From a virus, in the IMG/VR virus record IMGVR_UViG_3300021389_000063, positions 1 through 36,745 of that record: 36,745 nucleotides of DNA. The stretch is one strand, 5' to 3'. The notes beneath the pieces are model-generated. The model searched no databases and had not been told where the DNA came from. It worked only from the letters and a program-made list of their open reading frames with translations. Shown piece by piece: positions 1-36,745 of this stretch; position 1 is the stretch's first letter, and every line of letters starts with the position of its first letter. Position numbers and translations under genes: made by a program.

Positions 1-27
1 TTGTAATTTAGTTTACAAAAGAAAATT

Positions 28-69
28 AATCTGTAAAGAAAATTAAAAAATCTTTACAGATTTTTTTTT
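28..69 (+). terminator. Rho-independent terminator-like hairpin at window start
   Basis: A perfect 12-bp stem (28-39 AATCTGTAAAGA with 51-62 TCTTTACAGATT) encloses an A-rich 11-base loop and is followed by a run of T to position 69. On the + strand it would end a transcript entering from left of the window. On the minus strand the same hairpin overlaps the stop codon of the 54-521 gene, but its trailing T-run is poorer. It is therefore mainly a + strand terminator that may also serve the convergent minus-strand gene. Confidence 0.7.
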
Positions 70-521
70 ATCTCTTGATTCATTTTTTTAATTATCTTAC
101 GATATACTTTGTGAGAGTAAGTTGCGTTTGGATCGAATATAGGATTTCGTCTTCTATCTTCAGAGACGGTTTCCTCCATATTCAATTTTTTATAAATCGA
201 AGCGCATAAGCGCTTACCCCTAAAGCCTAGTTCGTACAATGTTGATTCACGTCCTTTGCGTTTACGCCAAACTATAATCCATTTATCTTTTAGTAAATTG
301 TGAAATCGGTTTTTATCCCAAGACATGATTTCATTATATTCTTCAAATTGTTTTTGAGTAAACAATCCTTCGCTATATAAAAATAACATCATTTCAATAT
401 CAGCTGTGCCTACATCGTATTTGACTTTAGCCCACTGCTTAACAACTTTCCAATATTTTAAATAATCATTTTTGGGTTGGTATCGTTCGTATACCTTGCG
501 AATCTTTCTTCGAATTTTCAT
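54..521 (-). CDS. Winged-helix (MarR-like) DNA-binding protein, putative regulator
   Basis: This 155-aa basic protein is the only minus-strand gene in the window. Residues ~36-110 have the rhythm of a winged helix: a helix starting at VGTADIEMMLFLYSEGLFT, a second helix QKQFEEY, a recognition-helix-like WDKNRFHNLLKDKWI, then a basic wing WRKRKGRESTLYEL and the closing GFRGKRL. That order is typical of MarR-type or phage transcription regulators, but no family was confirmed. It is transcribed away from the structural operon, and the gap between it and the next gene holds a palindromic -7 box readable on both strands (535-550). It could therefore regulate itself and the + strand operon; this is inference. 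The Arg/Lys-rich N and C termini suit nucleic-acid binding. Its stop codon lies inside a hairpin stem. Confidence 0.75.
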   Translation of the reverse strand: MKIRRKIRKVYERYQPKNDYLKYWKVVKQWAKVKYDVGTADIEMMLFLYSEGLFTQKQFEEYNEIMSWDKNRFHNLLKDKWIIVWRKRKGRESTLYELGFRGKRLCASIYKKLNMEETVSEDRRRNPIFDPNATYSHKVYRKIIKKMNQEIKKNL

Positions 522-534
522 TTAATTAAATTTG

Positions 535-550
535 TATCTTTGCAAAGATA
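535..550. promoter_or_regulatory. Palindromic Bacteroidota -7 box; likely divergent promoter
   Basis: TATCTTTGCAAAGATA is a perfect 16-base palindrome that places the -7 consensus TAnnTTTG (TATCTTTG) on both strands, back to back. It lies between the divergent starts at 521 (minus) and 562 (plus), so both mRNAs would have leaders of roughly 14-15 bases. No clear TTTG -33 element was found at the right distance on either side. The palindrome could equally be an operator for a dimeric regulator, which would couple promoter and repressor site. Confidence 0.65.
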
Positions 551-561
551 ACTTTTTTATT

Positions 562-876
562 ATGGCCCTCGGAAGAACAGCAAAATATTATAGAGATAAC
601 CCTGAAGCTAGGAAAAAGCATAGAGCTTATCAAAAAAAGTATAATAAAAAAAAATCAGCAATTAAACAGAGGGTAGCAGATAATCGTGAAAACAGAAGAT
701 TTGGTACATATGGTAATTATGACGGCCTTGATGTTTCTCGCAGGAAAGGTGGGAAATACGTCTTGGAGTCTGCAAAAAAGAACAGGGGCAGTAAAACTAA
801 TACACCTGGAGATAAAAGAGCAAGAGGTAAAAAAGGAAAAGGAAGAGAAAATAAAGGTAATACTAAAAAAAAATAA
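562..876 (+). CDS. Small Lys/Arg-rich phage protein, function unknown
   Basis: This 104-aa, very basic protein begins MALGRTAKYYRDNPEARKKH. ATG 562 is preferred over the upstream TTG at 532, because the TTG lies within the promoter -7 region and would add an unlikely leader. The N-terminal half is helical and charged (YYRDNPEARKKHRAYQKKYN). A central GTYGNYDGLDVSRRKGG is followed by a disordered Lys/Gly tail. Similar short proteins with a KYYxxNPEARKK start and a GxYGxxxGxDxS centre are common in marine phages, as I recall; some are labelled HNH-like, but no HNH metal-binding residues are visible here. It is the first gene of the + strand operon. A role in binding nucleic acid is only a guess from its charge. 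Confidence 0.75.
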   Translation: MALGRTAKYYRDNPEARKKHRAYQKKYNKKKSAIKQRVADNRENRRFGTYGNYDGLDVSRRKGGKYVLESAKKNRGSKTNTPGDKRARGKKGKGRENKGNTKKK

Positions 877-880
877 TATT

Positions 881-1084
881 ATGGCGTGCGAAAAAGTAAA
901 AGATCCGAAAGCAAAAAAAAGATGCTTAGAAGCAAACAAGCAATTAGCAGACTTTAAAGCTAAAAATAGCGAAGCATCAATGAGACAAAACGACATATCT
1001 ATGAGGAATAGAGCAATTGAAACTATTACCGATAAAATGAATAGACAAGCTGGACAAGCAATGAAACCAAAATACAATAAATAA
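881..1084 (+). CDS. Small charged helical protein, unknown
   Basis: This 67-aa protein starts MACEKVKDPKAKKRCLEANK. It is predicted mostly helical, with two Cys (3 and 15) near the N terminus and many Lys. A longer open frame upstream (from 686) overlaps the previous gene entirely and is rejected. The start follows the preceding stop by 4 bases in an A/T-rich leader, and the stop overlaps the next ATG (TAATG), which suggests translational coupling. It is not recognised as any characterised family. Confidence 0.65.
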   Translation: MACEKVKDPKAKKRCLEANKQLADFKAKNSEASMRQNDISMRNRAIETITDKMNRQAGQAMKPKYNK

Positions 1085-1248
1085 TGGGATTAGGAGCAGC
1101 TATAGGAAACGGAATACCTTTTCAAGATAAAAGAAACGAAGATATACCTGAAATTTGTTTTATTATAACAGAATTAGATGATTTTTGTGAGCAAGAAACA
1201 GTAATTGGAGATAGTAGAATGATTCCAGAACTATGCGTAACTCCTTAA
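1084..1248 (+). CDS. 54-aa acidic small protein, unknown
   Basis: The start codon shares the last A of the preceding TAA (TAATG). The product begins MGLGAAIGNGIPFQ and ends RMIPELCVTP. It is acidic in the middle (ITELDDFCEQE) with three Cys (positions 25, 35 and 51), in contrast to its basic neighbours. It precedes a fibre-like structural gene by 11 bases and belongs to the same operon. Tight packing and coupling support it as a real gene; its function cannot be inferred. Confidence 0.6.
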   Translation: MGLGAAIGNGIPFQDKRNEDIPEICFIITELDDFCEQETVIGDSRMIPELCVTP

Positions 1249-1259
1249 AATAAATAAAA

Positions 1260-2012
1260 ATGGCAAATAAGAAATTTTCACAATTTGAATTAAAGACAGA
1301 TCAAGCAGATGTAGACTTTTTAGTAGGATACACAGGGACAGAAAATGTTCAAATAGCATCTGAAAAAGTAGGATTAAGATACGACTTAACAGGAAGCGTA
1401 AGTGATGTAACTGATTATGCAGTTTCATTAACAGACAATAATGGAGGATTAGACAAAGTAACTCTTGTTGCAGGAGACAATATTGTCTTGACAGATTTAT
1501 CACCAGGAACACCAAATGCAGTTCAAATCGATACAAAAAGAGGTTCTGTATTTTTTGTTACAGCTACATTCCAAAATATGTTTGGTGGTGACCCTGGGAT
1601 ATTTGGAGATACTGCAGAGTTTGGAATAAGTTCTTCACCTGCATCTGATCATTCATCAGTCCTTTCTTTTCCTGTTGACTGTAAGTTAATAGGAGCTTCA
1701 ACAAAATGGATATCAGATACCCCTGTTGCAGGAATTCCTGCAGGAGTTTCATGGGAGGTCTTTGTATATCCAATGCTATCTCAGGAATTAGATACGGTTG
1801 ACACAGCTAGTTATGGAACACCCACTAAAATAGATGGATTAGATTTAACTGATTCTGACAATACAAAGTTTCCTTACAAAGACTCAAGTACTAATATATC
1901 ATTTTCTAAGGGAGATATTATTAATATTTCAGGAGTAGAAGTTGGAGGTTCAATTCCTACTTCTAACCATGAAGTTGAATTAGTTCTTGTATTTGAAACA
2001 ACAACATTTTAA
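1260..2012 (+). CDS. Fibre/tail-associated structural protein
   Basis: This 250-aa protein opens MANKKFSQFELKTDQADVDF. This short 'xFSxF...ADxLVG' segment (to about residue 40) has the same pattern as the N terminus of the 1067-aa fibre at 5008 (SPIEGADYLIG), a plausible virion-attachment peptide. Residues ~45-95 are Thr/Asp/Val-rich beta repeats (VTLVAGDNIVLTDLSPGTP). The C-terminal ~150 residues form a compact beta domain (FFVTATFQNMFGG to VELVLVFETTTF). Composition and layout fit a trimeric tail fibre or head fibre with a receptor-binding tip. No enzymatic motif is visible. It sits within the small-protein operon, away from the main fibre region, so it may be a separate short fibre. Confidence 0.7.
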   Translation: MANKKFSQFELKTDQADVDFLVGYTGTENVQIASEKVGLRYDLTGSVSDVTDYAVSLTDNNGGLDKVTLVAGDNIVLTDLSPGTPNAVQIDTKRGSVFFVTATFQNMFGGDPGIFGDTAEFGISSSPASDHSSVLSFPVDCKLIGASTKWISDTPVAGIPAGVSWEVFVYPMLSQELDTVDTASYGTPTKIDGLDLTDSDNTKFPYKDSSTNISFSKGDIINISGVEVGGSIPTSNHEVELVLVFETTTF

Positions 2013-2014
2013 TT

Positions 2015-2161
2015 ATGGCAAAACTTAAAACTAAGAAAAAAGGAAATAAAATTTGTGCTGCAGGGATTGCTTGGGCGAAAAAAAAGTTTGATACATACCC
2101 TTCTGCATATGCAAATATGGCGGCAAGTAAATATTGTAAAGACCCTAAATACGGAAAGTAA
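2015..2161 (+). CDS. 48-aa Lys-rich protein with PSAYAN motif
   Basis: It begins MAKLKTKKKGNKICAAGIAW and carries YPSAYANMAASKYCKD near the C terminus. A 'PSAYAxxxxxKxC' signature recurs, as I recall, in small phage proteins of unknown function, including cyanophage ones; this was not checked by search. Two Cys (14 and 41) and 12-13 Lys could suit metal or nucleic-acid binding, but this is speculation. It follows the fibre-like gene by 2 bases, and its stop overlaps the next ATG (TAATG), so it is translationally coupled. Confidence 0.7.
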   Translation: MAKLKTKKKGNKICAAGIAWAKKKFDTYPSAYANMAASKYCKDPKYGK

Positions 2162-2343
2162 TGGATAAAGATACTATAAAGTATACGCTTCAATATATTG
2201 AATCGGTAAAAATGATGAAAGAATTATCTGATGATTTTGAAGAGCAAATGATGTTTGCTGATGTAATTCATAAGTATGAGATGAAGTTAAAAGGGATTAA
2301 GCCAACAGATTCTTATGTAGAGTGCGTAGGCTGTGGTTCATAA
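2161..2343 (+). CDS. 60-aa acidic helical protein ending in Cys pair
   Basis: This small protein, mostly helix (YTLQYIESVKMMKELSDDFE), ends VECVGCGS with a CxxC pair. It is coupled to the preceding gene by TAATG overlap. Its acidic character contrasts with the basic proteins on both sides, so a complex with one of them is conceivable. It is not recognised as a known family. Confidence 0.65.
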   Translation: MDKDTIKYTLQYIESVKMMKELSDDFEEQMMFADVIHKYEMKLKGIKPTDSYVECVGCGS

Positions 2344-2353
2344 ATTTATATAG

Positions 2354-2605
2354 ATGGGTGAGTTAGCTAAATGGAGAGCAGAAAAGTGGGTACGAATTGG
2401 AACTGATGGTTCAATAAAAGGAGAGTGCGGCACTAGTAAAAATAAAAAAAATCCAGATAGATGTTTGCCATTAGCTAAAGCAAAAAGTATGAGTAAGGCA
2501 GCACGAGCAAAGACAGCTCGTAAAAAAAAAGCAGCAGGGCGTAAAGGCAAGACTGTAGTAGCTAATACAAAAGCAGGAAGAGTAACTAAAAAATACACTA
2601 AGTAA
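2354..2605 (+). CDS. Small basic virus-associated protein (CGTSKNKKNPDRC motif)
   Basis: This 83-aa protein starts MGELAKWRAEKWVRIGTDGS. The core GECGTSKNKKNPDRCLPLAK resembles small DUF-type proteins found in phages and large eukaryotic viruses that have a 'WVxI...G.CG.....PxCxP' pattern; I recall DUF5872 as one such family, but this was not verified. The C-terminal half is a Lys/Ala-rich tail (ARAKTARKKKAAGRKGKTV) with the feel of a histone or DNA-condensing tail. Two Cys flank the Asn/Lys segment. Its stop overlaps the next ATG (TAATG). Function is unknown; nucleic-acid binding is an inference from charge. Confidence 0.7.
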   Translation: MGELAKWRAEKWVRIGTDGSIKGECGTSKNKKNPDRCLPLAKAKSMSKAARAKTARKKKAAGRKGKTVVANTKAGRVTKKYTK

Positions 2606-2895
2606 TGGCAGATAAAAGTAAGATGGCTTGTAACAAACCTCGCCCATCTGATAGGGCAGGTAAGAAGCGTATGGTTAAAGCCTGCGAGGGGGGAAAAGAA
2701 AAGCTAATTCACTTTGGTGCAAAAGGATATGGACATAATTATTCAGCGGCTGCAAGAAAAAGCTTTAAGGCACGTCACAAGTGTGGAACGGCTAAATCAA
2801 AACTAACCGCACGTTATTGGGCATGTAAAAATTTATGGGCAGGAAAAGGCGGTTCAACAAAGTCAAGTCCTTCAAATAGAAGAGGAAAATATTAG
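2605..2895 (+). CDS. Small basic protein with HFGAKG and ARYW motifs
   Basis: This 96-aa protein carries LIHFGAKGYGHNYSAAARKS and TARYWACKNLWAGKG. The HFGAKG segment resembles a short domain shared by several viruses (I recall DUF5754), and the ARYWxCKxLW stretch is a recurring signature in phage small proteins; neither was verified by search. There are four Cys (9, 27, 59 and 73), and many Lys/Arg. It is translationally coupled to the preceding gene and is the last gene before a new -7 box, so it may close a sub-operon. Possible roles include a Zn-stabilised nucleic-acid binder or a minor virion component; both are guesses. Confidence 0.7.
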   Translation: MADKSKMACNKPRPSDRAGKKRMVKACEGGKEKLIHFGAKGYGHNYSAAARKSFKARHKCGTAKSKLTARYWACKNLWAGKGGSTKSSPSNRRGKY

Positions 2896-2903
2896 TATAT
2901 TTG
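2896..2903 (+). promoter_or_regulatory. Candidate promoter -7 box TATATTTG
   Basis: TATATTTG matches the Bacteroidota TAnnTTTG consensus. It begins on the base after a stop codon and lies 21 bases before the ATG at 2925. No convincing TTTG -33 element lies at 17-22 bases upstream, so the site may be weak or fortuitous. Confidence 0.4.
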
Positions 2904-2924
2904 TAGAATACAAAAAAATAAATT

Positions 2925-3143
2925 ATGGCACAAGGATATAACGCTCGATTAGATGAATCAATCGGAGCTAGAAACGGAAAAAAGAAACAATCTTTAAAAG
3001 ACCGAAGAGATGAGTCTAAAGCAATGTCTAAAAAAGACTATGGACACTCTTATGGAGCTGATAAAGGAATGTCTTACAGACATACTCATAAAGATTGCGT
3101 TCATTATGTAAAAAAACATTTAGGAGGATTAATCAAAAAATAA
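2925..3143 (+). CDS. 72-aa basic protein, His/Tyr-rich C terminus, unknown
   Basis: It starts MAQGYNARLDESIGARNGKK, a form common among small phage proteins. The middle is charged helix (SLKDRRDESKAMSKKDYGHS), and the end has HTHKDCVHYVKKHLGG, with several His and one Cys that could bind a metal. A candidate promoter lies just upstream. The stop overlaps the next ATG (TAATG). Function is unknown. Confidence 0.65.
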   Translation: MAQGYNARLDESIGARNGKKKQSLKDRRDESKAMSKKDYGHSYGADKGMSYRHTHKDCVHYVKKHLGGLIKK

Positions 3144-3286
3144 TGGGAAAAGCTTTAGTTAAATTAGGACTTTGGATTCAAGGCCTATGGTGTAAGTTTC
3201 AATGCAAGTGGAATTCTTGGATGATGGCAGTTAGTTTTAAAAACATCGACAAGTGTCCACATAAACTTTGCACTTGTAAAAAATAA
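3143..3286 (+). CDS. 47-aa Trp/Cys-rich small protein
   Basis: The coupled start (TAATG) gives MGKALVKLGLWIQGLWCKFQ and an end of DKCPHKLCTCKK. It has four Trp and five Cys in 47 residues, including a CPHKLCTC cluster like a small Zn knuckle, and an amphipathic N-terminal helix that might touch a membrane. A longer reading from 3095 overlaps the previous gene and is not preferred. Being near the lysis genes, it could be membrane-active, but no evidence fixes its function. Confidence 0.6.
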   Translation: MGKALVKLGLWIQGLWCKFQCKWNSWMMAVSFKNIDKCPHKLCTCKK

Positions 3287-3291
3287 TTAAG

Positions 3292-3447
3292 ATGAAATCA
3301 AAAGGATTTGGAGATAGCGTTGAAAAATTTACAAAAGCAACAGGAATAAAGAAAGTTGTAGATACGGTTAGTAAGGCAACAGGGAAGCCTTGCGGATGCA
3401 GTCAAAGACGTGATAGTTTAAATAGAATGTTCCCTTATTATATATAA
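3292..3447 (+). CDS. 51-aa protein with PCGC motif, conserved-looking
   Basis: The product starts MKSKGFGDSVEKFTKATGIK and continues KVVDTVSKATGKPCGCSQRR to a terminal LNRMFPYYI. The layout 'helix - TGIKKVVD - GxxCGCxxR - LNxxFPY' recurs in small phage proteins as I recall, often next to spike or lysis genes. The CGC pair may bind metal. It was found by reading the gap between neighbours; start and stop are well spaced (5 bases after one gene, 3 before the next). Function is unknown. Confidence 0.7.
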   Translation: MKSKGFGDSVEKFTKATGIKKVVDTVSKATGKPCGCSQRRDSLNRMFPYYI

Positions 3448-3450
3448 TAT

Positions 3451-3708
3451 ATGGCTTATCAAAAATTACAAGCAGGAAGAGCAGCTTTAGTAACACCTAG
3501 CGATACTGATCAAATTCCTAGCGTGACAGGGGGTACAAACAATGGCTGCGCCCTTTATATTGGATTACCAGGAAACGTTAGAGTTAAAACAGTTGGAGGT
3601 GATGATGTTATTTTTGTAGGATGTTATGCAGGTCAATTTTTTCCTGTTAATGTTTTACAAGTTTATGACACAGGAACTACAGCAGGAGAAATTATAGCGC
3701 TATGGTAG
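3451..3708 (+). CDS. Small beta-rich structural protein, spike-base-like
   Basis: This 85-aa, all-beta protein ends YDTGTTAGEIIALW after VRVKTVGGDDVIFVGCYAG. The C-terminal 'VRVxTxGGDxVxF...GxFxPVxVxxVxxTGTTAxxIxALW' pattern is that of small phage proteins sometimes labelled spike-base or head-decoration proteins. This is from memory and unverified. It precedes the lysis genes. A role as a minor virion spike or capsid decoration is the best guess. Confidence 0.65.
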   Translation: MAYQKLQAGRAALVTPSDTDQIPSVTGGTNNGCALYIGLPGNVRVKTVGGDDVIFVGCYAGQFFPVNVLQVYDTGTTAGEIIALW

Positions 3709-3773
3709 AGTATACGCAAAATAACAGTTGGCTATTAGACCTTCATATAGAATATACACTTACAAAAGAATAA
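3702..3773 (+). CDS. Possible 23-aa coupling/leader ORF
   Basis: An ATG inside the end of the preceding gene opens a 23-codon frame (MVEYTQNNSWLLDLHIEYTL...) whose stop overlaps the ATG at 3773 (TAATG). It may only pass ribosomes between the two genes. It is too short to support as a protein by sequence alone. Confidence 0.3.
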   Translation: MVEYTQNNSWLLDLHIEYTLTKE

Positions 3774-3934
3774 TGACTGTGCAAGACTTTAAAATATATG
3801 CATTCAACTCACTTAGCTTTGCTATTTCATTTACCCATATCGAAATGGTCTTAAAATTAATTCTATTATCAGCGTCTATAATATATACGGCTCAAAGAAT
3901 ATGGATTAATTACAATGAAAAGAAAAATAAATAA
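3773..3934 (+). CDS. Small membrane protein, candidate holin/antiholin
   Basis: This 53-aa protein starts MTVQDFKIYAFNSLSFAISF. It has one or two hydrophobic segments (AFNSLSFAISF and VLKLILLSASIIY) followed by a basic tail NYNEKKNK. It is encoded directly before, and overlapping by 20 bases, a phage amidase, which is the usual position for a holin or its regulator. The start codon overlaps the stop of a tiny ORF; an upstream TTG at 3728 in the same frame is less likely. A second, larger holin-like gene lies downstream of the amidase, so this one could be an antiholin or a pinholin. Confidence 0.6.
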   Translation: MTVQDFKIYAFNSLSFAISFTHIEMVLKLILLSASIIYTAQRIWINYNEKKNK

Positions 3935-4343
3935 GATTATAGTTCATTGCTCTGCTACTAGACCATCTCACGATATAGATGCGGAAGAAGTAGACAGATG
4001 GCACAAAAAAAGAGGGTGGTCAGGAATTGGCTACCATTTTTTTATTAAAAGAGAAGGTCAAATACAACTAGGTAGGCCTTTAGAAAAATCAGGCGCCCAT
4101 ACAAAAGGTTTGAATAAAAATTCAATAGGAATTTGTTACGCAGGAGGAGTTAAAGAGGAAAGAGGAGAAGACGGAAAGTGGGAAGCCGATGACAACAGGA
4201 CAATTAAACAAAAAGATAGTCTTTTATCTTTATTGAAATTACTTAAAAATATGTTTCCAGAAGCAACAATACATGGCCATAACGAGTTTGCTAAAAAATC
4301 TTGTCCTTGTTTTGATGCTTATAACGAATACTGTCACTTATGA
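3915..4343 (+). CDS. N-acetylmuramoyl-L-alanine amidase (T7 lysozyme type endolysin)
   Basis: This 142-aa protein covers a single amidase_2 (PGRP/T7 lysozyme) fold with no extra cell-wall-binding domain. The Zn ligands of the family are visible: H11 (IIVHCSAT), H122 (IHGHNEFA) and C130 (KKSCPCFD). The helper residues Y40 (GIGYHFFI) and K128 are also present. SGAHTKGLNKNSIGICYAGG is the conserved middle block. It cleaves the amide bond between MurNAc and L-Ala in peptidoglycan during lysis. It lacks a signal peptide, so it needs the neighbouring holin to reach the wall. T7 lysozyme also inhibits its own RNA polymerase; nothing here tests that. The stop overlaps the next start (ATGA), coupling it to the downstream holin-like gene. 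Confidence 0.93.
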   Translation: MKRKINKIIVHCSATRPSHDIDAEEVDRWHKKRGWSGIGYHFFIKREGQIQLGRPLEKSGAHTKGLNKNSIGICYAGGVKEERGEDGKWEADDNRTIKQKDSLLSLLKLLKNMFPEATIHGHNEFAKKSCPCFDAYNEYCHL

Positions 4344-4735
4344 AAAAAATTATACAATGGTTAACAGGGGGTGTTATAAAAGAAGTCGGAAAAGTTATTG
4401 ATGACTTAGTTACAACAGACGAAGAAAGATTAGCCGCAAAAGAAAAAATTCAAAAAATACTTGAACAAGCAGATAAAGAAGCTCAACAACAAGTTACTGA
4501 GCGTTGGAAATATGACATGCAAAGCGATAGCTTTTTATCAAAAAATATACGTCCGTTTGTTTTAATATACCTTACTATTATATTTACCGCTTTGTGTTTT
4601 ACTGACGGTAATATTGGCGAGTTTAAAATCGCTGAAGCTTACATTCCTATTTTTCAAACATTACTAGTTACAGTTTATGGTGCTTATTTTGTTGGGAGAA
4701 GTTGGGAGAAAGCATCAAAAAAAAATAAAGAATAA
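4340..4735 (+). CDS. Holin-like membrane protein (3TM/GTA-holin type)
   Basis: This 131-aa protein has an N-terminal amphipathic, charged coiled region (residues ~1-62, KVIDDLVTTDEERLAAKEKI), then membrane segments at ~69-90 (RPFVLIYLTIIFTALCF) and ~100-117 (IPIFQTLLVTVYGAYFVG), and a Lys-rich tail. The layout 'TxDExxAAxxKIQxIL...R...KNIRPFxLIYLT' fits the family of three-TM holins also found in gene transfer agents. It overlaps the amidase stop by 4 bases, and so completes a lysis cassette. It would make the membrane holes that let the amidase reach peptidoglycan. Assignment is from motif memory and context, not search. Confidence 0.8.
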   Translation: MKKIIQWLTGGVIKEVGKVIDDLVTTDEERLAAKEKIQKILEQADKEAQQQVTERWKYDMQSDSFLSKNIRPFVLIYLTIIFTALCFTDGNIGEFKIAEAYIPIFQTLLVTVYGAYFVGRSWEKASKKNKE

Positions 4736-4740
4736 TTCTT

Positions 4741-4748
4741 TACCTTTG
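4741..4748 (+). promoter_or_regulatory. Candidate promoter -7 box TACCTTTG
   Basis: TACCTTTG (TAnnTTTG) lies in the 37-base gap after the holin-like gene, 24 bases before the ATG at 4773. It would start transcription of the fibre region. No good -33 TTTG is visible at standard spacing; the upstream sequence is A-rich. Confidence 0.5.
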
Positions 4749-4772
4749 CATTATTAACCTTAATTAAATAAA

Positions 4773-5006
4773 ATGAAAAATTTAGAAAAACAAGAATTGG
4801 AAAAATTACAAACTTTGAATTCAGATTTTGTAAACTTTAAAACTCAACTAGGCGACTTAGAGTTGCAAAAACATTTAATTGTTGAGCAAATCCAAAGTGT
4901 TAGAGCAGAGTTCGGAACTCTAGAAAAAGAGTTGATTACAAAGTATGGCGAAAACACAGTTATTAATTTACAAACAGGAGAACTAAAAGAAAAAGAAAAA
5001 GAATAA
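4773..5006 (+). CDS. Small coiled-coil protein preceding fibre
   Basis: This 77-aa protein is almost entirely predicted coiled coil (EKQELEKLQTLNSDFVNFKT, then ELQKHLIVEQIQSVRAEFG) and ends with INLQTGELKEKEKE. It is separated by one base from the 1067-aa fibre gene and is probably co-translated with it. Similar short coiled-coil proteins often sit beside phage tail-fibre genes and may act as fibre assembly factors or linkers; that role is inferred. No other motif is seen. Confidence 0.65.
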   Translation: MKNLEKQELEKLQTLNSDFVNFKTQLGDLELQKHLIVEQIQSVRAEFGTLEKELITKYGENTVINLQTGELKEKEKE

Positions 5007-5007
5007 G

Positions 5008-8000
5008 ATGGCAAAAATTAGCAATACTACATCGTATCCAAATCAATCACCGATTGAGGGTGCGGATTATTTAATTGGAACAGCAGCTAACTCAAATCCA
5101 ATAAATAAACAAACAAAAACATTTACAATACAAGGTATTGCTGATTTCATTATTGATGCAGCATTTGATGGTACATCATACAGACTGCCTGTCTTTACAG
5201 CTGCAACGTCAGGACAAGAATCATTTTTATTAGTTGATTCATTATTATATCAAGATACAGCTTCTCTAGGTGGTAAACCTGGGGAAGTTCTTGGTTCAAC
5301 CGTATATATTAATAATGGCTCAGGCGTTGGGTCATTAGAGGTTGCCCAAAATGTTTTAGTAGGAGCAAATCTTACTGTAAACAATAACGCAAACATATTA
5401 AACGATTTTTACGTTGCAGGAGATTCAGTATTTGATGACTCTGTAACTATGAATCAAGAGATACGATTAATTGGAGATGTATACGATTCTACAAATACAA
5501 TTGGAAATAGTGAGCAAGTTTTAGTTTCTGACGCTAACGGAAAAGTAACTTGGCAAAACTATCAAGGTTCAGGTTTAGAATTTCAGGGAGCTTGGAATGC
5601 TCAAACTAATGTTCCAGATTTACAAAACTACCCATTAACACTTGATAATACAGGAAAGTATTGGGTTGTTTCTGTAGCAGGAACAACAGGATTGCCTGGA
5701 ATTGGCGGTGTAATAATTACAGATTGGGAGCCAGGAGATTGGGCTATTGTTTCAGAAGACATTTCAGGAAATGTTTTTTGGGATAAAATTGATAACTCTT
5801 CTGTATTAACAGGTCAAGGAACAACAGGTAATATAGCAATATGGACAGCGCCAAGAGAGCTTGGTGATGCACCAATAAAATTAGGAACAGGAAATTTAGC
5901 TTTACTTTTTAATGACGCAAATATAGCCTCTGGAGACTATTCAAATGCAATGGGTGTAGGTGCTATAGCTACAGGAGAAGCTTCTTTTGCAGTAGGTGTT
6001 AATGCTGACGCAAGCGGAATTGCAGGAATTGCAATGGGATCAGGAACACAATCAACAGGTGATGCTGCTATTGCAATAGGAAATGATTCTACAGCTACAG
6101 GTAACTTTGCAGTAGCAATAGGTGATAGTAACGATGCAACAGGTGTTAGCGCTACTTCTATTGGACAGAGTAATACCACTACATCTATAGCAGGGACTGC
6201 TTTGGGTAAGGGAAATAATGTTGGAGGAGATAATGCAGCGGCCATTGGATATAACAATAAGTCTTTTGCAAATTTTGCTTTTACAACAGGTGATAGTAAT
6301 GAATCTAGTGGTCGTTCTTCTATTGCAATGGGAGAAGGAAACACTATAACAGGTGTTGGTGGTGCAGCAATAGGTCAAAGCAATAATGTTATTGTAGACG
6401 GAGGGTTTGCTATAGGTAAAGGAAATACAGTAAATGCAGGGACAGGATCAGGAATCGCAGGATTTGCTATAGGAAATAACAACACTAGTCAAGGAGTAGG
6501 AGGATTTGCAGCAGGTACTGGAAACATAATTGATTCAGCATCAGCTCCATCAATTGCTTTAGGTGCAAGCAATCAAGCTACTGCAGATTGGTCTTTTGCA
6601 TCAGGGAAAAGTAGTCAAGCTACTGCAGACTTAGCAATTGCGATGGGATATGAAAATTTATCTACGTCCACAGCTGCAGTTGCAATGGGTTGGGGAAATA
6701 CCGCATCAGCAGCTCATTCGGTTTCATTAGGAAGAGATAATGAGTCTACGGCTCAATACTCAGTAACGATAGGTAATGAAAACAAGGCAACCTCAAATTA
6801 CGCTGTTGCCATGGGAAGAATGAGTGAAGCAACTGCATTAAACGCATTTGCCGTAGGTTTAGAGTCAAAAGCACAGGGTGATGATTCTGTAGCCATGGGT
6901 TTATCAAACACAGCAAGTGGACAAAATTCAGTTGCAATAGGTCATGCTTCAGTAGCATCTGGAATTAGCGCAACTGCTATAGGATTTGAATCGTCTACAA
7001 CAGGCGATTACGGAACTTCATTAGGATATAGAGGTTCTGCAGCAGGAGATTTTTCTTTTGCAGCAGGATATCAAGCAAGTGCTAATGCACAAGGTTCTGT
7101 TTCTTTAGGATACAACAACTTAGCTGATACGCAGTTTACTGTAGCAATCGGTTCTGATATGCAGGTAAACGACATTAAGGGCATAGGGATTGGACATTCA
7201 AGTAACCTTAATGGTCAGGAAGTATTTGGAATTGGTAATAGTATAGTTACAAAATCATACAGAGAAACAGTTATAGGTTCATTTAATGCTATTGCAGCAT
7301 CTCAAAGTGGTACAAATTGGGTAAATACTGACAGGTTATTTACTATAGGTAATGGCCCTAGTATTGGAAATGAAAGCAATGCATTAATATTAACTAAAGC
7401 AGGTAATCTTACACTACCAACTTATGGAGCAGGTAATGTTTCAGGTACGGCTGCATACAACCTTACTGTTGATGCAAATGGTAATGTTATAGAATCGGCT
7501 ATAGGAACATCAGGTGTTACAGGTAATGGAACTCAAGACTACATTACCAAGTGGAATAGCACTAGCAGTATTACTGATAGCATAATGTTTGAGGGAGGTC
7601 AAGGAATTGGTCTTGGAACAGTTACTCCATCATACTCTTTTGATACTCATTATGGTGCAGGAAGGTATGCTTCATTTGGAATTGCATTTGCTGAGGCTCA
7701 GACAGCTAATAATATTATAAATATTGGAGATGTAGATGGTAATGCAGCTGCTTTAGGTCTTTATGATGAAAGTTCTACTAGAACAGTTCTTGTAAAAGCT
7801 GGAGGTGTAAGAATAGGAGCAGGTGGTGCGCCTAGTGAAAAATTAGAAGTAGAAGGAAATATAGTATTAAATGGAGGCGGAAATCAGGATGATATTTACA
7901 CTTCTAATGATGCATTGTTTTTATCAGCAGGAGGTAATCAAGTAGCTAGTACTCATATTTTAATACAAGATGCTAACGGAACGATTACGACAGATACAAA

Positions 8001-8211
8001 TGCAGTTATGGGTGTGGGTACTTCAAACCCTCAAGCTAAACTAGATGTAGATGGCGGTATTAAAATGGGAGATACTAATGTAACTCCAAGCGCTTCTAAT
8101 GTCGGTACAATGAGATATAGAGTAAGTGGAAATAATAGTTATATAGATATAATAATGCAGGATGGTGCTAGCTCATACACATGGGTTAACATAGTTCAGA
8201 AAAATTGGTAA
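5008..8211 (+). CDS. Large tail fibre/adhesin with YadA-head-like repeats
   Basis: This 1067-aa fibre has an attachment-like N terminus (residues ~1-50, SPIEGADYLIGTAANSNP). Beta-rich shaft segments follow at ~60-180 (NVLVGANLTVNNNANI). A module at ~190-275 starts LEFQGAWNAQTNVPDL and includes WEPGDWAIV; its counterpart occurs in the 8857 gene. A long run of ~14-residue repeats at about 307-750 has the pattern 'AxAxGxxNxAxGxxSxAxG', typical of trimeric left-handed beta-roll heads (YadA, Hep/Hag). The C-terminal part reads as shaft plus tip (GIGLGTVTPSYSFDTHYG to YTWVNIVQKNW). It lacks an S74 chaperone domain, unlike the 11025 gene, so it may rely on another chaperone. Host surface binding is the likely role. 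It is the largest gene of the fibre region. Confidence 0.85.
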   Translation: MAKISNTTSYPNQSPIEGADYLIGTAANSNPINKQTKTFTIQGIADFIIDAAFDGTSYRLPVFTAATSGQESFLLVDSLLYQDTASLGGKPGEVLGSTVYINNGSGVGSLEVAQNVLVGANLTVNNNANILNDFYVAGDSVFDDSVTMNQEIRLIGDVYDSTNTIGNSEQVLVSDANGKVTWQNYQGSGLEFQGAWNAQTNVPDLQNYPLTLDNTGKYWVVSVAGTTGLPGIGGVIITDWEPGDWAIVSEDISGNVFWDKIDNSSVLTGQGTTGNIAIWTAPRELGDAPIKLGTGNLALLFNDANIASGDYSNAMGVGAIATGEASFAVGVNADASGIAGIAMGSGTQSTGDAAIAIGNDSTATGNFAVAIGDSNDATGVSATSIGQSNTTTSIAGTALGKGNNVGGDNAAAIGYNNKSFANFAFTTGDSNESSGRSSIAMGEGNTITGVGGAAIGQSNNVIVDGGFAIGKGNTVNAGTGSGIAGFAIGNNNTSQGVGGFAAGTGNIIDSASAPSIALGASNQATADWSFASGKSSQATADLAIAMGYENLSTSTAAVAMGWGNTASAAHSVSLGRDNESTAQYSVTIGNENKATSNYAVAMGRMSEATALNAFAVGLESKAQGDDSVAMGLSNTASGQNSVAIGHASVASGISATAIGFESSTTGDYGTSLGYRGSAAGDFSFAAGYQASANAQGSVSLGYNNLADTQFTVAIGSDMQVNDIKGIGIGHSSNLNGQEVFGIGNSIVTKSYRETVIGSFNAIAASQSGTNWVNTDRLFTIGNGPSIGNESNALILTKAGNLTLPTYGAGNVSGTAAYNLTVDANGNVIESAIGTSGVTGNGTQDYITKWNSTSSITDSIMFEGGQGIGLGTVTPSYSFDTHYGAGRYASFGIAFAEAQTANNIINIGDVDGNAAALGLYDESSTRTVLVKAGGVRIGAGGAPSEKLEVEGNIVLNGGGNQDDIYTSNDALFLSAGGNQVASTHILIQDANGTITTDTNAVMGVGTSNPQAKLDVDGGIKMGDTNVTPSASNVGTMRYRVSGNNSYIDIIMQDGASSYTWVNIVQKNW
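5926..7260 (+). repeat. Protein-level YadA/Hep-Hag-like repeat array in fibre gene
   Basis: About 30 degenerate ~14-residue units encode alternating 'AIG/AMG xGN xATG xxS xA' turns. They include AIAIGNDSTATGNFAVAIGD, SVAMGLSNTASGQNSVAIGH and SVSLGYNNLADTQFTVAIGS. Nucleotide identity between units is low, so the array is an old, selected structural repeat rather than a recent duplication. Unit number is estimated by eye. Confidence 0.75.
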
Positions 8212-8214
8212 TTA

Positions 8215-8850
8215 ATGGCTGTAATTAAAAAGTACGTTTCAAATGAGTTTCAAATATTTGGCGGAACTTCCAGTCAGTTTTTAAAAGCCGATGGATCGCT
8301 AGACAATAGCACCTATGTTACAGGAGGCCCTTATCTTCCTGTTGCAGGAGGAATAATGCAGGGGCCAACATATCACGGAAATAATGTTAAATCTATTTTC
8401 GGAACAGGTAATGAGCTTAGCATTTTTCACGATGGAACAAATGCTTATATTGAAAACATAACAGGGCGTGTAAAGTTTACATCTGATATTGAAACTAGTG
8501 GTGATGTGTATGCTTCAGGAGGAAATTCTACTGAATGGAACACAGCTTATAATGATACTGTGGTATCGGCAGCTGTGGCAGGTACAACAACTAAAACATT
8601 AACATTAACGCAGCAAGACGGTGGAACATTAACAACGTCTTGGCAAGATAATACTGATTCTACTTTTGTTTTTACACAAGGAGTAGCATCAACAACTTGG
8701 AACATACAGCATAATTTAGGAAAATTTCCTTCTGTTTCAGTTGTAAACACAAACGATTTTGTCATACATGGCGAAGTTGAATATATAGATAATAATAACG
8801 TAACATTAACATTTTCCGCAGGATTTACAGGGAAAGCATTTTTAAACTAA
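8215..8850 (+). CDS. Short tail fibre with conserved tip domain
   Basis: This 211-aa protein opens MAVIKKYVSNEFQIFGGTSS, followed by FLKADGSLDNSTYVTGG, a fibre-shaft cassette that recurs in the next gene as FLRGDGSW. Its middle reads NELSIFHDGTNAYIENITG, a fold fragment common in phage fibres. The final ~60 residues (TWNIQHNLGKFPSVSVVNTN to SAGFTGKAFLN) form a beta domain found at the ends of many phage fibre and receptor-binding proteins. It starts 3 bases after the large fibre, within the same operon. It could be a separate fibre tip or assemble on the preceding protein, which lacks an obvious tip. Confidence 0.8.
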   Translation: MAVIKKYVSNEFQIFGGTSSQFLKADGSLDNSTYVTGGPYLPVAGGIMQGPTYHGNNVKSIFGTGNELSIFHDGTNAYIENITGRVKFTSDIETSGDVYASGGNSTEWNTAYNDTVVSAAVAGTTTKTLTLTQQDGGTLTTSWQDNTDSTFVFTQGVASTTWNIQHNLGKFPSVSVVNTNDFVIHGEVEYIDNNNVTLTFSAGFTGKAFLN

Positions 8851-8856
8851 AAAAAC

Positions 8857-11007
8857 ATGGCAATTAATTTTTTGAACAGCGTTGATTTCAATAAGAATGA
8901 AATCTTTAACCCTCAACTTCAAAATGAAATAAATGATGCAGCTGCAGGAACTCCTGTAGATGGTCAGTTATATTACAACACTACTGATAATGTTGTAAAA
9001 TATGGAGAAGGAGGGGCATGGGTGGCTCTTTCAACGGCAACAGACACAAACACAACATATGATTTAACAGCAACAGGCACAGGCAATGGAACTGCAACAG
9101 TTAATCTTGTAGCATCAAATCCATCTAGTACAGATAGTATTTTGTTCACAGGAGCAGGAACAACATCTGTTACTCGTGCAGGCTCAACTATCACTATTAC
9201 CTCAAATGATCAATATGATGGAACAGTAACAAGTGTAAATGCAAGTATTACAAATGGAGACGCTCTTAGTGTTTCAGGTGGTGCAATTACAAGTTCAGGT
9301 ACTTTTGATTTTACATTTACAGGAAGTAGTTCTCAATATATTGATGGTTCAGGTACTTTAACTACCTTTCCATCTATTCCTCAAGGAGATATTACAGCAG
9401 TTACGGTTTCAGCTCCAATTACAGGAGGGGGAACATCAGGTAGTGTAAACATTGGACACGCCACTCAATCTAACACAGGAAGTACAGATAGCGACACCTT
9501 AGCGTTTGGAGGAAGTTTTGTGGCGTATACAGACGTATCTACTAACGCAACAGGACACGTTACAGGCCATCAGGAAACAACATTTACATTACCTGCTAAC
9601 CCAAACACAGATACCACTTATACATTAGGTGTTGAAACAGAAGGAGCAAATACTGCAGGTATAAAATTAACTCCAAGTTCTGGTACTGCTTCATCTGTAG
9701 TTGTTTCAGGGACATCAACAACAGTTAAGGTTACGGAAAACACAACAACTGATATTATAACCCTAGACTTTCAAGATGATATCGAAATTGCAAATGATTT
9801 AACTGTAGGAAATGACCTTTTTGTTGATAATGCAACTACTATAGTTGGAAACTTATCAGCTTCAACAGCAACTTTTACAGGTCAGGTAACTATACCTGTA
9901 ACTCCAACAGCAGCAGCTTCAGCGGCTTCTAAAAGTTATGTAGATTCTACGCTAGCAGGTTCAGGAGCTTTAATATTCCAGGGAGGATATAACGCAGCAA
10001 CCAATACACCTGATTTAGATTCAAGTCCAAGTGCGTCAATAAAACAAGGTTGGACATATGCAGTAACAACTGCAGGTAATTTCTTTGGAGAAGCAGTAGA
10101 AGATGGTGATTTACTTATCGCTGAAACAGATGCTCCAACAGCATTATCTGATTGGACAGTTGTTCAAAATAACATTGGAGTTGCTACAGCAGGAAGTACA
10201 GATGGTAATACTACTAAAGGTATTGCAGGATTTAATTCAGCTCATTTCAATGTAACATCAAACGGATGGGTTTCTTCAGACATATATGGTGGTGGCTCAA
10301 CATTAGGTATTGTCCCTTCAGGAGGTGCAAGCACTACTTTCTTGCGAGGTGACGGTTCATGGGTAACACCAACAGATACAAATACACAAAGAGCTGCAGG
10401 TACAGGTTTGAGTTTGTCAGGTAATACTATAAACGCTAATGTAGACGGAACACAAACAACAGCAGCAAACAGCTCAACAACTACATCAAACAGAACATAT
10501 AAGGTTCAGGTTGATTCAGGAGATAACTTAGTAGTTAACGTCCCATGGGTAGACACAAATACTCAATCTGTAACTAGTGTTGATGAAATAGCACCAGGGA
10601 CTTCCTCAGGAACTCCGATTGTAGTTAATCCAACTACAGGAGCCGTTAAAGTTCAATCAATGGCTTATGATGGAGGTAGTGATGTAGGTCATGTTCCTGC
10701 AGGGGGTAGTTCTTCTACCTTCTTAAGAGGTGATGGTACATGGGCAACCCCTGTAGATACAGGTGCATTAGGAGATAGAGTATCTTTAACAGGCGGTAGT
10801 ACTGTTGGAGGTATAACTACTTTTACATACAATGTAACTAGTTCATTTAGTGGAGCAGTTGCCTTAGATGTAAAATGTGAAGTTATAAGCGCTGCAGGAG
10901 AAACTGTTTATGCTGAAGTAACTAGAAGTGGTTCAAATCTTGTAGTTAAGTTCAAAGGAACAGTTGCAAACAACGCTTACCAAGTGTTGCTTACCTATGT
11001 AGGGTAA
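8857..11007 (+). CDS. Tail fibre protein, Thr/Ser/Gly-rich, modular
   Basis: This 716-aa, Thr/Ser/Gly/Asp-rich beta protein starts MAINFLNSVDFNKNEIFNPQ, then DGQLYYNTTDNVVKYGEGGA, a typical phage fibre head. Tandem shaft segments are rich in TDTNTTYDL. A module at ~370-440 (LIFQGGYNAATNTPDLDSSP) parallels the FQG module of the 5008 fibre. Two FLRGDGxWxTP cassettes lie at ~489 and ~620. The final ~80 residues (VGGITTFTYNVTSSFSGAVA to VLLTYVG) form a compact tip. No catalytic site is visible. It is probably a trimeric side fibre or adhesin. The two FLRGDG cassettes are internal duplications. Confidence 0.8.
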   Translation: MAINFLNSVDFNKNEIFNPQLQNEINDAAAGTPVDGQLYYNTTDNVVKYGEGGAWVALSTATDTNTTYDLTATGTGNGTATVNLVASNPSSTDSILFTGAGTTSVTRAGSTITITSNDQYDGTVTSVNASITNGDALSVSGGAITSSGTFDFTFTGSSSQYIDGSGTLTTFPSIPQGDITAVTVSAPITGGGTSGSVNIGHATQSNTGSTDSDTLAFGGSFVAYTDVSTNATGHVTGHQETTFTLPANPNTDTTYTLGVETEGANTAGIKLTPSSGTASSVVVSGTSTTVKVTENTTTDIITLDFQDDIEIANDLTVGNDLFVDNATTIVGNLSASTATFTGQVTIPVTPTAAASAASKSYVDSTLAGSGALIFQGGYNAATNTPDLDSSPSASIKQGWTYAVTTAGNFFGEAVEDGDLLIAETDAPTALSDWTVVQNNIGVATAGSTDGNTTKGIAGFNSAHFNVTSNGWVSSDIYGGGSTLGIVPSGGASTTFLRGDGSWVTPTDTNTQRAAGTGLSLSGNTINANVDGTQTTAANSSTTTSNRTYKVQVDSGDNLVVNVPWVDTNTQSVTSVDEIAPGTSSGTPIVVNPTTGAVKVQSMAYDGGSDVGHVPAGGSSSTFLRGDGTWATPVDTGALGDRVSLTGGSTVGGITTFTYNVTSSFSGAVALDVKCEVISAAGETVYAEVTRSGSNLVVKFKGTVANNAYQVLLTYVG

Positions 11008-11024
11008 TAAATAAAAATAATTAA

Positions 11025-12062
11025 ATGGCAATAAGGAATTTAAATGACTTAATAGTTATTGGTGCGTCTAGCCTGGGAGATTTACACACAAATTTTTCAG
11101 GTGCATCTTTTAACTGTAATATAGGCTTCGAAAACTATAATAATGGCTTTGCAGCATTAGCTACAGGCCAAAATACTTTAGCCGATGCAGATCTATCGAC
11201 CTCAATGGGATACCAATGTAAGGCGACAGGTGTAGCTTCTTTGGCAGGAGGAAACACGAATCCTGGAACACCAACAACTTTTACTGAAGCAAAAGGAGAA
11301 GCATCTTTGGCGTTTGGACAAACATGTATAGCAAATGCTAATTACTCTCAAGCTTTTGGAAGAAGAACTGCCACAGGTGGAGGATTGACTACTGCTAATC
11401 AATCAATGGCGATGGGATATCAATCTACCGCTTGGAATGATAATTCTTTTTCAGGAGGAGAAAACTCAAACTCATTTGGTCGAGCTGCTTTAGCGTTTGG
11501 TCAAGGAGCTACAGCAAGTAACGGTGTTGCTAATATATCTTTAGGATTAGGAACAACAACTTCTGTTACCGCTGGTTTTGGAGCTAACGGACAGGGTCAG
11601 ACTGCTGTAGGCAAGTATAATGTATATAATTTATCAATAGGACACGCATTTGCTGTTGGAACAGGGACTTCAGATGCAAGTAGGTCAACTGCTTTATGTG
11701 TTACATATGCAAATAGAATAGGCATAAATAATACAAGTCCATCAAACACTTTAGATGTAACTGGAACAGGTAGATTTACTCAAACTGTAACTGCAACTAA
11801 CTTTATATTGTCTTCAGACGAAAGTAAAAAGAAAGATATTAAAGATTTAGAGCCATTGGCTATAAATGCAAATTGGAAATCGTTTAAATTAAAGACATTT
11901 CCTAATCAATACAGAACAGGTGTTATTGCTCAAGAGTTAGAAAAGGAGCATCCTGAATTTGTAAGAACAGATAGCGATGGATATAAATCTGTTGCTTATG
12001 TAGATTTATTAATAGCTAAAGTTGCAGAACTAGAGGCTAGATTAGCTAAACTTGAAAAATAA
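11025..12062 (+). CDS. YadA-like fibre with C-terminal S74 self-cleaving chaperone
   Basis: This 345-aa protein has residues ~45-215 made of YadA-type beta-roll repeats (LAFGQGATASNGVANISLGL). A DNRxGINNTSPSNTLDVTG-like shaft (RIGINNTSPSNTLDV) follows, then a C-terminal intramolecular chaperone (peptidase_S74). The S74 signature is FILSSDESKKKDIKDLEPL. By comparison with endosialidase-type chaperones, S264 and K269 form the Ser-Lys pair, and cleavage before S264 would release an ~82-aa chaperone. The domain ends with YVDLLIAKVAELEARLAKLE, a trimeric coiled coil. The role is folding and trimerisation of the fibre, then release of the chaperone. The stop overlaps the next ATG (TAATG). Confidence 0.88.
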   Translation: MAIRNLNDLIVIGASSLGDLHTNFSGASFNCNIGFENYNNGFAALATGQNTLADADLSTSMGYQCKATGVASLAGGNTNPGTPTTFTEAKGEASLAFGQTCIANANYSQAFGRRTATGGGLTTANQSMAMGYQSTAWNDNSFSGGENSNSFGRAALAFGQGATASNGVANISLGLGTTTSVTAGFGANGQGQTAVGKYNVYNLSIGHAFAVGTGTSDASRSTALCVTYANRIGINNTSPSNTLDVTGTGRFTQTVTATNFILSSDESKKKDIKDLEPLAINANWKSFKLKTFPNQYRTGVIAQELEKEHPEFVRTDSDGYKSVAYVDLLIAKVAELEARLAKLEK

Positions 12063-12511
12063 TGCCGAGCGTACCTGATACAACTACATTTGATATGGAT
12101 GACGTTAGGAACGCTGTTGGTAGTTACAATGATTTACAATCTTTGTTTTCAAATGCTGACTCGGCTCAGTTTGATCCTACATATGCAGGAAATAAAGATA
12201 ATTTATTAAATTTTAGAAATTACGGAAATCAACCAGTGTGGAGAGCAGTTAATGCTTACGGAGTTGTAAGTACTGAAAATTCAAAGTTCTGTGGTCAAAC
12301 ACCTAATATTACAATATATTGGTTTGGGGCAAGTAGTACATGTATTAATATTGGTGATTTAATTTGTTCTAATAATACAGGAAGTAGTTGTAAAATAAGC
12401 CAAGGATATTATTATACTTCTATTTGTTATGGCGAATGGATTTTAGTAGCTTATGATAGTCCATCAGGCAACTTTTTTGTAAAAGATAGAGGATTTTGTT
12501 CACCACCTTAA
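12062..12511 (+). CDS. Fibre-associated protein, Cys-rich C terminus
   Basis: This 149-aa protein starts MPSVPDTTTFDMDDVRNAVG. Its first ~55 residues (to NLLNFRNYG) form a short 'DV..AV...DL...F..A....FDPxYxGxKxxLLNFRNYG' domain that recurs in Bacteroidota phage structural proteins, as I recall. The remainder is a Cys-, Tyr- and Ser-rich beta domain (FCGQTPNITIYWFG, ICYGEWILVAYDSP, DRGFCSPP) with seven Cys that may form a metal site or disulfides. It is translationally coupled to the S74 fibre, which suggests a partner or tip protein of that fibre. No enzymatic motif is seen. Confidence 0.65.
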   Translation: MPSVPDTTTFDMDDVRNAVGSYNDLQSLFSNADSAQFDPTYAGNKDNLLNFRNYGNQPVWRAVNAYGVVSTENSKFCGQTPNITIYWFGASSTCINIGDLICSNNTGSSCKISQGYYYTSICYGEWILVAYDSPSGNFFVKDRGFCSPP

Positions 12512-12523
12512 AAATAAAATATT

Positions 12524-12862
12524 ATGATAGAATATAATTGGGATTGTAGAAACGTAGATGTATATAAAGAATTTTCAGAAAAAGAAGATGTAATCTACAG
12601 AATAAATTGGAGGCTAACAGCTTTATCTACTTTAAAAGACTTTAAGGGTACTTTTTACAACGCTACCGTTACAGGAGATATTTTGTTGAGTTTAGAAGAT
12701 ATAGATAATTTTATAGAATTAACTGAACTAAACAATGAAATTTTGACGGTTTGGACTAAAGATTTTTTAGGAGAAGAGCTTGTAACAGAAACAGAAGAAA
12801 GAGCAAAAAATGAATTAGACAAAATAATGACACCAGAATCAGTATCTGTTGTTATAGAATAA
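12524..12862 (+). CDS. Small conserved phage protein (DUF7936-like guess)
   Basis: This 112-aa acidic protein starts MIEYNWDCRNVDVYKEFSEK. The central VIYRINWRLTALSTLKDFKG and FYNATVTGDILLSLEDIDNF resemble a short phage family with the 'xNWRLTA...G...YxAxxxGxxxL' pattern; I recall DUF7936, unverified. The C terminus is helical (TEERAKNELDKIMTPE). It sits between the fibre block and the packaging genes and may be a minor tail or assembly protein. Assignment is weak. Confidence 0.6.
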   Translation: MIEYNWDCRNVDVYKEFSEKEDVIYRINWRLTALSTLKDFKGTFYNATVTGDILLSLEDIDNFIELTELNNEILTVWTKDFLGEELVTETEERAKNELDKIMTPESVSVVIE

Positions 12863-12874
12863 AAATTAAATATA

Positions 12875-13105
12875 ATGGATATAAGAAAAATATCAATAGG
12901 AGCAGACTATAAGTCTAGTGCTATGCACTATATAGTCGATCAAGCGATTTTAAATGGAAATTATTATATTCACTTAATAAAGCATGTGTTAGAGAACGAC
13001 TCTATAAAAATATGGATTGAAAATGACAAAGGAGAAATATTTCTTTGGAAAGAGTTTAATTCAAATATGCCAGTATCAATTGAATATAATATTAATTTTG
13101 AATGA
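12875..13105 (+). CDS. 76-aa protein of unknown function
   Basis: This small, beta-leaning protein starts MDIRKISIGADYKSSAMHYI. It has a hydrophobic, aromatic middle (VDQAILNGNYYIHLIKHVLE) and the end IKIWIENDKGEIFLWKEFN, then SIEYNINFE. It shares a 4-base ATGA overlap with the GroES-like gene downstream, so the two are co-translated. The family is not recognised. Its coupling hints at a role in the same assembly step. Confidence 0.6.
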   Translation: MDIRKISIGADYKSSAMHYIVDQAILNGNYYIHLIKHVLENDSIKIWIENDKGEIFLWKEFNSNMPVSIEYNINFE

Positions 13106-13665
13106 AATCACCTTTTTACTTCATTGTAAAACCATGCAATGACAAAAGGTATGACAGCACTAAAAAGATTGGAAACGTTGATTTTATAACAAGTACATCT
13201 AAAGAAGATCATACCTCATCAAATCGATATGCAGAAGTTATTTCTGTACCTATAAATTATTTAGGAGAAATTTCTCCAGGAGACACGCTTTTAGTACATC
13301 ATAATGTTTTTAAATATTATAATGACATGAAAGGAAAGGAAAGAAGCGGTAAAAGTTTTTTTAAAGACAATTTGTTTTTTATTGATTATGATCAATTTTT
13401 TATGTATCACAACGGTACTAAGTGGTCATGTCATTCTAAATATTGTATGATAAAACCTATACCTAAAAAAGAAAAATACTTAAAAACACATCAAGACGAA
13501 GAACCCTTGGTTGGTGTAGTGAGATACTCTAATAAAAAACTAACAGAAAAAGGTATTGTTGAAGGAACTAAGGTTTCTTTTCAACCAGATAGTGAATATG
13601 AGTTTAATGTTGATGGAGAAAAACTCTATAGAATGTTTACTAATAATATAACTTTAACTTTATGA
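13102..13665 (+). CDS. Putative tandem GroES-like co-chaperonin
   Basis: This 187-aa protein appears to hold two Cpn10 (GroES) units. Unit 1 (~1-105): strand FYFIVKP, mobile-loop-like TKKIGNVDFITSTSKEDHTS, then YAEVISVP, SPGDTLLVHHNVFK and NLFFIDYDQFFMY. Unit 2 (~112-187): CMIKPIPKKEK, a shortened loop, PLVGVVRYSN, VEGTKVSFQPDSEYEFNVDG and KLYRMFTNNITLTL. These follow the order of GroES: VxVKP, GEVVAVG, VGDxVLF, ...DGEEYLIMxxxDILA. Phages such as T4 (gp31) encode co-chaperonins for capsid folding, and chloroplast Cpn20 is a known tandem GroES. The gene lies just before the terminase and capsid block, which fits capsid assembly. It overlaps the genes on both sides by 4 bases. The call is from reading, with no structure prediction run. 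Confidence 0.6.
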   Translation: MKSPFYFIVKPCNDKRYDSTKKIGNVDFITSTSKEDHTSSNRYAEVISVPINYLGEISPGDTLLVHHNVFKYYNDMKGKERSGKSFFKDNLFFIDYDQFFMYHNGTKWSCHSKYCMIKPIPKKEKYLKTHQDEEPLVGVVRYSNKKLTEKGIVEGTKVSFQPDSEYEFNVDGEKLYRMFTNNITLTL

Positions 13666-13949
13666 ACAATACTGAGTTAAAATTAGAGATTATAAAAGCA
13701 GGAAAAAAAGCTGTTAAAGAATTAATTAAGGTTGCTAATGAAGGAATTTTAAAAAAAGACTTAGATGGTCTTGCCCCTGACATTGCAGCTGATAGACTTA
13801 AGAATGCAGCTGCATCTAAAAAATTAGCAATTTTTGATGCTTTTGAAATATTAAGTAAGATTGAAGAAGAAAACAACATGATTGCAAGTAATAAAAATGA
13901 AAGTAAAGCTGCTTCATTTAAAGGTTTTGCAGAAGGTAGGTCAAAATAA
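13662..13949 (+). CDS. Candidate terminase small subunit
   Basis: This 95-aa, all-helical protein starts MNNTELKLEIIKAGKKAVKE. Residues 20-75 (LIKVANEGILKKDLDGLAPD, then RLKNAAASKKLAIFDAFEIL) look like a short helical bundle with Lys-rich segments. Position is the main argument: it directly precedes terL, with its stop overlapping the terL ATG (TAATG), and small terminases are usually there. No clear helix-turn-helix is visible. It could instead be another packaging accessory. It overlaps the GroES-like gene by 4 bases. Confidence 0.5.
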   Translation: MNNTELKLEIIKAGKKAVKELIKVANEGILKKDLDGLAPDIAADRLKNAAASKKLAIFDAFEILSKIEEENNMIASNKNESKAASFKGFAEGRSK

Positions 13950-16174
13950 TGTACGAACAGAATTTATATAAAATACTAGAAGAAGTTATACCTGAAAAGG
14001 TATTGAAGTCTAATAACAAAAAAGGCTTGTGGAAGTATGGATATAATTCAGAGTATGATATAGTTATTATATCTAAAGATGGCACGATTGGTGAAATATA
14101 TGAAATACAAAATTTAAAAATTGCTTTACCCAAAGAAAAAGATGTATATCATTTTGAAAACAATTATTGGGAGGAAATACCATACCCAAAAGATTTAAGC
14201 AAAATAAAAAGCGTATTTGATTGGGATAAATATCCTGATAATTTTAAAGAAAAATGGTATGACTATATTGACAAAGAATTCGAAAGAAGAGAGCAAGGTT
14301 TTTGGTTTTTTAATAAAGACAAGCCTTCTTATATTACTGGTTCTCACTACATGTACTTGCGCTGGACCAAAATTGATGTTGGGCAGCCAAACTTTAGGGA
14401 ATCAAACAGATTATTCTTCATTTTCTGGGAAGCTTGTAAGGCAGACACAAGATCGTACGGAATGTGCTATCTTAAGAACAGGCGCTCTGGGTTTAGCTTC
14501 ATGTCCTCATCGGAACTCGTGCATTTGGCAACAACCTCACGAGATTCACGTTATGGTATATTGTCAAAAACTGGGTCGGATGCTAAGAAGATGTTTACCG
14601 ACAAGGTCGTACCAATATCACTCAACTACCCCTTCTTCTTCAAACCCATCCAGGACGGTATGGACAGGCCCAAGACAGAACTTGCCTATAGAGTACCAGC
14701 CTCCAAACTCACAAGAAAAAAATTGGATGCGAACGAAGCAGTCAAAGAGCTTGAGGGTCTCGATACCACAATCGACTGGAAGAACACAGGGGACAACTCG
14801 TACGATGGGGAAAAATTAAAATTATTAGCTCATGATGAAAGCGGAAAGTGGGAAAAGCCTGATAATATTTTAAATAACTGGAGGGTTACAAAAACATGTT
14901 TAAGGCTAGGTGCTAGAGTCATAGGAAAGTGTATGATGGGGTCAACATCAAATTCTTTAGAAAAAGGAGGTGGTAATTTTAAAAAACTTTACAATGATTC
15001 AGATGTTAGAAAAAGAAATAAAAATGGACAAACTAAGTCAGGATTATATTCTTTGTTCATTCCTATGGAATGGAATTACGAGGGATTCATTGATTCTTAT
15101 GGAATGCCTGTATTCGAAACACCACAGAAACATTGCGTTGGCCCTTATGGAGAAATTATTGATACAGGGGTTATAGACCATTGGAATAACGAAGTAGAAG
15201 GATTAAAGTCAGATCCTGATGGATTAAACGAATATTATAGACAGTTTCCTAGAACAGAGTCACATGCTTTTAGAGATGAAAGCAAGCAATCTCTTTTTAA
15301 CTTACAAAAGATTTATCAGCAAATAGATTATAACGATTCTTTAATAAAAGATAGATTTATAACTAGAGGCTCTTTTTCTTGGAAAAACGGAATTAAAGAC
15401 ACTCAGGTTATTTTTTCTCCAAATGATAGAGGTAGGTTTTATGTTTCATGGACTCCAAACAAACATTTACAAAATCAATTCTATATAAAAGGAGGAATAA
15501 AATACCCTAAAAATGAACACATGGGAGCTTTTGGATGTGATAGTTATGATATATCAGGTACTGTAGGTGGTGGAGGTTCTAATGGAGCTTTACATGGAAT
15601 GACAAAGTTTCATATGGATGAAGGGCCTACTAATGAGTTTTTTTTAGAATATATAGCACGACCTCAAACAGCTGAAATATTTTTTGAAGATGTTTTGATG
15701 GCATGTGTATTTTACGGAATGCCTATATTAATAGAAAACAATAAGCCACGTTTATTGTATCATTTTAAAAATAGAGGATACAGGGGGTTTTCAATGAATA
15801 GACCTGATAAAGTTTATACGAAACTTTCTAAATCAGAAAGAGAATTAGGCGGAATTCCAAACAGTTCTGAAGACATAAAACAAGCTCATGCAGCTGCAAT
15901 AGAGTCCTATATAGAAAAACATGTTGGATTAGATTTAGATGGTGTATTTAGAGACTCTGATTCAATGGGTTCTATGTATTTTAGTAGAACACTTGAAGAC
16001 TGGGCTAGGTTTAATATTAACAACAGAACCAAGTTTGATGCTTCTATTAGCTCAGGTTTAGCTATTATGGCTACACAAAAGGGACTTTATCAGCCCATTA
16101 AAAAGAAATCAAAAATAAAACTTAACTTTGCAAGATACGACAATAAGGGAAGTTATAGCCAAATTATACAATAA
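13949..16174 (+). CDS. terL: Terminase large subunit (TerL)
   Basis: This 741-aa packaging motor has an N-terminal ATPase with an adenine-binding-like region (residues ~100-150, FWFFNKDKPSYITGSHYMYL). The Walker A-like loop is KNRRSGFS (K176-S183), and the Walker B plus catalytic Glu are LKLLAHDES (D296, E297). A coupling-motif-like GSTSNSLEKGGG follows. The C-terminal nuclease (RNase H-like) shows acidic residues at D531 (FGCDSYD) and E596 (MPILIENN), with a third likely in DLDGVFRDSDS. It is longer than the T4-type enzyme and similar in size to those of crAss-like phages. It translocates DNA into the prohead and cuts the genome. Residues ~131-288 are encoded by DNA of strikingly different base and codon use (see 14341-14812). 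The portal gene starts immediately after the stop. Confidence 0.92.
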   Translation: MYEQNLYKILEEVIPEKVLKSNNKKGLWKYGYNSEYDIVIISKDGTIGEIYEIQNLKIALPKEKDVYHFENNYWEEIPYPKDLSKIKSVFDWDKYPDNFKEKWYDYIDKEFERREQGFWFFNKDKPSYITGSHYMYLRWTKIDVGQPNFRESNRLFFIFWEACKADTRSYGMCYLKNRRSGFSFMSSSELVHLATTSRDSRYGILSKTGSDAKKMFTDKVVPISLNYPFFFKPIQDGMDRPKTELAYRVPASKLTRKKLDANEAVKELEGLDTTIDWKNTGDNSYDGEKLKLLAHDESGKWEKPDNILNNWRVTKTCLRLGARVIGKCMMGSTSNSLEKGGGNFKKLYNDSDVRKRNKNGQTKSGLYSLFIPMEWNYEGFIDSYGMPVFETPQKHCVGPYGEIIDTGVIDHWNNEVEGLKSDPDGLNEYYRQFPRTESHAFRDESKQSLFNLQKIYQQIDYNDSLIKDRFITRGSFSWKNGIKDTQVIFSPNDRGRFYVSWTPNKHLQNQFYIKGGIKYPKNEHMGAFGCDSYDISGTVGGGGSNGALHGMTKFHMDEGPTNEFFLEYIARPQTAEIFFEDVLMACVFYGMPILIENNKPRLLYHFKNRGYRGFSMNRPDKVYTKLSKSERELGGIPNSSEDIKQAHAAAIESYIEKHVGLDLDGVFRDSDSMGSMYFSRTLEDWARFNINNRTKFDASISSGLAIMATQKGLYQPIKKKSKIKLNFARYDNKGSYSQIIQ
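14341..14812 (+). other. Foreign-looking codon-use tract inside terL
   Basis: This ~470-bp in-frame segment has about 45% G+C by count over its lines (up to 53% at 14641-14700), against ~23-33% on most flanking lines. From 14415 to 14812 not one Leu codon is TTA (CTC, CTT and TTG only), while TTA is the main Leu codon on both sides. Phe, Asn, Tyr and Asp switch to TTC, AAC, TAC and GAC. The tract spans the Walker A-like loop and stops just before Walker B. The protein stays open and normal-looking. Likely origins are recombination with a diverged phage or co-conversion left by a homing element; a metagenomic chimera is also possible. Confidence 0.85.
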
Positions 16175-18631
16175 ATGGAGGATGTAAAAATCACGATAAA
16201 CCCAACAGGATTTCCTAATCAATTTGTTTCAGATAAACAAAAGGAATCTTTTGAGTTTGGGTTACAAATAGGACAGGCTATTCAGTATGAATGGTTCAGA
16301 AAAGATGGAGGCCAAAGTAGGTTCTATAATCAATGGGCGGATTTCCATAGATTAAGATTATACGCTCGTGGAGAGCAGTCAATTCAAAAATATAAGAATG
16401 AATTAGCCATTGATGGTGACTTAAGTTATTTAAATCTCGACTGGACTCCTGTGCCTATAATTCCCAAGTTTGTTGATATTGTCGTAAACGGTATGGCTGA
16501 CAGAGTATTTAAAATAAATGCTTTTGCTCAAGACGGAATGTCTTTAGAAAAAAGAAGCGAATATCAGGTTCAGCTAGAAAAAGACATGTTAGCAAAACCT
16601 GTGATGAAACAGGTTCAACAGTCATTAGGTATAAATACATTTGCAACTTCAGAAGAAGATGTACCAAACACTTCAGAGGAGTTGGCGTTGCATATGCAGC
16701 TAAAGTATAAACCATCTATAGAGATTGCTGAAGAAGAAGCAATTAATACAGTTTTAGCAGAAAACAGATATTACGAAATACAAAAACAACTATACTATGA
16801 TCAAACAGTATTAGGTGTTGCAATGTGTAAAAATACATTTAAGCCAGGTTCAGGTATATCTGTAGAATATGTAGATCCTGCAAATGTTGTTCATAGTTAT
16901 ACGGAAGATCCTCACTTTGAAGATTGCTTTTATTGGGGAGAAATAAAAACCATGCCTATTACCGAGCTTAAAAAGATAGACACAAGTCTAACTAGACAAG
17001 ACATGGAGGATATATCTAAATATAGCCAAAGTTGGTACGATTACAACAATACAGCTCAATATTATAATAATAGTTTATTTAGCAGAGATAGTGCTACCTT
17101 GTTATTTTTTAATTACAAAACAACTCACACATTTACATATAAGAAAAAAGTTAATGCAGCAGGAGCTGAAAAAGTAATAGAAAAAGACGATACATTTAAT
17201 CCTACTCCTGAAATGCAGGAAGAAGGTAAGTTTGAAAAAGTATCTAAAACTATTGATGTTTGGTATGAGGGAGTAATGGTAATGGGTACTAACATTCTTT
17301 TAAAATGGCAAATGGCTGAAAACATGGCTAGACCTCAATCGGCTTCTCAAGAAGTTTATCCTGAGTATGTGGCATGTGCGCCAAGAATGTATAAAGGCGT
17401 TTATGAGTCCTTAGTAAGACGAATGATTACTTTTGCCGATTTAATACAAATAACTCATTTAAAACTACAACAAGTAATATCTAGGGTAGTTCCTGATGGA
17501 GTGTTTATAGATGCAGATGGAATAAATGAAGTTGATTTAGGTACTGGACAAGCATATAGCCCTGAAGATGCATTAAGAATGTTTTTTCAAACAGGTAGTG
17601 TTATTGGTAGGAGTTATACTCAAGATGGAGACTTCAATCAAGCAAAAGTTCCAATACAGCAGTTAAATAGTAATTCAGGACAAGGAAAAATTCAAAGCTT
17701 GGTAGGGTCGTACAATCATTATCTTCAAATGATGAGAGACGTAACAGGTCTTAATGAAGCTAGAGATGGTTCAACCCCTGATTCTTATTCTTTAGTAGGG
17801 CTTCAAAAGTTAGCTGCCTTAAGCAGTAATACAGCAACAAGGCATATTTTAGATGCAGGACTTCAAATTAGTCAAAGACTTTGTACTGCTTTATCTAGTA
17901 GAATTGCTGATGTTTTAGAGTATTCAGAATTTAGAGAAGAGTTTGTAAATCAAATTGGAAAATTTAACGTTGGAATACTAGATGAAATAAGCAAACTATA
18001 TCTTAGTGATTTCGGTATATTTATTGAAATAGAGCCAGATGAAGAGGAGAGAAAAATGCTTGAGCAAAATATACAAATGGCACTTCAAAGAGACTCTATA
18101 AATTTAGAAGACGCTATAGATATTAGGGAAATAAGAAATTTAAAATTAGCCAATCAAGTATTAAAGTTGAAGCGTAAAGCTAAACAGGATATGGAGCAGC
18201 AGCAAAAAGCACAAGCAGCTCAACAGCAGGCTCAAATAAATCAACAATCACAGCAAATGGCAGCTCAGGCAAAAATGCAACAATTCCAAATGGAAAACCA
18301 AGCTGCTGTGCAATTAGAAAAAGCAAAAGCAGAATTCTCTGTTCAAAAAATGAAAGGTGAAGCTTCGATAAAAGCAGAACTTATGCAGTTAGAGTTTAAC
18401 CTTCAAATGAAACTTAAAGGTGTAGACCTTAACATGAAAAAGATGGAACAAGATGGACTACAAAAAAGAGAGTCTGAAAGAGAGAATGCTAAATCTGCTA
18501 GAATATCTCAAGCAAATACTGAACAATCAAAGCTTATAGAGCAAAGAAAAAACAACCTTCCATCGGTAAGTTTTGAATCAAATGAAGATAGTTTAGATGG
18601 CTTTGACCTAGCAGAGTTTGAGCCAAGATAA
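16175..18631 (+). CDS. Portal protein
   Basis: This 818-aa protein forms the dodecameric DNA gate at the capsid vertex. The N terminus has RLRLYARGEQSIQKYKNELA and WTPVPIIPKFVDIVVNGMAD, a block recognised from portals of marine and crAss-like podoviruses. The stem/clip region includes VEYVDPANVVHSYTEDPHFE, and LNEARDGSTPDSYSLVGLQK is the conserved wing-to-crown region. Residues ~660-790 are a long Gln/Ala/Lys-rich coiled coil (QQQKAQAAQQQAQINQQSQQ), probably a barrel or crown helix projecting into the head. It follows terL without a gap and precedes the scaffold gene. The Gln-rich tail makes it longer than typical portals and is a likely site of misalignment. Confidence 0.9.
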   Translation: MEDVKITINPTGFPNQFVSDKQKESFEFGLQIGQAIQYEWFRKDGGQSRFYNQWADFHRLRLYARGEQSIQKYKNELAIDGDLSYLNLDWTPVPIIPKFVDIVVNGMADRVFKINAFAQDGMSLEKRSEYQVQLEKDMLAKPVMKQVQQSLGINTFATSEEDVPNTSEELALHMQLKYKPSIEIAEEEAINTVLAENRYYEIQKQLYYDQTVLGVAMCKNTFKPGSGISVEYVDPANVVHSYTEDPHFEDCFYWGEIKTMPITELKKIDTSLTRQDMEDISKYSQSWYDYNNTAQYYNNSLFSRDSATLLFFNYKTTHTFTYKKKVNAAGAEKVIEKDDTFNPTPEMQEEGKFEKVSKTIDVWYEGVMVMGTNILLKWQMAENMARPQSASQEVYPEYVACAPRMYKGVYESLVRRMITFADLIQITHLKLQQVISRVVPDGVFIDADGINEVDLGTGQAYSPEDALRMFFQTGSVIGRSYTQDGDFNQAKVPIQQLNSNSGQGKIQSLVGSYNHYLQMMRDVTGLNEARDGSTPDSYSLVGLQKLAALSSNTATRHILDAGLQISQRLCTALSSRIADVLEYSEFREEFVNQIGKFNVGILDEISKLYLSDFGIFIEIEPDEEERKMLEQNIQMALQRDSINLEDAIDIREIRNLKLANQVLKLKRKAKQDMEQQQKAQAAQQQAQINQQSQQMAAQAKMQQFQMENQAAVQLEKAKAEFSVQKMKGEASIKAELMQLEFNLQMKLKGVDLNMKKMEQDGLQKRESERENAKSARISQANTEQSKLIEQRKNNLPSVSFESNEDSLDGFDLAEFEPR

Positions 18632-18658
18632 GCTTGAAAATCAATTATAATTATATAT

Positions 18659-18666
18659 TAACTTTG
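18659..18666 (+). promoter_or_regulatory. Promoter -7 box TAACTTTG before capsid genes
   Basis: TAACTTTG lies in the 51-base gap after the portal gene, 16 bases before the ATG at 18683. A TTG at 18634-18636, about 22 bases upstream, could be the -33 element. A dedicated promoter would explain strong expression of scaffold and capsid protein. Confidence 0.6.
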
Positions 18667-18682
18667 TAAAAAATTAAATCAA

Positions 18683-19801
18683 ATGGAAATTAAAGTAAAA
18701 TCATTAGATCCTGTTCCAGAAAAATCTGTTCAGGAAGTAGAAGAAACTCTACTACAAAAACACGAAGAAGAAACAGCAGTAAATACTGCTGATGAAAATA
18801 CCGCTGCAGAAGTTGTTGAAAATCAACCTGTAGAACAAAATACCGAGAATAGCTCGGAAGTTGAAAGTCCAACTATAAAAGACGAAGACGTTCTTTCATA
18901 TATTAAAAACAGATATAATAAAGATATATCATCTGTTGATGATTTGTTTGCTGAAAAAGAGCAAGCAGGTGAATTACCTGAAGATGTGTCTAAGTATTTG
19001 GATTTCAAAAAAGAAACTGGACGTGGATTTGAAGATTTCGTAAAAGCAAATAAAAATTACGATGAATTAAATGACGACCAAGTATTAGCAGAATATTATT
19101 CTTTAACAGAAACTGATTTAGATAGTGAAGATATTTATTATTTAATGGATGAAAAATTTTCTTACGATCAAGAACTTGATGACGAGAAAGATATTAAAAA
19201 GAAAAATATAGCTAAAAAACGAGAGCTTTCAAAAGCTAAGAAATATCTTAATGAGTTTAAGGAAAAATACAGAGTTCCTCTTGAGTCAAGTGGGAGCGCT
19301 ATTTCTGAAAAACAAAATAAAGAAATCGAAGCTTATAGAAGTTATATAGAAGAATCTAAATCTGCATTAGAGGCTAACCAAAGGAAAAATGAGTTTTTCT
19401 TAAAGAAGACAAATGAAGTTTTTAATCCTGAGTTCAAAGGTTTTGAGTTCGAAGTAGGAGACAAAAAAGTAAAGTATTCTTATGGTGATGTTAATGAAAT
19501 GAAATCTAAGCAAAGCGACTTAAACAATTTCGTGAAAAAATATGTAGGCGAAGATGGTTTGATAAGTGATGCTAAGGGATGGCATACTGCATTGAGTGCA
19601 GCTATGAACCCTCAAAGATTTGCAAATTATTTCTACGAGCAGGGTAAAGCAGATGCAATTGGAGATGTTACTAAAAAAAGTAAAAACGTCAACATGAACA
19701 TTAGGCAAACACCTCAATCAATTGGAGATACAGGTTTCAAAGCAAGACAAGTTTCGGACTCTAGCGGACGAGGATTAACGATTAAAAGTAAAAAAAAGTA
19801 A
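18683..19801 (+). CDS. Putative capsid scaffolding protein
   Basis: This 372-aa, highly acidic, largely helical protein sits between portal and major capsid genes, the classic scaffold position. The N terminus is disordered and Glu/Val/Asn-rich (EEETAVNTADENTAAEVVEN). The middle is charged coiled coil (KKKNIAKKRELSKAKKYLNE). The C terminus is basic and short-motif-like (SSGRGLTIKSKKK), which suits a capsid-binding end as in other scaffolds. FEFEVGDKKVKYSYGDVNEM is a small beta segment. There is no protease motif. It would guide shell assembly and then leave or be degraded. Identity is inferred from position and composition, as scaffolds share little sequence. Confidence 0.75.
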   Translation: MEIKVKSLDPVPEKSVQEVEETLLQKHEEETAVNTADENTAAEVVENQPVEQNTENSSEVESPTIKDEDVLSYIKNRYNKDISSVDDLFAEKEQAGELPEDVSKYLDFKKETGRGFEDFVKANKNYDELNDDQVLAEYYSLTETDLDSEDIYYLMDEKFSYDQELDDEKDIKKKNIAKKRELSKAKKYLNEFKEKYRVPLESSGSAISEKQNKEIEAYRSYIEESKSALEANQRKNEFFLKKTNEVFNPEFKGFEFEVGDKKVKYSYGDVNEMKSKQSDLNNFVKKYVGEDGLISDAKGWHTALSAAMNPQRFANYFYEQGKADAIGDVTKKSKNVNMNIRQTPQSIGDTGFKARQVSDSSGRGLTIKSKKK

Positions 19802-19821
19802 AAACTTAAAAATTAAAAATT

Positions 19822-21243
19822 ATGGCAGTAGATGCAGTACCTGGGTTTGACTTGCAACCAAGTTCAGAACAGGTTTTATTACAGACAAACTACATTACCA
19901 ATTTTGATTTCTTAAATCAGTATCTCCCTGATACTTACGAAAAAGAATTCGAGCGTTATGGTAATCGTACAGTAGCATCATTCTTAAGAATGGTAGGCGC
20001 TGAAATGCCTTCTAACTCTGACCTTATCAAATGGGCAGAGCAAGGAAGATTACACACGAAATATACAAACGTTACTTCTCAAGCGGCAGCAGGGCAATTA
20101 GTTGCTACTTTTGATATTAACGATGTTTTAGTTCCTGGAGCAGGAAATATTGCAATTCGTGTAGGACAGACAGTTATGATTTCTGATAGCACAGCGCTTT
20201 CAGTTCTTAGCAACAAAGCAATCGTTACTGATGTTGATACAGCTAACGCAACTATTACTGTAGCTTTTTATGAAGCAGCAGGTCAAGCAATGGCTTTAGG
20301 TGTACAATGTTCTTTATTTATTTATGGTTCAGAGTTCCAAAAGGGTTCTGTAGGAATGTCAGGTCAATTAGAGGCTGATGACAGTATCTTCTCTAACTCT
20401 CCAATTATCATTAAAGATCACTACGCAGTTAGTGGTTCTGACATGGCTCAGATTGGGTGGATTGAAGTAACAACTGAAAATGGTGCTACAGGATACTTAT
20501 GGTATTTAAAATCAGAGCATGAAACTAGACTTCGTTTTGAAGATTACCTAGAAACAGCTATGGTTGAAGCAGTACCTGCAGAAGCAGGTTCAGGAGCAGC
20601 GGCAATAGCAGAAGGTGTTGCTAGTGGTGTAGGTAACAAAGGTTCAGAAGGACTTTTTTATGTTATCGAAGACCGTGGAAACGTATGGAGCGGTGGTAAC
20701 CCAACAACTCTTGCAGATTTTGATGCTATTATTCAGCGACTTGACAGGCAAGGTTCTATTGAAGAAAACGTAATTTTCTTAAATCGTGAGTTTGGATTTG
20801 ACATTGACGACATGTTAGCTGCTCAAAATTCATATGGTAACCCAGGTGGTACATCATATGGTCTTTTTGACAATGATGAGGAAATGGCTCTAAATTTAGG
20901 ATTCTCAGGATTCCGTAGAGGATACGATTTCTACAAGACAGATTGGAAATATCTTAACGACCCAACAATGCGTGGTGATATTGTAGGTGGAGCTATTAAT
21001 GGGGTATTAGTACCTGCAGGTTCTACAACAGTTTACGACCAAGTGTTAGGTAAAAACGCTAAGAGACCATTCTTGCATGTACGTTACAGAGCTTCAGAAA
21101 CTGAAGACAGACGTTACAAGACTTGGATTACAGGTTCAGCAGGTGGAGCTTCAACTTCTAGCTTAGATGCTATGGAAGTAAACTTCTTATCTGAAAGAGC
21201 TTTATGTACTTTAGGTGCTAACAACTTCTTTATCTTTGAATAA
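19822..21243 (+). CDS. Major capsid protein
   Basis: This 473-aa protein has an HK97-fold-compatible layout: N-arm, a long mixed alpha/beta body, and a C-terminal end RPFLHVRYRASETEDRRYKT to ERALCTLGANNFFIF. Residues ~70-165 form a beta-rich insertion (VRVGQTVMIS-like region IAIRVGQTVMISDST), while ENVIFLNREFGFDIDDMLAA is the P-domain-like helix. It follows the scaffold and ends in a strong hairpin terminator. The end resembles capsid proteins of crAss-like and marine Bacteroidota phages from memory. Codon use is biased towards CGT (Arg), TTC and AAC, whereas neighbours use AGA, TTT and AAT; this is typical of highly translated genes and less extreme than the terL tract. Confidence 0.85.
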   Translation: MAVDAVPGFDLQPSSEQVLLQTNYITNFDFLNQYLPDTYEKEFERYGNRTVASFLRMVGAEMPSNSDLIKWAEQGRLHTKYTNVTSQAAAGQLVATFDINDVLVPGAGNIAIRVGQTVMISDSTALSVLSNKAIVTDVDTANATITVAFYEAAGQAMALGVQCSLFIYGSEFQKGSVGMSGQLEADDSIFSNSPIIIKDHYAVSGSDMAQIGWIEVTTENGATGYLWYLKSEHETRLRFEDYLETAMVEAVPAEAGSGAAAIAEGVASGVGNKGSEGLFYVIEDRGNVWSGGNPTTLADFDAIIQRLDRQGSIEENVIFLNREFGFDIDDMLAAQNSYGNPGGTSYGLFDNDEEMALNLGFSGFRRGYDFYKTDWKYLNDPTMRGDIVGGAINGVLVPAGSTTVYDQVLGKNAKRPFLHVRYRASETEDRRYKTWITGSAGGASTSSLDAMEVNFLSERALCTLGANNFFIFE

Positions 21244-21267
21244 GATAAGAGTATAATTATGTGGTAG

Positions 21268-21294
21268 TTGCCCTCGTTGAACTGACGAGGGTAA
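21268..21294 (+). terminator. Hairpin terminator after capsid gene
   Basis: TTGCCCTCGT (21268-21277) pairs with ACGAGGGTAA (21285-21294) through a 7-base loop, giving a 10-bp stem with one G-U pair. It lies in the 84-base gap after the capsid gene. The trailing sequence is A/T-rich but lacks a clean T-run, so it may be an mRNA 3'-end stabiliser or a leaky terminator limiting expression of the next gene. Confidence 0.65.
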
Positions 21295-21327
21295 TTATTA
21301 CTTTTATTAAAATTAAATTAAAATCAA

Positions 21328-22071
21328 ATGAAAAAAACAAAAAAAGCTTTTGTAGATAAAAGCTATAAACTTACTAGAGATAAAGCTCCATTAAGCTTTA
21401 CAATTCCTTCAAGAAATACTAAAAGAACTAGCTTGCTTTACTTTGATGAAGAGACAGGTGTAAATCGCTCTTTAAGATACGCTAAAAACCAAAGAAGTAT
21501 TTTTGAAGATGAACAAGATGGAACAGCTATTTTAGAGCCAATTATTTTTGAAGATGGCTTTTTAAGAGTTCCAAAAGAAAACCAAGTATTACAAAAATTT
21601 TTAGCTCATCATCCTCAAAACGGCAGGTCTTTTGTTGAGGTGGATAGAGAAAAGGATGCATCTGTAGATGTTGATCAATTAGATTTAGCTTTAGAGGCTC
21701 AAGTAATGGCAAAAGATTTAGATATTGAAATGCTAGAGACAGTTGCTAGAGTTGTGATAGGGCTGCGAGTTGATAATTTAACTACAGCAGAATTAAAAAG
21801 AGATGTTAGATTATTTGCAGGAAAATACCCTGCAGATTTTATGGAATCATTAAATGACCCATTATTAACATTACAAAACAAGTGCGCTAAGTTTTTTAGT
21901 GAAGGATTATTAGTTCTTAAAAATAAAAAAGACGTTTATTTTAATATAAAAGGAAATAAGAAAAAACTTCTTACAGTACCTTATGGTGAAGACCCATTAT
22001 TTATATTAGCCTCATTCCTTCAAAGTGATGAAGGTTTAGAAGTTATGAGAATATTAGAAGATAAACTATAG
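21328..22071 (+). CDS. Conserved phage protein, probable head/neck factor
   Basis: This 247-aa protein starts MKKTKKAFVDKSYKLTRDKA. The N-terminal half is beta-rich, with IPSRNTKRTSLLYFDEETG, LRYAKNQRSIFEDEQDG and FEDGFLRVPKENQVLQKFLA, a layout I recall from proteins next to capsid genes in marine phages. The second half is helical (DLALEAQVMAKDLDIEMLET) and ends LASFLQSDEGLEVMRILED. Placed between terminators (21268-21294 and 22093-22127), it is a one-gene unit that depends on read-through from the capsid transcript. It may be a head-completion or decoration protein. No catalytic motif is seen. Confidence 0.65.
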   Translation: MKKTKKAFVDKSYKLTRDKAPLSFTIPSRNTKRTSLLYFDEETGVNRSLRYAKNQRSIFEDEQDGTAILEPIIFEDGFLRVPKENQVLQKFLAHHPQNGRSFVEVDREKDASVDVDQLDLALEAQVMAKDLDIEMLETVARVVIGLRVDNLTTAELKRDVRLFAGKYPADFMESLNDPLLTLQNKCAKFFSEGLLVLKNKKDVYFNIKGNKKKLLTVPYGEDPLFILASFLQSDEGLEVMRILEDKL

Positions 22072-22092
22072 TATATAAACGACTAACCAACC

Positions 22093-22127
22093 AAAGGGGG
22101 TTTCAAAAATTTGAAGCCCCTTTTTTT
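22093..22127 (+). terminator. Rho-independent terminator
   Basis: The stem AAAGGGG (22093-22099) with CCCCTTT (22117-22123), extended by TTCAAA with TTTGAA around a two-base loop and one small internal bulge, is followed by seven T (22121-22127). It ends the capsid-region transcript. A promoter -7 box begins 2 bases later. Confidence 0.85.
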
Positions 22128-22128
22128 G

Positions 22129-22136
22129 TATCTTTG
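22129..22136 (+). promoter_or_regulatory. Promoter -7 box TATCTTTG abutting terminator
   Basis: TATCTTTG, within the 12-mer TTTGTATCTTTG (22125-22136), starts one base after the terminator's T-run. ATG 22155 lies 18 bases downstream, leaving a leader of about 13 bases. A TTTG at 22110-22113 inside the terminator hairpin is 15 bases upstream, a little short for a -33 element. Confidence 0.7.
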
Positions 22137-22154
22137 TAAAAAGATTAATTAGGC

Positions 22155-23132
22155 ATGATAAATACAGTAAGAGCTACCGTCCTTTCTATCGCAAATAAAA
22201 ACAATTTTGGTTACATAACACCTGCTGATTTTAACTTATACGCAAAGCAGGCTCAGTTAGATATTTTTGAAGATTATTTTTATCAATATAACTCGCAAAC
22301 AGTAAAACAAAATGCGAGAGTGTCAGGTTCAGGTTATGCAGATATATTAAAAGGAATAGAAGAAGTAGTAGATAGTTTTTCGTCTACAAGAGCCTTATTG
22401 AATAGTGGCTTAAGTAATTACCAACTACCTGAAGACTACTATCTTATGAATAAGATAAATTATTATCCTAACCTCATAACTAGTGGTGCTTCAACTATAG
22501 TTGCTACAAATCGACTAATTGATCAGAATGCAAATTTTATAAATGATGGAGTTCAACCAGGGATGTTAATTACAAATGTTGTTAACCCTATTGACCCCAC
22601 CATTCCAACTACAGGAGCTAGCGCTTTTGTTGTTAGTGTATCTAGCCCTAGTCAGTTAGAATTATCTGCAAATATAATTGATACAAACTTTCAAGGGTAT
22701 GCTATAGTAAATACATCAGGTATAACAGAGGTAGAGAGAGTTTCTCAGAATAAAATATTTTACTTAAACTCATCACATTTAACTCAACCAAATGCAACAT
22801 TTCCTGCATATGTTTTAGGAGGTGCGACAACTGCGGTATTTGGAAATACAATTACTGTTTATCCAAACACCATAACTACAGAAGGAACGGTTATAGGTCA
22901 GTATATTAGATACCCTAGAGACCCTAATTGGACTTACTTTAATATTATTACAGGAGGAGAGCCTAGTTTTGACGAGACAGCTCCTGACTATCAAGATTTT
23001 GAACTACCAGATTCTGACCAAACTAATTTGGTAAATAAAATTTTACAATACGCAGGAATGTCTATTAGAGAAATACAGTTAGCGCAATTCGGAAAATCAG
23101 AAGAAAAGGAAGCAGACCAACAAGAAGGATAA
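22155..23132 (+). CDS. Neck/tail-tube adaptor-like protein (first ring)
   Basis: This 325-aa protein starts MINTVRATVLSIANKNNFGY. The N-terminal NKNNFGYITPADFNLYAKQA and IFEDYFYQYNSQTVKQNAR form a helical block I recall from structural proteins in crAss-like and other Bacteroidota podoviruses. A beta insertion at ~115-215 (NRLIDQNANFINDGVQPGML) has the pattern of phage tube or neck domains. The C terminus is helical and charged (NLVNKILQYAGMSIREIQLA, ending KEADQQEG). It begins a new transcript behind the 22129 promoter. With the 23136 product it probably forms rings between portal and tail. Placement as a ring protein is inferred from gene order. Confidence 0.65.
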   Translation: MINTVRATVLSIANKNNFGYITPADFNLYAKQAQLDIFEDYFYQYNSQTVKQNARVSGSGYADILKGIEEVVDSFSSTRALLNSGLSNYQLPEDYYLMNKINYYPNLITSGASTIVATNRLIDQNANFINDGVQPGMLITNVVNPIDPTIPTTGASAFVVSVSSPSQLELSANIIDTNFQGYAIVNTSGITEVERVSQNKIFYLNSSHLTQPNATFPAYVLGGATTAVFGNTITVYPNTITTEGTVIGQYIRYPRDPNWTYFNIITGGEPSFDETAPDYQDFELPDSDQTNLVNKILQYAGMSIREIQLAQFGKSEEKEADQQEG

Positions 23133-23135
23133 ATT

Positions 23136-24062
23136 ATGGCATATATAACAGAATATCAGTATTACGAGAATACAGGAAACCCAAATACAGAAGATGAAAA
23201 TTGGGGGTCTTATCAGTACGTTTCTTTAAATGACATTGTTAGAAATTTTACTCTAATGTATGTCGGAAATGATAAGTTAATAAATAACATTGAAAGATAC
23301 AATATAGTCTTTCATGCTAAAAGAGCTATTCAAGAGTTGAATTATGATTCAATGAAAGAAATAAAAGTTTTAGAGTTAGAGGTTTGTGATACATTAAGAT
23401 ACGTCCTTCCGCATGATTATGTTAATTGGGTAAGACTATCGTTATACAAAAATGGTACGCTTCTCCCATTAACAGAAAACATTCAAACCAATTGGAGTGA
23501 TGCTTATTTGCAAGATAATAATTGTAGAATTTTATTTGACCATGATGGAAATATACTAAAGCCATCTACGTCTACAGTTGATTTACAAAGAATTACAGGA
23601 GGAAAGAAAAGTATTTATTTAAACAATCAAAGTCCTTATAATGGGCAGGAAGGTTATTTTTATAATGGCCTTTGGTATTTCGAATACCCTATTGGAGGTA
23701 GATATGGATTAAACACAGAAACAGCAAACCAAAATCCTACATTTAAAATAAACAAAAAGTCAGGAGTAATTAACTTTAGTTCAGACATGGCAGGTGAGCT
23801 TTGTGTTTTAGAGTATGTTTCAGATGGTATGGAGAATGGAAACGATTCTGAAATTAGCGTAAACAAATTGTTTGAAGAGTTTATATATGCATATATGAAG
23901 TTTGTTATTTTGTCTAGCAAATTTGGAGTTCAAGAGTTTATTATAAATAGAGCTAGAAAAGAAAAATCAGCGCTTCTAAGGAATGCAAAATTAAGATTGA
24001 GTAATATACATCCTGGACGATTATTAATGAATCTAAGAGGACAAAACAAATGGATAAAGTAA
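23136..24062 (+). CDS. Neck/tail-tube adaptor-like protein (second ring)
   Basis: This 308-aa protein starts MAYITEYQYYENTGNPNTED. Conserved-looking blocks are SLNDIVRNFTLMYVGNDKLI, YNIVFHAKRAIQELNYDSMK and LRYVLPHDYVNWVRLSLYKN. These fit the tail-tubular-A/gp4-like adaptors that close the neck of podoviruses, where an N-terminal helix bundle (~30-75) precedes a beta domain. It ends with a helical basic tail (RNAKLRLSNIHPGRLLMNLR). It lies 3 bases after the preceding gene and one base before the 1463-aa stabilisation protein, so all three are probably stoichiometric neck components. Identity is from order and motif memory. Confidence 0.7.
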   Translation: MAYITEYQYYENTGNPNTEDENWGSYQYVSLNDIVRNFTLMYVGNDKLINNIERYNIVFHAKRAIQELNYDSMKEIKVLELEVCDTLRYVLPHDYVNWVRLSLYKNGTLLPLTENIQTNWSDAYLQDNNCRILFDHDGNILKPSTSTVDLQRITGGKKSIYLNNQSPYNGQEGYFYNGLWYFEYPIGGRYGLNTETANQNPTFKINKKSGVINFSSDMAGELCVLEYVSDGMENGNDSEISVNKLFEEFIYAYMKFVILSSKFGVQEFIINRARKEKSALLRNAKLRLSNIHPGRLLMNLRGQNKWIK

Positions 24063-24063
24063 T

Positions 24064-27000
24064 ATGCCTAAGATTCAAAAAAACTTTATAAAGGGACGTA
24101 TGAACAAAAGCGTTGATGAACGCTTAGTTCCTCAGGGAGAATACATAGATGCTTTAAATGTTCGTTTAGGTTCAACAGAAGGAACTGAAATTGGAGCTGT
24201 AGAAAACTCAAAAGGTAATGAGCTTATAGTTCAGTTAGAGTTTTTAAACTCACCATTAAGCAATCAAGCTAGGTGTATTGGTGCTTTTGAAGATGGCGCA
24301 AACGAAACCATTTATTGGTTTGTAAATGACCGTGCAAATACATTATCATCTACAGGTAAAGTAGATATGATAGTTTCGTACAACACTAGAACCTTTGTGT
24401 TGTTTTATCATGTTATATCAACGTCTATACTAAATTTTGATAAAGATTATTTAGTCAATGGAATAAACTTAATTGGAGACCTTTTGTTTTTTACAGATAA
24501 CCTTAATCCTCCGAGAAAAATAAATATAACAAGAACGTATTTGCAGCCTGATGTAGCTACTGTTGACCAAATAACCGAGCAAGATATAGGTGTAATAGTT
24601 AAACCCCCTTTAAACGCTCCTAAAATACAGCAATTTGAACAGGGTGGTGGAGAAAACTACATGGAAGAACTTTTATTAAGTTTTGCATATAGATGGCAAT
24701 ACGAAGATGGAGAATATTCTGCGCTTTCTCCCTTTAGCGAATATGCATTTACAGCAGGCCCCTATAATTTTAATTACTCAAATTATTTTCAAGAGGGAAT
24801 GCGAAATGTCTTTAATAGCGTAAATATAACCTTTGACACAGGAGGTAAAAACGTATTAGATGTAGATGTAGTGTTTAAATTTAGCACTAGCACTTCTGTA
24901 AATGTAATAGAAAGATTTAACAAAGTTAATGAAGGCTGGTTAGATAATACCGAACAAACCCTTACGTTTACAAACAAAAAAGTATATACAGCTTTACCTG
25001 AAGAGCAGCTGTTAAGGTTATTTGACAATGTGCCTAGAGTAGCTCAAGCTCAAACAGTAATGGGCAACAGGCTTATGTATGGAAACTACATAGACGGATA
25101 CAACATAGAAAGCGCTGAAGGCGCTCCTATATATATAGATTACGACTTAGAGTTAATTAGCCAAAGACTAGACAATGATGAAATAACAGGTGTGTTAACA
25201 GATTACACATACACTATAAATAATTCTGTAAATATTAACGCTGCAAAAGTTACAATCGATTATGGTGGACTAAACTTAAAGGAAGGCGCACAAATTGGTG
25301 TTGCATTTAATTATAGGCATTCAGCTTATGGTGGCGATGCTAGTTATGATGACGGAACTGCGCCTGAGAATGAATTTGTGTATACATGGATTTTCCAACT
25401 ACAGCAAGATTATTCTAGTGTTTATGACATGGCGACAAGTGCTGAGTTTATAGAATCGGTTAGTTCATTTATTCCCTTGGTAGACAATCAATGTTTGGCA
25501 ATTTACGGAGGAACTCAAATAGGCTCTAGTTTAACAGATAATTATATTTGTGGCGTTCAAACCAAGACAGGCTGGGAGCTTATTGATTTTGGAATTAGCG
25601 GAACTACTCAAGGATTTGGTATTGAAACATCGCAGGGTAGTGATGAAATTAGTTTCATTATACCTGCTTTAAAATTTGAGGAATACGACCAAACAGTAGT
25701 ACCACCCACACCAACAGGAACTATAGCATATGAATACTTAACTGCAACTAATGCAGAAGGTCTTTATGCTGAAGATAGTTCAAAGGGAAGTTTACATAGT
25801 AATAGAGATTACGAAGTAGCTATTGTATACATGGACGAATACGGAAGAGCGTCAACAGCTTTGGTTGACACAGACAATACTGTATTTGTTCCATGTGATA
25901 GGTCTGTAGATCAAAATAACATAAGGGTTCAATTAAACAGCTACCCTCCTTATTGGGCAACTAAATACAAGTTTGTAATTAAAGAATCAAAGGGATTGTA
26001 CAGGACTATATATTCTAACATATTTTTTCAAGAGGAGGAAACAGGGGATGTATACTATTTACTTGAAGGAGACAATTCCGACAAAGTTAAAGATAATGAG
26101 GTTTTATATGTAAAAGCAGACACAAATGGGCCTGTTGTTAATTGCGCATCTACAAAAGTACTAGGCTATGGTTCTCAACCTAGAGATTTTTTGTGTGAAA
26201 AAAATGCCGATGGAACTGTAATTTCAGGAATATGCGGACAGCCTTCAGGTGTTTACATGAAGTTAAAAGCCACAAATTTTGCAGCTAATAAGCCGCCAAA
26301 TTCTAGAATAGAATTGTTTGATGATGATGGAGATAACTATCCATTTTCTGCGGTTTCATGTTCGATTGATGATGTTGACAACCCAGGGCAAAGAATACCG
26401 TTTGATATACCTGCAGGTTCTATTATAAATTTAGAAATTGCAGCAAACAGAAGAAGTAGGGGAAGTAAGTGCGGTAGTAGATATTATTTGTACAAAAAGA
26501 AATTTACATCTTCACAAGATTTTGACAGCTTGTATGATTGGTATATAGGTGATAATATCAACTTAACAAATGGAGTTTCAACAGGAGATGATGATACTAT
26601 TAACGTTCAAAATCAATACGATGATATAAAACCATATCCCACCTACCTTGCTACAGGAGGTCAAAGTTATATGGGCTTTCAGTCAAATGGAACACCTGGT
26701 GCTTGGGGTACTAATGACCTATTTTTCGTTTATCAAAGTGGAACACCTAAGTGTGGTAGTCCTAATAAAAGAGGTTCATATAACAGGATTAAGGTTGAAG
26801 TAGAAAGAGCGTCTACGCTAAGTGTATTTGAAACAGAGCCACTAGAAACAAATGACGAATTGTATTATGAAAATGAACAGTCGTTTGATATTGTAAATGG
26901 CTTTCATATGTCAGGAGCGGCTGACGCAGACCAAAACCAAACGGCAGGTCAACCTGCAATTGTAGATTTAACTTTTTTTAACTGCTACACATTTGGTAAC

Positions 27001-28455
27001 GGAGTGGAAAGTAATCATGTTTTAGACGGCTTGATTAAGCCAATGGTAGAGCTAGGAGAAAAAGTCACTTCGGTATCTGAAGAACAATACAAAGAAAGTC
27101 ATAGGTTTTCAGACATAACTTATAGCGGTGTTTTTAATCAAGAAACAAACCTCAATAAGCTAAATCAATTTAATCTAGCTCTAACTAATTTTAAAACATT
27201 AGAGACAGCATATGGGCCTATTAGAAAAATGCATTCGAGACAAACAGACATACTTACTTTACAAGAAGATAAGATATCTTATGTGCTTGTAGGAAAAAAC
27301 CTACTTTCAGATGCAGCAGCAGGCGGTGCAATTACATCTGTTCCTGAAGTTTTAGGTACTCAGCTTGCAAGAATTGAGGAGTATGGAATAAGTAATAACC
27401 CTGAAAGTTTTGCTCATTATGGTTATGATGTGTTTTTTACAGATGCAAAAAGAAACGCTGTTTTACAATTAAAAGGAGGTTCAGCTCAGGCAGACCGATT
27501 AAGTGTTATATCTGAAGTAGGAATGAGGTCTTGGTTTAGGGATTTATTTCTAGATTCTTTTGAGACTCAAAAACTAGGAGGGTTTGATCCCTACATGAAT
27601 GAGTTTGTTTTAAGTTCTAATATGCAGAAACTTCCTCAGCCGCCTAACGTCAGAGAATGTGGATATGTATTAAATATATCTAATTCTAATATAAAATATG
27701 AGTTAGTAGTTGATTACAGTACTCTTATAGGTCAATGTGATTTAGTTTATGACGTGACAGGAGATGTTAATATTGTGGTAGAATGGAATGGGTCTACAGC
27801 AATAAGTCAAAACGTTACAGGAAACGGTACTGTATCTTTCAATAAAACATTAAACAATCCTTCAAACGCAAACATAACCATTACGCCTGTTAATGGTGTT
27901 GCTTCATTTCAAATAGAATTTAAGTGTCCTGCAACGGCAGAACTTACTGTAAAAGAAATAGTTGTAAACTTCGCAGGAGATGTAAACCTGACAACAACTT
28001 GTAGATATAGATGGTCTTTAGGTACGGATTTAAGTCCTTATAGCACAAATATATTAACCTTAGATTCAGACGGAGTTTCGTTATTTGATGAGACTACAGG
28101 GCCATCTTCATTTGGAGCTATACCTGCTTTAGGAGCTACAGTAACAATGAAGAATAGGCAAAATCCAGGTGAAACTTTTGAGTTTGACCCTACGTCTGAT
28201 AAGTTTAAGTATCTATTAAGTAATGTCAATTATGATGAAGCGGACTTAAATACGTTATTGCCTTTATTAAATACAGCCACACCAATTACAGGTACGGCTC
28301 CTGAATATCAAGCTAGCTTTGTATACAGCAATCAAGTAGATTACTTGTATTTAGTTTGGGATTTAAGAGAGCCAACACTATTACAATTTTGTTATGATGT
28401 GGCAAGCCCAACAGAAGCGTGCTGCGAATGTGATGACCCTACAGATCCTGTTTAA
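24064..28455 (+). CDS. Tail stabilisation / muzzle-like protein
   Basis: This 1463-aa protein starts MPKIQKNFIKGRMNKSVDER, a signature of the P22 gp10/T7 gp12-like stabilisation proteins seen in many marine and crAss-like podoviruses; the pattern 'NFIxGRMNKSxDERLxPxGEYxDAxNVRLGST' continues to about residue 45. The body is beta-propeller-like with repeated GNRLMYGNYIDGYNIE-type turns and a set of inserted beta domains. The segment AGGAITSVPEVLGTQLARIE and GYDVFFTDAKRNAVLQL belong to the propeller core. The extreme C terminus is Cys-rich (SPTEACCECDDPTD). It would form the tail tip or muzzle closing the ejection channel. It is the largest complete gene here and is transcribed with the two adaptors. 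Confidence 0.8.
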   Translation: MPKIQKNFIKGRMNKSVDERLVPQGEYIDALNVRLGSTEGTEIGAVENSKGNELIVQLEFLNSPLSNQARCIGAFEDGANETIYWFVNDRANTLSSTGKVDMIVSYNTRTFVLFYHVISTSILNFDKDYLVNGINLIGDLLFFTDNLNPPRKINITRTYLQPDVATVDQITEQDIGVIVKPPLNAPKIQQFEQGGGENYMEELLLSFAYRWQYEDGEYSALSPFSEYAFTAGPYNFNYSNYFQEGMRNVFNSVNITFDTGGKNVLDVDVVFKFSTSTSVNVIERFNKVNEGWLDNTEQTLTFTNKKVYTALPEEQLLRLFDNVPRVAQAQTVMGNRLMYGNYIDGYNIESAEGAPIYIDYDLELISQRLDNDEITGVLTDYTYTINNSVNINAAKVTIDYGGLNLKEGAQIGVAFNYRHSAYGGDASYDDGTAPENEFVYTWIFQLQQDYSSVYDMATSAEFIESVSSFIPLVDNQCLAIYGGTQIGSSLTDNYICGVQTKTGWELIDFGISGTTQGFGIETSQGSDEISFIIPALKFEEYDQTVVPPTPTGTIAYEYLTATNAEGLYAEDSSKGSLHSNRDYEVAIVYMDEYGRASTALVDTDNTVFVPCDRSVDQNNIRVQLNSYPPYWATKYKFVIKESKGLYRTIYSNIFFQEEETGDVYYLLEGDNSDKVKDNEVLYVKADTNGPVVNCASTKVLGYGSQPRDFLCEKNADGTVISGICGQPSGVYMKLKATNFAANKPPNSRIELFDDDGDNYPFSAVSCSIDDVDNPGQRIPFDIPAGSIINLEIAANRRSRGSKCGSRYYLYKKKFTSSQDFDSLYDWYIGDNINLTNGVSTGDDDTINVQNQYDDIKPYPTYLATGGQSYMGFQSNGTPGAWGTNDLFFVYQSGTPKCGSPNKRGSYNRIKVEVERASTLSVFETEPLETNDELYYENEQSFDIVNGFHMSGAADADQNQTAGQPAIVDLTFFNCYTFGNGVESNHVLDGLIKPMVELGEKVTSVSEEQYKESHRFSDITYSGVFNQETNLNKLNQFNLALTNFKTLETAYGPIRKMHSRQTDILTLQEDKISYVLVGKNLLSDAAAGGAITSVPEVLGTQLARIEEYGISNNPESFAHYGYDVFFTDAKRNAVLQLKGGSAQADRLSVISEVGMRSWFRDLFLDSFETQKLGGFDPYMNEFVLSSNMQKLPQPPNVRECGYVLNISNSNIKYELVVDYSTLIGQCDLVYDVTGDVNIVVEWNGSTAISQNVTGNGTVSFNKTLNNPSNANITITPVNGVASFQIEFKCPATAELTVKEIVVNFAGDVNLTTTCRYRWSLGTDLSPYSTNILTLDSDGVSLFDETTGPSSFGAIPALGATVTMKNRQNPGETFEFDPTSDKFKYLLSNVNYDEADLNTLLPLLNTATPITGTAPEYQASFVYSNQVDYLYLVWDLREPTLLQFCYDVASPTEACCECDDPTDPV

Positions 28456-28467
28456 AAAAATTAAATT

Positions 28468-29394
28468 ATGCCAAGTATAGAAAATAAATACATAGACTCG
28501 TCAAGTTTTTCCACAGCAACAGCTGTATATGATGATGTTCATTTAACAACAAAAGCATCAGACGGAGTATATCAATACGATGAACAATATAGAACTCAGC
28601 TTAATGGGCTTTTAGGGCCTTTATTTCAATGCGAAGTATGTGGAATACCTTGCGGTGGAACTTTAAATCCCCCTGCTGGAGCAACAGGTTTATATCAATT
28701 AGACATATCTGTCGGAAGCACTTCTAACGACACAGGTGCTATTCTTGTTTATTTCAACCCTCAAAGTGTTCCTGATGGAATAAGAGTTTTGTATGATGGG
28801 GTGTATTATAATAGACTGTCTAGCCCTACAAACGGAAACAGGCAATCAACAAGTGGTGTTGCAGATTCATTTACAATACTAGGAAGTCTAACGGACAATT
28901 GTGTTCCTAATGCGCCAAACACAGCTAATTACAACTTTTTTGATGGTTATGACAATACAGGTTGGATAGGTGGCACACCATCGCCACAAAGCATAACTAT
29001 AAACACAGGAGATGATGTAAGAGGTGGAGTAAATGAGTTTAGTGTATTAGTAGTGCCAAAACCAAATGCATTGCCAGGAAATGTAACAATACAAGTACTA
29101 GGGCCTTGTGGAGGAACAGGGTGGAACTTGTCTGTGGAATGTCCTGTAGCGTTGCCCTCTTTTCAAGCTAAAGCAATAGCTACAAGTAATTTTTGTCAGG
29201 CTACAGATACTACCTTATTTTTTGCTAGATTTCAAGGAGATTCAAATGCTTATCCTGTAGTAAATAATCCTGTGTTTTTAGACCACGATGGGGTAAATAG
29301 AGTTTCAGACCAAAACTATATAATGGATAATAATCAAGTAATTACAGTAACACAAGGGGTTGTGAGCAGTATACAAAATTGTGTAGGCCCTTAA
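28468..29394 (+). CDS. Cys-containing tail/structural protein
   Basis: This 308-aa protein starts MPSIENKYIDSSSFSTATAV, with DGVYQYDEQYRTQLNGLLG and a CEVCGIPCGG cluster near residue 55. A beta domain at ~70-210 includes TGAILVYFNPQSVPDGIRVL and YDGVYYNRLSSP, the look of a carbohydrate-binding or fibre-head domain. More Cys follow (GPCGGTGWNLSVECP, SNFCQATD, QNCVGP). It lies 12 bases after the muzzle gene, whose end is also Cys-rich, so they may share a metal- or disulfide-stabilised contact. It is probably part of the tail tip; no enzymatic motif is seen. Confidence 0.65.
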   Translation: MPSIENKYIDSSSFSTATAVYDDVHLTTKASDGVYQYDEQYRTQLNGLLGPLFQCEVCGIPCGGTLNPPAGATGLYQLDISVGSTSNDTGAILVYFNPQSVPDGIRVLYDGVYYNRLSSPTNGNRQSTSGVADSFTILGSLTDNCVPNAPNTANYNFFDGYDNTGWIGGTPSPQSITINTGDDVRGGVNEFSVLVVPKPNALPGNVTIQVLGPCGGTGWNLSVECPVALPSFQAKAIATSNFCQATDTTLFFARFQGDSNAYPVVNNPVFLDHDGVNRVSDQNYIMDNNQVITVTQGVVSSIQNCVGP

Positions 29395-29404
29395 AAAAAA
29401 ACAT

Positions 29405-30175
29405 ATGGCAGCAGAACTTAATTATACTTTAACATTTAGCGAATCAGTAAAAGGATGGCCTTCTTTTTATAGTTACATGCCTGATTTTATATTAGGAATG
29501 AATCAGTATTTGTATACGTTTAGTGGTGGTAATTTATATAGGCATAATACTAACAATATTAGAAACAGGTATTATGGTGTAGATTATCCATCAACAATCA
29601 CAGGCGTTTTTAATCAAGAACCCACAACTGTTAAAGTATTCAAAACGATTGAGCTTGAAAGTGATGATTCTTGGGACTGCAACTTGTTTACAGACTTAAG
29701 TACAGGAATGATAGATGACACATATTTTGAACAAAAAGAAGGGGCGTGGTTTGCTTTTATCAGAAGAGTTCCAAACAGCACGGACTTTGCTTTAAGGTCG
29801 ACACAGGGTATAGGTTCTTTTGTTTCTACATCAGGAGTTTCTCCTGGAACTATAGATTTAGAGTTTTCTGTATCTATAAGTAATATGATAGGTTATGGAG
29901 ATTTATTGTATTTTAAAGACGGAGCTAACATAGACGAGGTTGGCCCTATAATAAGTATTAGTTCTGACCGAAGAAGTGTATCTGTAGATGCTACCGATTT
30001 TACCCCACCAGGATCATCAATACCTGCAGGTTCATTAATATTTACTACAAAAAATAGTGTAGCAGAATCATATGGAGCAACAGGATATTTTATGCAATTC
30101 AAACTAACAAACAATAGCGCCTCTGCAGTAGAGCTTTTTACTGTTGATTCAGACGTCTTCAAAAGTTTTCCTTAG
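29405..30175 (+). CDS. Conserved structural protein (KGWPSFYSY type)
   Basis: This 256-aa protein starts MAAELNYTLTFSESVKGWPS. Its signature run FSESVKGWPSFYSYMPDFIL and NQYLYTFSGGNLYRHNTNN recurs in marine Bacteroidota phage structural proteins, as I recall. The body is beta-rich with KTIELESDDSWDCN and GAWFAFIRRVPN. It ends FTVDSDVFKSFP after a domain of short beta strands. It follows the 28468 gene in the same operon. A baseplate, tail-tip or minor tail role is likely. The last bases before its stop run into the promoter of the acetyltransferase gene. Confidence 0.65.
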   Translation: MAAELNYTLTFSESVKGWPSFYSYMPDFILGMNQYLYTFSGGNLYRHNTNNIRNRYYGVDYPSTITGVFNQEPTTVKVFKTIELESDDSWDCNLFTDLSTGMIDDTYFEQKEGAWFAFIRRVPNSTDFALRSTQGIGSFVSTSGVSPGTIDLEFSVSISNMIGYGDLLYFKDGANIDEVGPIISISSDRRSVSVDATDFTPPGSSIPAGSLIFTTKNSVAESYGATGYFMQFKLTNNSASAVELFTVDSDVFKSFP

Positions 30176-30181
30176 AATTTG

Positions 30182-30189
30182 TATCTTTG
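30182..30189 (+). promoter_or_regulatory. Promoter -7 box TATCTTTG giving a near-leaderless mRNA
   Basis: TATCTTTG, within the 12-mer TTTGTATCTTTG (30178-30189), ends only 5 bases before the ATG at 30195. A start of transcription at the usual ~5-7 bases past the box would fall on or next to the ATG. No clear -33 TTTG was found. Confidence 0.65.
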
Positions 30190-30194
30190 CGTAA

Positions 30195-30605
30195 ATGGAA
30201 TTTACTGTAAGAGAATTAAATGAAACTGATTATGAATCCATTTTAGTAAAATGGTGGAAAGATTGGAGATGGACACCACCTCCAAAAGACTTTCTTCCAG
30301 ATAATGCTAAAGGTGGTTTTATAGTGTACGATAAAGATGTACCTGTGTGTGCAGGATATATATATGTTACAAACTCAAAAGTAGGTTGGTGTGATTGGAT
30401 TATATCAAATATTGAGTATAAAGACAGAAAAAAAAGAAAAAAAGCGTTGTCTTTTTTGGTTAACATGTTAAGTCATACGTTAAAGCTAAGTGGATGTAAA
30501 TATGGATATGCACTTTTAAAGCATGACTCTTTAATCAAAACGTATGAAGAAAACGGATATATAAAGGCAGATACTTATAACGCAGAAATGATGAAATTAT
30601 TATAA
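30195..30605 (+). CDS. GNAT-family N-acetyltransferase-like protein
   Basis: This 136-aa protein starts MEFTVRELNETDYESILVKW. It follows the GNAT layout: N-terminal strand and helix (FTVRELNETDYESILVKWW), central strands FIVYDKDVPVCAGYIYV, strand 4 (WCDWIISNIEYKD), a basic P-loop-like turn with helix 3 (RKKRKKALSFLVNMLSHT), and the late 'YALLKHDSLIKTYEENGY' region with the conserved ENGY/GF turn. The acetyl-CoA P-loop lacks the usual glycines (R-K-K-R-K-K), so activity is uncertain. It would transfer an acetyl group to an unknown acceptor. It has its own promoter inside a block of virion genes and starts 20 bases after the previous stop, like an inserted accessory gene. Confidence 0.75.
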   Translation: MEFTVRELNETDYESILVKWWKDWRWTPPPKDFLPDNAKGGFIVYDKDVPVCAGYIYVTNSKVGWCDWIISNIEYKDRKKRKKALSFLVNMLSHTLKLSGCKYGYALLKHDSLIKTYEENGYIKADTYNAEMMKLL

Positions 30606-30606
30606 T

Positions 30607-31569
30607 ATGGCAGCATTTACAACAATAGCGGCAGCAACAGTAGCAGTAGGTAGTTCAGTAGCAAAAGGAATTTTTGCAGGAGACGCTGCTAAAACTGCAG
30701 CAAGACAAGCAGGAAGATTTGAACTAGAAAAAAAACAACTCGAAGAAGAATCTATAGCTAAACTAGAACAAAACTTTTTAGATGAGGTTAGGGTAGCTAC
30801 AGATATTTACGACAGAAAACTACAACAAGATAACGTAACAGGAGCTACTATTATTGAAGCGGCTCAAGAAGGAGACCAAAGAGGGGTGGCTGCTACAGCA
30901 GGTAAAGTTAAAGCCGCAACAGATATGCAGACAGATAAAACTGCTGAAAAGTTTGCTGACCAAAAACTAAACATAGATTTAGCTAGAGCTGCAGCAGATG
31001 AAAAGTCTGCGGAAGACATAGCAGCACTTATGGATGATAGAGCAGCGGCAGCAGGAGTTAAGGCGGATGCCTTAAACCAACAAGCAGACGACTTGAAGGG
31101 TCAAGCAACAAGTTCGTTTTTAGACGCAGGAGTAAGCGCTTTACAAATAGGTATAGGAGCTTTTGGAGGAATGGCAGGTGGAAAAAACGCACAAGGTAAA
31201 GCGGCAGATGCTTTAGCTCAAAGCTCAGGGATGTCAAGGGCTGATGCTCTAAATCAAGTAGCTGGGCTATCAAGAAACGAACTTAGAAATATAAGAAAAA
31301 CAGGAGTTATGCCAACTGTAACGCCCACATCTGCTACTACGACAACTACCACGCCAACTACAGCAACATCGCTTCCTTCGGTTGGAGGTATAGGAAATCT
31401 TGATATGAACTCACTCATGGAGCAATACTTTCAAACTCCAGAGGGCAAGGCATTTTTACAAGGGCAGCAACAACAAGAGGCAGGGGCGTTGGCCGACTTT
31501 AATAAGATATTAGGTGGATACGGAGATTTTAACTCTTTCGGTAATTTATTAAGTCAATTTACAAACTAA
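30607..31569 (+). CDS. Internal virion protein, T7 gp14-like
   Basis: This 320-aa protein starts MAAFTTIAAATVAVGSSVAK, a hydrophobic Ala/Val-rich helix that could span or insert into the membrane. A long Lys/Glu/Ala-rich coiled coil follows at ~40-160 (FELEKKQLEEESIAKLEQ, DLARAAADEKSAEDIAALMD). A Gly-rich hydrophobic stretch lies at ~175-195 (VSALQIGIGAFGGMAGG). The C-terminal third is disordered, with a Thr-rich linker (PTSATTTTTTPTTATS). This order matches small internal core or ejected proteins of podoviruses. It starts one base after the acetyltransferase stop. It is likely ejected to form part of the trans-envelope channel; family identity is unverified. Confidence 0.7.
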   Translation: MAAFTTIAAATVAVGSSVAKGIFAGDAAKTAARQAGRFELEKKQLEEESIAKLEQNFLDEVRVATDIYDRKLQQDNVTGATIIEAAQEGDQRGVAATAGKVKAATDMQTDKTAEKFADQKLNIDLARAAADEKSAEDIAALMDDRAAAAGVKADALNQQADDLKGQATSSFLDAGVSALQIGIGAFGGMAGGKNAQGKAADALAQSSGMSRADALNQVAGLSRNELRNIRKTGVMPTVTPTSATTTTTTPTTATSLPSVGGIGNLDMNSLMEQYFQTPEGKAFLQGQQQQEAGALADFNKILGGYGDFNSFGNLLSQFTN

Positions 31570-31575
31570 TAAGAT

Positions 31576-33111
31576 ATGGGTAACGCATTAGAAGCAGCAA
31601 AGTTTTCAATACTGCAAGGCAATACAGGTGTAGGAACTAAAAAGAAGTTATTAGAAGGTATAGATAATTTTTCCGAGGGCGTACAAACGTGGAAAGACAA
31701 TATAGATGCGGCTCGTTTAAAGCTAAAAACCGATACCGCTTCAAAGTATAGAGAGGCTGAAAAAGAAGTATACGAAAACTTACCCTCAGATAAAACAGAC
31801 AGAGACTTAGCCTTGAAGGCTTTGGCTAACTACAAAGATCAACTATATGGTAATATGGGATTGGTTCAAGCAGGAATGATAAAACCTGAGGATAACTTAA
31901 TATTTCAAGAAAATGGAAAACAATCTTTTGAAATTTTAGCTAGTCAAATAAATGAATATGCAAAAAGAAGAGAGGAAACATTAAAAAGAGCAAAAGGTTA
32001 TTATGAAACAAACGAAGATGGCACTACAAAATTAGACGCACAAGGCAACCCAATATATGTAGACCCTGTATCAGGAGCTTACGAAGCTTCACTTCAAGAC
32101 CTTCAAAGTAGAATGGGTAATCCAGAGTTTACTGACGTCACGTTTGGAGAAAACGGAATGGCTAGAGTGACTTTTTATAAGACCGAAGTGGATGAGCTAA
32201 CTGGAACTAGAGTTTTAGTAAAGGATGCAGAGGGTAATCCAATTCCTATTGATGGACTTAAAGACATGAGTGTTCTTAGTTTTGACAGAGGTCGAAATCA
32301 AAGGGCTGATAGGCTTGATTTACAAAAAAGTGTAATGTCTGTTGTTGGGCCAAATACTCCTTTAGGACAAACATTTGAAATGATGAGCAATAGAGGGTTA
32401 TTGCTTGGAACTATAGAGGATAATCAAAGAGCTAATCCACAGTTAAAAAACATGATTGATGATGGTGTAGCTACTTTGACTTCAACTCCTGACAGAATAG
32501 TAAGTATACTTTCTGACAATGGAACTCAATCAGAACAATCTATACCACTAAATATAGCACAATGGGATGGCTTGACAGATGATCAAAGAAAAGAAACGGT
32601 AACCTATACTTGGGTGGATGAAAAAGGTCAAACACAAACAGGGGTTAAAAGTAAATATATAAAACTAGTAACATCAGCAAATGGACAGATAGTTCCTGAA
32701 CTTCAACAAAGAGATAGAGAGGCTGCTGACAACATCGCTAGGTCAAGCATACATGCTGCATTAAAGAAAGACATTACCGACAAAGGAATCAAGAGAACTG
32801 AATTTGATCCATACAGAGATACCAAAAGCAAAGCTAAAAAAGAGGCAACAGAAAAAGTAGGTAGAGTAGACTTTGCTAAAAGATTGGCTTTAGGTGGAGA
32901 AGAGCAGGAAAAAGCTCTTGAGGAAATGAGACAAAGTGGATTATATACTGTAGAAGAAGGATTTAATCAAATACTAAGTAAAACAGAAGTTAAAGAAGTA
33001 AATGTAGGTGGTCAGGAAAGAAAGGCAGAGGTTTATACAGTTCAAACTCCTAATGGTCCAGAAGAAATGTATGTATTCCATACAGATAAAAGGGTAAACC
33101 TATATCACTAG
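31576..33111 (+). CDS. Internal virion (cargo) protein, 5' part of a probably split gene
   Basis: This 511-aa protein starts MGNALEAAKFSILQGNTGVG. It is mostly charged helices (WKDNIDAARLKLKTDTASKY), with a short beta domain at ~140-225 (LDAQGNPIYVDPVSGAYEAS). In this frame it ends HTDKRVNLYH. From position 33090, one base back, the frame continues into KGKPISLEERTRQTLSILM and stays open to 33674. That continuation reads as natural protein, so an ancestral gene of about 699 aa (31576-33674) was probably broken by loss of one A in the AAAA run at 33088-33091. No canonical -1 slippery heptamer is present. It is encoded 6 bases after the gp14-like gene and is a likely ejected core protein. Confidence 0.7.
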   Translation: MGNALEAAKFSILQGNTGVGTKKKLLEGIDNFSEGVQTWKDNIDAARLKLKTDTASKYREAEKEVYENLPSDKTDRDLALKALANYKDQLYGNMGLVQAGMIKPEDNLIFQENGKQSFEILASQINEYAKRREETLKRAKGYYETNEDGTTKLDAQGNPIYVDPVSGAYEASLQDLQSRMGNPEFTDVTFGENGMARVTFYKTEVDELTGTRVLVKDAEGNPIPIDGLKDMSVLSFDRGRNQRADRLDLQKSVMSVVGPNTPLGQTFEMMSNRGLLLGTIEDNQRANPQLKNMIDDGVATLTSTPDRIVSILSDNGTQSEQSIPLNIAQWDGLTDDQRKETVTYTWVDEKGQTQTGVKSKYIKLVTSANGQIVPELQQRDREAADNIARSSIHAALKKDITDKGIKRTEFDPYRDTKSKAKKEATEKVGRVDFAKRLALGGEEQEKALEEMRQSGLYTVEEGFNQILSKTEVKEVNVGGQERKAEVYTVQTPNGPEEMYVFHTDKRVNLYH

Positions 33112-33131
33112 AGGAAAGAACTAGACAAACC

Positions 33132-33674
33132 TTGTCAATTTTAATGACAAATCCTACAGAAACAAAAGATTTATTTGACACTTATAAAGGTGAAGGCAAT
33201 ACTTTTGATGAAACCTATGACGTAGATGCATTTAGTGGTAGAGAAAATATTAGTAATACAAGTGTTAGTCTTAGTTTAGACAGTCCTGTAAGCGGAACAG
33301 GCGCTAAAAAAATTACTTTAAACGATGCAATTGCGGAGGCAGCGGCAGCGGCTGATAAAGAGACTTGGCGTGGTTCGGACAATGAGGTTTTAGCCGCAGG
33401 ATTACAAGCATCAGTTGAGCAAGCTTTGTTAAATAGCGGACAAAGGTTAGATAAATCAGTAAAAGTAAAAGCTAACGGACAAAAAGTTACAATGACAGCT
33501 GTAAATTCAAAAGGAAAAACAATTACTGTTACAAAGGATATTTATGATTCAGTAGGGGTAGAAGCAAAAGGAATTCAAGCAGAAGCAAGTGCTTTAGTTA
33601 CAGAGTTCTTATCGAACATAAACTCAGATGAAGATTATACGTCAGGAGGCGCATTAGATTACACAAATAAATAA
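33132..33674 (+). CDS. Internal virion protein, 3' part of the split gene (open from 33090)
   Basis: In-frame starts are TTG 33132 and ATG 33144, but the frame is open back to 33090 and upstream codons encode KGKPISLEERTRQTLSILM, so this is best read as the end of the 31576 gene after a -1 shift. If translated alone it gives up to 180 aa: a short acidic N terminus (ETKDLFDTYKGEGNTFDETY), an Ala-rich helix (NDAIAEAAAAADKETWRG), and a small beta domain VKVKANGQKVTMTAV. It ends SGGALDYTNK. The next gene starts 6 bases later. No strong ribosome site precedes either start. Confidence 0.6.
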   Translation: MSILMTNPTETKDLFDTYKGEGNTFDETYDVDAFSGRENISNTSVSLSLDSPVSGTGAKKITLNDAIAEAAAAADKETWRGSDNEVLAAGLQASVEQALLNSGQRLDKSVKVKANGQKVTMTAVNSKGKTITVTKDIYDSVGVEAKGIQAEASALVTEFLSNINSDEDYTSGGALDYTNK

Positions 33675-33680
33675 AACTAA

Positions 33681-36600
33681 ATGGATCAAGAGGTATTACA
33701 AGATTTATACGATAGAGCCAAATCAAAGGGGTATAGCAAATCTATAGAGGAATTTCAGCAACTAATAGCTTCGGATAATGAGGTTTTAAATGATAATTTT
33801 GAGTATGTCAAATCAAAAGGATATACAAAAGATATATCTGATTTTTCTGTATTAGTAGGAGTCGGTGAAAAAAAAAATTCAAATTCTACTTCAGAAGAGG
33901 TCGTTACGGAATTCACTACAGAAACGGAAGCAAGTCCTTCATCCTTGGACTCTTCTTCAACAACAACAAGCTTTGAAATACCTCCTGTAGAACAAGAAGA
34001 AGAGGTTCAAATTTCTATACCTGACGCACCATCAAGAAAAGGAACTTTACAAAACGAAGATGGCAGCATTTCTACGCATAAAATGAGAACAGAAACCGAT
34101 GGTCAAGGCAATTGGTTTTCATTCCCTACGGTATTTCAAAACGAAGATGGTTCTTTTGTAGATATGTCTGAGCAAGCAGAACAAGATTGGAACTCTGTTT
34201 ATGAAGAAGCTCAAAGAAGGGGTGAGGTTATAAATTTCGGTTCAGATAAAAATTCAGCTATTCAATACGGAAAAGGTTCATGGAAAAATAAATTCGATGC
34301 AAGAAATAATACTGAATTATTAAATTCTGTTGGATATCTTGAAGCACAAGAAGGGTTTCCAGAATTTGCTAAAATTGAAGTTGAGAATATTTCAGGGAGT
34401 ACCATGCCTGCTGTAGAAGATGGGTATTTTGTTATGGAAAATGGAGAGAGAGTTTACAAGAAAGAATCAGAGCTAGACCCTAAGGTTGTAGAGGCCATAA
34501 AGCTTTATGAATCAGCAAACTCTTCCATAAAACCTGAAGCTCACATTGATGTAGAATTAACAGAAGAGGACTATGCGAATGAAGATAATATAAGTGATGA
34601 ATTACTTCAATCCAATGGCATAGACGACATAGAAGATTACAGAAAATGGGATAAAAAGAATTCTAGAAAAGAAACAAAAACATTTAAGTTTTTTAAACAA
34701 CTATTAGCTAGTGATGAAGGAGATCAGTTTGAGATAGAAAAAAGAGACTATGAAAAGATTCAAGCTTATAAGGCCTCAAAGTTAAATAGAGTAACTGAGG
34801 AACTTAACAAAATACAAGCCTCCCTAAAGTTAACTACAAAGCCTGAGGAAATAAAGGAATTAAAAGAACTTGAAAAAGAACTGACAACTGAATTTATTGA
34901 GACTGCTAGTGAAATGACAAATACTATTAATTCTTTTTCTAAATACAAAGAGTATACAGAAGATGCTGATTTAAAGAGAAGAAAAAGAATGTATAATGCG
35001 GCTAAAAGAGGCGGTATTGGTGAATATGGACAAGCAACTTCAGAATTAATAAAAACAGGCGGAAATACCATAGCTAGTTTTGCCGTAGATTTTGTCGGTG
35101 GTATTCCAGGTTTTTTTGACCAAAGACTAAGCAATTTAGGATTTGACAACAAAGGCGTGTTGGCAGGGCTTAGTGATATGTTTACAGACTCTGCAGACCA
35201 CATTGAGTTAGAGTACGGAGCAGTTCAGAGAAAGGCTTTTATAGAAGGTAAGCCTGTATATTATAAAGGAGAAATGTATACAGTTGATTCTAACGGAACT
35301 GTTTATGATAATAGAACTAATGTTAGAATGGATGGAATTATATCTGATTTTGATATAAAAGAAATTCGAGACCGATCAAAGGATGTACCCAATACAGAAA
35401 TACAATGGACAGGAGGAGCAACACTTCAAGGAGGTGTTCAGACGCTTGCTAATCTTTTTGCTTTAATTAGAACAGGTAAAAAGGTGAATAAGTCTATGGG
35501 TCTTGAGAAGTATATGAAAGCAGAAACAGCAGGAAAAGTAGGGATGGGTCTCGCTTCATTTACTAGTTCTGTAACCGATAATGTTGACGATATTAGGTCT
35601 CAACTCATGTCTAGTGGAATGGGGGAAAAGGAAGCTATGGAGTACGCTGTAAATGCAGGACAGGCTATAGCGACTTTAGATGGAATATTTTCAGGATTAG
35701 CAGGTAGTAACGAAAAACTATTAACAGGCTTTCAAGGTATAAAAGAACAAATTAAAAATTTAGCAGTTAGCAAAGGAAAAGACTTCAGTAAAAAACAACT
35801 TATTGATAAGGGTAAATCTTTGATGATTGAAAACATAAAAGAGTTAGGTGTAGAAGAACTTCCTGTTTTATTTGCTGAAAGAGGCATAAACTATTTAGTT
35901 AACGAATCAATAGGAAAAGAAGTTTTAAACCAAAAAATTACAAAAGCTGATGCTATTGAAACGGCTGTAATGACTATAGGCGCTACCTCTACTTTGGGGT
36001 CTAAAAAACTATTGACAGGAAACAGAAGAGCAGACCTAGTCAGAACAGTAGCTAAAGACATAGACAACCTGCAAGAGACTTTGGATGTTTTAGTTAAGGA
36101 AGGTTCATTAACTAAAAAGGAAGCAATGAATGCGTATACTGAAATATACAATATGCAAAGTGCTGAACTAAAAACAAAAGGAACGATACTAGTTTCGTCA
36201 AACCTAGAAGAAGCAGATGGTCTTCTTTCGCAAAGACAGAATTTATTGAACGAAAGAGAGGGTTTGGAAGGCCCTGCTAAGAAAAAAGTTGACCAAAGAA
36301 TAGCTGACATAGATGCTCAAATAGATGCTCTTTACAAAAAAGACGAGGAGCAAGCTAGAGCAATTATGGAAGGCGAGCAAGAAGGAGAGACTGAAATCAC
36401 AGTTACAGATACAGAGGTTTTAGAGGCTCTAAAAGCTGATGGAATTGAATCTCCTACTGAGCAACAGAAAATAAAAAAATCAGATGAACTTATAAAAATA
36501 AAACAAGATGCCATTCAAAAGCCAAGCACAGAGAAGCAAGTGTTACCAGATGATGCAGGAAGCAAAAAAGATGGGACAGAATCCGAAGTGGGACTGCGAC

Positions 36601-36745
36601 AAGTGGGAGAAGGAGACGTTGAGTCGAGCGTTACCCAAGAGGGTGACACCGAAACGGAAACGGAAACCGACCAAACTAGCGACACGATTACGCAGACAGA
36701 TACTGAACAGATAACTGAAACCTCTACAGACCAAGAGGTGATGAG
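33681..36745 (+). CDS. Large internal virion protein, N-terminal 1021 aa (runs off the window)
   Basis: The frame opens at ATG 33681 and has no stop before the window end. Residues ~9-61 hold two copies of a short motif, LYDRAKSKGYSKSIEEFQQL and FEYVKSKGYTKDISDFSVLV, seen at the starts of large Bacteroidota phage virion proteins. Residues ~118-203 form a conserved-looking module with LQNEDGSISTHKM, GNWFSFPTVFQNEDGSFVDM and RRGEVINFGSDKN. Coiled coil follows (EELNKIQASLKLTTKPEEIK), then amphipathic or hydrophobic stretches (NTIASFAVDFVGGIPGFF, LANLFALIRTG, ETAVMTIGATSTLG). The visible end is disordered and Glu/Asp/Thr-rich (ETETETDQTSDTITQTD), overlapping a nested gene in another frame. It is likely a giant ejected protein, possibly with a lytic or polymerase-like domain beyond the window. 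Confidence 0.8.
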   Translation, partial: MDQEVLQDLYDRAKSKGYSKSIEEFQQLIASDNEVLNDNFEYVKSKGYTKDISDFSVLVGVGEKKNSNSTSEEVVTEFTTETEASPSSLDSSSTTTSFEIPPVEQEEEVQISIPDAPSRKGTLQNEDGSISTHKMRTETDGQGNWFSFPTVFQNEDGSFVDMSEQAEQDWNSVYEEAQRRGEVINFGSDKNSAIQYGKGSWKNKFDARNNTELLNSVGYLEAQEGFPEFAKIEVENISGSTMPAVEDGYFVMENGERVYKKESELDPKVVEAIKLYESANSSIKPEAHIDVELTEEDYANEDNISDELLQSNGIDDIEDYRKWDKKNSRKETKTFKFFKQLLASDEGDQFEIEKRDYEKIQAYKASKLNRVTEELNKIQASLKLTTKPEEIKELKELEKELTTEFIETASEMTNTINSFSKYKEYTEDADLKRRKRMYNAAKRGGIGEYGQATSELIKTGGNTIASFAVDFVGGIPGFFDQRLSNLGFDNKGVLAGLSDMFTDSADHIELEYGAVQRKAFIEGKPVYYKGEMYTVDSNGTVYDNRTNVRMDGIISDFDIKEIRDRSKDVPNTEIQWTGGATLQGGVQTLANLFALIRTGKKVNKSMGLEKYMKAETAGKVGMGLASFTSSVTDNVDDIRSQLMSSGMGEKEAMEYAVNAGQAIATLDGIFSGLAGSNEKLLTGFQGIKEQIKNLAVSKGKDFSKKQLIDKGKSLMIENIKELGVEELPVLFAERGINYLVNESIGKEVLNQKITKADAIETAVMTIGATSTLGSKKLLTGNRRADLVRTVAKDIDNLQETLDVLVKEGSLTKKEAMNAYTEIYNMQSAELKTKGTILVSSNLEEADGLLSQRQNLLNEREGLEGPAKKKVDQRIADIDAQIDALYKKDEEQARAIMEGEQEGETEITVTDTEVLEALKADGIESPTEQQKIKKSDELIKIKQDAIQKPSTEKQVLPDDAGSKKDGTESEVGLRQVGEGDVESSVTQEGDTETETETDQTSDTITQTDTEQITETSTDQEVM
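36508..36714 (+). CDS. Nested small basic phage protein (MPFKSQAQRSKC type)
   Basis: This 68-aa protein is encoded +1 to the large gene that surrounds it: MPFKSQAQRSKCYQMMQEAK, then WDCDKWEKETLSRALPKRV and a basic tail PKRKRKPTKLATRLRR. The 'MPFKSxAQxxKCYxxxxxxK...WxCxxWExET...LPxxV' pattern is that of a very common small phage protein of unknown function, which makes chance unlikely. The overlapping frame here is low-complexity and acidic, while this one is basic and has a recognisable motif. Two Cys (12 and 30) are conserved-looking. G+C rises in the overlap. It is either a true overprinted gene or a sign that the large gene's 3' end is grown over an old small gene. Confidence 0.65.
   Translation: MPFKSQAQRSKCYQMMQEAKKMGQNPKWDCDKWEKETLSRALPKRVTPKRKRKPTKLATRLRRQILNR

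Follow-up and report, generated by a model that had tools for sequence, protein, structure and literature searches.

A conserved small phage gene apparently nested out of frame in the acidic linker of a giant late gene

Can a small gene from a widespread phage family be read from the same DNA as part of a much larger late gene, with both frames in use? The question is raised by the IMG/VR virus record IMGVR_UViG_3300021389_000063, of which we analysed a stretch of 36,745 bases (hereafter the window), itself a virus record. A 68-aa ORF of the MPFKSxAQ family, running from ATG to TAA on the plus strand (36508..36714) and recognized from ORF calls, homology and selection, lies within the 5' part of a giant late gene (33681..36743, plus strand, 1021 aa within the window, 3' end open). 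The distance between the two starts (36508-33681 = 2827 = 1 modulo 3) puts the small ORF in the +1 phase. Across the overlap (36507..36713, plus strand) the giant gene encodes an acidic, Thr/Glu-rich linker, DAIQKPSTEKQVL..., and the net charges of the two products are opposed, +16 for the small protein and -13 for the giant-gene frame. A repeat, gaaacg/gaaacg/gaaacc (36651-36668), reads ETETET in the giant frame and K-R-K-R-K in the small one. These coordinates, the +1 frame, the opposite charges and the double-reading repeat had been reported in an initial annotation, and all were confirmed. Close relatives in which the gene is complete, L001 and L011 among them, encode giant proteins of 2208-3104 aa. 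No convincing Pfam domain was found in the giant host proteins, leaving a polyvalent or ejected protein unconfirmed.

We conclude with considerable confidence that this is a dual-coding locus, in which an MPFKSxAQ gene sits as a compact cassette inside the variable acidic linker of a late gene. Overprinting with two frames in use, as the initial annotation had suggested, is well supported by comparison (homology and selection in two frames), with the reservation that neither translation of the small frame nor its protein has been directly shown. The openness of the small frame is by itself weak evidence for a gene. With the giant protein held fixed, an open +1 frame of 68 codons arises in 1.4% of synonymous recodings, and the host genes contain roughly one other +1 ORF of at least 38 codons per 1,000 codons. 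The nest is spanned by two open antisense frames as well (window 36515-36745 and 36543-36743, both minus strand); this is probably an effect of composition, which weakens openness as evidence further. The nested ORF stands far above chance because of its homology, its codon-structured selection and the constant relative frame of its nested relatives.

A search of IMG/VR with the small protein confirmed at least 100 relatives, of which 80 were kept. Seventeen of these are 72-91% identical across almost their entire length. A longer ORF on the same strand encloses the small ORF completely in 70 of the 80, and its frame relative to the small ORF never differs; nine copies stand alone, and L038 is truncated by the contig end. 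A second sample, drawn with a degenerate DNA pattern for the N-terminus regardless of nesting, gave 43 nested and 37 non-nested copies by a simple rule. The window protein meets the family hallmarks, namely the N-terminal MPFKSxAQ, a helical segment leading to W/F-E-x-x-T, an LP and a basic tail. Free copies were matched in Streptomyces phages, in phages 023Pt_psg01 and C75C1, and in metagenome-assembled genomes (MAGs) labelled Acidobacteria, Chloroflexi, Gemmatimonadales and others. One set (L244-L285) consists mostly of standalone members in soil-bacterial MAGs, for which a prophage or chromosomal origin is undecided. The neighbours of standalone copies are mixed and include terminase, portal and tail-fibre genes as well as many unassigned ones; judged from these neighbourhoods, standalone copies keep late-region company without a single constant partner.

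The window protein matched no Pfam, PHROG or NCBIfam model, and searches of the same collections with its relatives gave only weak, chance-level matches. The nearest, phrog_1375 (unknown function, 70 aa), resembles residues 3-52 of one nested relative (L063) with an E-value of 0.011, which falls short of a safe threshold, and the window protein itself was not matched by it. Inspection of three Elemovirus regions and of the ctfjg026 region showed no annotation of the small gene, and we found no prior description of a nested MPFKS gene in the open-access literature (subscription papers lay outside the search). By these comparisons, MPFKSxAQ is an uncatalogued small-protein family.

Most often the nest is hosted by a giant late protein, at 62 loci that include the window and Elemovirus; 45 loci have it in a protein of about 400 aa and 4 in a second giant group, and the remaining hosts are singletons. 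The second giant group (L052, L057, L059, L062) has no BLAST link to the first and carries a SWNCQEWE variant, nested in the same phase. The ~400-aa host has a homologue in the window that is free of a nest, a scaffold-like gene (18683..19801, plus strand) located between the portal gene (16175..18631, plus strand, phrog_6547) and the probable major capsid gene (19822..21243, plus strand). The latter is a homologue of phi18:3 gp104, which was found in virions by mass spectrometry (MS) according to its database record. The position and acidic make-up of the ~400-aa gene product, together with the absence of an MS note for its phi18:3 homologue gp103, suggest that it is a scaffolding protein. 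The scaffold-like gene was also present in 29 of the 34 giant-nest records searched, the other five being contigs shorter than 30 kb, and none of the copies read in these records contained a nest-like ORF. Profile matches to the small gene were single in 33 of 34 records, and one (L011) had an additional partial match. In the tree of the scaffold-like gene, phages with giant-gene nests and phages with scaffold-gene nests are separated by a single branch with full support. The contig of L063 (105 kb, G021) has two copies of the scaffold-like gene and may be a joined assembly. Free small genes were found in six cases (L027, L029, L031, L045-L047); in the only two read for this (L027:8001 and L045:8001), the free copy begins directly after a complete giant gene ends.

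To obtain a prevalence estimate blind to the nest, contigs were picked through the terminase large subunit, whose gene in the window lies at 13949..16174 (plus strand, phrog_6681). Of 28 complete scaffold-like genes in this sample, 24 carry a nest, around codons 44-76. Most of these nests have diverged at the N-terminus (MPFKHKRQ, MPFKSEKQ, MPFKNQSQ and others), and 22 such diverged nests are missed by the strict motif. One nest-free gene (L290) shares its contig with L004, whose nest occupies the giant gene; three more (L292, L294, L296) are fragments on contigs too short to exclude a nest elsewhere. The terminase places the window phage with ctfjg026 and Elemovirus; the related terminases of the Cellulophaga phages phi18:3 and phi38:1 and of the Tenacibaculum phage Gundel_1 are further off. 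The two Cellulophaga phages share the scaffold-like gene with the window but lack the small gene, no copy of which was found in the whole records of phi18:3, phi38:1 or Gundel_1. From this sampling, nesting is the rule in the window's clade, aquatic phages related to flavobacterial phages. The initial annotation had called the family one that normally stands alone, in which nesting would be unusual; the first part holds elsewhere, and the second does not hold in the window's own clade.

How the nest came to occupy more than one host gene bears on whether it moves. In 10 of the 17 close relatives, DNA similarity over the last 1.2 kb is limited to the nest and mostly 13-16 nt upstream of it. In many relatives this upstream border coincides with an A-rich start region, taaaaataaaacaag (36493..36507, plus strand), and similarity often ends about 14 nt before the nested ATG. 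In an Aureispira-binned contig the nest segment is the sole DNA-level similarity to the window, at 97%. The tree of the small protein intermixes giant-gene and scaffold-gene nests, and a single clade of giant-gene nests was rejected (AU test, p = 0.0025, on 44 columns only); these trees rest on 44-47 columns and leave many forks unresolved. L011 and two Elemovirus loci contain a short 5' nest remnant about 0.4-0.7 kb upstream of the nest, in the same phase and with early small-frame stops (L011:7326-7379, L083 near 5605, L088 near 7605), and the large frame remains open through all three. Stops in the small frame of relatives, which according to the initial annotation would have counted against the gene, occur only in such short remnants beside an intact copy.

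Exchange of nest sequences between fixed sites could imitate relocation. A real but immobile nest, held at a fixed site in each clade and exchanged only by recombination over the conserved cassette, is a possibility to which we give serious but lesser weight. It accommodates a location that tracks phage clade, with one change on the scaffold-gene tree, while nest sequences mix, and the restriction of DNA similarity to the cassette fits gene conversion. It nevertheless still requires at least one change of place to account for two host genes and for free copies after the giant gene, and it is opposed by the remnant copies found elsewhere in the giant gene. The sequence comparisons are compatible both with relocation and with exchange between fixed sites, and we favour a mixture of the two. 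We lean, if only slightly, towards an overprinted gene that is mobile. It would combine a start signal with an old ORF, the other frame of which is a ready-made, stop-free acidic linker; it could move between linkers in unrelated late genes, always keeping its phase, would leave 5' remnants at earlier sites and would be translated from its internal start.

Each substitution was classified by what it changes in either frame, using our own simplified OLGenie-like method, which includes no transition bias and no formal null. This comparison of conservation in the two frames, which the initial annotation had recommended, revealed strong constraint on the small frame, with dNN/dNS of 0.23 in the window group (bootstrap 0.20-0.44), 0.20 in all giant-gene nests, 0.24 in all scaffold-gene nests and 0.14 in pairs of at least 70% identity. 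Changes that are silent in the small frame are close to saturation. The corresponding dNN/dSN of the large frame was 1.08 in the window group, 0.80 in giant-gene nests and 0.83 in scaffold-gene nests, and 0.54-0.80 for the most similar pairs. As a control, the nest-free C-terminal part of the scaffold-like gene gave the reversed picture (alternative frame 0.63-0.90, host frame 0.08-0.22). These ratios indicate that the small frame is under purifying selection and that, as regards residue identity, the large frame is under weak constraint or none. Conservation lies with the small frame, which, judged from its standalone relatives, is probably the older of the two.

The ratio near 1 in the window group could be taken to mean that the small frame alone matters, with the large frame passive, open merely to avoid truncation and unselected in composition. 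The linkers flanking the nest are compatible with this; just outside the overlap those of the giant gene barely align, even among close relatives. We nevertheless consider a passive large frame unlikely. Similar giant-gene nests outside the window group give a large-frame dNN/dSN of 0.54 (0.36-0.84). Stop-free recodings of the small protein would give the giant frame a mean charge of +11.5 rather than the real -13, and the host frames of nine other nests were likewise far more acidic than such recodings predict (10 of 10 tested, including the window). Third-base choice before A is also shifted strongly to G: where a lysine codon precedes A, nests use AAG in 84% and 81% of cases, and the rest of these host genes in 35% and 21%. 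Part of this AAG use could come from the higher GC of the nest (0.50, against 0.36 in giant genes) without selection for acidity. Since stop-free recodings would produce a positive charge, the opposite charges are not a by-product of the genetic code, and the acidic linker itself appears to be under selection.

Avoidance of stops in the large frame points in the same direction. None of 20,000 random synonymous recodings of the window small protein keeps the giant frame open. T-ending codons before AA, AG or GA, which create host stops, number 0 of 768 and 0 of 431 in nests, where about 109 and 77 would be expected, as compared with 144 of 492 (158 expected) at the same joints in standalone copies. 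The zero counts arise partly by construction, as nests had been defined by openness, and for that reason the recoding result serves as the independent figure. In all six free copies noted above, AAA is preceded by TTT, a combination that would create a host stop if nested. Where Gln follows Phe, in L006 and L016, the Phe codon is TTT; the other giant-gene and scaffold-gene nests counted have TTC. We infer from these codon patterns that the large frame is still selected, with stops avoided and its coding shifted to acidity.

The pattern of substitutions bears as well on a reading in which conservation belongs to a DNA or RNA element, such as a site for packaging or processing, and the small ORF is its by-product. 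Such an element would match the sharp borders of the similarity and its high level across diverged phages, but it is very improbable given that substitutions track the codon structure of the small frame, that changes silent in this frame are near saturation and that standalone relatives retain the protein sequence with different DNA. A sequencing or assembly frame error fusing two genes, which the initial annotation had named as a possible refutation and which is conceivable in principle for a single contig, found no support and can be practically dismissed, as the same arrangement recurs in dozens of independent contigs, in cultured Elemovirus genomes and in a bacterial MAG contig, the closest relatives among them (the L014 giant protein is colinear with that of the window, with 88% identity over 986 aa).

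In Flavobacterium johnsoniae, adenines at -3, -6 and -11 to -14 are reported to promote initiation (PMC6847099). The window start region has A at all six of these positions and no Shine-Dalgarno sequence. Nests have on average 4.6 of the six key adenines, compared with 2.3 for 4,809 other same-phase ATGs and 3.8 for the window's ordinary gene starts, and Shine-Dalgarno cores occur in 3 of 42 and 0 of 41 nests. Host-frame lysine codons could supply part of this A-richness. The nested ATG thus meets the Bacteroidota criterion for a start without Shine-Dalgarno sequence, in the absence of translation data. A product fused by programmed frameshifting was rejected, because in many relatives the small frame is stopped 0-5 codons ahead of the ATG (two codons in the window).

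Putting these elements together, the cassette consists of an A-rich start signal of about 14 nt plus the small ORF, set within an acidic linker. Comparison shows that the small frame is conserved as protein-coding, with start signals of the flavobacterial type, and that the large frame is held open and acidic across it. One full copy is present per nest-bearing record: within the giant gene in one of the two sister clades, within the scaffold-like gene in the other, and free after the giant gene in a few phages. Nest sequences have been exchanged or moved among these places. We infer that ribosomes use the nested ATG of the late mRNA as an independent start, so that the small protein would be made alongside structural proteins without an operon slot of its own. 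Wherever it was inserted in the right phase, the cassette would read as a stop-free linker, because host stops arise only from small-frame codons that end in T, and for these a silent replacement is always available.

An AlphaFold2 model of the small protein contains three helices (6-22, 30-38, 56-66; pLDDT 83.5, pTM 0.44), and a fold search of the PDB with this model returned no match. Matches from a PDB sequence search (designed repeat proteins and others) were discarded as likely chance. A viral fold library returned uncharacterised proteins of Terrestrivirus and Harvfovirus (E-values 5e-3 and 1.6e-2), on which we do not rely; from these model-based matches the family may reach giant viruses. 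The basic charge and the late-region company of the hosts and of some free copies are the grounds for a tentative guess, untested and not backed by any fold or family match, that this is a basic helical protein acting in late head assembly or DNA packaging, perhaps by binding DNA or an acidic scaffold.

The locus offers a natural experiment, in many sequences, on how two frames share DNA. It bears on Shine-Dalgarno-free internal initiation in Bacteroidota phages and on the mobility of nested genes, and it suggests that annotation pipelines which bar nested genes hide a real family. A known nested gene is Rz1 of lambda-like phages, a small spanin gene that lies in a different frame within the late gene Rz and has its own start. 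The MPFKSxAQ gene resembles it in lying inside a late gene, in a different frame and with its own start. It differs in that its host is giant or scaffold-like, in that the small protein is basic and helical without a hydrophobic signal or lipobox, and in that the small gene also occurs alone and in a second, unrelated host gene. An Rz1-type spanin was rejected, since the N-terminus, MPFKSQAQRSKC, has no hydrophobic stretch and the host is a giant late gene. Viral overprinting is usually described as a de novo frame atop an older gene (PMC8227390). Our locus is alike in that two same-strand frames are selected over one stretch of DNA. It differs in an apparently reversed polarity: wide distribution and conservation belong to the embedded frame and flexibility to the large one, and a widespread gene lies out of frame in at least two unrelated genes, in contrast to the usual new frame that arises on an old gene and stays fixed there.
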